From Blautia massiliensis (ex Durand et al. 2017) (GTDB lineage: Bacteria; Bacillota; Clostridia; Lachnospirales; Lachnospiraceae), in the NCBI RefSeq assembly GCF_001487165.1, contig NZ_LN913006.1:1635651-1699650 (forward strand): a stretch of 64,000 nt of DNA. The letters are read 5' to 3'. The position numbers and the translations under genes are program-made. The notes beneath the pieces were generated by a model. That model saw only the letters and a list, made by a program, of their open reading frames with translations. It was not told where the DNA came from and did no database searches. This document shows positions 1 to 64,000 of this stretch, in pieces (position 1 is the first letter of the stretch; each line of letters opens with the position of its first letter).

Positions 1-148
1 TCGCATCCTCATCACAGTAGCAGTTGGTTCCGGGAATGTCCCTGGCCTCCACCCGGGATACTTCTTTTCCCCTCCAGAACTGCTGATCCTCATATATTCC
101 GGAAAAATCCATCATCAGTATCTTTATATTTTTATCTGTATTTTTCAT
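1..148 (-). CDS. N-terminal part of an unidentified protein (possibly arginase family), cut by window edge
   Basis: An open minus-strand frame runs from an ATG at 148 to the window start, giving 49 residues that begin MKNTDKNIKILMMDFSGIYE and contain NCYCDEDA near the cut. The pattern of a short beta strand (ILMMDFSG) and a later GTNCYCDEDA resembles, from memory, the start of arginase/agmatinase-like proteins in Clostridia, but the diagnostic metal-binding motifs lie outside the window. It follows the DUF308 gene on the same strand after about 43 bp, so the two may be cotranscribed. The family assignment is tentative. Confidence 0.4.
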   Translation of the reverse strand, partial: MKNTDKNIKILMMDFSGIYEDQQFWRGKEVSRVEARDIPGTNCYCDEDA

Positions 149-191
149 GTGCACATCTTACCACGGAATGGCAGATGATGCAAGAGAAGGG

Positions 192-1136
192 TCAGTCCTT
201 CCACTCTTCCAGTTCTTCATCGGAACCGTCCAGAAGATCCTTCAGGCTGCCGGTTTCCGCCTGGTCTTTGCCTACAGCCCAGAGCTTCATCTCCACATTC
301 TCCGGTTCTTTTTCCCATCGGGAATTCTTCTGCTTTTGCTCTTCTTCCGGTTCTGTGGATTCTTCTGTCTCTTTTCTGTCCGCAGAATATCCGTCTGCAT
401 CCTGCGCCGGCATAGCCGCTGTAGTCTCTGCTGTAGTTTCTGTTGGATATTCTGTTTCCTTCCCACTCTGCTGCTCACTCGGCGCATTTTCATCCTGGGT
501 TCTTGTATCATTTGGCACATCCATATCTGCCGTTTCATTTACAGCATCTGCACTGTCTGCACCAGAATCTTCCTTCTCTGTCTCCGCCTTTTTTGCGATC
601 TTTCGAAGCCCCAGCTTCATAATAATATAGAATACGATATCCGCAGCTCCGTCACACACCAGCACCCAGCCGGAAAAGATCAGCAGAGTCATGATCTTCG
701 GAAATCTTCCAAACAGCATCACGATTCCAAGTGCAATGAAAACAAGACTTCCGATCAGAAGCACGCTCCATGCGCCGTTTCCTCCTTTTTTCAGAAGGAA
801 GGCTCCTTTAAACTTCCACAGACTGTCAACCAGTACAAATGCGCTGAGCATCCATGGAAGCAGTTTGATCACGATGGACGGTGTCATAAAAAGAAACACC
901 CCCAGCACAAAAACAACCACACCACTTAGAAGATCCATGATCGTAGCTTTCGCTTTTCCACGTATGTAAATATAGATATGATAAATGCCAGCTCCGATGA
1001 GGATCAGCCCGAATACTACTTTGCAGATCACGTCCACCGTCTGCGTGGGGATCAGGATCAGGCAAAGTCCCAGCAGTATATAAAATACTGAGGAGATGAT
1101 CTCACCCTTTAGAATGTTGTTGATTTTTTCACCCAT
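192..1136 (-). CDS. DUF308 (HdeD-like) membrane protein with acidic C-terminal tail
   Basis: Protein of 314 aa. Residues 1-180 hold about six hydrophobic segments in pairs separated by short loops, the layout of the DUF308/HdeD family of small integral membrane proteins. Residues 185-310 are a hydrophilic, Glu/Thr/Ala-rich low-complexity tail, which is longer than usual for the family and is probably cytoplasmic. HdeD is tied to acid resistance in enterobacteria, but the biochemical role in Firmicutes is unknown. The start is supported by an AGGAGG sequence about 10 bases upstream of the ATG. A promoter lies at 1167-1195. Confidence 0.8.
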   Translation of the reverse strand: MGEKINNILKGEIISSVFYILLGLCLILIPTQTVDVICKVVFGLILIGAGIYHIYIYIRGKAKATIMDLLSGVVVFVLGVFLFMTPSIVIKLLPWMLSAFVLVDSLWKFKGAFLLKKGGNGAWSVLLIGSLVFIALGIVMLFGRFPKIMTLLIFSGWVLVCDGAADIVFYIIMKLGLRKIAKKAETEKEDSGADSADAVNETADMDVPNDTRTQDENAPSEQQSGKETEYPTETTAETTAAMPAQDADGYSADRKETEESTEPEEEQKQKNSRWEKEPENVEMKLWAVGKDQAETGSLKDLLDGSDEELEEWKD

Positions 1137-1166
1137 GTTCCTTCATACCTCCTCTGTTATTCCAAC

Positions 1167-1195
1167 AGTATAGCTCTTTTCCACTGGTCAGTCCA
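1167..1195 (-). promoter_or_regulatory. Promoter of the DUF308 gene
   Basis: On the minus strand, TGGACT (1190-1195) and TATACT (1167-1172) are separated by 17 bp and lie about 30 bp before the start codon at 1136. The -10 is 5/6 and the -35 is 4/6 of the sigma-A consensus. Confidence 0.45.
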
Positions 1196-1251
1196 CCCTG
1201 AACCGTCAAAAAAATTTCTTTTTTCCAGAAAAATATTCTTATAATTCAATA

Positions 1252-1300
1252 CAGCCCGAAGGACTTTTCCGGCGTCATTTCGCCTTGTTCCTTCAGGCTG
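1252..1300 (-). terminator. Hairpin after the spore protein gene
   Basis: Arms CAGCCcGAAGGA and TCCTTCaGGCTG enclose a second small stem (GGCG/CGCC), starting 4 bp after the stop codon of the gene at 1305. The T tract on the minus strand is weak, so termination is probable but not certain. Confidence 0.5.
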
Positions 1301-1304
1301 CATT

Positions 1305-1496
1305 TTACTTTTTATGTTTCTTCTTTTTTGTCATAAGACCACCGATCCGTCCGGTTTCTTTTGCAGAAAGGCTTTTCCACCCGTCTTTGATCACTTTATC
1401 CAGAACTCCCATCTCATCGGCAATCTCGTATTTCAGTTTTTCCGCCTGGGAAAGCTTTCCCTCAAGATATGCTTTTACTTCTTTCTCCCTGTTCAT
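1305..1496 (-). CDS. Small acid-soluble spore protein, alpha/beta type
   Basis: A 63-aa basic protein. The segment LKYEIADEMGVLDKV matches the family's conserved N-terminal block (K-x-EIA-x-ELG), and LSAKETGRIGGLMTKKKK matches the second block (G-x-x-GG-x-M/I-TK). These proteins coat DNA in dormant spores and protect it from UV and heat. The ATG at 1496 is preferred over a GTG three codons upstream because AGGAG lies 8 bases before it. It implies a sporulating host and is expected to be made in the forespore under sigma-G, although no sigma-G promoter was identified here. Confidence 0.75.
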   Translation of the reverse strand: MNREKEVKAYLEGKLSQAEKLKYEIADEMGVLDKVIKDGWKSLSAKETGRIGGLMTKKKKHKK

Positions 1497-1593
1497 CTTC
1501 CACACTCCTCATCTTTTTTATGGAGTATGGACAATTTCCGGAGAAATTATGCATTCTGAAAAATATGTCCGTCCTTTATGGGTACTGTCATTT

Positions 1594-1776
1594 TTAATCC
1601 GGGATAATGATCGCCGCAATGATATACGCCAGGATTCCGGCTCCGCCCATCAGCGTGATGATCACCCATACCAGCCGGACAAGAGTCGGATCGATATTAA
1701 AGTATTCCGCAATTCCGCCGCAGACACCACATAACATACGGTTTACTGATGATTTGTATAGTTTTTTGTTACTCAT
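1594..1776 (-). CDS. PspC-domain membrane protein
   Basis: A 60-aa protein. KLYKSSVNRMLCGVCGGIAEYF followed by NIDPTLVRLVWV and a hydrophobic C-terminal helix is the complete PspC domain. Such proteins are small inner-membrane components linked to envelope stress. The ATG at 1776 has a strong AAGGAGG site; an upstream in-frame start would reach into the preceding gene. It is the last gene of the padR-DUF1700-DUF4097-pspC set, 13 bp after DUF4097, which suggests a membrane-stress or lipid-monitoring role. Confidence 0.85.
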   Translation of the reverse strand: MSNKKLYKSSVNRMLCGVCGGIAEYFNIDPTLVRLVWVIITLMGGAGILAYIIAAIIIPD

Positions 1777-1789
1777 AATGCTTCCTCCT

Positions 1790-2707
1790 TTAGTCTTCTT
1801 CAAATTCAACCTCAACGTTTCCCATTCCGCAATCCAGTTTTATATTTTTCGTGGCACCTTCATTTGTGATCTGTTTATTTCCGGAAGTAATGGATGTTTC
1901 CAGAGAATCATCCACCTCCAGATTTCCAAGACCACATTTCAGCTCATAATTATACTCAGCAGCTTTTCCTGTAAGTGTAAGCTCCATATCTCCCATACCA
2001 CAGCTTCCTTTTAAATTCTCCACCTGAAGTTCACTGATGTCAGCAGTTCCCACTCCGACTGTAAAATCTGCTTCCTTTATATCCAGGCTGCTGGAATTTT
2101 CAATGGTTCCAGCCCCCACATTTACTTCCATCTGCTCCGCTTTAAAATCACCATCCAGTTCGATGGTTCCGGCTCCCATCTGAAGTTTTATCTTCTGAAA
2201 GCTTAAGTTTTCCGGGCAAAAAATTTCTATGGAACGGTTTCTCACTTTTTGATTGCTTGCAATTCTCAGACTACCGTTGTCATTGCTAATCTGAATGCGA
2301 TTGTGATCCTTCCCTGAAACTTTCACCTGAACTTTATCCTCATTCCATGTTTTCAAAACCAGTTCTTCGTATCTCAGATCACAGAAAAGGTCTGACACAG
2401 CCGAGGCCTCATATACTTTCGTATATGCGGAACTGTCTGCACTGTCTGCCAGAACGCCCTTCTCAGTTACCGCGCTCTCTGCAGCTGCCTGAAAATCGTC
2501 CTCCTGCTCATCCATATCTTCCTCGGAATCTTCCACTTCCCAGCTGTCTTCATGATCCAGAACACGAAGCACCTGCGTGATTCCATGATCCAGAACACTC
2601 ACATCTCCCATAGTCGCTCCCATGGCAGCTCCGCCGGCAGTAAGTCCCAGGCCTGCTACACCGAATACTGCTGCAAGGATCAGAATTACCTTCAGAAAAC
2701 GTTTCAT
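1790..2707 (-). CDS. DUF4097 beta-helix-like exported protein
   Basis: A 305-aa protein. Residues 1-30 form a hydrophobic signal or anchor (LKVILILAAVFGVAGLGLTAGG), then an acidic stretch (EDSEEDMDEQEDD) around residue 65. Residues 110-300 contain repeated short strands of the type G-(M/V)-G-x-(V/L/I)-x-(V/L), for example VGAGTIEN, VGVGTADI, CGMGDMEL, CGLGNLEV and CGMGNVEV. This is the hallmark of the DUF4097/DUF4098 fold, a right-handed beta-helix-like repeat. It overlaps the DUF1700 gene by 4 bp (ATGA), indicating translational coupling. The molecular function of the family is not established. Confidence 0.85.
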   Translation of the reverse strand: MKRFLKVILILAAVFGVAGLGLTAGGAAMGATMGDVSVLDHGITQVLRVLDHEDSWEVEDSEEDMDEQEDDFQAAAESAVTEKGVLADSADSSAYTKVYEASAVSDLFCDLRYEELVLKTWNEDKVQVKVSGKDHNRIQISNDNGSLRIASNQKVRNRSIEIFCPENLSFQKIKLQMGAGTIELDGDFKAEQMEVNVGAGTIENSSSLDIKEADFTVGVGTADISELQVENLKGSCGMGDMELTLTGKAAEYNYELKCGLGNLEVDDSLETSITSGNKQITNEGATKNIKLDCGMGNVEVEFEED

Positions 2708-3480
2708 ACTTTTTCCGCCTTTCTTCCATTCAGGAGATTACTGCAGAATCCCGTAAATTTCCGCAGGATCGCCGGCAGTATCTTACCTGTAAACCACACC
2801 GTCAGTGCCAGTAACAAAAGTCCAAGTGCCATCATCAGGCATCCAATGCCGATCGTCAGGATCCCGGCCGGTGGAAGAGACACCGTCATGGCAATCCCAA
2901 CAACAATGCACGCAGTTGCACCGATCACAAGGATGATCGATCCCGCTCCTGCAAAAAATGTCAGCAGGAAAGGCAGCAATGCCAGTGTCACCAAAATCCC
3001 CAGTACTCCGCCAAATAATCCTTTTATCAGAGGAGCCGCAAAAACAAGAACGATCAGCGCAAGAATGATTCCTGCCTTATTCTGCTTTTTCTCTGCGTGA
3101 TAGCCGCGCTGGGCACGTCTTTTCCTGCGGTCTTCGAAATTTTCTGTATTTCCCGTATCACGATGGGCCTCTCCCTGTCCATTTCCGTATACGGTTACTT
3201 CTGTATAATGGTCCGGCATTTCCCCGTTCTCTTTCACACGGGTATCCTGATATCCGTTCTCTGTGTATTCCCCGTAATCTTCACTGTTCTCCTGAAGATC
3301 TGCCTTAATAATCGCAGCAACCTTCCCCGGATTTCCCAGTTCCCGGATCACTTCTCCTTCATTCTCAGGACCTGCATCATCAAAATATCCTTCATAATAT
3401 TCCAGTGCTTCCTGTCTCTCTGCCTCTGAAATATCGGAAAGCAGCCGTTCAAGCTGTTCCATAAACTGCTTTCTGTTCAT
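2704..3480 (-). CDS. DUF1700 (HAAS domain) membrane protein
   Basis: A 258-aa protein. The N-terminal 65 residues (KQFMEQLERLLSDIS...EYYEGYFDDAG...ELGNPGKVAAII) are a typical HAAS/DUF1700 helical domain, a partner domain found next to PadR regulators. Residues 140-245 carry several membrane segments. The ATG at 3480 is chosen because GGAGG stands about 9 bases upstream; a TTG two codons earlier is too close to the site. The gene follows padR with only 2 bp between the stop and this start. In related operons such proteins are thought to relay a membrane signal, but this is inference. Confidence 0.85.
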   Translation of the reverse strand: MNRKQFMEQLERLLSDISEAERQEALEYYEGYFDDAGPENEGEVIRELGNPGKVAAIIKADLQENSEDYGEYTENGYQDTRVKENGEMPDHYTEVTVYGNGQGEAHRDTGNTENFEDRRKRRAQRGYHAEKKQNKAGIILALIVLVFAAPLIKGLFGGVLGILVTLALLPFLLTFFAGAGSIILVIGATACIVVGIAMTVSLPPAGILTIGIGCLMMALGLLLLALTVWFTGKILPAILRKFTGFCSNLLNGRKAEKV

Positions 3481-3482
3481 AA

Positions 3483-3800
3483 TCAAACTCCCTCCTCAAA
3501 CATCCTGGTGATCTTGGATGAATAGATCTCCCATTCACTTCTGTAAAGATTCAGCTGCGCTGCGCCCTTATCTGTCAGCTTATAATATTTCCGGTTTCTG
3601 CCTGCATATTCCATATTGTAGGCTTCCAGACATTCATCCTTCTGAAGCCTGCGAAGGACCGGATACAGCGTAGATTCTGAAACCTCCAGAACACTTCGCA
3701 CATCCTGGGTGATCTTGTACCCGTAGGTACCGTCCTTCTCTCTGGAAATAACAGCCAGGACGATCGCATCCAGGAGGGCTGCTCCTGTATTAAATACCAT
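3483..3800 (-). CDS. PadR family transcriptional regulator
   Basis: A 105-aa protein with the classic PadR winged helix: LDAIVLAVISREKDGTYGYKITQDV, then VSESTLYPVLRRLQKDECLEAY and a wing ending in KYYKLTDKG. It lacks the long C-terminal dimerisation domain, so it belongs to the short (PadR-s2-like) class. It heads the operon and presumably represses it through the palindrome at 3927-3948. The start has GAGGTGAG at the right distance. The ligand is unknown. Confidence 0.9.
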   Translation of the reverse strand: MVFNTGAALLDAIVLAVISREKDGTYGYKITQDVRSVLEVSESTLYPVLRRLQKDECLEAYNMEYAGRNRKYYKLTDKGAAQLNLYRSEWEIYSSKITRMFEEGV

Positions 3801-3926
3801 CTGCTCACCTCTCTATGACCTGTAAAACGGACATCCACATTCCGTCTTACTACATGCTGATGAACGCGATCACTTCACGATCCAACGCTCACATGATAAG
3901 TCATGTAATATTGTTCTGTGAATAAT

Positions 3927-3956
3927 ACTATATATCGTATAATATAGTTTTGTCAA
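3927..3956 (-). promoter_or_regulatory. padR operon promoter with palindromic operator
   Basis: On the minus strand, TTGACA (3951-3956) and TATAGT (3927-3932) are 18 bp apart. The inverted repeat ACTATAT-N8-ATATAGT (3927-3933 and 3942-3948) covers the -10 and part of the spacer. A dyad in this position is typical of an autoregulated PadR promoter; the binding protein is inferred. Confidence 0.65.
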
Positions 3957-4056
3957 TAGTATTTAGAAAAATCCCTCTATACTTTATAATATTTTTCGGA
4001 AACCACTCTTTTCACACAATATCCGAGAGAGTCAAGTTTATATTATGGAGGAAATT

Positions 4057-5517
4057 ATGACAGATTCAGATAAAATACAGACATTACCGCTTCCTTTTCT
4101 GGAGCGTATGAAAGAAATGCTGGGAGATGATTATGATGCTTTCCTGAAAAGCTACAAAAATCCCCGCACCTACGGTCTACGTGTAAACACCGCCAAGCTC
4201 TCCTGCCAGGATTTTCAGGCGCTTTCCCCTTTCCCTATCCGGCCGATCCCGTGGATCAATACCGGATACTTCTACGAGGAGGAAAGCCGCCCTGCACGAT
4301 GTCCTTACTACCAGGCGGGTCTTTATTATCTCCAGGAACCAAGTGCCATGACACCGGCTTCCAGGCTTCCTATCGAACCTGGAGATTTTGTCCTGGATCT
4401 CTGCGCAGCTCCCGGAGGAAAAGCCACTGCCCTGGGTGCAGCCTTAAATGACACCGGATTTCTCCTTGCCAACGATATCAGTACTTCCAGAGCCAGAGCC
4501 CTTCTTAGGAATCTGGAGCTTTTTGGCATGAAAAATATGCTCGTCACCGACGAAAAGCCCGCCAAACTTGCCCAGCGTTTTCCTGCTTTCTTCAATAAGA
4601 TCCTTCTGGACGCTCCATGCTCCGGGGAAGGCATGTTCCGAAAAGAGGAAGCCCTTGCCCGCGACTGGACACCGAAAAAATCTGCTGAGCTTTCTGATAT
4701 CCAGAAAGACCTGGTCTTAAAAGCTGCCGATATGCTCCGTCCGGGCGGAATGCTACTTTATTCCACCTGCACTTTTTCCCCATGTGAAGACGAAGAAGTG
4801 GTAGCCTATCTTCTCAGACAACGCCCGGATATGGAACTTATGGAAATGCCAGGATATGAAGGCTTCTCCAGCGGCCGCCCGGAATATGCCGGCACAGCAG
4901 ACACTTCCGATTCCGAAATCGCGTTAAGCTTAAATGCATTTAATCCGGAAGAACTTCAAAAATGCGTCCGAATCTTTCCACACAAAATGGATGGCGAAGG
5001 TCATTTTCTCGCCCTGTTCCGCAAAAAAGGTGACTCTCTTCCACCCGTTTTCCGCTTTTCCGCAAAAGGACCGGACAAAAATACCCGGAAATGGCTGGAG
5101 GAATTTTTCTCTGAGATCGGTCTGAAAACCATTGGCGGTCAGGAATTTGACTGGAACCGTGTGGAAGTCCGCAAAGATAAAGTATACTATCAGCTGCCCT
5201 TCCCGCTGGATCTCCGCGGAATCTCCTTTCTTCGAAACGGCCTCTACCTGGGTGATCTGAAAAAAAAACGTTTTGAGCCGTCTCAGCCTCTGGCGCTGGC
5301 GCTTCACAAAGGAGATGTGGAAGCAGTTATCTCCCTGCCGGTTTCCGACGAGCGGCTTACCCGTTATCTGAAAGGCGAAACTCTTATGATCGAGCCGGAA
5401 GAGGCCGCTCACAAAAAAGGCTGGCACCTTCTCTGTGTGGACGGTTATCCTCTCGGCTTCGGAAAGCTTGTAAACGGGATCTTGAAAAACAAATATCCTG
5501 CTGGCTGGAGAGTGTAA
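4057..5517 (+). CDS. rsmF: RsmF/RsmB-type rRNA cytosine-C5 methyltransferase (NOL1/NOP2/Sun family)
   Basis: A 486-aa protein. The SAM-binding motif DLCAAPGGKATAL is followed by the two catalytic cysteine motifs of m5C RNA methyltransferases, DAPCSGEGMF and STCTFSPCEDEE. Residues 330-480 look like the RsmF C-terminal PUA-like region (LRNGLYLGDLKKKRFEPS, then YPLGFGKLVNG). It methylates cytosine in 16S rRNA using SAM. The ATG at 4057 is favoured because the GGAGG at 4047-4051 lies inside the longer reading frame, just before it. It is divergent from padR and convergent with addA. Confidence 0.85.
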   Translation: MTDSDKIQTLPLPFLERMKEMLGDDYDAFLKSYKNPRTYGLRVNTAKLSCQDFQALSPFPIRPIPWINTGYFYEEESRPARCPYYQAGLYYLQEPSAMTPASRLPIEPGDFVLDLCAAPGGKATALGAALNDTGFLLANDISTSRARALLRNLELFGMKNMLVTDEKPAKLAQRFPAFFNKILLDAPCSGEGMFRKEEALARDWTPKKSAELSDIQKDLVLKAADMLRPGGMLLYSTCTFSPCEDEEVVAYLLRQRPDMELMEMPGYEGFSSGRPEYAGTADTSDSEIALSLNAFNPEELQKCVRIFPHKMDGEGHFLALFRKKGDSLPPVFRFSAKGPDKNTRKWLEEFFSEIGLKTIGGQEFDWNRVEVRKDKVYYQLPFPLDLRGISFLRNGLYLGDLKKKRFEPSQPLALALHKGDVEAVISLPVSDERLTRYLKGETLMIEPEEAAHKKGWHLLCVDGYPLGFGKLVNGILKNKYPAGWRV

Positions 5518-5536
5518 TCTCTCCGCCGCAGGATAT
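5493..5536 (-). terminator. Hairpin between rsmF and addA
   Basis: Arms ATATCCTGC and GCAGGATAT flank an inner stem (TGGAGA/TCTCC). On the minus strand it is followed by a T-rich run (TTTGTTTTTC), so it mainly serves the addBA operon. It overlaps the last codons of rsmF. Confidence 0.5.
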
Positions 5537-5569
5537 CTGCCCACATTAACATATCATTTCATTTTCAGA

Positions 5570-8500
5570 TCAGAGACTGAACGCTTCTCCAAGAGTAAAC
5601 GAATAAATATACCGTTCCTTCACCTTCCGGCCTGTCATCCGTTCCAGCGCCTGGGCGTAATCCTCCAGCTGTACATGATAACGGTCGATCAGCTTCTGTT
5701 CTTCTCCACGTCTCACAAAGTCCGTTTTATAATCCACCAGAACGATTTCTTCATCCTCTATAAAATACGCATCAATGATTCCCTGTACCAGAACATTTTC
5801 CTCACACTGCCACTGCGGATCGAGCTCCGAAGCTTTTCTTGCGATCACAAAAGGCTGCTCCCGGAACAGAAGTCTCTTCTCTGAAGCTGCTTTCATCCGC
5901 TGTCCGAGAGGTGTTTCCACAAAATTCCAGATATCCTTTACCCGGACCGACTCAGCCTCTTTTCTTTCCATCTTCCTGGCGTCAACCCATTCTCTCAGCT
6001 GTCTGCGGATCTCATCCCTATTTGCTGTCTTCTGATAGTCCAGGCATTCCATTACACGATGATAAGCCGTTCCACGAAGTGCCCCTGTATACCCTTCCGC
6101 TTTCTTCTCCTCGATAAATCGGGGAACCAGCGGCTGGATCTCTTCTTCCGTCTCATAATCCACCGTTTCTTCCAGATCCTGCTCACTGTGGTAGCTTCGC
6201 TTTTTCAGTTCTGATACACTCACCTTCACAGGAAGATCTTCCAGATATTGATAGGGATATACAAAGGAAAAACGTCTCTGGATTTCCTCCCGGATCTCAC
6301 TGTCAAAAACTCTGCCCGGATTCCAGTTCTCCAGTGTTTCCTTCTTCATTTCCCGCTCTGCCTGTTCCACAACCTCACTTTCTGTCAGTTCCCGTGCTGT
6401 GACCCGTGTAACTTTGAATTCTGCCGGATCTTTGTACAGAGGATTTGCGGTATTCATAAAGATGCCATATTCATGAAATAATGGTGCCATGCAGCGATGT
6501 CTTGCCAGTGCCGGAAGCACATAATCCCAGTAAGTCTTCCCGCCAAGCCTCCTGCCCAGAGAAAGCAATGGTTCCTCACTGTCCCTTAATGCGGACAATT
6601 CCCCCAATTCCGGTTGCAGGGCTCCAATGGTTCCACTGAGGATCAATTTTTCCTTTGCACGTGTAAGCGCTACATAAAGTACCCTCAGCTCCTCTCCGAG
6701 GCTTTCCATCAGAAGCGCTCTCCGTATGATCTGCTTACACAGGGATGGAGCGATGATCCTCTTCTCCGGCAGGATCGCATCCGCACCGATCCCCAGCTCC
6801 GGATGGATCAGGATACTTGCGTTCATATCCCGGAAATTAAAGCGTTTTCCCATTCCTGCTGCAAACACTACCGGAAACTCCAGTCCCTTGCTCTTATGGA
6901 TCGTCATGATCTGTACTGCACTTTCCCCGGTTCCGGAAAGATTTACCTCCCCGTAATCCACCTGATACTGCTGAAGCTTCTGGATATATCTTACAAAATT
7001 AAAAAGGCCTCGATAGCTTGTCTTCTCATATTCCATTGCCTTTTCCACAAGCATGTTCAGGTTTGCATTCCTCTGTTCACCATTTGGCATTGCCTTTGCA
7101 TGGTCTCCATATCCGGTACGTGCAAGTACCTCCAGGATCAACTGATGGACCGGCGTGTAAGCCGCCTTATCACGAAGTGCATTCATGGTGTCCATAAAAC
7201 AGGACAGCTTCTCTCCGAGGATTTTTTTGTTTTCCTCAGAGCTCCCATGCTTTCTGTAGTCCTCCACAAACCTGCGCACACATTCATAGATCATTCCTTC
7301 CGGATATGCGATCCGAAGCTCAGCCAGCTCTTCTGTGGTACATCCAACGATCGGTGAACGCAGTACGCCGGTCATGGGAATATCCTGCAGCGGATTATCC
7401 AGGATCCGGAGATAATTCAGCAGTGTCACAACCTCTGTTGCAGAAAAATATCCGGTTCTGGAGGCCGTATATACCGGTATCCCTCTTGCACTCAAAACCT
7501 CCCCGAAGGTTTCAGCCCAGCCTGAAGCAGATCGGAGCAGGATCACGATATCTCCATATTGAAGAGGTCGATACTCTCCCGTTTCCTTATCCAGCACCCG
7601 TTCATGCCCTACCATAGATCGGATTCTTCCTGCAATGGCAAGGGCCTCCAGCTCTCTCTCATTCTCCGTTACTTCTTCATCCTCCTCTTCCAGCAGCGGA
7701 CTGTATTTATCCACAAGAAGGATCTCTGTTTTTACAAATTCCGGATCCTGGCCTTCCGGAAAAGAAGCTCCGGGATACAGAGCTGCCGCCTCGTCGTAAG
7801 CAATTCCTCCCAGATCTTCCCCCATGATCTGCCGGAAAATAAAGTTGACACTTTCAAGGACTTCCGGTCTGCTTCGGAAATTTTTGTGCAGGTCGATCCG
7901 CTGTTCCGGACTGTCTTCCAGTGAATAGCTCTTATATTTTTCCATGAACAGTTCCGGACGGGCCAGACGAAAACGGTAGATGCTCTGCTTTACATCTCCT
8001 ACCATAAAGATATTTTTGCGTTCATTGACCCAGCCGGAAACTGTCTGCATCAGGATCTCCTGAACCAGATTACTGTCCTGATACTCATCCAGCAGGACCT
8101 CATCATATTTTTCAGAAAGCTCTCTTGCCGCCTGGCTGGGCACATAGGTTTCTCCTTCCTTTTTCAGAAGGATGTCCAGGGCAAAATGTTCCATATCTGA
8201 AAAATCCAGAACATTTTTTTCACGCTTCTTTGCCTGGAAACGTTCTGCAAAATCCTTTGTCAGCTTTACCAGCATCTCCAGCGGTGGTGCAGATGCTTCT
8301 GTTAGTTCCGTCAGCTCAGCCAGATTTCCGTAAAAATATCGGATTCCCAGTTCCTTCAGATTATCTTTTGCATCTTCGCGAAGAGCTTTTACCAGATTTT
8401 TCAGCTGCTCCGATACTCCCTCCATTTTTTTTGAGGAAAGCCTTGCAAACTTCAGATTCCGGAGATTCTGCGCTATCTCATCATAATCCCTTTTAACGGA

Positions 8501-9292
8501 CAGTTGTTTTAACTGCCGGATCAGTATCATATCTTTTTCCAGAGCCTCCAGATAAAGCTCCGGTCCATCCTGGAGCTGACAGGTCTTCATTGCGGTTTCT
8601 GTAAGCTCTTCCGCTTCTTTCAGTGCGCAGTCTGCAGCCTCCCACAGATATCGGAACCATCGCGTTCCCTCAAGACCTTTTTCCGGATCCAGATGATAAT
8701 TCTCCACACAGCTGTCCAGCCATTTTTCGGGCCATGGATTACTCATCGCAGCATTATAAAGCTCCAGCACATGTTCCTTCAGTCCTTCATCCGTTTTTCC
8801 TGGCGCATAGCATTCCACAAATGCAGTAAAATCTGCCTTTCTTTCTGCATAATGATCTTCAAAAAGCTCCTTCAGCACATCTTCCTGCAAAAGCTTCAGT
8901 TCACCCTCATCTGCAGTCCGGTAACCCGGATCCAGTCCGATCAGATGAAAATAATTTCGGATCACATAGGCGCAAAAGCCGTCAATGGTAGTGATCTGTG
9001 CCGTATGGATCAACGTCATCTGTCTCTGCAGATGCTCATTATCCGGATCTTCAGCCAGTGCCTGATCCAGTCCACGTTCGATACGTTCCCGCATCTCTCC
9101 CGCTGCCGCCCTTGTAAATGTCATGATCAGAAGACGGTCAATGTCCACCGGTTTCAAAGGATCCATGATCTTACTTAAGATTCTCTGCACCAGCACTGCA
9201 GTTTTACCGGAACCGGCTGCTGCGCTGACCAGAATATTCCGGTCCCGGAGCGTGATGACCTTTTTCTGCTCCTCAGTCCATTTCACTGCCAT
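5570..9292 (-). CDS. addA: Helicase-nuclease AddAB, subunit AddA
   Basis: A 1240-aa protein, the usual AddA size. UvrD-type helicase motifs run in order: Walker A AAAGSGKT (24-31), motif II LLDEYQDSN, motif III GDVKQSIYRFR and a motif V/VI region with MTIHKSKGLEFPVVF and LRVLYVALTRAKEKL. A RecB-family nuclease domain is at the C terminus, with GTAYHRVME, GIIDAYF and VLVDYKTD carrying the catalytic residues. With AddB it processes double-strand breaks to 3' overhangs for RecA and recognises Chi-like sites. It overlaps addB by 20 bp. Confidence 0.95.
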   Translation of the reverse strand: MAVKWTEEQKKVITLRDRNILVSAAAGSGKTAVLVQRILSKIMDPLKPVDIDRLLIMTFTRAAAGEMRERIERGLDQALAEDPDNEHLQRQMTLIHTAQITTIDGFCAYVIRNYFHLIGLDPGYRTADEGELKLLQEDVLKELFEDHYAERKADFTAFVECYAPGKTDEGLKEHVLELYNAAMSNPWPEKWLDSCVENYHLDPEKGLEGTRWFRYLWEAADCALKEAEELTETAMKTCQLQDGPELYLEALEKDMILIRQLKQLSVKRDYDEIAQNLRNLKFARLSSKKMEGVSEQLKNLVKALREDAKDNLKELGIRYFYGNLAELTELTEASAPPLEMLVKLTKDFAERFQAKKREKNVLDFSDMEHFALDILLKKEGETYVPSQAARELSEKYDEVLLDEYQDSNLVQEILMQTVSGWVNERKNIFMVGDVKQSIYRFRLARPELFMEKYKSYSLEDSPEQRIDLHKNFRSRPEVLESVNFIFRQIMGEDLGGIAYDEAAALYPGASFPEGQDPEFVKTEILLVDKYSPLLEEEDEEVTENERELEALAIAGRIRSMVGHERVLDKETGEYRPLQYGDIVILLRSASGWAETFGEVLSARGIPVYTASRTGYFSATEVVTLLNYLRILDNPLQDIPMTGVLRSPIVGCTTEELAELRIAYPEGMIYECVRRFVEDYRKHGSSEENKKILGEKLSCFMDTMNALRDKAAYTPVHQLILEVLARTGYGDHAKAMPNGEQRNANLNMLVEKAMEYEKTSYRGLFNFVRYIQKLQQYQVDYGEVNLSGTGESAVQIMTIHKSKGLEFPVVFAAGMGKRFNFRDMNASILIHPELGIGADAILPEKRIIAPSLCKQIIRRALLMESLGEELRVLYVALTRAKEKLILSGTIGALQPELGELSALRDSEEPLLSLGRRLGGKTYWDYVLPALARHRCMAPLFHEYGIFMNTANPLYKDPAEFKVTRVTARELTESEVVEQAEREMKKETLENWNPGRVFDSEIREEIQRRFSFVYPYQYLEDLPVKVSVSELKKRSYHSEQDLEETVDYETEEEIQPLVPRFIEEKKAEGYTGALRGTAYHRVMECLDYQKTANRDEIRRQLREWVDARKMERKEAESVRVKDIWNFVETPLGQRMKAASEKRLLFREQPFVIARKASELDPQWQCEENVLVQGIIDAYFIEDEEIVLVDYKTDFVRRGEEQKLIDRYHVQLEDYAQALERMTGRKVKERYIYSFTLGEAFSL

Positions 9293-12200
9293 TCTCTTCC
9301 TCTCCCTTCATGATCTTTTTCCACAGTGCATCTTCTTCTATAGACGACAGCCTGTGAAACTCATATCCCGGTATCTTCCTGTCGAAGCCGCACACAGTAA
9401 GATACGGACAATATGTGCAGGCATTCTTTTTTCCAAGTTCATAGGGTTCCACTGCCGCATTTCCATCCAGGATCGATTCCCTGATGTCACAGATCTTTCT
9501 CCGCACATACGCTCCCAGAGCATCAAACTGCTTCCTTGAGGCAACAGAAGATCTTTTGCTGAAGCTTCCGTCCCGGTTCAGGGATACCGGTATGGAGGCC
9601 ATAGTGCTGTCGATTTTGGTACTCATATTATCATCTGCCTGTACAAGCCCGTTCATTTTCATTTTCTTCAGCATCTGCTCATTGATGCTTTCCATATCCG
9701 CATGGATCTTCTCCTGTATCATAGGATCCTTCACATTATAATAAAACACACCAGCCGGAACGATCTCGCGATCCGGATACTTCCGTTTTTCCACCTGTAA
9801 TGCTCCATCCAGATAGACCATCAGCTGAAGCTGAAGGCCATGATACAACGCCAGCAGATCAAACGAAGTATTTCCAGTTTTATAGTCGATCACCTTCACA
9901 TAGACCCGGTTGTTCTCCGGCTCTTCCATGATATCCACACGGTCGATCCTTCCGCCCTGAAACCTCACCTCAAATCCTTCCGGCCGGAATGCTCCATGCT
10001 TCAGCTGTTCCTGCAAAGCCCACACGGTACGCCGCAAAATACGTCTGGTCCGTTCGATCATATATTCATTTCTCGCACTGCTTTTAAGGATCGTATTTCC
10101 GTAATCTGCGGAAACCTGATCCAGACAGCTGTCTATGATACGGTTTCGCTCTTCCTCCGTAAGCTCTGCCCAGTCCAGTCCCTCTTTTCGGACTTCCGCC
10201 GCAAATTTTTCCAGTGCCATATGCATGACATTTCCCATATCCATAGCCCGGAACTCATACTCTGCACGTTCTGTAATCTTCAGTCCATACTGCAGAAAAT
10301 GTGCAAATGCACAGGCCGCAAAACGCTCCAGCCGGGTAGCACTGTACGGGGAAATTTCTCCATAGAGAATCTTTGCCACTGTTTTTCCGATCTTGTCTGA
10401 CGGTCGTTCTGAAAAAGATGCCTCTGTAAGATTTTTTACAAGGATCCTGTATTCCGGGCTCTGAAGATACCAGCTGTACAGTTCCTGGAAGACCGCATTA
10501 TCCTGGTAAGCTTCTCCTGCAAGCCCTCTCAGGAAATAATCCAGGCTGATTCCCGGAAGCTCCAGTAATTCCATAGGTTCCTGCATATCTCCGCACTGCC
10601 GGATCTCCATTTCCGGAAACATCTCCCGGATATTACTGACAAGAAAGGCCGGACTCAGGGCTTTTCCCTGGCTGTCGGACTGACAGAAGGACAGACAGAG
10701 CAGTTCTCTTGGCTTGGTCATGTTCAGATACAGATAAAATCGCTGCATGTTCATCAGTTCCTTTGGCCCCGGTGCAAGCTGGATCCCCTGATCTTTAAAA
10801 AATTCTCTGTCAATCTCCGTAAGCATTCCTCCACCGGATGTATTCTTCGGAATATTCCCTTCATTTACTCCCACAAAAAACAGTGCACGGATATCCTTCA
10901 GCCTGGTTCTCTCCATATCTCCCACAAGTACCTGGTCCATACTTGGCGGGATCAGAGCCACCTTGGCCTGGTTCAGTCCTGTTTCCAGAAGCTGACGGAA
11001 ATCCTGGCGGTTCACGGTTTCCTCTCCAAGGATCTCCACCATATTATCCAGAAGTTCCATAACGATTCCGTAGATCTGGGCATATTCCTTTTCCATGGCC
11101 TTGTCGCCCTGTTCCTTGAATTTCAGTTCCTGATGCTTCAGTTTCTGCTGCACCTGGCTCCGCACTGCAAACTCGTAGAGAAAAGTACAGTATTCCCGCA
11201 CCGTCTTTTTCCCACCTTTAAAGCTTAGCGCAAGCTCTCTGGTCTCATCTGCGAACCGCTGCCGGATCTCATTAAGCCTCTGAATGCTTTCCGGCGGCAT
11301 TCCCCGGTAAATACGCACCCACACTTCATCCCATTTCTTAAATCCACGGATACCAAGAGCCAGCACATAATTCTCCAGAAGGTCTGCTTCCTCCCTGGTC
11401 ACACAGGACATTCCGCACCGGAGATACCGGAATACACTCTCATAGGAAAAATCCTGCACTGCCATCTCAAGTGCTGCCCGGAAATATTCTACAAACGGAT
11501 TCATCAGGACCGTATGCTTCTCATCAATGAAATACGGGATCCCTGCTGCTGTAAATACCTGCTTTGCAAGATTTCCATACTCCTCCAGGTTACCTGTGAT
11601 CACGGCGATCTCACCGTAACGGCAGCCCTTTTCCCTTACAAGTCTGGCGATCCGGCGGGCAGCTTCTTCCATTTCCTTCTGCGGGTTCACTGCCGAAAAC
11701 ATGCAGATCTCATCCTGCGCTTTTTTATATATATTTTTTCGGTAACGGAAGATATTTTTTTCAAGGAAATGAAGGGCAGGTGCCTGGGAAAAGCGGGATT
11801 TTCCCACATCCTTCAAAAGAACCGGTGTCTCGATCTCCCTGGTCAGCTCCGAAAGCCCGTGGATCATCTGACGGCTCATATAAAAAAGCTGATAAGGTTT
11901 TCCTCTCATGCTCAGATTCTCATCCGCATCCATGGTCACCGTTACCATCACCTTCTCACAGACAGCAAGAAGTTCTCCCACAACACGCATCTGAATAGGC
12001 GTAAAACCGGTGTAACCATCCAGAAGGAGTACACTGTTTTTCATTTTTTTAGAAAACGGAAGAGCTTTTTCCAGCGCATCCATTACTTCTTCTCCTGTCA
12101 TATAATGATTCTTCAGATATCCGGTAAATGCCTGGTAAAGAACAGCTACGTCTTTCAGCTTCATCTGAAGTAACGCTCTGTCACCGGAATCCTCGATCAT

Positions 12201-12623
12201 CTCCTGGATCTCACTGTCCCGGATATCGTACTGCATAAACTCCGACAGGATAGACTTCACTTCATCCAGGTATCCCGCTTTACGCATCTGACCTCCCAGA
12301 TAGGAAAGCTCCTTTCCATGCTGCTGTACCATCTTCTGCAGCACCATACTCTTACCGGTTTCTTCCAGAAGGATGCGGCTGTCTCCTCCAACTTCCTCCA
12401 GAACACGGTATGCAAGACGCTCAAAGCTCAGGATATCAATATTCAGGATTCCCCTGCCCGGACTCATCTCCACCAGTGTCTTCTGGGTCTGCATGGTAAA
12501 CTGCTCCGGCACGATCACATAAAAAAGCTTCTCAGGATGCAGCCCTGCCTGTTCTATGATATTCTGATAAGCATAACAGGATTTTCCGCTTCCGGAACTT
12601 CCTATGATAAACTGTAATGACAT
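9273..12623 (-). CDS. addB: Helicase-nuclease AddAB, subunit AddB
   Basis: A 1116-aa protein. A Walker A GSSGSGKS is at residues 8-15. A C-terminal nuclease domain carries VIDYKTGNTSFDL and LQLQLMVYL. A four-cysteine iron-sulfur cluster is suggested by the Cys in AACAFAHFL and by C-T-Y-C-P-Y-L-T-V-C near the C terminus, as in AddB of Bacillus. The start at 12623 is chosen because GGGAGG lies 6 bases upstream; an ATG two codons earlier abuts the ribosome site. It is the first gene of the addBA operon and probably SOS-inducible through the LexA box at 12717-12728. Confidence 0.95.
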   Translation of the reverse strand: MSLQFIIGSSGSGKSCYAYQNIIEQAGLHPEKLFYVIVPEQFTMQTQKTLVEMSPGRGILNIDILSFERLAYRVLEEVGGDSRILLEETGKSMVLQKMVQQHGKELSYLGGQMRKAGYLDEVKSILSEFMQYDIRDSEIQEMIEDSGDRALLQMKLKDVAVLYQAFTGYLKNHYMTGEEVMDALEKALPFSKKMKNSVLLLDGYTGFTPIQMRVVGELLAVCEKVMVTVTMDADENLSMRGKPYQLFYMSRQMIHGLSELTREIETPVLLKDVGKSRFSQAPALHFLEKNIFRYRKNIYKKAQDEICMFSAVNPQKEMEEAARRIARLVREKGCRYGEIAVITGNLEEYGNLAKQVFTAAGIPYFIDEKHTVLMNPFVEYFRAALEMAVQDFSYESVFRYLRCGMSCVTREEADLLENYVLALGIRGFKKWDEVWVRIYRGMPPESIQRLNEIRQRFADETRELALSFKGGKKTVREYCTFLYEFAVRSQVQQKLKHQELKFKEQGDKAMEKEYAQIYGIVMELLDNMVEILGEETVNRQDFRQLLETGLNQAKVALIPPSMDQVLVGDMERTRLKDIRALFFVGVNEGNIPKNTSGGGMLTEIDREFFKDQGIQLAPGPKELMNMQRFYLYLNMTKPRELLCLSFCQSDSQGKALSPAFLVSNIREMFPEMEIRQCGDMQEPMELLELPGISLDYFLRGLAGEAYQDNAVFQELYSWYLQSPEYRILVKNLTEASFSERPSDKIGKTVAKILYGEISPYSATRLERFAACAFAHFLQYGLKITERAEYEFRAMDMGNVMHMALEKFAAEVRKEGLDWAELTEEERNRIIDSCLDQVSADYGNTILKSSARNEYMIERTRRILRRTVWALQEQLKHGAFRPEGFEVRFQGGRIDRVDIMEEPENNRVYVKVIDYKTGNTSFDLLALYHGLQLQLMVYLDGALQVEKRKYPDREIVPAGVFYYNVKDPMIQEKIHADMESINEQMLKKMKMNGLVQADDNMSTKIDSTMASIPVSLNRDGSFSKRSSVASRKQFDALGAYVRRKICDIRESILDGNAAVEPYELGKKNACTYCPYLTVCGFDRKIPGYEFHRLSSIEEDALWKKIMKGEEENGSEMD

Positions 12624-12690
12624 CTTCATCCTCCCGATCACTTGCAGATTTTCAGTCATTCCGGCGCCATCCTGCGCCTGAAGTATTCCT

Positions 12691-12728
12691 ATCATACCAC
12701 AAATTCTACTCCTATAGAACGGTCGTTC
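12691..12728 (-). promoter_or_regulatory. addBA promoter region with LexA box
   Basis: GAAC-GGTC-GTTC (12717-12728) matches the Firmicute LexA/DinR site GAAC-N4-GTTC exactly. Downstream on the minus strand is an extended -10, TGGTATGAT (TATGAT at 12691-12696). The LexA box overlaps the position of the -35 hexamer, so bound LexA should block RNA polymerase. Confidence 0.7.
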
Positions 12729-12862
12729 TTTATATTCTGAAATATCAGCCTGCTCTTTTCCTTATTTTTCCAGGCACAGTATCGAATGACCTGCGCACAG
12801 CTGTGGCATAAATCCTCCCTCCCGATAATAAACTATATAAAAAGCTTTGGGAGGCGTGTGCC

Positions 12863-13300
12863 ATGAGTTCCAAAACCAGGATCATCGTCCTACATATGAA
12901 AGAGATCATTTACACAGCTGTCTTTCTGGCTCTGGCTGTCGTTCTGGCTGTCGTTCTTTTCTTCATGTTCGGTCCCGGAAAAAATACCAGTCATACAGCC
13001 AGCGAAAAATCCCGCTACAAGCCGGGCGTCTATACCTCTTCCATCACCCTGAACGAGAATACCTTCGATGTGGAAGTTACTGTAAATGCTGACAGGATCA
13101 AGGCCATCCGTCTGGTGAATTTAAATGAAGCCACAAAAGCGTCCTATCCTCTTATGGAACCGGTTCTGGATTCTTTGGCAAGTCAGATCTATTCCAGTCA
13201 GTCCCTGGAAGACATTCAGTATGCAGGAGACCGGAAATATACCTCCCAGGTACTCCTTTCAGCTATCACGGATGCAGTAAAAAAAGCGGAGAACACTTAA
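12863..13300 (+). CDS. Membrane-anchored FMN-binding-domain-like protein
   Basis: A 145-aa protein. Residues 12-37 form one membrane segment. From about residue 50 the sequence YKPGVYTSSITLNENTFDVE...INADRIKAIRLVNLNE (approximate) has the strand pattern of FMN-binding domains (PF04205: G-x-Y-x-G...V-x-V-x-x-x-I-x-x-I). The usual S-G-A-T motif, whose Thr carries covalent FMN, is absent: the equivalent region reads YAGDRKYTSQVLLSAITDAV. It is therefore either a degenerate member or non-covalent. The ribosome site is GGGAGG before the ATG. It is divergent from addB. Confidence 0.55.
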   Translation: MSSKTRIIVLHMKEIIYTAVFLALAVVLAVVLFFMFGPGKNTSHTASEKSRYKPGVYTSSITLNENTFDVEVTVNADRIKAIRLVNLNEATKASYPLMEPVLDSLASQIYSSQSLEDIQYAGDRKYTSQVLLSAITDAVKKAENT

Positions 13301-13312
13301 GCTCTCCGCTTT
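13278..13312 (-). terminator. Bidirectional terminator between the FMN-like gene and nadE
   Basis: AAAGCGGAGA and TCTCCGCTTT form a 10-bp stem. On the minus strand it runs into seven Ts (13278-13284 read as A on plus), giving a strong nadE terminator. The hairpin overlaps the stop codon of the plus-strand gene. Confidence 0.75.
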
Positions 13313-13323
13313 GCGATCTACGT

Positions 13324-15273
13324 TCAGATTTCAATCTTCTCCAGCACATCCTGCCAGATCCTTGCACTTGCATCACTTGGCATTCTGAGATCTCCTCTTG
13401 GAGAAAGTGCCACACTACCTACCTTCGGGCCATCCGGCAGACAGGAACGTTTGAACTGCTGGGCAAAAAATCTCCGGTAGAAGGTTTTCAGCCATTTCAG
13501 GATCGTCTCTTTATCATAAATCCCATCAAAGGTCAGGCAGGCAAGCCTGTAGATCTTATCCGGTGTAAATCCTGCACGCAGCATGTAATACAGATAAAAA
13601 TCATGAAGCTCATAAGGTCCTACCAGATCCTCCGTCTTCTGGGCGATCTTGCCATCCTTAGGAGGAAGAAGCTCCGGGCTTACCGGAGTATCCAGGATAT
13701 CCAGAAGAACCTCCTTCAGTTCCTCATCTCCGCAGGTATCCGCATAATAACGTACCAGATGACGTACCAGTGTCTTCGGGACAGAAGCATTTACACCATA
13801 CATGGACATGTGATCGCCATTATAGGTTGCCCAGCCAAGAGCCAGCTCGGAAAGGTCTCCGGTTCCCACAAGAACGCCGCCTTCCTTGTTTGCCGTATCC
13901 ATCAGGATCTGAGTACGCTCACGTGCCTGGCTGTTCTCATACGTCACATCGTGGATCTCCGGATCATGTCCGATATCCCGGAAATGGATATTTACCGCCT
14001 CTTTAATATTTACCTCGGTAAGCCTTGCACCAAGGCAGCGGCTTAACTTGCAGGCATTCTGATAGGTTCTGTCTGTGGTTCCAAAGCATGGCATGGTCAC
14101 ACAGTGGATCTGTTCTCTCGGCATTCCCATCCGGTCAAAGGCACGTGCCATTACAAGAAGCGCCAGGGTAGAATCCAGTCCTCCGGAAAGTCCTACCACC
14201 GCACTCCTGCTGTGGATATGCTCCATACGTTTCTTAAGTCCCATAGCCTGGATGTTCAGGATCTCCTCGCAGCGCTCATCACGCTCTTCCTTCACAGACG
14301 GAACGAAGGGATACTGTGGATATTTTCTGGTAAGTCTTGTTTCCTCCTCTGCTACGGAAAAATCAACTCTTGTATGACTGCAGGTAGAAACTGCCGGATA
14401 CGTGGACATTCTTCTTCTCTCATCAGCCAGTCTCTGCACATCGATCTCACTGTAAATAATGCCGTTCTCAAAGCGTCTGCTTTCCGCAAGCATGGAACCG
14501 TTCTCTGCGATCATATTCTGTCCGCCAAACACGAGATCCTGGGTAGACTCCCCTTCCCCTGCACTGGCATAAATATATCCACAGATCAGTCGTGCTGACT
14601 GCCCGCTTATCAGAGTTCTCCGGTAGGAATCCTTACCTACCATCTCATCACTGGCAGAAAGATTAACGATGATATGCGCACCGTTGACGGCATGACGGAT
14701 ACTTGGCGGCGCAGGGACCCAGAGATCCTCGCAAAGCTCTGCTGCAACGGTGAATTCCGGAAATTCCTTACATTCAAAGATCAGCTCTGTTCCAAAAGGA
14801 ATTTCATCCCAGAACTCATCCTCCTCATTTTTCTCGCACTTCAGGAAGTCCACAAATTCCACATCTTCTTCCTCTGCACCTGCAAACTGTCTCTGCTCAT
14901 AAAACTCATTATAATTCGGAATATGCGTCTTCGGCACAAATCCCACGATACGGCCATGATTCAGAGCTGCTGCCACATTATAGAGCTTGCCTCTGTGACG
15001 CAGCGGGAGTCCCACAAAGATCAGGGCGTCCGTCTCCCTTGTCTCCTCTGCAATATGCAGAAGCTCATCCCACGCACTGTCCAGAAGACATCTCTGGAGA
15101 AAAAGATCGTGACAGGTATATCCTGTGATACAAAATTCCGGAAATACCATCAGCTTGACATGTTCCTTTTCCATTTCATGAATGGCCTTCAGGATTTCCT
15201 CTCCGTTTGCCTTGCAGTCTGCAACGGTAACTCTCGGCGTTGCCGCTGCCACCTTGATAAAACCATGCTTCAT
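13324..15273 (-). CDS. nadE: Glutamine-dependent NAD+ synthetase
   Basis: A 649-aa two-domain enzyme. Residues 1-290 are a nitrilase-type glutaminase domain, with the catalytic Glu in MVFPEFCITGY and the Cys in AAELCEDLWVP. Residues 330-640 are the synthetase domain, with the ATP-binding P-loop GLSGGLDSTLAL and the later motif VGTGDLSELALGW. It makes NAD+ from nicotinate adenine dinucleotide using ATP and glutamine-derived ammonia. It is the last gene of a three-gene run (methyltransferase, hslO, nadE) with gaps of 17-19 bp. Confidence 0.95.
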   Translation of the reverse strand: MKHGFIKVAAATPRVTVADCKANGEEILKAIHEMEKEHVKLMVFPEFCITGYTCHDLFLQRCLLDSAWDELLHIAEETRETDALIFVGLPLRHRGKLYNVAAALNHGRIVGFVPKTHIPNYNEFYEQRQFAGAEEEDVEFVDFLKCEKNEEDEFWDEIPFGTELIFECKEFPEFTVAAELCEDLWVPAPPSIRHAVNGAHIIVNLSASDEMVGKDSYRRTLISGQSARLICGYIYASAGEGESTQDLVFGGQNMIAENGSMLAESRRFENGIIYSEIDVQRLADERRRMSTYPAVSTCSHTRVDFSVAEEETRLTRKYPQYPFVPSVKEERDERCEEILNIQAMGLKKRMEHIHSRSAVVGLSGGLDSTLALLVMARAFDRMGMPREQIHCVTMPCFGTTDRTYQNACKLSRCLGARLTEVNIKEAVNIHFRDIGHDPEIHDVTYENSQARERTQILMDTANKEGGVLVGTGDLSELALGWATYNGDHMSMYGVNASVPKTLVRHLVRYYADTCGDEELKEVLLDILDTPVSPELLPPKDGKIAQKTEDLVGPYELHDFYLYYMLRAGFTPDKIYRLACLTFDGIYDKETILKWLKTFYRRFFAQQFKRSCLPDGPKVGSVALSPRGDLRMPSDASARIWQDVLEKIEI

Positions 15274-15292
15274 TTTTTCTTCCTCCCGAGTT

Positions 15293-16174
15293 TTATCGCT
15301 TGCACTCTCTTATGATCCTCTTAAGATCTTCCACGGTAAAATTATAATTCTTATTGCAGAAATGGCAGTTCATCTCAATGTCCTTGCCTTCCTGGATCAT
15401 CTCGTTAAGTTCTTTTCTTCCGATGCTGATCAGCGCTTTTTCCACACGCTCTCTGCAGCAGTTGCAATGGAACTGTGTGGGCAGTGTATCATTGATCTCT
15501 ATGTCAAAGCCTTCCAGTACTTTTTCAAGAAGACTTTCCGGTGTGTGTCCCTGCTCCAGAAGATTGGTAACAGAATCGATCTTTGATACGTTTTCCTCAA
15601 GCTTTGCGATCACCTCTTCCTCTGCAAAAGGCATCAGCTGTACAATAAAGCCTCCCGCCTGACGGACTGTATTATCCTTATTCATCAGCACACCCAGTCC
15701 TACCGCAGACGGAACCTGCTCGCTGGTTGCAAAATAATAGGTGAGATCTTCTGCGATCTCGCTGGTCTGAAGAGCAACCTGTCCCACATATGGCTCTTTC
15801 AGTCCCATATCCTTGATCACATCCATAAAGCCTACGCCGACAGCTCCCGCAACATCCAGCTTGCCTTTGCTGTTTGCCGGGATACATACATCCGGATTCC
15901 CCACATAGCCCTTTACATTTCCGTGAGAATCTGCAGTTACTGTGATTCCCTGCAGTGGTCCGCCTGCATGGATCCGAAGTGTAAGGAGATCCTTTTCCCC
16001 TTTCATCATAGCTCCCATCATGGCACCGCCGGTAAGGAGACGTCCCAGTGCCGCTGTTGCCACCGGACTGGTGTTATGATTCTTTCTCGCTGTCTCCACC
16101 ATATCGGTTGTAACAGCCGCAAATGCACGGATCTGGCTGTTTGCCGCTGTTGCTCTTACAATATAATCACTCAT
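15293..16174 (-). CDS. hslO: Redox-regulated chaperone Hsp33
   Basis: A 293-aa protein of normal length. The C-terminal zinc-cysteine switch is complete: CNCC near residue 236 and CHFC about 30 residues later. The N-terminal domain begins MSDYIVRATAANSQIRAFAA, typical of HslO. The reduced, zinc-bound form is inactive; oxidation releases zinc and activates holdase activity against unfolding proteins. An AAAGGAGG site precedes the ATG. Confidence 0.95.
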   Translation of the reverse strand: MSDYIVRATAANSQIRAFAAVTTDMVETARKNHNTSPVATAALGRLLTGGAMMGAMMKGEKDLLTLRIHAGGPLQGITVTADSHGNVKGYVGNPDVCIPANSKGKLDVAGAVGVGFMDVIKDMGLKEPYVGQVALQTSEIAEDLTYYFATSEQVPSAVGLGVLMNKDNTVRQAGGFIVQLMPFAEEEVIAKLEENVSKIDSVTNLLEQGHTPESLLEKVLEGFDIEINDTLPTQFHCNCCRERVEKALISIGRKELNEMIQEGKDIEMNCHFCNKNYNFTVEDLKRIIRECKR

Positions 16175-16191
16175 ATAAAAAATTTCCTCCT

Positions 16192-16965
16192 TTATTTCTC
16201 GTCTGACGGAATTTCCTTTCCATGTTCTCTGGCCACAAAAGTCAGTCTTCCGCTGTCCGGCTTCGGTGCATCCTTGGTGTATGCGTCATAAACCGCCAGC
16301 GGGATCAGGCCTGCCTTTTCAAGAAGTTCCCTTACTTTCTCCGAATCATAAGCCTTCTGGTAATGAATTTCCTCGTCTCTCTCATAAAGACCATCTTCTC
16401 TCGGAAGAAACAGAGTCAGATCATACACATTGATCCCGGTCTCCTCATCAAATTCATTTTCCCAGATAAAGCTTCCCTCTTCCCGATTCTCTGCAATAGT
16501 CGTATTTCCAAGCATTTTCCGGTATTTATACGGGGTGTTCATATCAAATATGAAAATTCCATCCGGATCAAGATAATTGTTCACCAGTTTAAATACAGTA
16601 AGCAGATCATCCTCCTCTGTGATGTAATTCATACAGTCACAGACGCTGACGACAGCACGTACTGTTCCATAAAGTTCAAACTCCCGCATATCCTGTTCCA
16701 GATAAAGGATCTCATGACCGGATTCTGCACGTTTTTCCATGGCTTCGCCAAGCATTTCCTCAGAGTTATCCACACCGATCATATCATAACCGGACTCAGC
16801 CAGAAGCTCTGTCATCACTCCGGTCCCACAGCCAAGTTCCAGCACGATCCCGTCTTCAATTCCGTATTCTTTAAGACTTCCTATAAGATATTCCGCCCAT
16901 TTTTCATATTCCACATTGTCCATGAAAATGTCATAAACTCTGGCGAAATCACTGTATGCTTCCAT
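16192..16965 (-). CDS. Class I SAM-dependent methyltransferase
   Basis: A 257-aa protein. Motif I VLELGCGTGVMTELL, motif II GVDNSEEML and an acidic motif (VVSVCDCMNYI) define a Rossmann methyltransferase of the Methyltransf_25/31 kind. The substrate cannot be read from the sequence. The start at 16965 follows GGAGG with 5 bases between. It is the first gene of the operon with hslO and nadE; a promoter with an extended -10 lies at 17014-17022. Confidence 0.8.
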   Translation of the reverse strand: MEAYSDFARVYDIFMDNVEYEKWAEYLIGSLKEYGIEDGIVLELGCGTGVMTELLAESGYDMIGVDNSEEMLGEAMEKRAESGHEILYLEQDMREFELYGTVRAVVSVCDCMNYITEEDDLLTVFKLVNNYLDPDGIFIFDMNTPYKYRKMLGNTTIAENREEGSFIWENEFDEETGINVYDLTLFLPREDGLYERDEEIHYQKAYDSEKVRELLEKAGLIPLAVYDAYTKDAPKPDSGRLTFVAREHGKEIPSDEK

Positions 16966-17013
16966 AAAAACCTCCAAATATTTTCCGGGCGTTCCATCGC
17001 CCGCAGCGTTCAC

Positions 17014-17022
17014 ATTATACCA
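17014..17022 (-). promoter_or_regulatory. Extended -10 promoter of the methyltransferase-hslO-nadE operon
   Basis: On the minus strand TGGTATAAT is a perfect extended -10 (TG-N-TATAAT), about 48 bp before the start at 16965. No good -35 is visible, which is normal for extended -10 promoters. Confidence 0.6.
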
Positions 17023-17070
17023 TGTCTTCCTGTATAAGTATACGCCTCTGACATAATATGACACAAAAAA

Positions 17071-17105
17071 TCCGGGACCGCAGCCACAAAAGCTGTGATC
17101 CCGGA
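17071..17105 (-). terminator. Terminator of the lipoprotein gene
   Basis: TCCGGGA and TCCCGGA arms, with an inner GCAGC/GCTG pairing, are followed on the minus strand by TTTTTT. It lies between the lipoprotein gene and the next operon. Confidence 0.75.
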
Positions 17106-17141
17106 ATTCTTATCTAACCGAATCTCCTGCTACTCCAGGCT

Positions 17142-18272
17142 TTACTGTACAGGCATATAGTATACGTCTGCAGCCTCACCGTGCCAGTAGAAGCTTGTTC
17201 CATCCTCTTCATATACATCACAGTCATACTGAGAAGAGAAGGTGAAACGGTTTCCTTCGTTATCCATCCATGCACCGTTTCCGTCCGGAACGATAACACG
17301 TGGTTTACCATCGGAGTTTCTGTAAATAGTTCTTGTCTCATCTGTGTTGCCAAGCTGCTCATCTGTAAATCCGCCATTTACGATAGCACCGGAGGAGCTG
17401 CTGTCAGTGGATGCAGTTCCATTGGAAGAACCATCAGATGTACTGCTTCCGTCTGTAGATGTTCCGTCAGATGCTGCACTTCCGTCTGTAGATGTGCTTC
17501 CGTCGGCAGCTGTAGTTCCATCTGCTGCTCCGTCAGAAGAAGCTGCTGCATTACCATCTGCAGATGCACTTCCGTCAGAGGAAGCTGCTGCATTACCTTT
17601 ACCGGCAGTCTTGGCTGCGGAACCATTTGCCGCACTCTTCAGAGTGGAATCACCAAGGATCGCAAAGCTGTCGACAGACTCCTGAACCTTTTTCAGAGCA
17701 TCCTCTTTTTTAACAGATGCCACAAGGCTGTAATACTCACTGTCATTTACAAAGTATTTATTGATAGCATATACATAACCGTCACTCTTGGTCGTATCCT
17801 TATATTTCACAGTATAGGAATAAATGTTGATTCCGTCTTTCTGATCTGCCTTGTAATCCTGGATCTCAAAATCGGTTCCATTTACCATGTTCTCTGCCTG
17901 TGTCATGGAAACTGCCATATCCTGGGAGTTCGGGATCACTGCGGATTCCAGATCTGCGCCGGATCCGTGAAGGATCAGGATCCTGCCCTGGTCCGGAGAC
18001 TCGAAGCTTACCATATCTGTCTCGTCGGACTTGTTGGCCCAGGTTGCATCCGGAAGCTTGATCGCTACGGATTTATCCTTGGATGTATAGGTTGTATTCT
18101 GTGCGTCTGCTGCAACAGTCGGTGTAACCTTCGCTTTTTTCGCCGGTGTCGGAGTAGGAGTAGACTCCACAACCACGCTGTCCTCTTTTCCTCCTCCGAA
18201 ACTACATGCCGTCATGACACCAGAAAGAGCAACAGTCATAGCTAAAAGTGCAATAAATTTTTTATTCTTCAT
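17142..18272 (-). CDS. Lipoprotein with Ser/Thr/Asp/Gly-rich linker, unknown function
   Basis: A 376-aa protein. The signal peptide MKNKKFIALLAMTVALSG is followed by a lipobox ending in TAC (Cys about residue 23). Residues 30-205 form a compact domain. Residues 210-300 are an almost pure A/S/D/G/T tract with repeated DGS-type units, probably a flexible cell-wall-spanning linker. The C-terminal 75 residues form a small globular domain (TIYRNSDGKPRVIVPD, FTFSSQYDCDVYEEDG). The ATG at 18272 follows GAGGAGG; the upstream extension has no site. I do not recognise the family. Confidence 0.7.
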   Translation of the reverse strand: MKNKKFIALLAMTVALSGVMTACSFGGGKEDSVVVESTPTPTPAKKAKVTPTVAADAQNTTYTSKDKSVAIKLPDATWANKSDETDMVSFESPDQGRILILHGSGADLESAVIPNSQDMAVSMTQAENMVNGTDFEIQDYKADQKDGINIYSYTVKYKDTTKSDGYVYAINKYFVNDSEYYSLVASVKKEDALKKVQESVDSFAILGDSTLKSAANGSAAKTAGKGNAAASSDGSASADGNAAASSDGAADGTTAADGSTSTDGSAASDGTSTDGSSTSDGSSNGTASTDSSSSGAIVNGGFTDEQLGNTDETRTIYRNSDGKPRVIVPDGNGAWMDNEGNRFTFSSQYDCDVYEEDGTSFYWHGEAADVYYMPVQ

Positions 18273-18346
18273 AGTATCCTCCTCATAATCATCATCAGTC
18301 ACAAAGTGTGTCCGGAACATTCACTCCTGAACACACTCTTTGCTAT

Positions 18347-18375
18347 AGTTTACGATTTTATTACAGCTTTGTCAA
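18347..18375 (-). promoter_or_regulatory. Promoter of the lipoprotein gene
   Basis: On the minus strand, a perfect TTGACA (18370-18375) is 17 bp from TAAACT (18347-18352), about 75 bp before the start. The interval 18376-18715 otherwise shows only AT-rich sequence and a weak plus-strand TTGAAT/TATAAT pair (18581-18611, 19-bp spacer) that may serve the next gene. No riboswitch-like conserved motif was recognised there. Confidence 0.6.
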
Positions 18376-18715
18376 TTGATTTCTCCCTGTACTTTATGAA
18401 TATCCTGTAAGCAGATATCCTGCTCCGTACAGGATTTTTCTAACATTATAATTTTCCCAGATATACCTATCTTATTCTCTTCTTATGCTGATCCTGTATT
18501 TCCCGTTTTACGCCTTCATTACGAAAGTTCTGATTTATTCCCCACCAAGTAAGCCTCCTGTTTTAATGACAAATATCTCCTTGAATCTGTCCCCTCTTTT
18601 TTTTCTATAATTGTGTCTTTATTCATGTACACTCATGTTGTAAAGTATACCCAACCAAAAATATATGAAAAGAGGACATCCATACATCGATGTTTTCGGG
18701 AAAGGATCTATCACT

Positions 18716-19273
18716 ATGGAAAAAGCAGTTCAGACATCTCAGAGAACTGACCAGGAGCTTTCATCTGTTCAGTTTCTCACCATTACAGCCGCATTTGTTG
18801 CACTGACTTATATCTTCACCGCATTTATTAATGTTAAGCTTCCGATCGCAGCCAACGGCGGACTGATCCACCTTGGAAATGTACCGTTATTCATCGGTGC
18901 CATTTTATTCGGAAAGAAAACCGGAGCCATTGCCGGTGGGATCGGAATGGGGCTCTTTGACCTTCTCTCCGGCTGGACCCTGTGGGCACCATTTACTCTT
19001 ATTATTGTAGGGATCATGGGCTTCACAGTAGGTAAGCTCACAGAGGATCCCCGGCACCAGAACATGAAATGGTATGTGATCGCCATTGCCGCAGCCTGCG
19101 TGATCAAGGTTGCAGGATACTACATTGCAGAGGTTATCATCTACGGAAATCCACTGGCACCGGTATCTTCCATCCCAGGAAACCTGGTCCAGATCGGTGT
19201 TGCAGCTGTCATCGTTCTCGTAGTGATCACACCATTAAACCTTGCAGCAAGAAAAACCGGATTAAAAAAATAG
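18716..19273 (+). CDS. ECF transporter S component (substrate-binding membrane subunit)
   Basis: A 185-aa protein with about six membrane segments. The sequence IHLGNVPLFIGAILFGKKTGAIAGGIGMGLFDLLSG matches, in order and spacing, the S components of the ECF-ribofla_trS-like family (PF07155). Such proteins bind a vitamin and dock on the shared EcfT-EcfA-EcfA' energising module, which is not in this window. The adjacent PLP-dependent aminotransferase suggests a vitamin B6-type substrate, but this is inference. The ATG at 18716 is preferred; an upstream ATG at 18665 would add 17 polar residues. Confidence 0.75.
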   Translation: MEKAVQTSQRTDQELSSVQFLTITAAFVALTYIFTAFINVKLPIAANGGLIHLGNVPLFIGAILFGKKTGAIAGGIGMGLFDLLSGWTLWAPFTLIIVGIMGFTVGKLTEDPRHQNMKWYVIAIAAACVIKVAGYYIAEVIIYGNPLAPVSSIPGNLVQIGVAAVIVLVVITPLNLAARKTGLKK

Positions 19274-19327
19274 CTGTAACAGCTGCCGTAATTTGCGGAA
19301 ATAATATAAAGATCAAGAGGTGAGCTT

Positions 19328-20458
19328 ATGTATAAGATCATGACACCGGGACCTACACAGGTCGCAGAAAATGTCCGTCTGGCAAGAAGCATGGAATGCA
19401 CAAATCCGGATCTGGACGAAAATTTTGTCGAATTTTATAAAGAAACCTGCGAGAAGATCAGCACTCTTCTCCATACCTCCAACGAAACTCTCATCTTAAG
19501 CGGTGAGGGTATCCTTGGACTGGAGGCTGCCATTGCTTCCATGACTGAGCCCGGAGATAAGGTTCTTGTTCTGGACAATGGTATCTACGGAAAAGGCTTT
19601 GCCGATTTTGTTTCCATGTACGGAGGCAGACCGGAGCTTTATACCAGAGATTATCAGAACACTCTCAATGTAAAGGAACTGGAAGCCTTCCTTGCGGATA
19701 ACCATAACTACAAATATGCAACCGTAGTACACGGCGATACTCCAAGCGGCATGCTCAACGATGTATCTGCCATCTGCCCGCTTCTTAAAAAATACGGGAT
19801 CCTTACCGTTGTAGATTCTGTTTCCGCTTCCTTCGGCGAGCCTCTGAACATTGATGCATGCCAGATTGATATCATGTGCGGCGGATCACAGAAGGTGGTA
19901 TCTGCACCTCCGGGACTTACCTTTGTTGTAGTCAGCAGCGATGCAAAGAAGGCAATGACTGAAAGAAAGACACCCATTGCTTCTTTCTACGCAAATCTCA
20001 CAACCTTTGCACATTATTATGAAGAAAAATGGTTTCCATATACCATGCCGATCAGCGATATCTATGGTCTGCGGGCTGCTATTGACAACATTGCCGATGA
20101 TCCCGGGATCCTTACACGCCATGCCAAAATCGCCGCAGCCTCCCGAAAGGCCATTACAGGAGCCGGACTTAAGCTGTATCTCCACAGCGGCTATTCCAAC
20201 ACGGTAACTGTTTTTGAAGTCCCGGAAGGCACCACTGCCGCTGCGATCCTGGACGGAGTCAGAAAAGACTATAACATCATGCTGGCAGGCTCCTTCGATG
20301 TCCTTGCCGGAAAGGTTATCCGCATCGGTCACATGGGAAATAATGCAGCTTTCTACAATGTACGTGAAGTTTTCCATGCTCTTGACGGAACCCTGCAGAA
20401 GCTTGGCGTTCCTCTTACCGGATCCATGGAAGAAATCTTCTGCGAAAATATGAAATAG
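19328..20458 (+). CDS. Class V aminotransferase (alanine-glyoxylate / pyridoxamine-pyruvate type)
   Basis: A 376-aa fold-type I PLP enzyme. It opens with MTPGPTQV, the usual class V start; SGEGILGLEAA binds the cofactor phosphate region; VVDSVSASFG holds the Asp (163) that contacts the PLP pyridine; and CGGSQKVVSAPPG holds the catalytic Lys (189). The family includes serine-pyruvate, alanine-glyoxylate and pyridoxamine-pyruvate aminotransferases, and the exact substrate cannot be read. It lies 54 bp after the ECF S component on the same strand, so the two are likely cotranscribed. Confidence 0.8.
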   Translation: MYKIMTPGPTQVAENVRLARSMECTNPDLDENFVEFYKETCEKISTLLHTSNETLILSGEGILGLEAAIASMTEPGDKVLVLDNGIYGKGFADFVSMYGGRPELYTRDYQNTLNVKELEAFLADNHNYKYATVVHGDTPSGMLNDVSAICPLLKKYGILTVVDSVSASFGEPLNIDACQIDIMCGGSQKVVSAPPGLTFVVVSSDAKKAMTERKTPIASFYANLTTFAHYYEEKWFPYTMPISDIYGLRAAIDNIADDPGILTRHAKIAAASRKAITGAGLKLYLHSGYSNTVTVFEVPEGTTAAAILDGVRKDYNIMLAGSFDVLAGKVIRIGHMGNNAAFYNVREVFHALDGTLQKLGVPLTGSMEEIFCENMK

Positions 20459-20462
20459 ACAA

Positions 20463-20563
20463 AAAAACGCTGTAAAAGGAAATTTATCACTGCTGTTTCT
20501 CCATTTTGCCGGTATAGCCGGTAAGATGAAGAGACAGCTCACATTTCCATTTACAGCGTTTTG
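20463..20563. terminator. Long (about 100 nt) near-perfect hairpin between convergent genes
   Basis: Outer arms AAAACGCTGTAAAaGGAAAT and ATTTCCaTTTACAGCGTTTT pair with one mismatch. Inside, GCTGTtTCT pairs with AGAgACAGC, and CATTTTGCCGG pairs with CCGGTAAGATG using G-U wobbles, closing on a three-base loop. The minus strand ends in seven Ts, so it can terminate helD transcription; the plus strand has a shorter run. It is far longer than an ordinary terminator. Confidence 0.6.
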
Positions 20564-20572
20564 TAATGTTAT

Positions 20573-22708
20573 TTATTCTGTTATTTCATACATATACAAT
20601 TCATGCAGCGCCCTGGTTGCCGCAATATATCTGGCTCTCTGCACGATCGGACTTCTGTCAGTCCCCGGAAATACAGAAAATACCTGATCAAATTCCAGTC
20701 CCTTTGCCATATAAAACGTGGTAACAGTAAGACCTTTTTTGAAATTTGTGCTGTCCCTGTGAAGCAGTGACAGCCTTTCCTTTGTGTCAAAGCCCTCTGC
20801 TTCCAGTTTTTTCTGAAGAATATAATATGCCTCTCTCGCTTCATCTGCAGTTCTGGTGATCACCGCTGCTGTCTCGTAAGAAAGCTCCTCCCCGGTCTCA
20901 GTCCCATCTGTCTCCGAAGCCGCATTTTCCGGCATGTCTTCGTCGGCTTCCGCCACTGTCTGCTTCTCCAGTCTCAGTTCCTTTACCACACGCTCCAGTG
21001 CCTCGGTAAGCCCCGTAAATTCTTTCTCTTCCACCGGTTTTCCATGGCGTTCAAAAAGCTCCACCTCTGTGATCCCCGCAAGCTTATTCGCATAGGAAGC
21101 AATCTCAATGGTATTACGGTAGCTCTTATTCATCACGATCCTTCTGATATCCTTGCCAAAGATCTTCGGAAGGAATGTAAGCACATCCTGTTGGTCCCCA
21201 TCCATGGTCTGCTCCCTATCTCCCAGGATCGTCATTTTGCATTTAAAAAGCCTCTGGATGATGAGATACTGGATCATGGAATAATCCTGCATCTCATCCA
21301 CGATCAGATGGCGGACACCACTGTCTTCCTGCTGGGTCTCCAGACGGTATTTCAGATACAGAACCGGATACACATCCTCATAACGAAGCTTTCTTTTTTC
21401 GTACTGTACCTGTGGAAGCGCCGGAAATCCCTCCTGCCTCAGGAAACGATTGTATAACACATAAAGATCTCTTGTCTCATACATCCGGTAAAAACGACTC
21501 TTCACAGCATCCCTTTCTTCCTCCGGAAGGTCAAAACCCTTCAGCGTTTCCACCTCATCAATGAAATACTCTGCCACTGCATCCATTCTGGAAAGTAGCG
21601 GGATATCCATAAATTTAAAATAAAACAGTTCAATAATTTCCTGTTCTTTTTTTACTACGCCACGATGTTCTATATCCCGGAAATTCATAAGACTGTCTTC
21701 CAGTTCTGCCAGATACCCTTCCATACGGTCCAGAAAATCCCGGGACTGTTTTTCCTTCAGAAGCTCCTCATCACATAAGCCTGAGATCTGCCGCTCGATC
21801 AGATCATAACGATCCTCGCAGTCAGACACTGTATTTTTCAGTCTCTTATAGGCAAAAAGATCAAAGCTCATCTCCCGGATGTTCTCCTCACCAAGCTCCG
21901 GCAGGATATGGGAAATATAATCCGAAAATACTCCGTTGGGCGAAAGTACCAGCACAGAAGAGGATTTCAGATTCTTTCTGTCATGATAAAGGAGATATGC
22001 GATCCTGTGCAGGGCAATGGAAGTCTTTCCGCTTCCTGCAGCCCCCTGGATCACCATGATCCTGTCCGAGGTGTTTCGGATAATGGCATTCTGCTCCTTC
22101 TGAATGGTTCGGATAATGTTTTTCAGCTGTACATCTCCGTTGCTTCCAAGCTCTGCCTTCAGGATCTCATCATCAATTTTCACATCGCTCTCGAACTCGT
22201 AGATCATTTTTCCGCCACGGATCTTATACTGCCACTTTGCCGCAATATCTCCATGGATCTCACCCAGCGGGGCCTGATAGGAGGCCGGTCCTTTGTCAAA
22301 ATCATAGAACAATCCGGACACCGGTGCCCTCCAGTCATAGATCAGAGGCAGACCACCGTTTTCCTCCGCAAGGTTTGCGATACCTATATAAAAGATCTCC
22401 GGCTCATCATCACCTTCATAGCAGAAATCCACTCTGCCAAAAAATGGTGAATCCATCATCTTACGGAATCTGCGGCGCAGCTCGATCTTTTCATTGCTGG
22501 CATTGATCTCATGGAGAAGTGCCTGCTGGTTATCGAAATTTTCGTAGCCATACTGGTCCATCTCTGTGTAGTTTTCCCAGTAATACTCGTGCATTCCTTC
22601 GATTTCTTTCTGACCAGCCTCTATGGAATCATCCAGCTGTGTGATCCGGTGCCGCAGAGTTCCTGTTACATGTGCAAGATATTCCCGTCCGTTTTTTACT
22701 GCTGCCAT
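20573..22708 (-). CDS. helD: HelD-like UvrD/Rep-family ATPase (RNA polymerase recycling factor)
   Basis: A 711-aa protein. The N terminus (residues 1-75) is a charged coiled-coil arm. VIQGAAGSGKTSIALHRIAYLL is Walker A, LIVDEMQDYS is motif II, LGDREQTMD is motif III, and VTTFYMAKGLEFDQV and ARYIAATRALHELYM are motifs V and VI. The split of the first helicase domain by an inserted segment and the N-terminal arm are features of HelD, which removes stalled RNA polymerase from DNA. It starts 5 bp after the YbjQ gene, so both are in one transcript. Confidence 0.85.
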   Translation of the reverse strand: MAAVKNGREYLAHVTGTLRHRITQLDDSIEAGQKEIEGMHEYYWENYTEMDQYGYENFDNQQALLHEINASNEKIELRRRFRKMMDSPFFGRVDFCYEGDDEPEIFYIGIANLAEENGGLPLIYDWRAPVSGLFYDFDKGPASYQAPLGEIHGDIAAKWQYKIRGGKMIYEFESDVKIDDEILKAELGSNGDVQLKNIIRTIQKEQNAIIRNTSDRIMVIQGAAGSGKTSIALHRIAYLLYHDRKNLKSSSVLVLSPNGVFSDYISHILPELGEENIREMSFDLFAYKRLKNTVSDCEDRYDLIERQISGLCDEELLKEKQSRDFLDRMEGYLAELEDSLMNFRDIEHRGVVKKEQEIIELFYFKFMDIPLLSRMDAVAEYFIDEVETLKGFDLPEEERDAVKSRFYRMYETRDLYVLYNRFLRQEGFPALPQVQYEKRKLRYEDVYPVLYLKYRLETQQEDSGVRHLIVDEMQDYSMIQYLIIQRLFKCKMTILGDREQTMDGDQQDVLTFLPKIFGKDIRRIVMNKSYRNTIEIASYANKLAGITEVELFERHGKPVEEKEFTGLTEALERVVKELRLEKQTVAEADEDMPENAASETDGTETGEELSYETAAVITRTADEAREAYYILQKKLEAEGFDTKERLSLLHRDSTNFKKGLTVTTFYMAKGLEFDQVFSVFPGTDRSPIVQRARYIAATRALHELYMYEITE

Positions 22709-22713
22709 ACGCC

Positions 22714-23034
22714 TTAATCCACCACTACCGCTGTTCCGCTTGCTGTAACCATCAGCATGCCATTATCTGCGCCAAGTACCTCATAATCAATGTCCACGCC
22801 AATCACTGCATTGGCGCCCATTGCTCCTGCCCGCTGTTCCAGTTCTTTCAGTGCCTCTTCCCTGGCCTTCTGAAGTTCTTCCTCATAACAGGCACTTCTG
22901 CCGCCAAAGAAATTCCGAAGACCCGCGCCAAGATCTTTCATAAAATTTACTCCTGAGATCACCTCTCCAAATACGATTCCTTTATATTCACGGATTGCTC
23001 TTCCCTCTACCGATGGTGTTGTCGTTATGATCAT
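22714..23034 (-). CDS. YbjQ/UPF0145 family protein
   Basis: A 106-aa protein. It has the conserved features of the family: [22 protein letters not shown] at the start, then ARE(E)[25 protein letters not shown] and a final strand [11 protein letters not shown]. The fold is a homopentameric or decameric assembly without known activity. It is the first gene of a pair with helD. Confidence 0.85.
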
Positions 23035-23156
23035 GGTAAAATCCTCCCGTTTCTGTCATTTTTCATGGACACTCCAGGATTATTTCCGAAAACATGCTCC
23101 GGAGTGTTTATTACAGAATTATACCCGAAAGCGGAACAGATGTATAGAGTAAAAAA

Positions 23157-23186
23157 GCGAAGCGGACATTCGAAATCCGCTTCGCA
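23157..23186 (-). terminator. Terminator of the ABC exporter operon
   Basis: GCGAAGCGGA and TCCGCTTCGC form a perfect 10-bp stem with a 9-base loop, followed on the minus strand by TTTTTT. Confidence 0.85.
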
Positions 23187-23216
23187 CCTTTTAAATAATA
23201 ACGATTGATCTCAGTC

Positions 23217-25055
23217 TCACGCCTGAGCCTCTTTTTTCTCGAACTGACTGTTATACAGATCCGCATAGAAGCCCTTCCGTGCCAGGAGCTCTTCATGATT
23301 TCCCTGCTCAATGATATCTCCGTCCTTCATGACAAGAATCAGATCTGCATCCTTAATGGTAGAAAGTCTGTGGGCGATAACAAAGCTGGTTCTGCCCTTC
23401 ATCAGGTTATCCATAGCCTTCTGGATCTGCATTTCTGTTCTTGTATCAACGGAAGATGTGGCCTCATCCAGGATCAGGATCTTATTGTCTGCCAAGATCG
23501 CTCTTGCAATGGTAAGCAACTGCTTCTGCCCCTGAGAAACATTACTGGTCTCCTCATCCAGGACCATCTGATAGCCGCCGGGCTGCTGCATGATAAAGTT
23601 ATGGATATGGGCCGCTTTTGCTGCTGCGATCACCTCTTCATCCGTTGCGTCCAGTCTTCCATAGCGGATATTTTCCATAATGGTTCCGGAAAACAGCCAG
23701 GTGTCCTGCAGCACCATTCCGAACATCTCACGGAGATTGCTGCGGTTGAAGTTCCGGATATCATGTCCGTCAACCTTGATGCTTCCGCCATTTACATCAT
23801 AAAAACGCATCAGCAGCTTTACGATCGTCGTTTTTCCTGCACCTGTAGGTCCTACAATGGCGATCTTCTGACCGTCATGCACATCTGCGGAAAAATCATT
23901 TACAATGATCTTATCCGGATTATAACCGAATTTCACATGCTCAAACTGTACATTTCCTTCCAGTCCCTCAATGGAATCCGGGTTCTCCGGCTGAAGCTCC
24001 TCCTCCGGCTCCTCAAGAAATTCAAATACCCGCTCAGAAGCTGCCGCCGAAGACTGCAGAAGGTTTGTAACCTGGGCGATCTGCTGGATCGGCTGTGTAA
24101 AGTTACGGATATACTGGAAGAAGGACTGGATATCTCCAACCTCGATAGTTCCTTTGATGGCAAAAAGCCCTCCGAGAAGTGCCACCATCACATATCCCAG
24201 ATTTCCCACAAACTGCATGATCGGCATCATCATCCCGGAAAAGAACTGTGACTTCCATGCAGACTCATAAAGCTTCTGGTTGTCATGCTCAAATTCCTTC
24301 AGCGCATCCTGCTCTTTGTTGAATACTCTTACCACATCATGGCCGCCGAAATTTTCCTCAACCTGACCATTTACTTTTCCCAGATACTCCTGCTGTGCCT
24401 GGAAATATTTCTGGGAGTGTTTCATTACTTTATTAATGATAAGCATGGAAACCGGCAGTATCAGCACTGCTGCCAGTGTCATCCACACGTTGATGGAAAG
24501 CATCATGATAAATACACCGATCAGTGTTGTTACGGATGTGATCAGCTGTGTCATGCTCTGGTTGATGCTCATCTGCAGGGTATCCACATCATTTGTCACC
24601 CTGGAAAGGATCTCACCGTTTGTTCTGCTCTCGAAATAATTCATTGGCAGACGGTTGATCTTCTTTGAAATATCCTTTCGGAGATTGTATGTAACATCAT
24701 TGGAGATCCCCGTCATGACAAATCCCTGGATCAGGGAAAAGCATGCACTTGCCACATACAGTCCCAAAGTCCACAGAAGGATCATTCCAATCTTACTGAA
24801 ATCAATACCGCCTGTACCGTTTACCTTGGCAACCAGACCATTGAACAGCTCTGTGGTAGCTTTTCCAAGGATCTTCGGGCCTGCAATATTAAACGCTGTA
24901 CCTGCAACTGCAAAGATAAACATCAGGATAAAACGGAATTTATATCTGCCCATATAGCCAAAGAGCTTTTTCATGGAGCCTTTGAAGTCCTTGGCCTTCT
25001 CTGTTGGCTGCATTCCGTGTCCGCCCATCGGGCCTCTTCTTCTCTGCTGACTCAT
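23217..25055 (-). CDS. ABC multidrug-type exporter half-transporter (permease-ATPase fusion)
   Basis: A 612-aa protein. Six membrane segments lie in residues 35-330 and the nucleotide-binding domain in 370-600. Walker A is GPTGAGKTT, the signature is VSQGQKQLLTIARA, Walker B is ILILDEATSSVD and the H-loop is VIAHRLSTIKDADL. The signature VSQGQ differs from canonical LSGGQ, as in one half of many heterodimeric exporters such as BmrCD-type pairs. It overlaps the preceding half-transporter gene by 4 bp (ATGA). The substrate is unknown; drugs or peptides are possible. Confidence 0.9.
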   Translation of the reverse strand: MSQQRRRGPMGGHGMQPTEKAKDFKGSMKKLFGYMGRYKFRFILMFIFAVAGTAFNIAGPKILGKATTELFNGLVAKVNGTGGIDFSKIGMILLWTLGLYVASACFSLIQGFVMTGISNDVTYNLRKDISKKINRLPMNYFESRTNGEILSRVTNDVDTLQMSINQSMTQLITSVTTLIGVFIMMLSINVWMTLAAVLILPVSMLIINKVMKHSQKYFQAQQEYLGKVNGQVEENFGGHDVVRVFNKEQDALKEFEHDNQKLYESAWKSQFFSGMMMPIMQFVGNLGYVMVALLGGLFAIKGTIEVGDIQSFFQYIRNFTQPIQQIAQVTNLLQSSAAASERVFEFLEEPEEELQPENPDSIEGLEGNVQFEHVKFGYNPDKIIVNDFSADVHDGQKIAIVGPTGAGKTTIVKLLMRFYDVNGGSIKVDGHDIRNFNRSNLREMFGMVLQDTWLFSGTIMENIRYGRLDATDEEVIAAAKAAHIHNFIMQQPGGYQMVLDEETSNVSQGQKQLLTIARAILADNKILILDEATSSVDTRTEMQIQKAMDNLMKGRTSFVIAHRLSTIKDADLILVMKDGDIIEQGNHEELLARKGFYADLYNSQFEKKEAQA

Positions 25056-27214
25056 GCCAATTCCTCCTCTGATAACTGACTCATGGCAATCTGGCGATAT
25101 ACCTCGCAGGATTTCATCAGCTCCTTATGGCTTCCGATCCCTGCCATATGTCCATCGTCCAGTACAAGGATCTTATCTGCATTTAAAATCGTACTGATAC
25201 GCTGTGCCACGATAATGGTTGTTGCTTCTTTTGTATGTTCTTTCAGCGCTTTTCGAAGTGTGCTGTCTGTTTTGAAATCCAGTGCGGAAAAGCTGTCGTC
25301 AAAGATAAAGATCTCCGGATCCTTTGCGATAGCTCTGGCAATGGAAAGCCTCTGCTTCTGTCCACCGGAAACATTGCTTCCTCCCTGTGCGATCGGAGTC
25401 TTATATCTCTCCGGCTTGGTGTCGATAAACTCCGTAGCCTGTGCAACCTCTGCTGCTTTTTTCACTGCGTCTTCCGAAATCTCTGTCTTTCCGTAACGGA
25501 TATTGGAATCAATGGTTCCTGAGAAAAGTACACCCTTCTGCGGAACGTAACCGATCCTGTCACGGACATCCTTCTGTGTCATTTTCCGGACATCCACACC
25601 ATCCACCTTCACAGATCCTTCTGTTGCATCATAGAAACGCGGGATCAGATTAATCAGTGTACTCTTACCGCTTCCTGTACTTCCGATGATCGCTACTGTC
25701 TCACCTTTTTCTGCCTTGAAGGAAATGTCTGTGATAACATTCTCTCCTGCCTCCGGATATGCGAAGCTTACATGATCAAATTCTACAGTACCCTTCACAT
25801 CCTGGGAAGGCTGTACCGGATTCTCCGGATCCTGGACACTGACTTCTGTCTCAAGCACCTCGTTGATACGGCGTGCAGATACATTTGCTCTCGGCAGCAT
25901 GATAGACATTGCTGTGATCATCAAAAATGACATGATGATCTGCATTGCATACTGGATAAATGCCATAACATCACCAACCTGCATACTTCCGCTATCTACC
26001 GCATAAGAACCGCTGTAGATGGTCAGTACGGAAACTGCGTTCATGATCAGCATCATCACCGGCATCATAAATGTCATACAACGGTTTACAAAGAGGTTTG
26101 TCTTCGTCAGAGTGATATTTGCATCCTCAAAACGCTCCTCCTCGTGTTTCTCCCGGCTGAATGCACGGATAACCGGAATACCGGTAAGGATTTCTCTTGT
26201 TACCAGGTTCAGCTTATCTACCATGGTCTGCAGGGCTGTAAATTTCGGCATTGCGATCCTGAACAGCATTGCCATAAATGCCATGATCAGTACAATGGCC
26301 ACCCCAAGGATCCATGTCATGGAGGAATCTCTCTGAAGCACGCGGATCACACCACCGATTCCAAGGATCGGCGCGTAAAGCACGATACGGAACATCATAG
26401 CCATTACCTGCTGGATCTGCTGGATATCGTTCGTGCATCGTGTGATCAGGGATGCTGTTGAAAACTTATGGTACTCTCTGCTGGAAAAACCTATGACTTT
26501 GTTATAAACCAGTCCACGGAGATCATGTCCCATAGATGCAGCAACTCTGGATGAAAGAAATACCACACATACTGCAGCCATCATGGTGACCAGTGCCATC
26601 AGCACCATGCGGATACCTGTTGCTTTCATGTAATCCATCTGTATGGCATCCACATCTTCACCCATGGCTTCATATTCTGCACGAACATAGGAAACACCTG
26701 CCTGTGTGATGATGGATTCCTGCATCTTGTCGATCTTTTCTCCGACCTGGTCCTTCATAGCAGCCAAAGCCTCTGCCGGCATCTGAGAAAGAGCCGCCAG
26801 TGGATCCGTCCCTTCCGGGATTCCCATTTTTGCAAGAGCTGCCTTTGATTCCTCACTGTCGGACGTCAGAGTAGAAACGATCACCATCGGTTTGCCGAAG
26901 ATATCGTTGAGTTCTTCTCTGTCTTCTTTGGAGATTTTATCCTTTAATACCAGATCATCTCCCTCTTCCTCATAAAATCCATCCACAGTTTTCGCATCAT
27001 CCTCTTCCATAAACAGCTTCAGACTGTCCATGGACGTCTTTCTGATCTTCTCAGGAACACTGTCTTCAATACCGTTCTGCTGAATTCCCACATTAATGAT
27101 ATTTGATGTGTAATTCGGCAGAGACAGATCACAGTATGCCTGAAGAAAAAGAAGCGCAATGATGAGTACGATGTAACCTGCAGATCGTTTCAGATATTTC
27201 ATCAGTTTAATCAC
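25052..27214 (-). CDS. ABC multidrug-type exporter half-transporter with extracellular insert
   Basis: A 720-aa protein, longer than its partner because an insert of about 130 residues, rich in Asp, Glu and Lys, separates the first two membrane segments (residues 40-200). This is a known feature of one half of BmrCD-like heterodimers and probably lies outside the cell. The ATPase domain has Walker A GSTGSGKST, signature VSGGQKQRLSIARA and Walker B IFIFDDSFSALD; the Asp in place of the usual catalytic Glu after Walker B suggests this half carries the degenerate site. It overlaps the MarR gene by 8 bp. Confidence 0.9.
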   Translation of the reverse strand: MIKLMKYLKRSAGYIVLIIALLFLQAYCDLSLPNYTSNIINVGIQQNGIEDSVPEKIRKTSMDSLKLFMEEDDAKTVDGFYEEEGDDLVLKDKISKEDREELNDIFGKPMVIVSTLTSDSEESKAALAKMGIPEGTDPLAALSQMPAEALAAMKDQVGEKIDKMQESIITQAGVSYVRAEYEAMGEDVDAIQMDYMKATGIRMVLMALVTMMAAVCVVFLSSRVAASMGHDLRGLVYNKVIGFSSREYHKFSTASLITRCTNDIQQIQQVMAMMFRIVLYAPILGIGGVIRVLQRDSSMTWILGVAIVLIMAFMAMLFRIAMPKFTALQTMVDKLNLVTREILTGIPVIRAFSREKHEEERFEDANITLTKTNLFVNRCMTFMMPVMMLIMNAVSVLTIYSGSYAVDSGSMQVGDVMAFIQYAMQIIMSFLMITAMSIMLPRANVSARRINEVLETEVSVQDPENPVQPSQDVKGTVEFDHVSFAYPEAGENVITDISFKAEKGETVAIIGSTGSGKSTLINLIPRFYDATEGSVKVDGVDVRKMTQKDVRDRIGYVPQKGVLFSGTIDSNIRYGKTEISEDAVKKAAEVAQATEFIDTKPERYKTPIAQGGSNVSGGQKQRLSIARAIAKDPEIFIFDDSFSALDFKTDSTLRKALKEHTKEATTIIVAQRISTILNADKILVLDDGHMAGIGSHKELMKSCEVYRQIAMSQLSEEELA

Positions 27215-27725
27215 GTTTCTGTTCCTTCCTTTCTGTCATTTCATCCGGATGAAGCTTTTCTATGGCTTCCTCCGGCTGGATCTTTTCAATATTTACAAGG
27301 ATCTGCTCCAGAAATCTCCGAAGCAGGCACTGTTCCGCCTCACTGAAGCCTTCCATCATCACAGCCTCATTTTTATGGATCCGTTCCAGTGCTTTTGCCT
27401 TGATTTCCTTTCCCTTTTCTGTCATGTAGATCCTGGTCACACGCTGATCCTTTTCATCCGGTTTCTTATAAAGAAAGCCTGCTTTCTCCAGTCTCTGTAT
27501 CGATACATTTACCGTAGGCGGCTTGATATGCAGGATCTTTGCAATTTCCCGCTGACTCAGGCCATCCCTTCCGGACACAAGCCCCAGAACCGGGATCTGT
27601 CCCGGATAAATCCCAAGCTCCTGCATCTGACCAAAGCATTTCGTCATAAAATGACGGTCTACCTTCATAAACAGAGATAAAAAACTGCTCTGCCTTTCTT
27701 TCTCATCTTCCTCCTTACAAAACAC
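27207..27725 (-). CDS. MarR family transcriptional regulator
   Basis: A 172-aa protein with the winged-helix core LGLVSGRDGLSQREIAKILHIKPPTVNVSIQRLEKAGFLYKK and the wing DEKDQRVTRIYMTEKG. It starts with GTG (GAGGAG lies 7-8 bases upstream); no in-frame ATG is near the site. As first gene of the MarR-ABC-ABC operon it is the likely repressor, acting at the TTAG-N4-CTAA dyad near 27802. Confidence 0.85.
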   Translation of the reverse strand: MFCKEEDEKERQSSFLSLFMKVDRHFMTKCFGQMQELGIYPGQIPVLGLVSGRDGLSQREIAKILHIKPPTVNVSIQRLEKAGFLYKKPDEKDQRVTRIYMTEKGKEIKAKALERIHKNEAVMMEGFSEAEQCLLRRFLEQILVNIEKIQPEEAIEKLHPDEMTERKEQKRD

Positions 27726-27801
27726 GCTGTCACTCCTCTCTCATCCGATCAGACACCTGCTCTTTGTTAATGATATACGAAGCAGTGATCTTCTTTTTTA
27801 A

Positions 27802-27813
27802 TTAGTCGGCTAA
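27802..27813 (-). promoter_or_regulatory. Candidate MarR operator and promoter region
   Basis: TTAGTCGGCTAA is an inverted repeat TTAG-N4-CTAA of the kind bound by MarR proteins. On the minus strand it lies just downstream of a TTGCAT-16-TATTAT promoter-like pair, where a bound repressor would block initiation. Confidence 0.45.
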
Positions 27814-27972
27814 CTATATATAATATACATCTGCACAAAAAATGCAATTGATTTTTGTGAATTTTACACTTTTTTAAGATTTACAGCTTCTTTAATTTCC
27901 ACCTAAAATCTATTAATTAATTTGTTAAACTAATTTATTTTCTGCTGTTTTTCCTATTTTTCCACAAAAAAA

Positions 27973-28004
27973 TACCCGCTTCGTTTTTTTATTCGAAACG
28001 GGTA
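27973..28004 (-). terminator. Terminator of the DUF4250 gene
   Basis: TACCCGcTTCG and CGAAaCGGGTA form an 11-bp stem with one mismatch. Seven Ts follow on the minus strand. Confidence 0.8.
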
Positions 28005-28026
28005 CTTCTTTCTGTTCCTGATTTTC

Positions 28027-28200
28027 TTATACAAACTGATTCACAGCCGGATCATAAGCATAATCGATCATGTCAAGCTTATCCTCCAGTTCTTTCCTGT
28101 CAAGTCCTCTGTCCTCGCAGAAAGCATTCAGGGAACTGTAAAAATCCCTCAGCTGCGTGTTCACATAGCTTAAAAGCATTACCGGGTCCTTTGGTATCAT
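28027..28200 (-). CDS. DUF4250 family protein
   Basis: A 57-aa protein, MIPKDPVMLLSYVNTQLRD then YDPAVNQFV at the end, matching small DUF4250 proteins common in Clostridia. The family has no assigned function. The start at 28200 gives the canonical MIPKDP N terminus; an upstream in-frame ATG would add 12 unusual residues. It is transcribed alone, between a TTGACA-17-GATAGT promoter and its own terminator. Confidence 0.75.
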   Translation of the reverse strand: MIPKDPVMLLSYVNTQLRDFYSSLNAFCEDRGLDRKELEDKLDMIDYAYDPAVNQFV

Positions 28201-28283
28201 AATCTGTTTCCATCCTTTTATCTGATATTTATCCAATATCCCAGATGCTGCTGTATAGCTGTCTGATCTGAAATATCAGATTT

Positions 28284-28312
28284 ACTATCTTACCAATTTT
28301 ATTTTTTGTCAA
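28284..28312 (-). promoter_or_regulatory. Promoter of the DUF4250 gene
   Basis: On the minus strand, TTGACA (28307-28312) and GATAGT (28284-28289) are 17 bp apart. A small dyad TCTGA-AATA-TCAGA follows just downstream at about 28268-28281. Confidence 0.6.
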
Positions 28313-28385
28313 GAGCCAGTAAAAAAATTTTTCAGGATTTTTTATTTCTTCAGTATCTGATAAAAATATTCCATTCCTTGTCCCA

Positions 28386-28452
28386 AAAAAAGAACTGCCT
28401 GGTTCCGATTTTCATCCTGAAATGGATTTCTATCAGAACCGACAGTTCTTTT
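28386..28452 (-). terminator. Terminator of clpB
   Basis: AAAGAACTG-CC-TGGTTC-CGAT and ATC-AGAACC-GA-CAGTTCTTT form a long interrupted stem right after the clpB stop codon. T-rich sequence (TTTTTTTGGG) follows on the minus strand. Confidence 0.7.
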
Positions 28453-28488
28453 CCTTGTCAATCTATCATAACTTTATGGAGTTATTTT

Positions 28489-31071
28489 TTACTTCGTGCT
28501 GACGGTAAACGCTCCATCCTTCACATCCAGCACAATGGTATCTCCGGCATGCACATCACCGGAAAGGATCTTCTTGGCCGTCAGTGTCTCCACATAATTC
28601 TGGAGATAACGCTTCAGAGGACGTGCGCCGTAAACCGGATCATAACCGTTATCCACTACCATCTGTTTGGCAGCATCTGTAAGCTCCAGAGAAAGCTCCT
28701 GGTCAGCCAGACGGTCGCTGAGCTCTTTGACCATAAGATCTACGATCTTACCTACATTATCCTTGGTCAGCGGCTTGAACATGATGATCTCATCCAGACG
28801 GTTCAGAAATTCCGGACGGAAATGACCACGAAGATCATTCATAACCTGTTCCTGTGCCTCCGGTTTGATATCTCCCTTCTCGTCGATACCGTCAAGAAGG
28901 TACGGAGAACCAATGTTGGAAGTCATGATCAGGATCGTATTCTTAAAATCAACCGTACGTCCCTGTGAATCCGTGATACGTCCATCGTCCAGTACCTGCA
29001 GAAGTACATTGAATACATCCGGGTGAGCCTTCTCGATCTCATCAAAAAGAACAACACTGTACGGTTTTCTTCGAACGGCCTCTGTCAGCTGTCCGCCTTC
29101 CTCATATCCGACATATCCTGGAGGCGCTCCAATCAGACGGGACACGGAATATTTCTCCATGTATTCACTCATATCGATACGGACCATATTCTGCTCATCG
29201 TCAAACAGTGTGGCAGCCAGAGTCTTGGCAAGCTCTGTTTTACCAACACCGGTTGGTCCGAGGAACAGGAAGGAACCAATCGGCTTTGTGGGATCCTTGA
29301 TTCCGGCTTTGGAACGAAGGATCGCATCTGTTACAAGACGAACACCCTCATCCTGTCCTACTACACGTTTGTGCAGCTCATCCTCAAGGCCCAGCAGCTT
29401 GGTTCTCTCACCTTCTGTCAGCTTGGTTACCGGAATACCGGTCCATCTGGAAATGATACGAGCAATCTCATCATCTGTGACAGCCTCATGTACCAGGCTT
29501 CTGTCACTCTCCTTAACCTGCTTCTCCTCAACTTCCAGCTGCTGCTGAAGCTTCGGCAGCTCGCCGTACTGCAGCTCTGCTGCTTTCTCCAGATCGTAAT
29601 TCTGTTTTGCTTTCTGGATCTGTTTATTGATATCCTCGATCTGCTCACGCAATTTCTGAAGCTTCTCTACGGAATGCTTCTCATTATCCCACTGAGCTTT
29701 CTGGGTATTAAAAGTATCTCTCAGCTCTGCAAGTTCTTTCTGCAGATCAGCCAGACGCTCTTTACTTAAGTTGTCAGTTTCTTTTTTCAGGGCAGACTCT
29801 TCAATCTCCAGCTGCATGATCTTACGTCTCTGCTCATCCAGCTCTGTAGGCATGGAATCCAGCTCCGTCTTGATCAGCGCACAGGCCTCATCAACAAGGT
29901 CGATTGCCTTATCCGGGAGAAAACGGTCTGTAATGTATCTGTGTGAAAGTGTGGCAGCTGCAACCAATGCACTGTCTGTGATCTTAACACCGTGGAATAC
30001 CTCATATCTTTCCTTCAGGCCACGGAGAATGGAAATGGTATCTTCCACTGTCGGCTCATTTACCATAACCGGCTGGAAACGACGGGCAAGTGCAGCATCC
30101 TTCTCAATGTACTGTCGGTACTCATCCAGAGTTGTTGCTCCGATACAGTGCAGCTCACCTCTGGCAAGCATAGGCTTCAGCATGTTTCCTGCGTCCATGG
30201 CGCCGTCTGTCTTACCTGCACCCACGATCAGATGAAGTTCATCGATAAACAGAATGATCTGTCCTTCGCTCTTCTTCACTTCCTCAAGTACCGCTTTCAG
30301 ACGTTCCTCAAACTCACCACGATACTTGGCACCTGCAACCAGCGCACCCATATCCAGGGCAAAAATCTTCTTATTCTTAAGACCTTCCGGTACATCTCCT
30401 GCCACAATACGCTGTGCCAGTCCCTCAATGGCTGCTGTTTTACCAACGCCAGGCTCACCGATGAGAACCGGGTTGTTCTTGGTCTTACGGGAAAGGATAC
30501 GGATAATATTACGGATTTCCATATCACGGCCGATCACCGGATCAAGCTTCTGATTCTTCGCCTTCTCCACAAGATCCTCACCATATTTATTCAGAGTATC
30601 ATAGGTTGCCTCCGGGTTGTCACTGACAACTCTCTGATTTCCTCTGACTGTAGATAATGCCTGAAGAAAACGCTCTCTGGTGATTCCAAACTCATTGAAT
30701 ATTTTCTTCATGCTCGGGCTTGGATTCTTCAGCATAGAAAGAAAGAGATGTTCAACCGATACATACTCATCTCCCATAGCCTTCGCTTCATCCTCTGCAC
30801 TGACCAGTGCCTTGTTCAGATACTGGCCAAAGTGAAGCTGTCCACCGGAAACCTTAACTTTGGCATCCAATGCTTTCTTTACTGTGTCAATAAAATATTC
30901 CTTCTGGATTTCCATCTTCTCGATCAGCTTGAGGATCAGGCTGTCCTCCTGTGTCAGCAAGGCATACAGAAGGTGTTCCTCTTCGATCTCCTGATTGCCA
31001 TATTCATAAGCAATCTTTTCAAGATCCTGGACAGCCTGTACGGATTTCTGTGTAAATTTACTGATATTCAT
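28489..31071 (-). CDS. clpB: ATP-dependent disaggregase ClpB
   Basis: An 860-aa protein, full length for ClpB. The N-terminal Clp repeat domain (1-145) is followed by AAA+ domain 1 (Walker A GEPGVGKT at 205-212), a coiled-coil middle domain of about 120 residues (approximately 400-525) that distinguishes ClpB from ClpC/ClpA, and AAA+ domain 2 (Walker A GPTGVGKT, Walker [12 protein letters not shown]). With DnaK it rescues aggregated proteins after heat stress. The CIRCE operator at 31168-31194 places it in the HrcA regulon. Its promoter abuts an integrated element. Confidence 0.97.
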
Positions 31072-31151
31072 AGGCTTTCCTCCTATTCTATGAAAAGCAT
31101 TTCCAATATTCGCATACTGGAAATGCTGTGCTTTTTTCTTGTTCTAGGAGA

Positions 31152-31194
31152 ACTATAACACCGTTTGTTAGCACTGTCAAGAGGTGAGTGCTAA
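31152..31194 (-). promoter_or_regulatory. clpB promoter with CIRCE operator (HrcA site)
   Basis: On the minus strand the CIRCE dyad TTAGCACTC-N9-CAGTGCTAA (31168-31194) differs from consensus in one base. TTGACA (31175-31180) lies across the CIRCE spacer and right arm, and TATAGT (31152-31157) follows after 17 bp. HrcA bound here would cover the -35. The first half of the dyad is also part of the 19-bp element-end repeat. Confidence 0.85.
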
Positions 31195-31195
31195 T
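31177..31195 (+). repeat. Left attachment-site repeat (attL core)
   Basis: A 19-bp sequence identical to 41495-41513. It contains one arm of CIRCE (GAGTGCTAA) and four bases of the clpB -35, so the target site is the clpB promoter itself. Confidence 0.65.
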
Positions 31196-31202
31196 ATTTT
31201 GA

Positions 31203-31240
31203 GATTTTTTTTGCAAACCTTGATTTTACGAGGTTTGCAA
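31203..31240 (-). terminator. Terminator of the integrase gene
   Basis: TTGCAAACCT and AGGTTTGCAA form a perfect 10-bp stem (31211-31240) with a 10-base loop. On the minus strand it runs into eight Ts, insulating clpB from integrase transcription. Confidence 0.8.
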
Positions 31241-31277
31241 CACTTTTTCTTCCTTATAATCATCACTTTTTCTTGAT

Positions 31278-31319
31278 TTGACACCATTTTGACACCAATT
31301 TTTTTATTTTTGGTGTCAA
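31278..31319. repeat. Three copies of TTGACACCA beside attL
   Basis: TTGACACCA occurs at 31278-31286 and 31289-31297, and inverted at 31311-31319, overlapping the end of int. Short repeats next to an attachment core are typical arm-type integrase binding sites. Confidence 0.5.
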
Positions 31320-32533
31320 CTAATTGCTACGCTTTCCAGCCTTGTGATTTCACTCTCAATTCTGGACATCTCACTTACATGGTTATATACGTCCATTGTT
31401 ACATCTATGTGGGCGTGTCCCATAATATATTGAAGAACTTTTATGTCTATCCTCTTTTCTGCCATTCTGGTACAAGCCGTATATCGCATAATGTGAGCGG
31501 ATACCGTTGGTAACAATTCAGCATTTCTATGTTCAGTCTTTGCAATTTGAACTTCTTTTTTGTTATATGCGTCTACAATATTATATAAGATATTGTTTAT
31601 TGCACTAGGCATGAGCGGTCTGCCGGACTTTGCCATGAAAATGAATCCTTTATAACCGTCTATCTCAACATCTTTTCCTTTTTGAAGCATAAAGTTTAAT
31701 TTCTTTTGTTCTTCAAATGCTCTTTGTACATCTGATGTCATAGGGATATTTCGGATTCCAGAATCCGTCTTTGGCGTGGAAATATGGAATTTATAGCCAT
31801 CTCCTAAATCTTTATAAATCAACTGATGGTCAATACTTACCGCTTTTGTTCTGACATCTACATCTTCCCAAGTCAATCCAATCAGTTCTCCGCACCTTAC
31901 ACCAGTTCCTAACATGATTCTGAGCATTGGATAGTAGGTGTTGTATACTTGATTATTTTTCACAAATTCCAGCATTTTTTCCTGTTGTAAAACTGTTAAG
32001 GCAATACGTTCTTCTGCCTGTCTACCATAATCACTGATAGAAAACTTTGCCGGATTCTTGCGGATAATATCATCATCAACAGCCATTTCCAGTGCCGGAT
32101 AAATCATATTGTTAATAAATTTTATTGTAGAATATGCGTATCCCGCTTTAGAAAGTTTTGAGTAAAACGATTTGATGTGTGATGGTAAAATCTGAACAAC
32201 CTTGATGTTTCCAATTTCGTCTTTGACACGATTCTCCCATGTTTTCAGATAATTTGCTCTAGTAGATTCTTTCAGCTCCCCAGTGGACATATATCTTTCA
32301 AACAATTTATTAAGAGTAAGTTTTTTGATTGCTCCATCAGTTAAAATGTTATCTTCCAAGTCTTTTGCAATCTGCTTTTCCTTTTCCCTTAATTCCGGTA
32401 AATCCTTTGCATATACTGTCAGACGTTTTCCGCTTCTTATATCTGTATAACGGTAACTGTATCTACCATCTTTACGCCAGCTTTCGCCCTCTCTTAATTT
32501 TCTTCCTTTATGGTCTTTTCTGCTATTTGCCAT
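31316..32533 (-). CDS. int: Tyrosine recombinase (Tn916-type integrase)
   Basis: A 405-aa protein, the same length as Tn916 Int. An N-terminal arm-binding domain (RKLREGESWRKDGRYSYRYTD) is followed by a core-binding SAM-like domain and the catalytic domain. Active-site residues are visible: Arg in GTGVRCGELIGL, His and Arg in SAHIMRYTACTR, His in IMGHAHIDVT and the nucleophilic Tyr in MDVYNHV. It joins the element ends to the chromosome and excises them with Xis. The ATG at 32533 has AAGGA about 9 bases upstream and gives the MANSRKDHKGR start. Confidence 0.93.
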   Translation of the reverse strand: MANSRKDHKGRKLREGESWRKDGRYSYRYTDIRSGKRLTVYAKDLPELREKEKQIAKDLEDNILTDGAIKKLTLNKLFERYMSTGELKESTRANYLKTWENRVKDEIGNIKVVQILPSHIKSFYSKLSKAGYAYSTIKFINNMIYPALEMAVDDDIIRKNPAKFSISDYGRQAEERIALTVLQQEKMLEFVKNNQVYNTYYPMLRIMLGTGVRCGELIGLTWEDVDVRTKAVSIDHQLIYKDLGDGYKFHISTPKTDSGIRNIPMTSDVQRAFEEQKKLNFMLQKGKDVEIDGYKGFIFMAKSGRPLMPSAINNILYNIVDAYNKKEVQIAKTEHRNAELLPTVSAHIMRYTACTRMAEKRIDIKVLQYIMGHAHIDVTMDVYNHVSEMSRIESEITRLESVAIS

Positions 32534-32638
32534 GAGAAACATTCCTTTCTGTAATAGCCCCCTTTTTTGTTCTCATGACGTGGTTATGTCTATAAATATT
32601 ATACCATATATCACAAGAAACATAAACGAAAAAGGGTG

Positions 32639-32833
32639 TTATTCTTCCAGATATGAGAGGTAATTTTTGACTTTTTCTACCGAATAAAGAACCCTACGTC
32701 CAATCACAATTTTTGCTCCTGCCTGTTCTCCAATCTTTCTTGCAGTAGCATGACCACAAGATAACATTGCAGATAATTTATCTATATTTACCGTTATCGG
32801 CTGTGAAGTTGGTCTTTCTTTTGTTTTGTTCAT
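32639..32833 (-). CDS. xis: Excisionase-type small HTH protein
   Basis: A 64-aa protein directly upstream of int on the same strand. IDKLSAMLSCGHATARKIGEQAGA followed by a short wing (VIGRRVLYSVEKVKNYL) is the winged-helix excisionase/MerR-like fold of small DNA-bending proteins. In such elements the protein tips the integrase reaction toward excision. An AAGGAGG site precedes the ATG. The assignment rests on fold pattern and position. Confidence 0.7.
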   Translation of the reverse strand: MNKTKERPTSQPITVNIDKLSAMLSCGHATARKIGEQAGAKIVIGRRVLYSVEKVKNYLSYLEE

Positions 32834-32927
32834 CTGTCAGTCCTCCTTTTACCGACCTGTATTATCGTCATTTTCTGCACACCAGTAAAAGTATCACTCT
32901 CCTTTACCATGTGCTTTTTATAAGCAG

Positions 32928-33158
32928 TCAGACGGCTTCGGCAAGCTCCGCTGGTATCTCAACCATTCCCATTCCTGTGGGCTGAACCGTGTCATACGGG
33001 TGTATCATTATCCTGTGTTGCAGGTCATGGCAGAACGACTTTTCCAACGGTCGCTCCCAGATCATTGCATGAATCGCTATCTCCCGATTTGAAAAGTCAC
33101 GGCGTACAATCTCTGACGGCTCACTGCAAGCACAAACGTATCTGACTACTTTATTCAC
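32928..33158 (-). CDS. Possible small element protein, unknown
   Basis: An open frame of 76 aa, ending CHDLQHRIMIHPYDTVQPTG...IPAELAEAV. The lower part looks protein-like rather than random, and similar text seems to recur upstream of excisionase genes in Clostridial elements, but I do not recognise a domain. The promoter at 33137-33165 overlaps its proposed start, so translation, if any, would begin at an internal codon. It may instead be an untranslated leader. Confidence 0.3.
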   Translation of the reverse strand: MNKVVRYVCACSEPSEIVRRDFSNREIAIHAMIWERPLEKSFCHDLQHRIMIHPYDTVQPTGMGMVEIPAELAEAV

Positions 33159-33165
33159 TTGTCAA
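33137..33165 (-). promoter_or_regulatory. Promoter upstream of xis-int
   Basis: On the minus strand TTGACA (33160-33165) is 17 bp from GATACG (33137-33142). The -10 is imperfect. It would drive the 32928 frame, xis and int. Confidence 0.4.
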
Positions 33166-33237
33166 AGAACTGTTAGGCTCTTGTCAGCCTGTATCAATTC
33201 ATTTTTACAAATGGACTGATACAGAATGATAAGAAAA

Positions 33238-33280
33238 AGCGGAACAGGAAAGAGGGGAGTTTGTTAAATCATGCTCCGCT
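33238..33280 (-). terminator. Terminator after the sigma-factor/HTH genes
   Basis: AGCGGAgCA and TGtTCCGCT on the minus strand form a stem followed by TTTTTCTT, just past the stop codon at 33291. Confidence 0.6.
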
Positions 33281-33290
33281 CAAATATTAC

Positions 33291-33530
33291 TTAATGTTCG
33301 TCTATTTCAAATTCACATATCATTTTCAAAAGGGCTTCTCTGATACGTCCCTTTAATTCCATATCAACCACAATGTATACGTTGCCGTATTCATCGTAGA
33401 ATGGGCGTAAACAGCATTTTGATATGTACGCTTCATAGAACAGCAACAGCTTCTCTATGGCGTTTTCGTTACCGTCTACGGCTGATGATATGAGGTAGAA
33501 AGATGGAAGTGTATGTTGCTTATTCTTCAT
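33291..33530 (-). CDS. Helix-turn-helix protein, Tn916 Orf8-like
   Basis: A 79-aa protein: LPSFYLISSAVDGNENAIEKLLLFYEAYISK, then YDEYGNVYIVVDMELKGRIREALLKMI. This matches the small HTH_16-type proteins that accompany the sigma factor in Tn916-family elements, where the N-terminal part resembles sigma region 1/2. It overlaps the sigma-like gene by 11 bp and is probably translationally coupled to it. It is thought to help control element transfer genes. Confidence 0.7.
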   Translation of the reverse strand: MKNKQHTLPSFYLISSAVDGNENAIEKLLLFYEAYISKCCLRPFYDEYGNVYIVVDMELKGRIREALLKMICEFEIDEH

Positions 33531-33957
33531 CTTGTTTTTTCTCCTTTAATTGTTTTCTGATTTCTTCAAGTGAATTTCTTCTGTGCCTGTATGATGTACT
33601 TCGGTTGATGTTCAGCTTTTCGCCTATCTCCGAATCACTCATATCCAAGAAGAAAAACATCAATACAATGTTCCGGCTCTGCTCCGGCAACTGTTTCAGT
33701 GCTTCTGCAAGTTCTTCATCAAGTACACGGATTTCTATACCGCACACATCGAACGTTGTATATTCACTTTCGTAATCGTCCCATACAATCAATTTTTCAA
33801 CAACAATCTCTGGAAGCTCACAAAAGGATACTTCCTTTGCCTGTCGTCTGGCTAATTCCTTGCGGTAATTACGGACAATTCCTTTCACAACTTTTTTGAG
33901 CTTACAGTCGAACTGACACTGTATCGTCTTTTGGAAGTCTGACGGTTTCACAATCAC
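33520..33957 (-). CDS. Sigma-70-like factor, Tn916 Orf7-like
   Basis: A 145-aa protein. The C-terminal half has sigma region 4: ALKQLPEQSRNIVLMFFFLDMSDSEIGEKLNINRSTSYRHRRNSLEEIRKQL, a helix-turn-helix that would contact a -35 element. The N-terminal half is reduced and region 2 is not obvious. In Tn916 the equivalent gene activates excision and conjugation. Here the genes it would normally switch on (transfer functions) are missing. Confidence 0.8.
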   Translation of the reverse strand: MIVKPSDFQKTIQCQFDCKLKKVVKGIVRNYRKELARRQAKEVSFCELPEIVVEKLIVWDDYESEYTTFDVCGIEIRVLDEELAEALKQLPEQSRNIVLMFFFLDMSDSEIGEKLNINRSTSYRHRRNSLEEIRKQLKEKKQDEE

Positions 33958-34228
33958 ACCCCCTTTCCGCTATGAAGTGAAAAGTATGTATCCCTCTTTC
34001 CGCACCATATCTGTACAGCAGGGTGTGATTTGTTGCAGAATCAAAAAAATTCTTTATGTTATAAAAAAGACAAAATGCGTCTGCTCGCAGAACGCAAGTA
34101 AACGCATAGGAAATAAAAAAGCCAGTATATTGAATTGTCAGTTCGTATTTATAGTCGAAATTACCCGGAGAGGGAGCTACGCTTTTTTTAATTGATGTAA
34201 CTCATGTACACTATGAATAACCAAAACA

Positions 34229-34388
34229 GACACGGTAAATCAACCTCCAATCGGCTACCGTGTCCCTGCAAGTCGTCATAGGTTTGTGTAAACGCAAAGA
34301 AACGGCGGCTCTGAAAATCAAAGTCGCCGTTTCATACGCGCATGAAAATATGTCTGCTCCACGACGGCTTTTTTTCTTTTGCCGTCGT
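34229..34388 (-). terminator. Three consecutive hairpins after the histidine kinase gene
   Basis: Stems GACACGGTA/TACCGTGTC (34229-34264), AAACGGCG/CGCCGTTT (34300-34332) and ACGACGGC/GCCGTCGT (34361-34388) lie one after another. On the minus strand they follow the kinase stop codon, so they probably terminate the immunity operon. The rest of 33958-34497 holds AT-rich sequence with no convincing gene. Confidence 0.5.
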
Positions 34389-34497
34389 CCGGCAGATTGC
34401 ATTTTTATTCTTTACTTATATGCTATATGTTAATTTTGTGGATTTCATAAAGATTTGAAAAATAATGAGCGATACCGCAGTACCGCTCACCAAATTT

Positions 34498-35862
34498 CTA
34501 ATATGGAATTTTGATAATAACCTGTGCGCCGCCAGTCTTTTTAGAATTGCTTAAAACAAGCTGCCCGCCATGTTGCTTGATAATGCTGCTTGTGATATAA
34601 AGTCCCATACCAAAGTGCATATTAGAAGTACGGCTTTTGTCGCCCATGAAAAACTGTTCCTGTGCATGATGTAGGGCCTCCGGTGTGAAGCCGCCTCCCT
34701 CGTCCGTTATAGATATATGTAAAAAGCAGTCCGTTTTTTGCACCGTTACATAAATTGTCCCCTGTGGTGGAGAATAGTCTAACGCATTGCTTATCACATT
34801 CATAATTGCCCGTTCCAACAGCAGCTTATCCGCCTTGAGTGTGCCCAGGTTAGCCCCCGTTTCCAGTTGCAGACAAATTCCTTTGGTAAGGCATAAAGAG
34901 CTTGCCTGCGCTTTAATCTGGCCCATGTAATCAGCTATATCAAATTTCTCCAAATGAAGCTGATACCCGGCGATTGTCCGGGAAATGTCAATTAACGCTT
35001 TAATATAAATGCCTATCTGTTCGGAGCTTTCAGTAATGTAACCCGCATATAGACGTTGTTCGTCGTCAAGCTCCGTTTCATTTATCAAATCAATATTTCC
35101 TTGAATGACGGTCAAAGGTGTTTTCAAATCGTGAGCGAGTGCTGCAATCTGTTCTCTCTGTAACTGTTCCGCGTTCCATTGCTTCTCTAAAGATATTTTC
35201 AGATTATCTTTCATATTTGCAAAAGAACAAAGTACGTCCTCAAATTCTTTGATTTTTGAATGTTCCACTTCAAAATCAAGATTTTGTTCTGCTACCTGCC
35301 TTGTCGCTTCAAAAAGCGGAGAGAGCTGCGTCCGCATATTTTTTGCAAACTTCGCTGTCAATATCACGCATACTGCAATACAGTTGATTGCTATAAAAAT
35401 ATAAAGCAGAATTTCCGGTGAGGGCAAATGCTCATAAAGCCATTCATTTGTAAACTGTGAACCTATGTAATATTGCAGCACTACATATTCATTTTTGCGG
35501 GTCACAAACAAATACTGTTTGTTGAGGTTTGAATTTATCTTCCCGGATATTGCGTATTCCATAGCCCGGTCCAAATCGTCGCCCTCTAAGGTCGTTTCCG
35601 TCACTTGATAGTTTTTATCCAGCACCAAATATTTACAGCCCATAGGAAGCTGCACATCTGCCAAATCCGGCGTTGCGGCAATAACAGGAGCAAGATCTTT
35701 TGTGCAGCGTTCTGAATAATCCGCATAGGTAATAAGCCCTGTACTGGTTCCAGCTAAAATAAGACTAAATGGTATTGCCACCGCACCTATTAGTCCAATC
35801 AACAGCATACATAAGAATTTCCAAAAAGACGCTTTCAGTGATGTTGTTTTTTTCATTCCCAT
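34498..35862 (-). CDS. Sensor histidine kinase (lantibiotic-sensing type)
   Basis: A 454-aa protein. One membrane segment near residues 14-36 and a second near 147-170 enclose an extracytoplasmic sensor of about 110 residues. A HAMP-like linker is followed by the phosphoacceptor box ALAHDLKTPLTVIQGNI, then the ATP-binding domain with N box (MNVISNALDYS), DEGGGFT and GMGLYITSSII. The arrangement and neighbours match NisK/SpaK/CprK-type kinases that sense lantibiotics. It overlaps the response regulator gene by 10 bp. Confidence 0.85.
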   Translation of the reverse strand: MGMKKTTSLKASFWKFLCMLLIGLIGAVAIPFSLILAGTSTGLITYADYSERCTKDLAPVIAATPDLADVQLPMGCKYLVLDKNYQVTETTLEGDDLDRAMEYAISGKINSNLNKQYLFVTRKNEYVVLQYYIGSQFTNEWLYEHLPSPEILLYIFIAINCIAVCVILTAKFAKNMRTQLSPLFEATRQVAEQNLDFEVEHSKIKEFEDVLCSFANMKDNLKISLEKQWNAEQLQREQIAALAHDLKTPLTVIQGNIDLINETELDDEQRLYAGYITESSEQIGIYIKALIDISRTIAGYQLHLEKFDIADYMGQIKAQASSLCLTKGICLQLETGANLGTLKADKLLLERAIMNVISNALDYSPPQGTIYVTVQKTDCFLHISITDEGGGFTPEALHHAQEQFFMGDKSRTSNMHFGMGLYITSSIIKQHGGQLVLSNSKKTGGAQVIIKIPY

Positions 35863-36512
35863 TTATACCCAATCCCCCAGACTGTCGCTATCGGCTGAAT
35901 ATCCAGTTTGTTCAATTTTGACCGGATATTCTTGATATGAGTAGAAATCGTAGAATTATCACTGTCGCCCTCTAAGCTGAAAACAGCTTCGTAAATCTGT
36001 TCTTTTGAAAATACCTGTCCTTTATTCCTTGCAAGATATTCACAAATCAGATATTCGCTTTTCGTTAAGGCAACAGGCGTGTTATCTACCCGTAATTCTT
36101 TTGCAGATAAATCAATTTTTATGCGGTCAAAGGTAATTGCGGTATGTCGTTCCCTACGTTCACGCCGTAAGTGGGCGTTTACTCTCGCCCGCAATTCTGC
36201 AATACGAAATGGTTTTGTCAGATAGTCGTCTGCTCCCAGACCAAGCCCAAATGTGATGTCATGCTCCATTGTCTTTGCTGTCAGAAAAAGAATAGGACAG
36301 TCTACAAGGGAACGAATTTTATCACAATAGGAAAAGCCGTCTACATCTGGCATCATAATATCCAGTATAATCAAGTCATATCTGTTCAGCTTATCAAGCG
36401 GTACCTGCGCGGCAGAGGTATAAGCGGTCACGAAATGCCCATCCTTTCGCAGCCCGTTTTTGACAAGCTCTAAAATAGCCCGTTCATCATCAATCATAAG
36501 GATCGCCGCCAT
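35853..36512 (-). CDS. OmpR/PhoB-family response regulator (lantibiotic-response type)
   Basis: A 219-aa protein. The receiver domain has the acidic pair in ILMIDDE, the phosphoacceptor Asp in LIILDIMMPDVDG and the conserved Lys in DDYLTKPF; the winged helix ends IATVWGIGYKWE. The ATG at 36512 has an AAGGAGG site 6 bases upstream. It probably activates the LanFEG operon upon lantibiotic sensing, as NisR, SpaR or C. difficile CprR do. It lies 61 bp after the lipoprotein gene. Confidence 0.88.
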   Translation of the reverse strand: MAAILMIDDERAILELVKNGLRKDGHFVTAYTSAAQVPLDKLNRYDLIILDIMMPDVDGFSYCDKIRSLVDCPILFLTAKTMEHDITFGLGLGADDYLTKPFRIAELRARVNAHLRRERRERHTAITFDRIKIDLSAKELRVDNTPVALTKSEYLICEYLARNKGQVFSKEQIYEAVFSLEGDSDNSTISTHIKNIRSKLNKLDIQPIATVWGIGYKWE

Positions 36513-36573
36513 ATTGTTGCCTCCTTTCGTTGTCCTTTTTAGTATAGCACAAGCTCCAAGGGCAGGAAAGTTG

Positions 36574-37389
36574 TCATTGTCGCTTTGCAATATAGTAGTT
36601 ATCATTTACATTGACCGCAACCGCTTCCGCTTTATCGGTTCCGTAAATCTCATAGACATCTGTGTAAAACCAAGACTCTCGCCCCTGTCCGCCATTTTTC
36701 CCGTACCAGTCAATCTTGCTTAAATCTTCTTTTGACAAAGGGATTTTCGTTTCTGTATCGAATGTAACACTTTCAGCGAGAATATCAATGTAGCTGCCTA
36801 ATTCATCATCTGATACCATATCAGACGTTACTTGATAAACCGTCCCGCCCCAAAGAAGCTGTGTCGCATTTTCTGGATTGACTTCAAAGCTGTCATTTAT
36901 AGATTCTTCTGTTTTCTTAAAATCAAAAACAGTATCGCTATCTTTGACATTTTCACTGATAACAGCTTTATGATACCCTCCGTTTACATCTACAATAAGA
37001 TAATCGTCTGCGTTAGGAGCCGCATATACATTGAGAAAAGGAATAATGTAAGCGGCTTCTGGTGCTTTCTCCGCCAAATCCGCTAAGGATTGAAAAGTTG
37101 CCGATTCAACATTTTCTTGCAGCAATATTTTTCCGTTCTCGTCTATGGCGGCAAGCTGCCGGATATATCCAATCCATTCTCCAAGCCCGCCATTTGATAC
37201 GGTATCTGCCAAAATGGTGTAATTGTTACCTTTATAGGAAAAACGTGTTACATTTTCCGTATTCAAATAGCATTGTTCCTTGCCACTGGAATATTCTTCG
37301 ATTCTGTCCTGTAAAGTACAGCCTGCAAGAGAAAAGCATAAAACAAAAGCAAACAGAAAGACGATAACCATTTTTCTATTTTTATTCAT
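36574..37389 (-). CDS. NisI/SpaI-like lantibiotic immunity lipoprotein
   Basis: A 271-aa protein. The signal peptide ends in a lipobox (SLAGC, Cys about 24). Two related domains follow: the first contains FSYKGNNYTILADTVSNGGLGEWIGYI, the second LLWGGTVYQVTSDMVSDDELGSYIDIL. The shared pattern (W/Y-x-G-x-x-Y-x-(I/V)-x-x-D-x-V-S) shows an internal duplication, as in NisI, whose two domains bind nisin outside the membrane. It overlaps the LanG-like gene by 8 bp. Ligand identity is unknown. Confidence 0.75.
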   Translation of the reverse strand: MNKNRKMVIVFLFAFVLCFSLAGCTLQDRIEEYSSGKEQCYLNTENVTRFSYKGNNYTILADTVSNGGLGEWIGYIRQLAAIDENGKILLQENVESATFQSLADLAEKAPEAAYIIPFLNVYAAPNADDYLIVDVNGGYHKAVISENVKDSDTVFDFKKTEESINDSFEVNPENATQLLWGGTVYQVTSDMVSDDELGSYIDILAESVTFDTETKIPLSKEDLSKIDWYGKNGGQGRESWFYTDVYEIYGTDKAEAVAVNVNDNYYIAKRQ

Positions 37390-38113
37390 AATTTTTCCGT
37401 CCTTCCCAATGAGAAAACCACAATAAGGTCAGCAACAAGCCACCTGTCGTTAATGCTGCAATCCATATTTTTTCCGTTCCATAGTTGAAAATTTGTCGGC
37501 TCAAAATATCCTGTACCCAATTCATAGACCATGCAAAGGGGATATACCGGGCTAGACCTTTCAGCTCAATATTGCTATATAAGATACATTGCAGACTTTC
37601 AAACACGCCCCAAAACAGGGATAACCCTAATCCAAATTTGAAGCTAAGGAACAGGTGCAAGATGTATATTATAAAATTACAAAAGGCCATCCCGGCGGCG
37701 GCTCCAATGAGCATTCCGAGCTGCACTGTATCAGCCATTCCCAAAAGATGTATGCCAATCACAAATAACAGGAACAGAAAGAACAATGCAAATACCCCCG
37801 AACCATAAAGATAAGTTAATTTTGCAAGCATATTTTTGTGTCTGTTTGGTACAGCAAGCAGCGTTTGGAAGTGTGAAGCCTTTTCTTCCAGTGCAACGTT
37901 CAGACCAACAATAACGCTTATCAACAACGGAAAAAACGTTGTAGTAATTTCCAATATCATTTTGAGCTTTTTACTGTCTGCGGTGCTGGCATACAGGGAA
38001 TAGTAAGCAAGAAATAACAATGCCCCCATAACGGGTACACAAAAATGAATAGCCCAAAACGATGTATGCTTCGTTTTTTCCTGTTCAGAACGAAGCGCAT
38101 AAATAAAACCCAT
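37382..38113 (-). CDS. Lantibiotic immunity ABC transporter permease, LanG type
   Basis: A 243-aa protein with about six membrane segments and the N-terminal charged stretch (LRSEQEKTKHTSFWAIHFCVPVMGA) typical of MutG/EpiG/SpaG permeases of the ABC-2 class. With the LanE and LanF partners it expels membrane-inserted lantibiotics. The order F-E-G and the short gaps (3 and 6 bp) mark one operon. Confidence 0.8.
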   Translation of the reverse strand: MGFIYALRSEQEKTKHTSFWAIHFCVPVMGALLFLAYYSLYASTADSKKLKMILEITTTFFPLLISVIVGLNVALEEKASHFQTLLAVPNRHKNMLAKLTYLYGSGVFALFFLFLLFVIGIHLLGMADTVQLGMLIGAAAGMAFCNFIIYILHLFLSFKFGLGLSLFWGVFESLQCILYSNIELKGLARYIPFAWSMNWVQDILSRQIFNYGTEKIWIAALTTGGLLLTLLWFSHWEGRKNYE

Positions 38114-38119
38114 TTCTGT

Positions 38120-38845
38120 CTACCTCCCTTTGGAAAAATCCTTTGCGTCGGCATAGGATAAAATAAGAAACAAGAGTATTGACAACAAAATGGAAATCAT
38201 AATGGCTATAGAAAATCCACAATTCCCCGCATAAGTTCCGTTCATTTCAATTCCCATAAGTGGCTCTGCCAGTTTTGCTGCCCAACAATACGGTACAAAC
38301 CACCATGCTATTGTATTTCCTAATGCGGTAGCAGTAGATAGGACAATCCCAAGTATTGTATTTAACACAATCGGCACAAACATTCCCGTTTTGCGTGCTA
38401 AGTACAGACACAAAGGGATTTGCCAGACAGACGCAAGGATAATTCCGATACTTCCTGTAATGCTGTGTAAAAGAGAATATACTGCCGTTACCGGAGCAAT
38501 GATATTACTGATAGAAATAAGCAATGCTAAAAATATCGCTGAAACAAGCAGTTTTTCGACTAAGATAATGCACTTAGCAAATTCAAATCTCGAAAGGTTT
38601 ACAGGCATAGAAAATACCGAATAGTATTTTCCGGCGTTTTCTTCTTTTCCGTGTGACAAAGAACACAAAATTGCGATTGCTCCCGGAAGCAAGAACGCAT
38701 ACCACCAGTAAAGCGTCATGTACTGATACCCCATATATCCACCCATAATCCATGCAAAAATAGCCGTAATTAGCGGAACAATGAAAATCAGTTTGTTCGA
38801 TATTGTCCTCTTGAATTTCAAATGTTCTGATTTTAGATAGTCCAT
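38120..38845 (-). CDS. Lantibiotic immunity ABC transporter permease, LanE type
   Basis: A 241-aa protein with six predicted membrane helices. MDYLKSEHLKFKRTISNKLIF is the amphipathic start of LanE/MutE permeases (substrate-facing ABC-2 type), and FSMPVNLSRFEFAKCII is a conserved cytoplasmic loop with an E-loop-like acidic residue. It pairs with LanG to form the membrane part of the transporter. Confidence 0.8.
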   Translation of the reverse strand: MDYLKSEHLKFKRTISNKLIFIVPLITAIFAWIMGGYMGYQYMTLYWWYAFLLPGAIAILCSLSHGKEENAGKYYSVFSMPVNLSRFEFAKCIILVEKLLVSAIFLALLISISNIIAPVTAVYSLLHSITGSIGIILASVWQIPLCLYLARKTGMFVPIVLNTILGIVLSTATALGNTIAWWFVPYCWAAKLAEPLMGIEMNGTYAGNCGFSIAIMISILLSILLFLILSYADAKDFSKGR

Positions 38846-38848
38846 GCC

Positions 38849-39550
38849 TTAACCCTCCCTGTGATTGCTTTTTACAACGTCCATAAAAAGCTGTTCCAAA
38901 TTTTCGTTTGCATTAAGTTTCCCCTCATAGCCTAAGACACCGCCCGCAATAATGCCGATGTGGTCAGCGGTCTGTTGTACCTCGGAGAGAATATGACTTG
39001 ATAAAATAACGGTAATACCCTTTGCAGGAAAGGAACGGATAAGCTCTCTAAGTTCTTCAATCCCAATCGGGTCAAGCCCGTTGGTTGGTTCATCAAGTAT
39101 GAGCAGCTTCGGGTTGTTTAGTAATGCAACTGCAATTCCAAGACGCTGTTTCATACCAAGAGAAAACTGTCCGGCTCTTTTCTTGCCTGTTTCCGTCAGC
39201 CGGACGATTTGCAGCACTTCGTCAATCCGCTTATCTGTCAGTCCTAAAATAGTAGTCCTTACTTTCAGATTTTCATAGGCGGTCAAATTTTCATAAAGCG
39301 GCGGCATTTCAATTAACGCTCCAATATGGTTTAAGTCGCTGCGTTTCCATGCGTGGCCGTCAAACTCAATACTCCCAGATGTGGGTCTCAAAATACCTGT
39401 TATCATTTTGAGTGTTGTAGATTTTCCGGCTCCATTTGGTCCTAACAATCCATAGACGGAATTTCTTTCAATGTTCAGCGATATGTTATTTACGGCTGTC
39501 TGCCCGTTGAACGATTTGCAGAGATTTGTTGTTTTCAAGATTATACTCAT
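38849..39550 (-). CDS. Lantibiotic immunity ABC transporter ATPase, LanF type
   Basis: A 233-aa ABC ATPase. Walker A is GPNGAGKST, the Q-loop region LIEMPPLYENLTAYENL carries Glu in place of Gln (the E-loop variant that marks LanF proteins), the signature is FSLGMKQRLGIA, Walker B is LLILDEPTNGLDP and the H-loop ILSSHILSE. It is the first gene of the operon. Its promoter should lie at 39551-39720, but no -35/-10 pair stands out, as expected for an activator-dependent promoter. Confidence 0.9.
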   Translation of the reverse strand: MSIILKTTNLCKSFNGQTAVNNISLNIERNSVYGLLGPNGAGKSTTLKMITGILRPTSGSIEFDGHAWKRSDLNHIGALIEMPPLYENLTAYENLKVRTTILGLTDKRIDEVLQIVRLTETGKKRAGQFSLGMKQRLGIAVALLNNPKLLILDEPTNGLDPIGIEELRELIRSFPAKGITVILSSHILSEVQQTADHIGIIAGGVLGYEGKLNANENLEQLFMDVVKSNHREG

Positions 39551-39729
39551 ATTTTGTACTGTCCTTTCTTTTGATTATGCTAAAAGGATAGCTACAAATT
39601 TTGAAGATTTAATAAAGAAAATAGAATTTCCCTGAATACATAATGAGAAATATTGGGGTCAATGATAGGAAATATATAGACACATCCAAGAAGAGAGGGG
39701 AACAGTAAAATGTAACTGGGTGAATGAAT

Positions 39730-40148
39730 ATGGCAAAAAGACCAAGACATAAAATAGACTTTAGCCCTTATGGGGCAGCAATCAAAACAGCGAGGACAGG
39801 ACAGAAAGAGTCCCGCAATAAGGTAGGTAACGAAATTATCTTTCTCCCCGTTATCTCGCTAATATCGAGAATAACGGGCAACATCCGAGCCTTCAAATCT
39901 TTTTTGAACTTATGCTTCGTTACAATATATCCGTAGACCAGTTTCTTTTAGATACGCCCACCGGAAAAGATACAAAGTGGCGGCAGCTTGACGCTCTCCT
40001 TGATGATATACATTTCTGGAAAAACTGCTTTTTCACATCTGCTCCAAACAGCATACCGTACCCCAATTCGCTGATACGCCCAAGTCCCACACGGAAATTG
40101 AAGTTATTGCAACTATATGTCGCCAAACGAATTCGAACGAGTGTATGA
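39730..40148 (+). pseudogene. XRE-family regulator, broken by a frameshift
   Basis: The first frame encodes MAKRPRHKIDFSPYGAAIKTA...NKVGNE, the N terminus of XRE regulators common in Tn916-like elements. After the run CTCCCC near 39843-39848 the match continues in another frame (RYLANIENNGQHPSLQIFFEL, then NISVDQFLLD and WRQLDALLDD). Adding one C to the run restores one frame. After about 40010 the sequence no longer matches the family. It is opposite in strand to the immunity operon and may once have controlled the element. Confidence 0.65.
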
Positions 40149-40180
40149 AAGAACGCACACTGAGGCTGAGCTTCTGGCAG

Positions 40181-40211
40181 GTTAAAATGGGGAGAAATTT
40201 CTCATTTTAAC
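40181..40211. repeat. Inverted repeat
   Basis: GTTAAAATG and CATTTTAAC, with GAGAAA/TTTCTC continuing after a two-base bulge, form a stem of about 15 bp in otherwise gene-free sequence (40150-40304). No clear T tract follows. Confidence 0.4.
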
Positions 40212-40304
40212 TTGTACTAAATCTTGACATAGGACCATAATATATCCCCAGATCCAGAAATATTGATTTTCTTGCATATCATCAATTTCTCTTTTTGCTT
40301 TACT

Positions 40305-40544
40305 TCAGGCTTTTTGAATTTCCAGCTCAGCACGTTTCTTTTCGTTACAGGCTTTGGATTCTGCCTGTTCCATCTTTTTCTCTGTTTCTTTTTGTTTCTT
40401 CTGTGCTTTGTCTACTGCCTCAACAGATGATTTATTTACCTGTATCTGTAATTTAGAGTTCTGGTCCCGAACGTCTTTTATTTCTTCTTCGAGCAGCTCT
40501 TGCTCGCTTCTGCTCTTCAAACCGTTTCTGTTCCTCAAAGCCAC
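40305..40544 (-). pseudogene. Coiled-coil remnant of a mobile-element protein
   Basis: A 79-residue frame, rich in Gln, Lys and Glu (SSVEAVDKAQKKQKETEKKMEQAESKACNEKKRAELE), lacking a ribosome site. It looks like the C-terminal coiled coil of a larger protein, as seen in Mob/relaxase or replication proteins. A neighbouring frame upstream carries a similar charged stretch (FEEQKRARAARRRNK), which suggests a frameshift. The parent family is not identified. Confidence 0.35.
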
Positions 40545-40559
40545 ATAATGATAGGCACA

Positions 40560-40784
40560 CTAGCAACTTCCAGTAAACTGAATAGCTCTCATTTCTTCTA
40601 TAAAGGAATCTACACTGAAATAATATCCGTCATCTTCCTGCACCAGACAAAGTGCCTGATAACCTGATATCACAATATTCAACGCAATATCCTGATTGTC
40701 CACCAGAAAAATATAGGTCTGTGCTGTCCCTTCTGGATTGGTTTCCATATAATGCTTCAAAAACTTCCTGTTCAAACTTATCAC
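40560..40784 (-). CDS. Small hypothetical protein of the element
   Basis: A 74-aa frame with an AAGGAAGTGA sequence just before the ATG. It reads as a compact protein (YIFLVDNQDIALNIVISGYQALCLVQEDDGYYFSVDSFIEEMRAI). I do not recognise the family. It lies between the coiled-coil remnant and the tnpV pseudogene. Confidence 0.45.
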   Translation of the reverse strand: MISLNRKFLKHYMETNPEGTAQTYIFLVDNQDIALNIVISGYQALCLVQEDDGYYFSVDSFIEEMRAIQFTGSC

Positions 40785-40800
40785 TTCCTTTCAGGCAAAG

Positions 40801-40840
40801 AAAAAGACGCAAGCCATATTTCTATGACTCACGCCTTTCT
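40801..40840 (-). terminator. Terminator hairpin after tnpV, repeated at 51072-51110
   Basis: On the minus strand GGCGTGAGTCATA and TATGGCTTGCGTC pair with several G-U wobbles and run into TTTTTCTTT. The same hairpin, with few changes, is present at 51072-51110. Confidence 0.6.
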
Positions 40841-40913
40841 CTGCACTTATTTACTTTACAATGCCTATTAGTTCCAATTCGCTACGCACTGCGTATCCTT
40901 TTAGAACTTACAT

Positions 40914-41266
40914 TTATACATAAATCAATTCCTTGAGAATAATCTCTTCCGCAATCGCTTTGTGTTGATTAGCAGCTCTTACCCATGCCATTTAATCTGC
41001 TTTTTTATCCGGCAGTGGTTCTTTTTCTTCCAACTGTTTCAGAATCATTTCTTCCCGTTCTCTGGCTGCCTTGTCCACTTCCAGAAGATGCTTTCCAATC
41101 GTATCCTGCAGAAGCATCACCTGATACGTTGAATTTCGATGGTTCTTCAGATAATCTCTGCGAAGAAAACCATACTTGCCAAGTTGCTCCATCTGCTCAC
41201 CGGATTTATAGGTGAGATTCGGGATCAGATATCCATTTACATTTGTATACGTTATATAAATAGGAC
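40914..41266 (-). pseudogene. tnpV: tnpV-like transposon gene with an in-frame stop
   Basis: The reading frame gives ITYTNVNGYLIPNL, LGKYGFLRRDYLKNHRNSTYQ, LLEVDKAAREREEMIL and, after an in-frame TAA at about 40992, continues in the same frame with MAWVRAANQHKAIAEE and ELIYV before its natural stop. This is the end-to-end layout of TnpV proteins from Tn4451-type elements. The N-terminal start codon is also not evident. A single nonsense change thus splits the gene. Confidence 0.65.
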
Positions 41267-41300
41267 ATTCGCAATCCGCTTTCGCTACTTGCTCATGAAC
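41175..41300 (+). repeat. Direct repeat copy 1 (tnpV 5' part)
   Basis: About 126 bp that match 51249-51374 with about five differences. It covers the start of tnpV and 50 bp upstream of it. A linked match is the hairpin at 40801-40840. Confidence 0.8.
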
Positions 41301-41328
41301 GCAGTTGCTTCGCTTCCTGCATTCATTT

Positions 41329-41339
41329 TATTAGCACTC
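41329..41339 (-). repeat. Inverted partial copy of the attachment core
   Basis: The minus strand reads GAGTGCTAATA, identical to 11 bases of the 19-bp end repeat but in the opposite orientation, 156 bp inside the right end. Sequence from 41340 to 41494 contains TTTACGACA twice but no gene. Confidence 0.4.
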
Positions 41340-41494
41340 TCCATTTCTCATCATTTTTTGACCACAAATTTACGACATTTACGACAAATCTGACACTGCT
41401 TTACAATACCAGACAAAATGACTAATGCCCCGGAAATCCTGTAAAACAGGCACTTCCGGGATACACAAGACAGGACAAAAATCGACTTCCATTA

Positions 41495-41513
41495 TCAAGA
41501 GGTGAGTGCTAAT
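41495..41513 (+). repeat. Right attachment-site repeat (attR core)
   Basis: A 19-bp sequence identical to 31177-31195, same orientation. It marks the right boundary of the integrated element. Confidence 0.65.
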
Positions 41514-41565
41514 TTTTTTACAAAGAATTTCGCCCGTAAAATGAAAAACTAATTTTCATCTTTAG

Positions 41566-41643
41566 CCCTTTATGTTCTTTTGTTGGAAGGTGTTTCTTTA
41601 CGAGCTCAAGTTTCAACTCCTTACTATACTGTTTCCTAGACAT
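41566..41643 (-). pseudogene. IS3-family transposase OrfA, N-terminal fragment
   Basis: From ATG at 41643 the frame reads MSRKQYSKELKLELVKKHL, the start of the HTH domain of IS3/IS150-type OrfA proteins, then departs after about 26 codons close to the attR repeat. An AGGAG site precedes the ATG. The remainder of the insertion sequence is absent; 41644-41850 holds only its AT-rich left flank. Confidence 0.6.
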
Positions 41644-41851
41644 AAAAATATGCTCCTCATATGATAGATTTTTGGATATTTCCATTGTCTACCATATGGG
41701 GAGTATATCAATCCAACGGTTTTCAGTGCTTTTTTCATATTACTTTATTGAATATCCCTCATTCTGCCTATATAAGTGAAACTTAGCGAAACTTAAATTA
41801 AATCTCTTTCAGACAATTCAATTTGGATATTCACCAACTGTGGATTATTTC

Positions 41852-43591
41852 TCAGTGCACCAGTTTCCAACTTACCGCCTGCTGCCTTGCATCCACAAAT
41901 CTCTTATAAATACCTTCCTGTTTCATTAATTGCTCATGTGTTCCCTGCTGTGCAATTCTTCCTTTTTCAACAACCACAATCTGGTCTGCATGTCTGACTG
42001 TTTTTAATCTGTGGGCAATCATAATAATCGTTTTTTCCTTTGTAAGTGCATCTACTGCATCCATCAGCTCCTTTTCATTCTCCGGATCAACATTGGCTGT
42101 TGCCTCATCTAATATAACGATTGGTGCGTCCTTCATGATCGCTCTGGCTATGGAAATACGCTGCTTCTCACCACCGGAAAGTGTGGCTCCTCCTTCTCCG
42201 ATCACTGTGTCATATCCATTCGGAAGTTTGCTGATGAAATCATGACAACATGCTTTCTTCGCCGCTTCCACCACTTCCTCATGACTTGCATCCTGGCGTC
42301 CGAATTTAATATTATTCTCAATGGTGTCTGCAAACAAATACACCGACTGAAACACAAATGAGAAATTACGCATCAGACTGTTCATGCTGTAGTCTTTTAC
42401 ATTCACACCTCCAAGTGTCACTTCCCCGGAATCCACATCCCAGAACCTGGCAATCAGATTGCAAAGTGTTGATTTTCCTCCACCAGATGGTCCAACGATT
42501 GCTGTCGTCGTTTTCTGCGGAATAGAGAGCGATATATCATCAATGATCTTCCGTTTGTCATAAGAAAACGAAACATTAGAAAGTCTGATATCGTAATTTT
42601 CCGGCTGTATTTCTTTACCGTCGATATCCATGGTATCCAGCTCCAATATTGCATTTGCTTTATCTACACATACGCTTACCACATGTAAAAGAGATGAATA
42701 ATTCCCTGCACATTCCAGACTGGCATAAAGCATAAATGCTGAAATTGTCATACCGATCGCATAGACCGCACTCATAGTTCCATTAATATAAAAATATGCA
42801 CTGCATGCTACGATCACAGCACCTGTAATTTTGGTTATCACACTTTGCAGAAAATGATAGGGCACAAACAGCATTTCCATCTTTGTATTGATCTTTTCAC
42901 ATGCTTCATTTGCATCATTTAATCTTTTCGCCTGTTTCCCAAGCAAGTTATATGATTTAACTTCTGATATTCCCTGCAGATACTCCATGATCTGGTTTAC
43001 AAGCTCCGTATCGCATACCACTTTTTGCTCTGAATCTTTTTTACCCGCATTCTGCATCACAGAATTGACCCCAAAGAAAATAAGTACTCCTGCTGCAGCT
43101 ATCAGTCCGATTCTCCAGTCAAAAAGAAACAGCATAAGAATGATCATGGATGTTTCCAGAATTCCCTGCATGGTCAGCATAACCACTCTCGCAGCTACAT
43201 CGCCAAGTGTTTCCATTGTATTCGTCGTAATAGAAGAAATTTCCCCGATGCTGTTGGCATTAAAATATCCCATCGGCAAATAACGCAGATGTTCTGCAAT
43301 CTTGATTCTCATAAAAGCACTCGCATTATATCCGCCTTCTGTCTGAAGCACTGTGGAGTATCTCTTACAGATGACATCAACTACAATTGCAATCACCATG
43401 ATCGCAATTGAACCACCAATATATTTTCCTATTGGTTTTCCACTCATCAAACCAATCAATATGTACATAATAGCCGGTATCTTCATTGCTGAAGCGAGAG
43501 CCTCTATAAGTCCGATCACTATCGACAGTTTAAATTTATTACCATTTTCCCTGCCTGAAAAACGAAAGAATTTTGCCAGAATCCCAAACAT
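41852..43591 (-). CDS. ABC exporter half-transporter (second of TetR-linked pair)
   Basis: A 579-aa fusion of six membrane helices (about 15-300) and an ATPase domain. Walker A is GPSGGGKST, the signature LSGGEKQRISIARA, Walker B IVILDEATANVDPE, H-loop MIAHRLKTVRHAD. The Walker B glutamate is present, so its site is competent. It starts 1 bp after its partner's stop. Pairs of this kind export peptides, lipids or siderophore-like molecules; the substrate here is unknown. Confidence 0.9.
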   Translation of the reverse strand: MFGILAKFFRFSGRENGNKFKLSIVIGLIEALASAMKIPAIMYILIGLMSGKPIGKYIGGSIAIMVIAIVVDVICKRYSTVLQTEGGYNASAFMRIKIAEHLRYLPMGYFNANSIGEISSITTNTMETLGDVAARVVMLTMQGILETSMIILMLFLFDWRIGLIAAAGVLIFFGVNSVMQNAGKKDSEQKVVCDTELVNQIMEYLQGISEVKSYNLLGKQAKRLNDANEACEKINTKMEMLFVPYHFLQSVITKITGAVIVACSAYFYINGTMSAVYAIGMTISAFMLYASLECAGNYSSLLHVVSVCVDKANAILELDTMDIDGKEIQPENYDIRLSNVSFSYDKRKIIDDISLSIPQKTTTAIVGPSGGGKSTLCNLIARFWDVDSGEVTLGGVNVKDYSMNSLMRNFSFVFQSVYLFADTIENNIKFGRQDASHEEVVEAAKKACCHDFISKLPNGYDTVIGEGGATLSGGEKQRISIARAIMKDAPIVILDEATANVDPENEKELMDAVDALTKEKTIIMIAHRLKTVRHADQIVVVEKGRIAQQGTHEQLMKQEGIYKRFVDARQQAVSWKLVH

Positions 43592-43592
43592 A

Positions 43593-45353
43593 TCATTCTC
43601 CCTCCTTCACCGTATCTTTTACAGAAATATGGGCATTCCACATTTCCTTATAAAGCGGGCATGACACCAGAAGTTCCTCATGTGTGCCATGTACTGTTAC
43701 ATTTCCATCATTTACAACAAAAATCTGATCACTGTCCTTAATGGTAGATAGCCTGTGTGCAATTACGATCAGTGTCTTCCCTGCTACCAGTTTTGCGATA
43801 GAATTCTGCAGAATCGCCTCGTTTTCCGGATCCGTGTAAGCAGTTGCCTCATCAAGGATCACGATCGGAGCATCCTTCAGCATCGCTCTTGCAATGGAGA
43901 TACGCTGTCTCTCGCCTCCTGACAGATGTCCTCCTGCACCCCCTACAACCGTATCAAATCCGTTCTCAAGCTGCATGATAAATTCATAGCATCCGCTTTT
44001 CTTTGTCACCTCGATGATCTGTTCATCTGTAGCCTCCGGATTTCCCTGCCGGATATTTTCACGGACCGTTTCATTGAACAGATAATTATCCTGTGCAACA
44101 TATGCAATTTTCCGATTAAAATCTGCAAGCGACATTTCTTTGACATCAACTCCACCGATTTTAATACTTCCGGAATCCACATCCCACAAGGACGCAATCA
44201 GCTTTGCGATGGTCGACTTGCCGCTTCCGGAAGGTCCTACGATTGCATTTACCGTTCCTGCTTTCAGCTCCATAGTTACTCCATGCAGAATCTCTTTGTC
44301 GTGATAACCAAATCTGACTTTTTCAAGCGTAACGGAATTATCTTTGGGAGCTCTTTCACTTTTCTCCGGACGTTCAAGCTCCGGCTGTTCCAGAATTCCC
44401 GCCACTTCACCGACGATTACTCCAATTTTTCCAAGATCATCTGTGTAAGATCCCACTGTAATCAACGGTCCAACGATTCCAAGTGATAAAATAATACAGA
44501 TGACAAAATCAGGAACCGCAAGTGTTCCATTCGCTACATAATGTGCCCCCAACGGCAATACCGTAAGAAGCGTATAAGGTGTGACCACCATCATCAGTCC
44601 ATGAAAAATCGAGCACCGTTTCATCCAGGAAATAAAGGAATCCGCATATTCAAAAGCCGCCTTTGTAAATTTGGCATAAGAACTTTCTGTCTTTCCAAAT
44701 GCCTTGATTACTTCAATTCCGTCAATATATTCCACTGCCGCATCATTCAGATCTTTTGTTGTCTGAACTGTTCTTTCAAAACTTGACTTATAATCCAGCA
44801 TCATTCCAAAATAAGAGAAAAGTCCAACGATAACTGGAACCAAAGACCAGAGTGCCAGTCTCCAGTCTGTCAGAAAGAAATAAATTAAAATCACAACCGG
44901 CGCCAGCAGATTTGACGTGAATTCCGGGACAATATGCGCCAGTGTTGTCTCGATACTGTCGATTCTTTCCACCATGATATTCTTAAATGTGCCGGAGGAT
45001 GTATCCTTTACATAACCAAGAGGTACCCGTGCCAGTTTGTCACAGCAGGATTTTCTTATATTTGCGAGTACTGCAAACGTCGCTTTATGCGACAATGCTG
45101 TCGAGAGTGAATGAAGCAGTTCTGCAATGATAAACGATAATGCAATCAGAACCGCTTTTGCAAGATATATTTCAAACTCCTTTTCACCATTTAAAAACAG
45201 CTTTACTACATCTGCAATAATAAAATACGGCAAAATCTTAAAAATCACATTTCCTATTGCAAGTAACACACTCCACACATAGGCAATTCTTTTTTGTCCG
45301 GCCCACGTCAGGATCCAGTTGACTGCCGACTTCTTTTTTTCTTTCACATCCAT
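43593..45353 (-). CDS. ABC exporter half-transporter (first of TetR-linked pair)
   Basis: A 586-aa protein, membrane helices in 25-310 and ATPase in 350-570. Walker A is GPSGSGKST, the signature LSGGERQRISIARA, Walker B IVILDEATAYTDPE and the H-loop VIAHRLSTIKDSD. Both halves of the pair have canonical motifs, unlike the exporter at 23217-27214. It follows the TetR gene by about 160 bp that contain a terminator-like hairpin and a GTTAG-N6-CTAAC dyad. Confidence 0.9.
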   Translation of the reverse strand: MDVKEKKKSAVNWILTWAGQKRIAYVWSVLLAIGNVIFKILPYFIIADVVKLFLNGEKEFEIYLAKAVLIALSFIIAELLHSLSTALSHKATFAVLANIRKSCCDKLARVPLGYVKDTSSGTFKNIMVERIDSIETTLAHIVPEFTSNLLAPVVILIYFFLTDWRLALWSLVPVIVGLFSYFGMMLDYKSSFERTVQTTKDLNDAAVEYIDGIEVIKAFGKTESSYAKFTKAAFEYADSFISWMKRCSIFHGLMMVVTPYTLLTVLPLGAHYVANGTLAVPDFVICIILSLGIVGPLITVGSYTDDLGKIGVIVGEVAGILEQPELERPEKSERAPKDNSVTLEKVRFGYHDKEILHGVTMELKAGTVNAIVGPSGSGKSTIAKLIASLWDVDSGSIKIGGVDVKEMSLADFNRKIAYVAQDNYLFNETVRENIRQGNPEATDEQIIEVTKKSGCYEFIMQLENGFDTVVGGAGGHLSGGERQRISIARAMLKDAPIVILDEATAYTDPENEAILQNSIAKLVAGKTLIVIAHRLSTIKDSDQIFVVNDGNVTVHGTHEELLVSCPLYKEMWNAHISVKDTVKEGE

Positions 45354-45376
45354 TCACTCCTTACTTTCGTTTTATT

Positions 45377-45392
45377 GTTAGTTCTATCTAAC
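45377..45392. promoter_or_regulatory. Dyad GTTAG-N6-CTAAC before the ABC pair
   Basis: GTTAG (45377-45381) and CTAAC (45388-45392) lie just upstream of the ABC start, after a hairpin (CAGG-TGGC/GCCG-CCTG, about 45408-45435) that ends in TTTTATTA. The same dyad with the same spacing occurs at 50825-50840. Confidence 0.45.
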
Positions 45393-45514
45393 TTATGTAT
45401 AATAAAACAGGCGGCCTATTGGCACCAGCCACCTGATATTATTATCCTGTCGGATTCTCGTTCAGAAATCCAGAACATGCAACACATACATTCTATTCCG
45501 GATTCTTACATCAG

Positions 45515-46144
45515 TTATACCGGAAACTCAATATTCCACAATCGTTCCCAGCCACCTGTATTGAATTCTTTCAGCTGATGCACATTTTTCTTTGCAGTCT
45601 CTCTATCTATATCATGCTCAATGATCTGAAATACTGATGAAAAAAATCCCGTATAGATCATATGCATAAGGCTTTCCTCTACAATCGGTATTTTCACACC
45701 GTTCTCTTTCATCTTTTCCATATAATTCAGGCTGGACTTCATTTCCCGCTCTACCATATTGTGTATGAATAGTTCAAATTTTCCACTGTCTCCGCATTTC
45801 AACAATAATCTGAAATTATCATAATGATCATAGATATAATCAACCATCTGTTCCATCCCATCACTGGATGTATCCGACATATTCCTTGTCTGATCACTGG
45901 CAGAAAGCTTTTCAAACTCCTCAACGATCTGGTCATAAATCTGATAAATATGTTCCATATAAGGATCCGTCAGTGCATCAAAAAGTGCCTCTTTCATCGG
46001 ATAATATTTGTAAAATGCGCCAGTAGTAAGCCCTGCATCTTTTACAATATTTCTTAAAGATGCTCCTGTCAAACCATCTTTCAGAAAATGTTTTCTGGCT
46101 GTATCTAATATGTTTTTCTGTGTATCTTCTGCTTTCGTCGACAT
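45515..46144 (-). CDS. TetR family transcriptional regulator
   Basis: A 209-aa protein. The N-terminal HTH reads TQKNILDTARKHFLKDGLTGASLRNIVKDAGLTTGAFYKYYPMKEAL, complete for the family. The C-terminal ligand domain (70-205) is not diagnostic. The ATG at 46144 follows GAGGA at 10 bases; a TTG start 10 codons upstream is less likely. It is on the same strand as, and upstream of, the ABC pair, and a 32-bp palindrome overlaps its promoter. Confidence 0.85.
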   Translation of the reverse strand: MSTKAEDTQKNILDTARKHFLKDGLTGASLRNIVKDAGLTTGAFYKYYPMKEALFDALTDPYMEHIYQIYDQIVEEFEKLSASDQTRNMSDTSSDGMEQMVDYIYDHYDNFRLLLKCGDSGKFELFIHNMVEREMKSSLNYMEKMKENGVKIPIVEESLMHMIYTGFFSSVFQIIEHDIDRETAKKNVHQLKEFNTGGWERLWNIEFPV

Positions 46145-46174
46145 TCTTTTCGTATCCTCTAAACTTCTTCCCAA

Positions 46175-46206
46175 AATATAGCAGTGCTATATAACACTGT
46201 TATATT
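46175..46206. promoter_or_regulatory. 32-bp palindrome, probable TetR operator
   Basis: The site follows the pattern AATATA-R-CAGTG-Y-TATATA-R-CACTG-Y-TATATT: every base is self-complementary except two pairs that differ only as A/G and T/C. It ends about 30 bp before the tetR start. Such an extended dyad suits two TetR dimers. The stretch 46207-46313 shows nothing else. Confidence 0.65.
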
Positions 46207-46313
46207 TTAACTCATTACAGGAATTTGTCAAGTCTTGGTGTTTCAATTTTTTATTTTTCTCGTGTATTCAGTTTCCACTCCGCAGATGCTTTCTGCAGTT
46301 TTACAAGTCTGTT

Positions 46314-46509
46314 CTATTCAGACAGATTTTCTTTGCAGAAAAGTTCTATACAGTTCTCAACCATTGTCTGATCATAGTCTGTTGAAATACCTGAGCCAAT
46401 CCAGTATGCATAGTCTCCTTCATCATATTTTCCAAGTACCTCCAAATCACTGCCGTAGCGCAATTCAATATGATAGGTTGTATCATTTGTATCTGGTGCT
46501 ATGCAGAAA
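46314..46509 (-). pseudogene. C-terminal remnant of an unidentified protein
   Basis: A minus-strand frame without a start reads FCIAPDTNDTTYHIELRYGSDLE, then YDEGDYAYWIGSGISTDYD and a stop at 46314. It looks protein-like and joins directly, in another frame, onto the truncated AraC gene. It probably marks a deletion junction that fused two unrelated genes. I do not recognise the family. Confidence 0.4.
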
Positions 46510-47200
46510 CATGCTCAGAATTATTTTTCTTTAAATCAAATCCAGTTAATACTAATAATAGTTCCAGAATTTTCACACGAATATAACCATATCTGATTTC
46601 TTCAGGAATTTTATACAATTCCAAAAAGATATGTTCTATTGACTGATTTGCCCGTATAATAGTAAAACTATGTGTTTTTGAAATGTTACTAATCTTTTCC
46701 AGATTTACAGACAATAATTGCAGTATCCTTTTCATTTCGTCTGTAATCATGGAAAAATCAAGCGTAATGGTAATTCCATGATAACGCGATGTTGGAAACT
46801 CTGACACATGCCCAGTTTTTTTCAAAGAACAAAATGACAAGTCTCCTGCCGCTATATAACCATATTCATTTTGTTCAAACACGCATTCGCAACGGCCTTC
46901 CATGCAATAGTTTATTTCCATCACACTGGAAGCCGGCTTTTGCTCCTTGTTGCAATACTCCATATGTATATCATTATAAACCAGATCAATTCCTGGAAAC
47001 ACATGATACAATGTAATCATTCCTGTACCGCTCTCATTTTCCAAATGAAAACATTCACAGAATTCCGTATCCTGTACCTTTTTGCAAGCTGATGTACCAT
47101 ATAACTCAATACTGGCAAAAGAATCTGATGATTTTAATTCTATATTCTTATCGGGTTTGGACTTCAATATATTTTCAGCAAGCTCATAAGCATTTTTCAT
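46499..47200 (-). pseudogene. AraC-family regulator lacking its DNA-binding domain
   Basis: A 233-aa frame with a good ribosome site (GAGGAAAATAGTT-ATG). The sequence (YNDIHMEYCNKEQKPASSVMEINYCMEGRCECVF..., YIAAGDLSFCS, and a helical end LELLLVLTGFDLKK) is the sensor part of AraC-type regulators that accompany exporters in Firmicutes. The expected C-terminal pair of HTH motifs, about 100 residues, is missing: the frame stops at HVSA just where unrelated sequence begins. It cannot bind DNA in the usual way. Confidence 0.6.
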
Positions 47201-47202
47201 AA

Positions 47203-47987
47203 CTATTTTCCTCTGTACCACATCGCAAATGCCAATTCCGGTAATCGGTCAGTCTCAATAATTGTTTCGAGCATTCTGGCAAATCCCTCCGGATTTTGAA
47301 TTTGATACTGCATATGGTTGAATCCCTCAAAAACCGGAAAGTTACTGTATATATAAGTCTGCATCACTGCATTTCTGTATTTAAAATGTTCTTCTATACT
47401 TCCAAATTCCCAGAATGTATGTTTCTGCAATTCTTCTGACAATTCTGAAAATGGCTTATCTTCCAAACTGTCTGTCAGCTGTCTTCTCAGATTTCCATAC
47501 GTCAAGTTCTTTCCTGCCTCTATAAAATAAGGTTTAATTTTATCATCGTCACACCACATGATTCTCTTTAGTGTCTTTCCTTTTGACCAATATAAACTTT
47601 TCATTGCTATATATAAGAACGGAACCATGATTCTGCGTGTTGCCTTTCCAATCTGTGCAAACTGCCTGCCATCAAAAAAACATGCTTTACCGGTATTTTT
47701 ATCTCTGTCAGGAATGCCATGGCGAGATCTGCTCCAATCGAAGATGCAACTATAAGTTCTATTTCTTTGATTCCATGGTTCCCCAAAAATCGTACAATCT
47801 GTTGTATCTCATCTCTTTTGCTTTGATACCTCTGTCCGGAGCAATACACAGTCGATGTTGGCATAATGCAATAATATTTTTCTGCCATTTTCTCTGCAAC
47901 CGGCATACTGCTTTCCCCAGTTACTCCCATTGCATGGAAAAACAGAATGACTGAATTTGATTTATTTCCTGTTGTTTTAAATACCAC
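47203..47987 (-). pseudogene. Alpha/beta hydrolase split by a frameshift in a poly-T run
   Basis: The first frame (47607-47987) begins VFKTTGNKSNSVILFFHAMGVTGESS and contains the likely nucleophile region VASSIGADLAMAFL. The second frame (down to 47203) continues with MVPFLYIAMKSLYWSKGKTLKRIMW and ends AMWYRGK. In the overlap a run of seven Ts (47674-47680) needs one more T to make a single frame of about 260 codons, the size of the hydrolase at 49765-50544. It may be a true decay, a phase-variable tract, or a sequence error. Confidence 0.6.
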
Positions 47988-48009
47988 ACTTCCACCTTCT
48001 GTCTATTTT

Positions 48010-48945
48010 TTATCTATCTACTCTCTTCCATTTTGCAACAGCATTTCTTACCCGCCAGTCAATATCCAGACGTGCTCTGCGACATTCTTTCGGATGTTTT
48101 CTTGCTGCCTGAAATGCCAGTTTCACAAAGAGTCCGGATCCAACCGGGAGCATTGTCTTTAGCATGCTCTCCGGAAAAACGAAATGGGTTCCATGCTCAT
48201 AAATGACATAATCCAATCTGCATGTGTGTGAATGTTCTTTCATACGCTGCTTCATACGGCGGATATATTTTGCAGTATCCCACAACACATCATCTTCCGC
48301 ACCAATCAGCAATAACGTTCCATGGATTTTTTCAATCTTGATCATCTCGTCTTCTGTGATTGGGTGAGCCTTTTCCGAGTCATCAAACAGTTTTCTTGAA
48401 TTAATCATATCACCGGTCCGTTTTGTTTCTTTCTCAATCACATGCCAGTAATCCGGATGTTTGTAGCAAAATGGCATATACGGAAGGGGTTCTCCTTTGT
48501 AAGAAAAAAGAGATTCTCCTTCAATCGGCCATTCCTTACAGCCATCTTTTTTGCCCTGCATAAACCCCTGCCAGATAAAATCACTCGGTGTCAGACCTAT
48601 CGTTAATGTAATATCCTCAAAATAAGAAGCGGCAGTCAATGCCAGTGTTCCTGTAGTAGATGCCCCGACAATTCCTATCTTCTGATCACCATGTGCTTTT
48701 AACCAATTGATTGCTTTCTCTATACGTTCCAATGGATAATTATGATGTCCATAATCTTTTTTTCCAGGTGACATTGTCATCACATTCACACCGAGTTTAT
48801 GTAGCCATTTCACGGATGTACGCGCCAGATAATCCTCTGGATCATCCCCGATCATGGCAATCATTGCACAGTCTGATCCTGTTTTGCATTTCCAGTATGC
48901 ACCATAAAATCCATCTGTTTCCACATCAAAATGTCTTTTCTTCAT
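48010..48945 (-). CDS. Alpha/beta hydrolase, BAAT/acyl-CoA thioester hydrolase C-terminal type
   Basis: A 311-aa protein. GIVGASTTGTLALTAASYFEDITLTIGLTPSDFIWQGF is the nucleophile elbow (Ser in GAST) and following strand of the BAAT C-terminal family; the acid and His are probably in LLIGAEDDVLWDT and IYEHGTHFVFPE. Such enzymes cleave or transfer acyl groups from CoA or other thioesters. The ATG at 48945 is chosen for its GAG-rich site; a GTG at 48972 would overlap the methyltransferase gene. It is intact in an otherwise decaying cluster. Confidence 0.7.
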   Translation of the reverse strand: MKKRHFDVETDGFYGAYWKCKTGSDCAMIAMIGDDPEDYLARTSVKWLHKLGVNVMTMSPGKKDYGHHNYPLERIEKAINWLKAHGDQKIGIVGASTTGTLALTAASYFEDITLTIGLTPSDFIWQGFMQGKKDGCKEWPIEGESLFSYKGEPLPYMPFCYKHPDYWHVIEKETKRTGDMINSRKLFDDSEKAHPITEDEMIKIEKIHGTLLLIGAEDDVLWDTAKYIRRMKQRMKEHSHTCRLDYVIYEHGTHFVFPESMLKTMLPVGSGLFVKLAFQAARKHPKECRRARLDIDWRVRNAVAKWKRVDR

Positions 48946-48958
48946 TTGTATCATCTCT

Positions 48959-49765
48959 TTAATATCGGCCACGTTTCTCCAAAACTATTATTTTGTTTGA
49001 GATATTCCGAACGATTTGAATCTTTCCTATCACATGATAAATCGGCATAAGCTTTTTCATTCCTTCAACCAGACTGACTTCCTGTTGAACAGAAAATCCC
49101 GGCACAATTCTTTGCAGTTCTGTTCCGTTCTTAACTCCCCATGTGAATTTTGCATTGCTTCCCTCTATGGATTTTTCTTTCACATGGTTTACAACAAAAG
49201 GTGACATGGTTTCGACCATTACGGTTACTTCCTGAAATGATTTTTCAATAATAAAAAACATCTTTCTGATATCTTTTTCACACAAATACATTGTAAGCCC
49301 TTCGATTATTACCAGAACATTCTCACAGTGATAATCTATATCATCTACATAGGAATCATCCATTGCAGACTTTGCAATCTGATATATCGAACCTGTTTCT
49401 GGAAGAAATTGCCGCCTTATCTTCATAGTCTCCGGCAAATCTATATTGTACCAATGCAGATATTTCCCTTTCATTCGATAACATCTGGTATCCAGTCCAC
49501 ATGCAATATTTATAACAATTGTATTTGTATTTTTCTCCAAATATTGCTCAACCATCCGGTCTAATACAATTGTTCTTGCAATCACGCCATAGTTCATGGC
49601 TTTATCTTTATCCGCTTTAGAAAAGTCATAATCAAGATTTTTCACAAGTTCTTCTGCAATTTCGTCGTTTATTTTAGCATTTTTCTTTCTTGTTTCTTTT
49701 GCTCTTGCATACAGAGTCTGTACCATCGTTTCCGGCACACCTGTCACATTCACTTTTTCTTTCAT
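48959..49765 (-). CDS. LCM/COG3315-type SAM-dependent O-methyltransferase
   Basis: A 268-aa protein. IINIACGLDTRCYRM is the family's SAM-binding motif (G-x-G-x-D-T-R), YNIDLPETMKIRRQFLP the acidic motif II, and VLVIIEGLTMYL the motif that follows. Members methylate carboxyl or hydroxyl groups of small secondary metabolites or proteins. The start overlaps the preceding stop by one base (TAATG), so the two are translationally coupled. The substrate is unknown. Confidence 0.8.
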   Translation of the reverse strand: MKEKVNVTGVPETMVQTLYARAKETRKKNAKINDEIAEELVKNLDYDFSKADKDKAMNYGVIARTIVLDRMVEQYLEKNTNTIVINIACGLDTRCYRMKGKYLHWYNIDLPETMKIRRQFLPETGSIYQIAKSAMDDSYVDDIDYHCENVLVIIEGLTMYLCEKDIRKMFFIIEKSFQEVTVMVETMSPFVVNHVKEKSIEGSNAKFTWGVKNGTELQRIVPGFSVQQEVSLVEGMKKLMPIYHVIGKIQIVRNISNKIIVLEKRGRY

Positions 49766-50544
49766 TATCTGTCGCCTTCCACTGCCTTTCTTACTTCTTC
49801 CACCCACTCTGCACTATGACAGCAAAACAGTTCTTCATGCTGCATGTTATGTCTCCGAATATCCGGATTTTTAAAATAAGTACAATATCTCTTTTCATAT
49901 TTTCTGCCCATCTTTGTTGCGTAAAACACGTGTATCGTAGTTCCCGGCACATCAATTCCATGCTGGACTTTCGTAACCAGATCAGAATAAAACTGATTAT
50001 AAACACTCTGTTTCGTAATCCATGGATTTCCTCCCTGCTCAATGCCGAACATATTTAAAAATCCATCAATCATTTCTTTCTTTGATTTATCTGCTTCATT
50101 TATTTTCTTTTGCATAAATTTAGGCAATTTACCAGTATGCACCATTTTATACATAATCGGCACAACTACAGATGACTGAATTTTCGCCATAAACTGACCA
50201 GCTTCATCCATATCACTGCTCCCAATGATGCCATGATCTATATGAATTCTTTTTCGCTGAATCAAAAGGGATACAAAACTTCCTCCAAGGGAACACCCAT
50301 ACGCTGCTTTAATTCTTCCATCATACTTTTTCTTGATTTCCTGCTCACTCTTTTCGCATTCATCTTCCATTGAATAAAATTCTGTTTTCTCATTTGGATC
50401 AAATCCATCATAAGAAACTGTTACCGTGTAAAAATAAAAATGTAATCTATCCAGTATATGATCAAAGCTACTATACAGGCAACAGGTACCAGGAAATAAA
50501 AATATCACTGGTTTACTACTGTCTCCACTTTCATAAAATTTCAT
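49765..50544 (-). CDS. Alpha/beta hydrolase
   Basis: A 259-aa protein. SKPVIFLFPGTCCLYSSFDHIL forms the first strand and oxyanion region; the nucleophile elbow is YGCSLGGSFVSLL (Ser in GCSLGG); the acid and His would be near TTIHVFYATKMG and NMQHEELFCC. It is a distant paralogue of the broken hydrolase at 47203-47987. It is preceded by a GGAGG site and starts a run of overlapping or closely spaced genes with the methyltransferase and the BAAT-type enzyme. Confidence 0.75.
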   Translation of the reverse strand: MKFYESGDSSKPVIFLFPGTCCLYSSFDHILDRLHFYFYTVTVSYDGFDPNEKTEFYSMEDECEKSEQEIKKKYDGRIKAAYGCSLGGSFVSLLIQRKRIHIDHGIIGSSDMDEAGQFMAKIQSSVVVPIMYKMVHTGKLPKFMQKKINEADKSKKEMIDGFLNMFGIEQGGNPWITKQSVYNQFYSDLVTKVQHGIDVPGTTIHVFYATKMGRKYEKRYCTYFKNPDIRRHNMQHEELFCCHSAEWVEEVRKAVEGDR

Positions 50545-50581
50545 ATCTGGCCTCCTTTAGTTTTTTCATATAAGCATAAAA

Positions 50582-50777
50582 TTACTTATGCAGCTCCCTC
50601 ATTTCATCTGGTGCTTGCCCGCCTTATGTTCTGGTTTTTCTTATAAAGCAGTCCATTTTTCTTTAAAAACTCAAGTCTTTTACCTCTGGCATAAATACTC
50701 GTATCATAACCAGTTTCTGCAAATAAGACCGCATACAAGGATCCAATCACACCTGCACCATAAATCAATATTCTCAT
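50582..50777 (-). pseudogene. Ketopantoate reductase-like gene, internally deleted
   Basis: From ATG at 50777 the frame reads MRILIYGAGVIGSLYAVLFAE then YDTSIYARGKRLEFL, the NAD(P)-binding start of ApbA/PanE-type reductases. After about 50 codons it departs and stops at 50604. A second frame ends APDEMRELHK at 50582, which resembles the C-terminal end of such a protein. The middle (about 250 codons) is gone. Confidence 0.6.
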
Positions 50778-50824
50778 AGAAATCCGTCCTCTTTTTCATT
50801 TTCAAAAAAACTGCCAGTGTTCAT

Positions 50825-50840
50825 GTTAGTAATGTCTAAC
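50825..50840. promoter_or_regulatory. Dyad GTTAG-N6-CTAAC before the hydrolase cluster
   Basis: It has the same arms and spacing as the dyad at 45377-45392, placed about 48 bp before the ketopantoate-reductase start. A shared regulator is likely. Confidence 0.45.
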
Positions 50841-50854
50841 TCTCATTTTCTAAA

Positions 50855-50892
50855 AAACCGTGTGAAAACAAAACTGTAATTCCACACGGTTT
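50855..50892 (-). terminator. Hairpin in the leader of the hydrolase cluster
   Basis: AAACCGTGTG and CACACGGTTT form a perfect 10-bp stem, followed on the minus strand by TTTTTT. It stands between a promoter (50909-50936) and the first gene, so it could act as an attenuator, or as a terminator of a lost upstream gene. Confidence 0.55.
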
Positions 50893-50908
50893 CTTTTCTT
50901 ATGCATTC

Positions 50909-50939
50909 AGTATATCACTTTTACCTGGTTAATCAACCA
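50909..50939 (-). promoter_or_regulatory. Promoter with overlapping dyad
   Basis: On the minus strand TTGATT (50931-50936) and TATACT (50909-50914) are 16 bp apart. The near-palindrome TGGTT-AATC-AACCA (50926-50939) covers the -35. A short frame just upstream ends at 50933 (KLHSKCSEYNAHEHEILNI), possibly a gene remnant. Confidence 0.45.
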
Positions 50940-51071
50940 AATTTTGTCTTCATAATATTTAAAATTTCATGTTCATGCGCATTATATTCACTGCACTTGG
51001 AATGCAATTTATACCCTCATCTGGTCATTAAAATAATAATTTACATGCTCCCCCACTTCCTTTCCAGACAG

Positions 51072-51110
51072 AAAAAGACGCAAGCCATATTCTTATGACT
51101 CACGCCTTTC
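51072..51110 (-). terminator. Second copy of the tnpV-linked hairpin
   Basis: It matches 40801-40840 with few changes and again ends in TTTTTCTG on the minus strand. Confidence 0.55.
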
Positions 51111-51126
51111 TGCATAACTTACTTTT

Positions 51127-51248
51127 CTATTCTTCTGTTTCTAATTCCACTCTCTTTAAAATATCTCTTACAATACCTGCATCTTCAATCAGATTAATTC
51201 CAAAACATTTTTTACCTGCGTCCTTCAAAGACGCACCAACATGATATG
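51127..51248 (-). pseudogene. C-terminal remnant of an unidentified protein
   Basis: The minus-strand frame, without a start, reads YHVGASLKDAGKKCFGINLIED then VRDILKRVELETEE and a stop at 51127. Text of the type YH-x-GASLKD-x-GKK recurs at the ends of some phage/element proteins, but the family is not certain. It is fused upstream to the tnpV fragment. Confidence 0.35.
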
Positions 51249-51374
51249 CTTGCCAAGTTGCTCCATCTGCTCACCGGATTTATAGGTGAGATTCAGGATC
51301 AGATATCCATTTACATTCGTGTACGTTATATAAATAGGACATTCGCAATCCGCTTTCGCTACTTACTCATGAAT
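51249..51374 (+). repeat. Direct repeat copy 2 (tnpV 5' part)
   Basis: About 126 bp that match 41175-41300 with about five differences. The minus strand holds only the N-terminal 30-35 codons of tnpV (ITYTNVNGYLILNL, then LGKH) before switching to unrelated sequence. Confidence 0.8.
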
Positions 51375-51420
51375 GCTCTTATCACATTTTCTTTAATCCA
51401 CTTTCACCATGAGGATTTCA

Positions 51421-52008
51421 TTATTTACTACATTCCATGACAAGCTTCTCACATCTGCCATATCCAAGCTGTGAACTATTCAGACACAACGTATAATTAC
51501 TGGCCTTTCCCCATTTCTGATCGGTATAAAAATTATAATTCGTCATACGCCTTTTATCTGTATCTGCCATCATTTTGACAGCTTCCTTCTCTCCTACATT
51601 ATATAAACCCATAATACGCTGTGTTTTTTCCGGCATATCCCCATGGATAAATACATTCAGTACATCATCCCTATCTTTCAGAATATAATCTGCATTTCTT
51701 CCGATAATCACACAAGATTCCTTATCAGCCAGTTCTAAAATAACCTTTCTCTGTGCCTCATACACCATGTCTTCTACTGATTTTCCTGTGATATCACGTC
51801 CGGCAAATGCATATGCAAACAAGCCTTTTTTCGGAGACAGTTCCGCACTTTCCTGAATATATTCCGGAGATAAACCAGACTTTTCTGCGATCTCATTGAT
51901 AATGTTTTTATCATAATAAGCGAGTCCCAATTTTTTCGCTAATTCTTCTCCGATAAAGCGTCCGCCGCTTCCAAATTCTCTACTGATCGTAATGATTCTT
52001 TTTGCCAT
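51421..52008 (-). CDS. Cytidylate-kinase-like family protein
   Basis: A 195-aa protein. ITISREFGSGGRFIGEELAKKL is the family start (P-loop variant G-S-G-G-R), then IIGRNADYIL and RIMGLYNVGEKEAVKMMADTDKRRMTNYNFYTD, where the Arg pair is the lid-like element. These proteins (PF13189) resemble Cmk but are separate from the essential enzyme, and their substrate is not established. It follows the MATE gene by 13 bp and is probably cotranscribed. Confidence 0.85.
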   Translation of the reverse strand: MAKRIITISREFGSGGRFIGEELAKKLGLAYYDKNIINEIAEKSGLSPEYIQESAELSPKKGLFAYAFAGRDITGKSVEDMVYEAQRKVILELADKESCVIIGRNADYILKDRDDVLNVFIHGDMPEKTQRIMGLYNVGEKEAVKMMADTDKRRMTNYNFYTDQKWGKASNYTLCLNSSQLGYGRCEKLVMECSK

Positions 52009-52021
52009 TTCCAGTTCCTCC

Positions 52022-53389
52022 TTAATTCAAAACATCTACTTTATTTTTTCTGATTCTCTTTAAAAATACATATCCTACAAAACAGGAAACTATTTCCGTA
52101 ATCGGAAATGCCCACCAGATCAGTGAAACTCCCATCTGTGCATTTCTGACAAGCATAGAAAAGATTCCAGCCAGCGGCAAGATAATAGTAAGCTGTCTCA
52201 AAAGCGAAATAACCAGCGATTCCACACCACCATCCAGTGCCTGATAAATGCCCTGATAAGCAACATTGATTCCTGCGAACAGGAAACTTATAGAAATCAC
52301 TCTCATTGCTCCGATAAAATATTCTCTCGACTGTCCCGCATTAAACAGCGTTGCAAATGCCCCAGGGAAAATCTCTGTGATTGCAATTCCCAGAATCATT
52401 AACACAATTGTATAGATCAGACCATATTTGATTCCATCCTGAATTCTCTTCTTACTTCTCATTCCATAAGCAAATGCAATGATTGGGGTGATTGCATCTC
52501 GCAGACCAAAAGCAAGAAACAAAACAAACTGCTGTACCTTATAGAACAGACCATAGGCCGTCTGTGCTGACGGATCGAACTTCAGGATCAGGTTCATTAC
52601 ATAAACCATAATGGACATCAGCGCCTGAGCAATGATTGCCGGAAGTCCGATTGCATAGATCTCCTTGATAATTTCGCCATCTGGCTTCATATATTTCGCC
52701 CCATGCTCGAATTCCTTATTTAATTTGATGTGAAAAATGAACAGTAATACTGCTGACGCTACCTGTCCAATTACAGTTGCGTAGGCTGCGCCTTTCACTC
52801 CCATTTCCGGACAAGGACCAATACCGTAGATCATGATCGGATCAAGGATGATATTTACAACCGCTCCAACCACCTGACCAATCGTGGAATAAAGAGAACG
52901 GCCTGTTGCCTGAAGTAACTTTTCAAATAGAGAAAAGAAAATAATACCAAAAGAAATTACGCAGCATATCCTCAGATAGCTGATTCCCATCTCACGTACT
53001 TCTGTATCTACTGTCTGCGATGAAATATATGCTTTCACCCCAAAGATACCAAACAATAAGCAGACCACATAAATGATCACTCCCAGAAACAGACTGTTTC
53101 CTGCTACCTTTGCAGCTTTTTTACTGTCGCCCTGTCCAAGTGTCCTTGCAAGAAGTGCATTGGTTCCTACACCGGTTCCAATCCCCACTGCCACCATAAG
53201 CATCTGCACCGGAAATACCAGTGTCAAAGCATTTAGTGCTGTCTCACTGCCTGCTTTCATATTTCCCACAAATGCACTGTCTACAATGTTATAGACTGCC
53301 TGCAATGCCATAGATAGGATCATCGGGATTCCCATTTGGACCATCAGCTTATTTACCGGCATCTCCTTCATCTTGTTGCTTTCCGCCAT
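52022..53389 (-). CDS. MATE family efflux transporter
   Basis: A 455-aa protein with about twelve membrane segments. [33 protein letters not shown] and [16 protein letters not shown]-(V)[16 protein letters not shown] are the typical N-terminal signatures of MATE transporters, which expel drugs or organic cations in exchange for Na+ or H+. The start is 33 bp after the second leader hairpin, leaving no space for another promoter, so transcription must pass both hairpins. Confidence 0.9.
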
Positions 53390-53421
53390 TTTGTTCTAAC
53401 TCCTTTCTTTTTAGCACAAAA

Positions 53422-53552
53422 AAAGTGCGCACCTTGTCATATAAGCTGGACTTACGCTGACACGCTACACACTTTTTCATGGCGATATTCATTTTTTCAA
53501 AATGAAAACGAGTAGCCGGTAAACTGGATTTACGCTTACTTGCTACTCGTTT
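53422..53552 (-). ncRNA. Tandem-hairpin leader RNA of the MATE gene (candidate cis-regulatory element)
   Basis: Hairpin A (53507-53552) pairs AAACGAGTAGC with GCTACTCGTTT; hairpin B (53422-53476) pairs AAAAAGTGTG with CGCACTTTTT and TGTCA with TGACA. Each closes on an inner stem with the same five-base loop: GTAAA-TCCAG-TTTAC in A and GTAAG-TCCAG-CTTAT in B. The A-T to G-C exchange in the inner stem keeps pairing. Over 29 bases the two are identical at about 22. Hairpin B runs into seven Us, and A into UUUU. It does not match a riboswitch class that I recognise. Confidence 0.6.
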
Positions 53553-53558
53553 CTTGTA

Positions 53559-53587
53559 ATTATATTGCCTCTTTTTCAAAAAGTCAA
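53559..53587 (-). promoter_or_regulatory. Promoter of the MATE leader
   Basis: On the minus strand TTGACT (53582-53587) is 17 bp from a perfect TATAAT (53559-53564). Transcription would begin within a few bases of hairpin A. Confidence 0.75.
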
Positions 53588-53599
53588 ACAAAATTTTTC

Positions 53600-54913
53600 T
53601 TACATTGCCGCAACCAACTTTCCCGCAGTAAGTGCAGCTCCATATGCAGCCTCTTCTTCATATTCAGGAAGCTCCATCGGCATTTTGAACATTTCTTCTG
53701 CCAGTCTTCTCATCAGCGGGTTTCGGCGAATTCCGTTTCCGGAGCCAGTCAGGCGTGTGGCCTTTTTTCCGGTGAGCTGACACATCTGCTCATACTGCTC
53801 ATGCAGTTCGTTAAGGATCCCACAGATCACACCGACCGTCAGTGCACCAGGATGAAAATTCTCTACACCGATTCCTGCGATCATGCCCGTGTGAGACGGA
53901 TCACTTCTTGTCCCTGAAAAAGCTGTATCTACTTTCCATGCAGCTTCTTTTCCGTATGTTTCAATAAATTTTTCTGCCTGCTCCTGCATCCGGGAATACA
54001 GTCTTTCTTCAGTTTCTGCAGTTTCTCTGTAAAACTGTTCCAGCATCGCATACGCACGACCACCACACAGGGAAGCTCCCACGAGGATATAGCTGTTTTC
54101 GGTACAGGGGCGAAGCTCCACACTGCCGCTGCATTCTATAAACTTCTCTGTCACTAAGGAAACCTGGCTGCCGGTTCCCACATTCAGGAGTACGGTATCT
54201 TTAAGATCCCGGACGGAACCAAACAGACTCGCCTGATTGTCACCGATTGATCCCATTACCGGCACACCGGCTCTTGTTTCTCCGATAAAAAAATGTCCCT
54301 TTCTTACTTCCGGCAGATAAGAAGTATCTACGCCGGCCTGCTCCAGGGCTTCATACAGAAACTCCTGTTTTCGCAGGTCAAAGCAGCCCCAGCTTGCCGC
54401 CATGTCAAGTCCGATAACAGGGACAGTATTTTCACACAGCCGCATAGCAATATAATCACTGATCGTCGTCATCCTTACAGCATCCTTCGGGATCTGATCT
54501 TTCTTCTGAAGATAAAAATGTGTCACTACACCATATCCGGACGCCGCCGCACCTACTCCCTGCAAAAGCTCTGCACAGGTTTTTCCGTTTTCCAGCGGAA
54601 TCTCTCCGCTTCCATCCTGCCAGGTATAGAGAGGACTCACTGCCTTGCCGGAAGCATCCACATACAGCATTCCATGCATCTGCCCTGTAAACCCTATTCC
54701 ATCTGGCAAACCATTCTCCTTCTGCTGCTTTATAAGAAGCTCCCGGACGATCTCATAGATCCGTTCCGGATCCTGCAGCTTCTGTTCCGGCTTACTGCTC
54801 TGCAGAAAAGAATTATGCTCCACTGTTTCCTTTGCAAGCAGCTTTCCCATTTCTGTATCTGTCATTACGACACTGACTGTTGTTGTGCCGATATCAATCC
54901 CCATGATCTTCAT
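53600..54913 (-). CDS. FGGY-family sugar kinase (sedoheptulokinase-like)
   Basis: A 437-aa protein. MGIDIGTTTVSVVM is the phosphate-binding start, GIGFTGQMHGMLYVD and YTWQDGSG form the sugar-binding region, MGSIGDNQASLFGS carries the catalytic Asp (GDNQ), and LLNVGTGSQVSLVT and GSGNGIRRNPLMRRL are the ATP-binding motifs. The pattern GQMHG...W-Q-D is close to sedoheptulokinase and xylulokinase. The ATG at 54913 gives MKIMGIDIG with a GGA-rich site upstream. No sugar pathway genes adjoin it. Confidence 0.75.
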   Translation of the reverse strand: MKIMGIDIGTTTVSVVMTDTEMGKLLAKETVEHNSFLQSSKPEQKLQDPERIYEIVRELLIKQQKENGLPDGIGFTGQMHGMLYVDASGKAVSPLYTWQDGSGEIPLENGKTCAELLQGVGAAASGYGVVTHFYLQKKDQIPKDAVRMTTISDYIAMRLCENTVPVIGLDMAASWGCFDLRKQEFLYEALEQAGVDTSYLPEVRKGHFFIGETRAGVPVMGSIGDNQASLFGSVRDLKDTVLLNVGTGSQVSLVTEKFIECSGSVELRPCTENSYILVGASLCGGRAYAMLEQFYRETAETEERLYSRMQEQAEKFIETYGKEAAWKVDTAFSGTRSDPSHTGMIAGIGVENFHPGALTVGVICGILNELHEQYEQMCQLTGKKATRLTGSGNGIRRNPLMRRLAEEMFKMPMELPEYEEEAAYGAALTAGKLVAAM

Positions 54914-54976
54914 CGTCTGTTTCCGTCCTTTTCTGTGATCTTTACTATAGAAAAAAACTGTCATCATATGAGATGA

Positions 54977-55729
54977 TTATATTATCGTTTGAGGATTAAT
55001 GCTATCTTTTTTGGTTTCCTGCTCAGGTTTCTCGATTCTGAGCATGCGATATCCAATTCCTATGTGCGTCTGGATATATTGTACACCGTTTTTTTCAGGC
55101 TCCAGTTTTTTCCGCAGTGTTGCCATAAAAACCCTGAGAGAAGCAACATCGTTTTCCGAGCAGCGTCCCCAGATCTGCTGAGTAATATATGTATGTGTCA
55201 ATACTTTTCCAACATTACGGGATAAAAGGCAGAGCAGCTTATACTCAATGGGCGTCAGATGCAGTTCTCTGTCCTTCAGGAATGTGCAGCCAGCCGTGTA
55301 ATCTATCTTTAATCCACCATTTTCAAAAACAGATGTTTCCGGCTGTTTTCCTGACTGCGTTATGGCAAGCCGTCTTTGGCTGACACGGATACGCGCAAGT
55401 AATTCTTCTACTGAAAATGGTTTTGTGATATAATCATCTGCACCCGCATCCAGTGCCTCTATTTTATCCATATCTTCACTTCTGGCACTGATCACGATGA
55501 TAGGCATATTCGACCAGGTACGGATTTTCTTTATTACCTCTACTCCTTCCATATCAGGAAGGCCCAGATCCAGAAGAACGATATCCGGATTGTGTGATGA
55601 AGCCTCCAAAATGGCTGAAGCTCCATTTTCTGCAGCCAGATATTTATAGTCATGTGTTTTTAATGTGGTAACGATCAGGTTCCGTATGGGTCTGTCATCC
55701 TCAACCACCAGAATTAATGTCTTATTCAT
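54977..55729 (-). CDS. kdpE: KdpE-like response regulator
   Basis: A 250-aa protein. The receiver domain has VVEDDRPIRNL, the phosphoacceptor Asp in IVLLDLGLPDMEG and the Lys in DDYITKPF; the winged helix carries LTPIEYKLLCLLSRNVGKVLTH and IGIGYRM near the C terminus. It overlaps the sensor kinase gene by 8 bp. Together they probably control the ktr genes, since no kdpFABC is present in the window. Confidence 0.85.
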   Translation of the reverse strand: MNKTLILVVEDDRPIRNLIVTTLKTHDYKYLAAENGASAILEASSHNPDIVLLDLGLPDMEGVEVIKKIRTWSNMPIIVISARSEDMDKIEALDAGADDYITKPFSVEELLARIRVSQRRLAITQSGKQPETSVFENGGLKIDYTAGCTFLKDRELHLTPIEYKLLCLLSRNVGKVLTHTYITQQIWGRCSENDVASLRVFMATLRKKLEPEKNGVQYIQTHIGIGYRMLRIEKPEQETKKDSINPQTII

Positions 55730-57305
55730 TTAATGTCACCTCGCTTAATGGTAAAGTAAAAGTAAAATTACATCCATGCGGAGCATGATCTGAAAGAACC
55801 AGTGTTCCATCGTGAGCTTCTATGATAGAGCGGCAAAGTGCCAGGCCAAGCCCCAGACTCCGTTGGCTGTCTGCAACGGTTGTTTTCCCTGTATAAAACA
55901 TCTCAAAAATATGTGGCTTCATTTCATCCGGGATCCCGGGGCCGTTATCTTCCACGCTTACCTGTGCTTTCCCGGCTTTTTTGAACCCCCGAATGCTGAT
56001 GACAGAGCCTGACGGCGTATATTTTATCGCATTATCGATCAAATTTACCAGAACCTGTATAATAAGATGCACGTCCATACGTGTAAGAACAAGTTCTTCA
56101 CAGTCCGCCACGATCTTATACGCATCATGCTTCCGGCCGATATGTCGGAGTGACTCTGCTATTACCTCATCCAAAAGCTGATCCGTAAATTTAAACTTCA
56201 ATCTTCCATCATTGAGCCTGGTAATGGAAAGCAGATTTTCCACAACTCCGATCAGCCACTCTGAATCCTCATGAATGTCCGTGTAGATCTGATACCTTGT
56301 AGCTTCATCCAGACGATCACTGTTACTGAGAAGCATATCTGCATTTCCGGAAATAGAACAAAGCGGAGTACGCAGGTCATGGGAGATTGCCCGAAGAAGA
56401 TCGCCACGCAGCTGCTCATTTTTTGCTAAAACCGCATTTTTTTCTTTTTCTATGGCATTTTGTACATTCTCCATTGCAAGTGCACATTCATTTATTACAG
56501 ACAGCAGGATGCTGTATTCATAAGAGTCCAGTGTTTCTTTCTGCAGAGGGATCCCGATTACGCCATAAACATTATTCCCGCTTCGAATTGCCAGATATAA
56601 GCATTTTGCCTGTGAGAAATACTGTGTGGATGCGCCGGCACGCTGTCTGTTTTCATAAGTCCATCTGGCTGCCTGTTGTTCTTCCTGTGTCAGAAAATCC
56701 TCTGTGCTCTCTTTTTCCCCGGAAAAAAGCTTTCCTTCTGATAAAGTTCCATTTTCCACAACATATGCCGTGATGCTGCGGTTTAACAGGCGTATCAGCT
56801 GTGTACAGGTAACTCCGAGGATTTCTGTCTCACTTTTTGCCTTTTGCAGCAGACGATCCGTATCAAACAGAACCTGTGTGCGAAAGGCAATCTGTGAAGA
56901 CAGCTTTGCATGCATTTTCAGCTTTGCCGCAAGGGTTCCTGTAAGTACAGACGAAATAAGCATTATGAAAAATGTCACCGGATATCCCACCGCGTATGTC
57001 TCAAAAGACATCCTTGGCTCCATCAGGAAAAAGCAAAATAAGAATACACTTAAAAAGGAGCCGGCTACACTGCAAAGATAACCATCTGTCACGATCGAAG
57101 TGATCAATACGCCCAAAATGTATATCGTTACAATATTTGTATCTGTAAGATCCAGTTTCTGAAACAGCAGGCCGATCAAAGTGCATACTGCAAATATAAA
57201 AACCGTCAGCAAGTAATCTTTTGCAGACGGTTTTTCCACATACCATGCAAATGGCCGTTTCGGATAGGTTCTGTTTTTTACTGTATCCTTCATTTTCAAG
57301 CTCAT
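55722..57305 (-). CDS. kdpD: KdpD-like sensor kinase lacking the N-terminal KdpD and USP domains
   Basis: A 527-aa protein. Four close membrane segments (28-120) form a DUF4118 region, as in KdpD. A GAF-like domain spans about 140-290, the phosphoacceptor box is ISHDLRTPLCSISGN, and the ATPase has VNLIDNAIKYTP, DNGPGIPDE and LGLGLALCRSI. Full KdpD is near 890 aa; the N-terminal ATP-binding KdpD domain and the USP domain that bind c-di-AMP in some species are absent. It lies between ktrA and kdpE, so it probably senses the K+ state for this operon. Confidence 0.88.
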   Translation of the reverse strand: MSLKMKDTVKNRTYPKRPFAWYVEKPSAKDYLLTVFIFAVCTLIGLLFQKLDLTDTNIVTIYILGVLITSIVTDGYLCSVAGSFLSVFLFCFFLMEPRMSFETYAVGYPVTFFIMLISSVLTGTLAAKLKMHAKLSSQIAFRTQVLFDTDRLLQKAKSETEILGVTCTQLIRLLNRSITAYVVENGTLSEGKLFSGEKESTEDFLTQEEQQAARWTYENRQRAGASTQYFSQAKCLYLAIRSGNNVYGVIGIPLQKETLDSYEYSILLSVINECALAMENVQNAIEKEKNAVLAKNEQLRGDLLRAISHDLRTPLCSISGNADMLLSNSDRLDEATRYQIYTDIHEDSEWLIGVVENLLSITRLNDGRLKFKFTDQLLDEVIAESLRHIGRKHDAYKIVADCEELVLTRMDVHLIIQVLVNLIDNAIKYTPSGSVISIRGFKKAGKAQVSVEDNGPGIPDEMKPHIFEMFYTGKTTVADSQRSLGLGLALCRSIIEAHDGTLVLSDHAPHGCNFTFTLPLSEVTLNE

Positions 57306-57390
57306 TCTGTCATTCTCCTTCTACTGCTGTTTTCTGGAATTATATCACGCAGCTGTTCTGTGGTCAAAATTTTTTCTTCATGGCAATGAG

Positions 57391-58038
57391 CTATATGCGG
57401 AAGCACTTCTGAAGAGCTCTGTATTCTCCTAATACCAGTAATTTATCATTTTCTGCAAAATATGTTTCCGGTGAAATTGCAATACTGAATTCCTCTTCAT
57501 TTTTTACTGCCAGAATATTAATATTGTAGCGTTTTCTGATGTCAAGTCCACCCACTGTTTTTCCAACCCATTCTTCCGGCACTTCCACTTCAAAAATTGC
57601 ATGGGAAGCATCCACCTCCATATAATCCAGTATATGATCATCTGTATAACGGAAGGAGGCCCATTTTGCCACCTGCTTTTCCGGATAAACTACCTTATCG
57701 GCACCATTGCGTAAAAGAAATTTTTCCTGAACATCACGTTCAGCTCTGGATATCACCAATTTTGCACCCAGTTCTTTTAGAAGGGATGTTGTTTCAAGAG
57801 AATTTTGAAAGCTCTCTCCAATGGTCACAAAACAAATGTCATAGTTTCCAATTCCAAGGGACTGTAAAAATTCAGCATTGGTGCTGTCACCAATCTGAGC
57901 ATTCGTCACAAATGACAGTACTTTGTCCACTCTTTCTTCCTTCCAGTCAACTGCCATAACTTCATGTCCCAGCTGATTGAGCTGCATGGCAATATGTCTT
58001 CCAAACCTTCCAAGTCCAATAAGCAATACATTTTTCAT
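57391..58038 (-). CDS. ktrA: Potassium uptake regulatory subunit KtrA (TrkA-type)
   Basis: A 215-aa protein. MKNVLLIGLGRFGRHIAMQLNQLGHEVMAVD is the RCK-N NAD/ATP-binding Rossmann fold (G-x-G-x-x-G), with the RCK-C domain at 140-215 (VGKTVGGLDIRKRYNINILAV, LLVLGEYRALQKC). It forms a gating ring on the KtrB channel. The RCK-C domain could bind c-di-AMP, as in Gram-positive KtrA. The start at 58038 follows AAGGAG; it is 19 bp after ktrB. Confidence 0.9.
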   Translation of the reverse strand: MKNVLLIGLGRFGRHIAMQLNQLGHEVMAVDWKEERVDKVLSFVTNAQIGDSTNAEFLQSLGIGNYDICFVTIGESFQNSLETTSLLKELGAKLVISRAERDVQEKFLLRNGADKVVYPEKQVAKWASFRYTDDHILDYMEVDASHAIFEVEVPEEWVGKTVGGLDIRKRYNINILAVKNEEEFSIAISPETYFAENDKLLVLGEYRALQKCFRI

Positions 58039-58057
58039 AATATTATTTTTCTCCTTC

Positions 58058-59395
58058 TTATCCAACTGTGATTTTTTCCAGAGGGAGCTTTGCATTTCCC
58101 TTATTTCTTCCGGAAAATACCGCATAGATCAGGGTCAGACCACCTACACGTCCCAGATACATCAGTATGATCAGCACGACTTGTGAAAAAACATGAAGTT
58201 CCGGTGTGATTCCCAGAGTCAGACCTACCGTACCAACAGCTGAAGCAGCTTCGTACAGACAATCTAAAAGCGGAAGGCCTTCGTACACACTGATCGCTAT
58301 TCCGCCGCCAAAGAACAAGGCAAAATATAACATGGCTATTGTCGCTGCATTTTTTATCACATGATATTCAAGTCTTCGCCCAAAAGCTCCTGCATTTTCC
58401 TGACTTCGAAATGTCGCAATTGCATTTAAAATAAGTACTGAAAAAGTTGTTGTTTTCATTCCACCTGCTGTAGATCCCGGTGAACCACCAATTAGCATTA
58501 ACAATATCATAACTGCTTTTGATGCCTCACTCATCTCTGAAATGTTTATAGTATTAAATCCGGCAGTTCTTGTCGTTACCGATTGAAACGTTGCTGCTAA
58601 CAGGCGTTTTCCCATGGGTAATTTTGTCAGATCACAGATATAGAAAAAGACTGCCGGAAATAAGATCAGACATGCGGTAGTCATGAGAATGATCTTGCTT
58701 TGCATGCGGTAGCGTTTAAAGTTCAGTTTATTTGTATAAATATCATCCCATGTGAGAAAACCGATTCCTCCTGTAATGATCAACAGCATAATTACCAGAT
58801 TTATAAGTATATTTCCTGAATACCCGGTCAGCGATGGAAACATACTGGAATCTGTCCCCAGAATATCAAAGCCGGCATTACAAAAAGCAGAGATTGAATG
58901 AAAAACTGACATCCAGATTCCCTTTTTTCCATAATCTCCCATAAAAACCGGCAGCAGCAACACCGTCCCTGCAGCTTCGATCAAAAATGTTCCCCTCAAA
59001 ATAAACCTTGTCAGTCTGACGATTCCTCCAACTTTAGGTGCTGAAATTGCATCCTGCATGGTGCTTCTTTGCATGAGGGATATTTTCTTTCCGGAAAGAA
59101 GGGAAACAGACGCAGCCACAGTCACTACTCCAAGCCCACCTGTTTGTATGAGTGCAAGAATGATCGTCTGGCCTGCCAGGGACCAGTAGCTTCCAGTGTC
59201 CTTTACCACAAGACCTGTAACACATACCGCCGAAGTGGCTGTAAAAAGTGCCTCATGAAATGGTGTGATCACTTTCTCCGCAGAAGAAAATGGAAGCATC
59301 AGCAGAACGGTTCCCAAAAGGATCACTCCTGCAAACCCCATGATAATCAGCTGAAAAGATGTCATATGTTTTTTCTTATATGATTTTTCCGGCAT
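58058..59395 (-). CDS. ktrB: Potassium uptake membrane subunit KtrB (TrkH family)
   Basis: A 445-aa protein with repeated membrane-pore-membrane units. The selectivity-filter regions are visible as TSAVCVTGLVV, SISAFCNAGFDI, TTRTAGFNTINI and ASAVGTVGLTLGIT, each with the central Gly of KtrB/TrkH filters. It carries K+ (Na+-linked in some species) into the cell. It is the first gene of ktrB-ktrA-kdpD-kdpE. No ydaO-type c-di-AMP riboswitch fits in the 5' leader. Confidence 0.92.
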   Translation of the reverse strand: MPEKSYKKKHMTSFQLIIMGFAGVILLGTVLLMLPFSSAEKVITPFHEALFTATSAVCVTGLVVKDTGSYWSLAGQTIILALIQTGGLGVVTVAASVSLLSGKKISLMQRSTMQDAISAPKVGGIVRLTRFILRGTFLIEAAGTVLLLPVFMGDYGKKGIWMSVFHSISAFCNAGFDILGTDSSMFPSLTGYSGNILINLVIMLLIITGGIGFLTWDDIYTNKLNFKRYRMQSKIILMTTACLILFPAVFFYICDLTKLPMGKRLLAATFQSVTTRTAGFNTINISEMSEASKAVMILLMLIGGSPGSTAGGMKTTTFSVLILNAIATFRSQENAGAFGRRLEYHVIKNAATIAMLYFALFFGGGIAISVYEGLPLLDCLYEAASAVGTVGLTLGITPELHVFSQVVLIILMYLGRVGGLTLIYAVFSGRNKGNAKLPLEKITVG

Positions 59396-59608
59396 AAATG
59401 ATCAGAACTCCTTATCAATACTTTTAACAGTGCTATCCTCGTAATGCATTTTATTATATATAACTACTTTCAAAGATAGTATAAAAGTCTCTGCTTTCGT
59501 ATTAAGATTTTATAAAGATATGATATTGAATTGAGAATTATTTTAACTGAATCAAGGAAATTACCTGCTTTGATAAGTCTAAGCAATACCTTAATACTAC
59601 AGTTTTTA

Positions 59609-59642
59609 ATTGTAAACTCATTTTATTTTTATAGTTGACAAT
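59609..59642 (+). promoter_or_regulatory. BirA operator over the bioB promoter
   Basis: ATTGTAAACT-N14-AGTTGACAAT (59609-59618 and 59633-59642) matches the Firmicute BirA box (TTGTTAAC-N14/16-GTTAACAA). The right arm contains a perfect -35 TTGACA (59635-59640), so the biotin-bound repressor would block transcription. The rest of 59396-59701 holds the ktrB and bioB leaders only. Confidence 0.8.
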
Positions 59643-59701
59643 AGATATTTCTATGTGATAAAGTGATACCCGTACAAAAAAATCAAAAGGAAGGTATTGA
59701 C

Positions 59702-60673
59702 ATGAACACTGCAGCATGCGAAAAAGAAGCTCCATCGCTTTCCAGAGATGAAGCCATTGCAATTTTAGATACTCCGGACGAAGAACTTGAGGCACTGATC
59801 GACCGTGCCAGCAGTTTACGTTACAAATATAAGGGAAACCGGGTAAGCATCCACATCCTTACCAATGCCCGCAGCGGTAACTGTTCCCAGGATTGTGCCT
59901 ACTGTGCCCAGTCATGTCGTTCCACTGCCGATATTGATAAATACAAATGGGTAGATGAAGACAAATTATATCAGGACAATGATTTCGTAAATGATTATCA
60001 TTTATCCAGACATTGTATCGGACTGAGTGGTATGAAATTTACAGATAAAGAGATCGAGGAGCTGGCCCGCAGGATCCGCAAAATGAAAGAACACGGAACT
60101 CATCTCTGCTGCTCCATAGGCTTTCTCACAGAGCACCAGGCAAAAATGCTCAAAGAGGCTGGTCTTGACCGGATCAACCATAACCTGAACAGCAGCCGTT
60201 CCTTTTATCATAATATCTGCAGTACACATACCTTTGACCAGCGTGTCCGGAATATCCATATGCTTCAGGGACTTGGTTTCGAGATCTGCAGCGGCGGTAT
60301 CATTGGCATGGGTGAAAGTAAGGAAGACGTTGTTGACATGCTTCTGGAATTACGTGAGATCCAGCCGGAAGCACTGCCGATCAACTTTCTTCTTCCGATC
60401 AAGGGAACTCCTCTCGGAAATGCAGATATTTCCCAGCTGACAACCGAATACTGTATGAAGGTCCTCTGCCTGGCAAGACTTCTTGTACCTAAAGCAGATA
60501 TCCGATGTGCTGCCGGAAGAGAAGTTTATTTTAAAGGCGAAGAAAAAAAACTACTCAGTGTTGTAGACTCTATTTTTGCTTCCGGTTATCTTACAGAAGG
60601 TGGTCAGGGAATCGAAGACACTCTGAAAACCATTACGGATGCAGGATTCACCTATGAGATTGAATCTGCGTAA
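59702..60673 (+). CDS. bioB: Biotin synthase BioB
   Basis: A 323-aa radical-SAM enzyme. CSQDCAYCAQS is the CxxxCxxC motif that holds the 4Fe-4S cluster; the auxiliary 2Fe-2S ligand set includes Cys residues in HLCCSIGF and GFEICSGG, and the conserved Arg in ADIRCAAGRE. It inserts sulfur into dethiobiotin. The ATG at 59702 follows AAGGAAGG; an ATG at 59663 would sit upstream of the ribosome site. No bioA, bioD or bioF is nearby, so it may act on imported dethiobiotin. Confidence 0.93.
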   Translation: MNTAACEKEAPSLSRDEAIAILDTPDEELEALIDRASSLRYKYKGNRVSIHILTNARSGNCSQDCAYCAQSCRSTADIDKYKWVDEDKLYQDNDFVNDYHLSRHCIGLSGMKFTDKEIEELARRIRKMKEHGTHLCCSIGFLTEHQAKMLKEAGLDRINHNLNSSRSFYHNICSTHTFDQRVRNIHMLQGLGFEICSGGIIGMGESKEDVVDMLLELREIQPEALPINFLLPIKGTPLGNADISQLTTEYCMKVLCLARLLVPKADIRCAAGREVYFKGEEKKLLSVVDSIFASGYLTEGGQGIEDTLKTITDAGFTYEIESA

Positions 60674-60774
60674 GCATCCTTATGGACATATGACCTATCA
60701 TACACACTTACAGCATTTCATTACTTACCCGAACCAGTAAATATATTACCTTTTTCAAAGGAGGCTCTTTCAAT

Positions 60775-61320
60775 ATGAACCAGACAAATACTGTCTCTGC
60801 ACCACGTACAAAAACCTACGAGATCACCATGACCGCTCTTATGGCAGCTGTCACTTGTATTCTTGCGCCGCTGTCCATTCCGATCGGTCCGGTTCCGATC
60901 TCATTTACCAATCTTGCCATTTATCTGTCCCTGTATCTTCTCGGATGGAAAAAAGGAACCATCAGCTATCTGATCTATCTTCTGCTTGGACTTGTAGGTC
61001 TTCCGGTATTTTCCGGATTTACCGGCGGCCCTGCAAAGCTGGCCGGTCCTACAGGCGGATACATCATCGGCTTTATCGTTATGGCTGTTATTGCCGGACT
61101 GGTAATTGACAACTGCCATAAGCCTCTGATCCAGCTCGTTGGTATGATCGCAGGAACAATTGTATGCTATCTTTTCGGAACTGTATGGTTCTGCATCGTT
61201 GCAGATTCCACTTTCAAAGCAGCTCTTGGAATCTGTGTAATTCCGTTTATCCCGGCAGATCTCATAAAAATGATCATCGCCATGATCATCGGACCAATGA
61301 TAAAGAAACGAATCCGATAA
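60775..61320 (+). CDS. bioY: Biotin ECF transporter S component BioY
   Basis: A 181-aa protein with six membrane helices. FTNLAIYLSLYLLGWKKGTISYLIYLLLGLVGLPVFSGFTGG and AGPTGGYIIGFIVMA are BioY hallmarks (G-P-T-G-G-Y). BioY captures biotin for the ECF energising module, or in some species works alone. An AAAGGAGG site precedes the ATG. It lies 101 bp after bioB and shares the BirA-controlled transcript, as no second BirA box is visible. Confidence 0.95.
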   Translation: MNQTNTVSAPRTKTYEITMTALMAAVTCILAPLSIPIGPVPISFTNLAIYLSLYLLGWKKGTISYLIYLLLGLVGLPVFSGFTGGPAKLAGPTGGYIIGFIVMAVIAGLVIDNCHKPLIQLVGMIAGTIVCYLFGTVWFCIVADSTFKAALGICVIPFIPADLIKMIIAMIIGPMIKKRIR

Positions 61321-61344
61321 GCTGAAACTCTGATACTCCCAAAA

Positions 61345-61382
61345 AAGGCAGCAGGAAATGTTGGAAATTTCCTGCTGCCTCT
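61345..61382. terminator. Bidirectional terminator between bioY and the CmpB gene
   Basis: AGGCAGCAGGAAAT and ATTTCCTGCTGCCT form a perfect 14-bp stem. T-rich tails are on both sides (CTTTAT on plus, TTTTTTGGG on minus). Confidence 0.85.
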
Positions 61383-61401
61383 TTATCGCGTTTCATTTTT
61401 C

Positions 61402-62289
61402 TTATCTGAGTTTTTTCTTCAGTTCCTGGATCAGTTCAAAATAATCTCTGTGCTTCATCTCCGGGAAAGCCTTAATGATTCTTCCCTGGCCGAATACCGT
61501 ATGGTTTGTGATAGAGCTTGACAGCTCATCAAACTGTGCCTGAAGCTCCGCTTTCTTCATTCGAAGCATTTCGGCAGATTTTTCTCTCTGAGCCACAGTC
61601 GCATCTCTGAGCTCTGCCTTAGCAAGAGCAACCTGAACCTTTCCTTCTCCCACCTTCTGTGCTGTATCAATGGTAGTTGTTGCCAGAGTATCACTGAGCT
61701 TATCACTCACGATCCGCAGATCCGCACGTACCTTATCTAGTCGGGTAAGCTTCTTATTCAGTCCGCGGATCACCGCCACTGTTACAATAAGATCAGCCAG
61801 ATACACCGCATACAGAATTGCCATAACAACCCATTCCAGTGTGGAAGGTGTATGAGAAGCCTGACGCTCCACATACTTCTGAAAAACCTTTACGACCATC
61901 ACAATGGCAAGTCCCCATATCAGGGAAAACTCAAGACAGATATAGCCGTGAAAATTCAGCGGCTTATTAGAATAATCCCACCATCTTGCATGGAAGCATA
62001 CATCCAGAAGCCATCCGGCAACCAGCTCTACCGCAGTTGCAAGAACGATTCCAAACAGAAAGATCATTCCCTCACTCATCTGATGTCCGCCGCTCTGAAG
62101 CGTATTAAGCAATGCAAACACGGAAAGTACACCAAATCCGTACACCGGGCATACCGGACCGTTGAGAAATCCCCGGTTTATAACCTTTCCTAAGGTTACT
62201 GCATGGAAGATAACTTCAACGACCCATCCTCCAAAAGAATAAAACAAAAAATACAGACATATCTGAAAATACGTCATCCCGCAAATCAT
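61402..62289 (-). CDS. Putative ABC-transporter permease-type membrane protein (CmpB/PF06541)
   Basis: A 295-aa protein. Residues 1-185 hold about five membrane helices with the family's signatures FLFYSFGGWVVEVIFHAV, GFLNGPVCPVYGFGV and ELVAGWLLDVCFHARWWDYSNKPLNFHGYI. Residues 185-280 form a charged coiled coil. The family is annotated as ABC permease but works without an ATPase partner in most genomes; its role is unknown. The ATG at 62289 follows AAAGGAGG, while the longer frame starts upstream of that site. Confidence 0.8.
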   Translation of the reverse strand: MICGMTYFQICLYFLFYSFGGWVVEVIFHAVTLGKVINRGFLNGPVCPVYGFGVLSVFALLNTLQSGGHQMSEGMIFLFGIVLATAVELVAGWLLDVCFHARWWDYSNKPLNFHGYICLEFSLIWGLAIVMVVKVFQKYVERQASHTPSTLEWVVMAILYAVYLADLIVTVAVIRGLNKKLTRLDKVRADLRIVSDKLSDTLATTTIDTAQKVGEGKVQVALAKAELRDATVAQREKSAEMLRMKKAELQAQFDELSSSITNHTVFGQGRIIKAFPEMKHRDYFELIQELKKKLR

Positions 62290-62413
62290 CCTGTACTCCT
62301 CCTTTACAGCTGTCAAGATTCCGGCAGCTATTTCAGGGGTCAGTACCATCACCTCTGCCGGGGTGATTCTGATTATATCATATCACCCATCTCATTTACA
62401 TCCCTTTATCCGG

Positions 62414-63766
62414 TCATTCTTCCGAAACAATTTCTTTTTTCACACGGGTGAAGTACAGAAAGAATCCGATGTTCAGAATGATTCCCACTGTGGTAGATAC
62501 CGGTGCTGCAAGACCGATCTTTGTCAGGCTGGCATCCGGCTGGATACTCATAAAGTACGCCATTGGAAGTCGTACCAGAAGCGTCTGGATCAGGCCCTGG
62601 ACCATAACCCATATGGTCTGGTTGTTTCCGTTGAAATAGCCTATCATACTGAACAGAACAGCCGTTACCAGTGTCTCCGGAGCAAACCCCTTCAGATAAT
62701 CAAAGCCCTTTTGGATAACGCCGGCATCTGTTGAAAAGAATCCTGCCAGCACATCACCCTTCAGCAGGATCAGGATAAATACCAGGCATCCCACAAACAG
62801 GCCAACTCCAATTCCTGTAAGCATGGATTTTCTCGCACGTTTCGGCTTTCCTGCTCCTACGTTCTGTGAAACAAAGGAGGCCATGGACTGCATCAGGGAG
62901 CTTGGAACCAGCATGGCAAAGTTTACGATCTTACATGCAACTCCGTAACCGGAGGATGCTTCCAGACCCAGGCGATTGACAAATGCGCACAAGGCCAGGA
63001 ATGAAATCTGTGTCAGGAATTCCTGAAGTGCCAACGGCAGTCCGATCTTAAGAAAACGTCTGCACTGAGGATTCAGCCGGAAATCTTTTTTTGTAATGGT
63101 AAACGGAAGCTTCTTCTTTATCAGCAGAACTACTGCAAATACAACACTTAAGGCCTGAGCAGAAACCGTAGCAATAGCTGCTCCTGCTGCATCCATATGT
63201 AAGCCGGCTACCAGTACCAGGTCTCCGATCACATTTACAATACATGCCACCAGCACAAACAGTAGCGGAGATTTGCTGTCACCAAGACCACGGAAAATAG
63301 CAGACAGCAGGTTATACGCAACAATAAAGAAAATTCCGCTGCCACAGATCCGTACATAAGATGCAGTCAGCGCTACCGCTTCTTCCGGTGCCTGCATCAG
63401 CATGGAGATCGGATGTGCAAAGCCTACCATAACAATAAACAGCACGATAGAGATCATGGTAAAGACGATCGCAGCCCCACCGATAACGGAGCCGATCTGC
63501 TCCGGTCTTTTTTCTCCAAGATAACGTGCGATCAGAACTGTGATACCCATAGCAAACTGGATCACTACAAAGGTAACCAGATTCAGTACCTGACTTCCGG
63601 TGGAAACCGCTGACAGTCCGGATGTGGAACCGAATCTTCCAACTACAAGAAGATCGACCGCACCATAGGCAGCCTGCAGGATCAGCGCACCGAGTACCGG
63701 CATCATAAATGCAACCAGCTTCTTCAGGATATTTCCCTGGGTAAAATCTGCCTTATCATTTGTCAT
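62414..63766 (-). CDS. MATE family efflux transporter
   Basis: A 450-aa protein with twelve membrane segments. ILKKLVAFMMPVLGALILQAAYGAVDLLVVGRFG and VTFVVIQFAMGITVLIARYLGEKR are typical of NorM/DinF-type MATE exporters. The ATG at 63766 follows GGAGGG with 6 bases between and overlaps the MarR stop region by 11 bp, so it is translationally coupled to that regulator. The substrate is unknown. It differs clearly in sequence from the MATE protein at 52022-53389. Confidence 0.9.
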   Translation of the reverse strand: MTNDKADFTQGNILKKLVAFMMPVLGALILQAAYGAVDLLVVGRFGSTSGLSAVSTGSQVLNLVTFVVIQFAMGITVLIARYLGEKRPEQIGSVIGGAAIVFTMISIVLFIVMVGFAHPISMLMQAPEEAVALTASYVRICGSGIFFIVAYNLLSAIFRGLGDSKSPLLFVLVACIVNVIGDLVLVAGLHMDAAGAAIATVSAQALSVVFAVVLLIKKKLPFTITKKDFRLNPQCRRFLKIGLPLALQEFLTQISFLALCAFVNRLGLEASSGYGVACKIVNFAMLVPSSLMQSMASFVSQNVGAGKPKRARKSMLTGIGVGLFVGCLVFILILLKGDVLAGFFSTDAGVIQKGFDYLKGFAPETLVTAVLFSMIGYFNGNNQTIWVMVQGLIQTLLVRLPMAYFMSIQPDASLTKIGLAAPVSTTVGIILNIGFFLYFTRVKKEIVSEE

Positions 63767-64000
63767 AATGTTCCCTCCTGTCACACATGATCTGATAAAA
63801 TTTCCCGATGGTCCGGATCATATTGTCTGCTTCTTCTTCGGAAATCTCTGAAAGATAGGGCGCCAGACTGCTGAAATAATCCTGATCATACTTCCTGGAA
63901 AGCCTCTCTCCTTTTTCTGTTATGGAAATGTAAGTAACGCGCCCGTCATCCGGAGACATGAGCTTCTGAAGATATCCCTTTGTCTCCATTTCTTTCACTG
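63756..64000 (-). CDS. MarR family regulator, C-terminal part, cut by window edge
   Basis: The 80 visible residues end the winged helix (KEMETKGYLQKLMSPDDGRVTYISITEKGERL, the wing with the D-x-R motif) and the dimerisation helix. The N terminus lies beyond 64000. It probably represses the coupled MATE gene. Confidence 0.8.
   Translation of the reverse strand, partial: VKEMETKGYLQKLMSPDDGRVTYISITEKGERLSRKYDQDYFSSLAPYLSEISEEEADNMIRTIGKFYQIMCDRREHYDK

Follow-up and report, generated by a model that had tools for sequence, protein, structure and literature searches.

A 30-nt RNA unit wired to terminators before MATE efflux genes: a candidate riboswitch class in Clostridia

Organization of the leader region

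The window is the whole 64,000-nt stretch of DNA that was analysed, positions 1,635,651-1,699,650 of contig NZ_LN913006.1 in assembly GCF_001487165.1 of Blautia massiliensis (ex Durand et al. 2017). At 53422-53587, where all leader features are read on the minus strand, a promoter and two hairpins precede a gene for a MATE family efflux transporter. Each hairpin overlaps one copy (unit A or unit B) of a 30-nt element, which consists of box 1, a variable spacer and box 2. The features of the locus are:

53559..53587, minus strand: sigma-70-type promoter, TTGACT-17-TATAAT
53522..53551, minus strand: unit A, AACGAGUAGC-AAGUAA-GCGUAAAUCCAGUU (R2 covariance model, 43.8 bits)
53506..53552, minus strand: hairpin A, type I terminator hairpin, with box 1 of unit A as 5' arm
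53444..53473, minus strand: unit B, AGUGUGUAGC-GUGUCA-GCGUAAGUCCAGCU (R2 covariance model, 40.9 bits)
53419..53478, minus strand: hairpin B, type I intrinsic terminator, with box 1 of unit B as 5' arm
53400..53403, minus strand: GGAG, ribosome-binding site of the MATE gene, by sequence
52022..53389, minus strand: MATE family efflux transporter, the presumed regulated gene (TIGR00797, 191 bits, 3e-56)
51421..52008, minus strand: cytidylate-kinase-like gene (TIGR02173, 32.7 bits, below the cut-off of 102.1)

Both the promoter and the MATE identity of the gene, as given in a preliminary description of this DNA, were borne out. The promoter agrees with the consensus in 11/12 letters, and 0.7 promoter-like sites would be expected by chance in the surrounding 401-base region. 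The cytidylate-kinase-like gene begins 13 bp after the MATE gene and probably shares its operon. In one relative (L189) the unit directly precedes a Cytidylate_kin2 gene, and by reading, cytidylate-kinase-like genes were also seen downstream in L088, L091 and L113.

Unit A starts 7 nt past TATAAT. Among relatives, 124/151 leaders have a -10 box (score at least 5/6) in the 25 nt ahead of their first unit, against 9/144 at control positions 200 nt further up, and the distance from box to unit is 6-8 nt in 88 of these 124. Since the unit usually stands 6-8 nt past the -10 box, transcripts are expected to begin with the unit, and nucleotide 1 of the unit is placed by this spacing at or beside the predicted transcription start.

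This position bears on ribosome-mediated attenuation through a leader peptide (MNIAMKKCVACQRKSS...), which had been raised as a rival model and which fits with an open frame spanning hairpin B in the window and in close relatives (e.g. L008, L042). First units that mostly lie 6-8 nt past the -10 box speak against it, and so do spacer lengths, which taken modulo 3 are spread over every reading frame (68/48/37). Furthermore, a Shine-Dalgarno-like sequence with a start codon is found near the unit in just 14/168 distinct units, and the ATG before unit B is missing in some relatives (e.g. L014, L028). We consider a leader peptide hardly credible as the controlling element.

The conserved 30-nt unit

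Aligned copies of the leader gave the two boxes, from which a sequence-only model (R1) and then a structured model (R2) were made. The conserved object is a 30-nt unit, ARYGWGURGC-N(mostly 4-9)-GCGUAARUCCARYU, and GCGUAARUCCAG is the core common to both hairpins of the window. Units A and B are the sole strong matches of R2 in the window, where the best non-unit match reaches 11.0 bits. In the host genome, R1 at E≤0.05 returned just these two units, and a search with the core pattern allowing one mismatch gave four further sites, each with one mismatch.

In the unit fold, nucleotides 1-4 pair with 26 and 28-30 to form P1, with A27 bulged, and 9-11 pair with 16-18 to form P2, which has two to three pairs and a variable loop. 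P1 and P2 are separated by an internal loop, WGUR/GUAARUC, with many invariant nucleotides; over the units, G4, G6, U20, A21, A22, C25 and C26 are invariant. Taken by itself, the unit fold has nearest-neighbour energies of +2.7 and +1.4 kcal/mol in the two units of the window, which means that a partner would be needed to hold the fold.

The two boxes resemble GUGUAGC...GCGUAGA of helix 23 (h23) of 16S rRNA. Mimicry of h23 was dropped as an explanation, with R2 scoring at most 8.3 bits anywhere in a 16S stretch (L220).

Covariation of the unit fold

Two alignments were used: A4, with 94 distinct units from 125 matches (L125, judged a false match, L008:2135 and L089 were left out), and A5, with 69 class-set matches fitted to the R2 model. 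In A4, 98.0% of the cells are paired (1-4 with 26 and 28-30; 9-10 with 17-18), and 47 cells are double-changed against 7.5 after shuffling; here and below, the shuffles ignore the relatedness of the units. Coarser measures are less striking: for pairs changed in both partners, 37/500 shuffles were as high in A4 and 40/500 in A5, and for further pair types 23/500 and 0/500, respectively.

Pair 2-29 is kept in 167/168 distinct units, against 97.3 expected after shuffling, with AU 72, GC 51, UA 28, GU 15, CG 1 and other 1 (in A5: AU 26, UA 20, GC 12, GU 3, CG 1, other 1). Pair 3-28 is formed in 168/168 units by four pair types (157.6 expected), and pair 10-17 in 165/168, 11 of them U-A (in A5: CG 50, UA 5, UG 2, other 1). 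The extra pair 11-16 is present in 109/159 units against 60.2 expected, and pair 1-30 is barely above shuffling (156 vs 154.4). Pairs 4-26 and 9-18 are nearly constant and lie outside the reach of covariation.

The preliminary description had drawn both hairpins with a shared loop on a common inner stem, GTAAR/YTTAY, and had pointed to an A-U/G-C exchange that keeps the pairing. The loop letters are indeed conserved and the exchange is true of both copies in the window, but the drawn stem is not conserved among the 168 distinct units. Its pairs 19-33, 20-32 and 21-31 are formed no more often than in shuffled units, pair 22-30 hardly varies and is uninformative, and pair 23-29 is weakly enriched (115 vs 104, 0/1000 shuffles as high). 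The inner stem was rejected as the conserved element; an overlapping hairpin, 1-4/26-30 with 9-11/16-18, covaries instead.

The boxes could also be a DNA operator, where a repressor would bind at the beginning of the transcribed stretch and the hairpins would be ordinary terminators, since the boxes lie at about +1 to +30 and their outer positions make an imperfect inverted repeat. At positions 1-3 of P1, G-U is tolerated and A-C hardly (53 vs 2, with 393 Watson-Crick and 11 other cells), which indicates selection on RNA and not on a DNA palindrome. The half-site spacing is also variable (4-9 in 146/153 distinct units, the few others ranging from 0 to 18), and either box can serve as a terminator arm. 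We regard an operator as very unlikely.

Terminators and their wiring

The two hairpins of the preliminary description hold up well, each folding better than 200/200 shuffles: hairpin A has a minimum free energy of -24.0 kcal/mol (z -7.8) and hairpin B of -26.0 kcal/mol (z -5.9). Hairpin A is followed by UUUUCAUUUU, an interrupted U tract, and hairpin B closes with the seven Us noted before (53424-53418). The latter does lie close to the MATE start codon (53389), at a distance of 28 nt and not 33 as first given.

Of 186 units, 181 have a T tract downstream, and in 162 one of the boxes can pair with the letters that precede the tract to make a terminator stem with a score of 8 or more. The same score was reached by ~48% with downstream pieces swapped, partly because the units resemble each other, and by ~17% with shuffled letters. 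Two wirings were found. In type I (119/186 units) box 1 is the 5' arm of the terminator and box 2 lies in its loop, while in type II (43/186) box 2 is the 5' arm and pairs with a downstream copy such as GGAUUUGCGC; 24/186 units fell in neither type. These counts follow the stricter of two rules, and a looser one, applied to 69 units, gave 32 of type I, 35 of type II and 2 unassigned. The pair U2-A29 occurs in 32/43 type II units, and type I units carry A-U, G-C or G-U there. In type I leaders with a single unit, one overlapping hairpin is seen. Neither the 30-nt hairpin that excludes the terminator nor its two terminator wirings were part of the preliminary description.

Because the unit hairpin and the terminator share a strand and are mutually exclusive, the element would act by antitermination, as an ON switch. 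In the window the nascent terminators are far stabler than the unit fold, so that the default state should be OFF. Judged by its sequences, the element has one of the marks of a riboswitch: a structured and conserved leader RNA whose pairs covary and which is linked to an expression platform.

Another explanation is that two constitutive, unregulated terminators insulate the MATE gene from the upstream kinase gene, and both hairpins do fold as terminators. However, the promoter lies between the kinase gene and the hairpins, and the MATE gene would be silenced unless the terminators are conditional. Terminator pairing also leaves the conservation of the boxes across families unexplained, and we hold simple insulation to be highly improbable.

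Distribution and target genes

By BLASTN the leader was found in 12/64 same-genus genomes, the host counted, and some of the 12 have further partial matches elsewhere. R1 had matches in 113/397 family genomes at E≤0.05, and 40 extra loci were read. R2 at E≤0.02 detected the unit in 60/391 genomes of the class Clostridia, 28/196 of the order and 10/249 of the phylum (own-family members included), where the E-values of both models are rough and ~8 false genomes in the class set and ~5 in the phylum set are expected at this threshold; at E<0.001, 44 class genomes stay. Units thus recur across Clostridia. A core pattern search (48/299 genomes) was excluded from all counts, because it likely yields chance matches without a terminator (e.g. 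L027, L029, L039) and a control with the reversed pattern also matches a number of genomes.

Units occur in many families of Clostridia, and the unit-bearing records among the matches listed include Blautia, Roseburia faecis, Eubacterium ramulus, Clostridium celatum, Ruminococcus flavefaciens, Flavonifractor and Eisenbergiella tayi. A type II unit was also seen in a Spirochaetales metagenome-assembled genome (L248), before a DUF2798-like frame, which may reflect transfer, a wider range or a mis-binned contig. The tandem arrangement, whose recurrence had been proposed as a check, is present as at least two detected units in 37/151 leaders, and 114/151 have a single detected unit.

In the class set, an open reading frame of at least 60 aa starts within 450 nt downstream of 64/69 matches. 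From these, 63 distinct proteins were scanned, giving MatE 33, CarD_TRCF_RID 7, MFS_1 3 and Cu_amine_oxidN1 2, with single cases of Cytidylate_kin2, UvrA_inter, TetR_N and DUF2798 among the best 25 of 36 Pfam families. The MATE count is a lower bound, as the longest-ORF rule may take a wrong frame. The MATE proteins behind units are of several kinds, and the other targets are diverse, including CarD-like proteins, HTH regulators and a nitroreductase-like gene; the labels DUF2798-like, ABC and nitroreductase-like outside the 63-protein scan were read from sequence. Recurrence before MATE and other exporter genes in relatives supports the earlier proposal of transcription attenuators in front of a MATE exporter. 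Since the targets are diverse, the ligand cannot be deduced from them.

Genes read as CarD-like stand behind units in L134, L142, L197, L198, L201, L204 and L217. These CarD-linked units, several of which have U-A at 10-17 and a longer loop, perhaps form a subclass. In L051 (1501 onward) an intact-looking unit is followed by just the first MATE codons, and the MATE gene there appears broken or replaced by unrelated sequence.

Comparison with known RNA classes

The preliminary description had recognised no known riboswitch class, and our Rfam scans agree. With Rfam 15 at gathering thresholds, the whole window gave one match, a pemK RNA (RF02913) elsewhere at 32948-33011 on the minus strand (36.6 bits, gathering score 34.8), and none at the leader. 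A scan of 601 bases at E≤10 gave seven weak matches, three of which overlap the hairpins; at 11.2-19.8 bits they fall short of the gathering scores, which are 86 to 88. Twenty diverse loci, scanned at gathering, gave just one TPP match, elsewhere in L066. Literature searches, with most subscription papers outside their scope, found no description of the motif.

Guanidine-IV is described as a pair of hairpins within ~90 nt that a pseudoknot or kissing loop connects, and as standing most often before sugE (PMC7736828, PMC11611296). It is also described as an ON switch through an intrinsic terminator, with an overlap of aptamer and terminator and with MATE among the targets (PMC7736828, PMC11611296), all of which are similar to the present element. 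Here one 30-nt hairpin may be enough, as the share of single-unit leaders suggests, a possible difference taken from descriptions and not from an alignment. The targets differ too: MatE, CarD and MFS_1 together match up to 43/63 proteins, MatE alone exceeding half of the 63, and no SMR family was among the best 25 of 36 Pfam families, so sugE/SMR is not the main target here.

The guanidine-IV variant Gd4v is described with two hairpins and a pseudoknot and with more than half of its copies before a PRK07324 transaminase (PMC9788692), whereas single-unit leaders are common for the present element. Like our element, Gd4v is an orphan that is enriched in the gut, linked to terminators and found before some MATE genes (PMC9788692). 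Here MatE accounts for over half of the targets, a comparison made by description and not by consensus letters; with MatE in 33/63, a PRK07324 transaminase cannot exceed half of the targets, and no transaminase was among the best 25 of 36 Pfam families downstream of units. A distant relation to guanidine-IV or Gd4v may exist, the two being set apart here by descriptions only.

The HMP-PP (thiS) riboswitch shares a small aptamer embedded in a terminator, but it belongs to thiamin genes, and the unit has no Rfam match. ANTAR and BglG-type sites are alike in having a short hairpin that competes with a terminator; they differ in that the corresponding proteins do not co-distribute with the element here.

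Candidate protein partners

A short and strongly conserved hairpin beside a terminator would also suit a protein site. It is conceivable that a drug- or stress-activated RNA-binding regulator of the ANTAR or BglG kind sits on the 30-nt hairpin and blocks the terminator. ANTAR proteins are common, being found in 24/28 near-complete unit-bearing genomes and in 17/17 own-family ones searched. However, they are missing from four of the 28 and are present in 18/18 family genomes that gave no unit with the models (one of these, G080, carries a box-2-like terminator but no box 1 at L045). CAT_RBD occurs in just 7/28 unit-bearing genomes. ANTAR and BglG-type partners were rejected on these distributions, and protein-dependent antitermination in general seems to us unlikely. 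Because these two families, the only ones checked, do not track the element, a small molecule is the simplest partner.

A 79-aa orphan protein (MKRVKAACICQTLHF...) adjoins the unit in L018, L023, L037, L098, L116, L122 and L163; in the family and order sets it lies downstream of the unit at six or more loci and upstream at one, L018. Two members scanned had no Pfam or NCBIfam match. AlphaFold2 predicts a beta-alpha-beta-beta fold (pLDDT 91.9), and the model had no PDB match at E≤0.001. The protein was found in 1/36 genomes, that one unit-bearing (1/28), with a stop inside the match. As a trans-acting factor it was dropped, and its presence in just one unit-bearing genome makes it look like a target.

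Proposed mechanism

Taken as a whole, the earlier interpretation is partly supported. The MATE leader of the window is probably a pair of serial transcription-termination switches of an undescribed class, each a ligand-held ON switch. With nothing bound, the terminator hairpins would win and transcription would end after ~50 and ~130 nt. The ligand, a small molecule and probably one of the toxic compounds that the pumps expel, would bind the internal loop of the nascent RNA; binding would hold the unit hairpin and occupy the 5' arm of the terminator, and the polymerase would continue into the efflux gene.

For Clostridia at large, the element appears from its sequences to be a real, widespread and apparently unlisted class of transcription-attenuation RNA, most likely a riboswitch for a toxic compound. 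We lean towards its full description as an undescribed, Clostridia-wide riboswitch class with a ~30-nt aptamer at the first transcribed nucleotides, either conserved strand of which can be wired to a terminator, and which senses a toxic compound and turns on MATE, MFS, ABC and other detoxification genes. If this is right, gut Clostridia have a common, unlisted gene-control RNA, efflux in the gut would seem to answer to one shared chemical signal, and ligand discovery gains a defined 30-nt target. One regulon would then join orphan MATE subfamilies, DUF2798-like proteins, CarD-like factors and the 79-aa orphan. The two terminator wirings on one unit offer a natural test of the evolution of expression platforms around a fixed aptamer.

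With two serial copies, as in the window, basal expression would be lower and the response steeper. In genome G044 (L008) an extra, slightly diverged unit was seen at 1054 on the minus strand, with no gene of its own in view; it takes the place of the window's kinase gene, with a response-regulator gene on one side and the MATE leader on the other.
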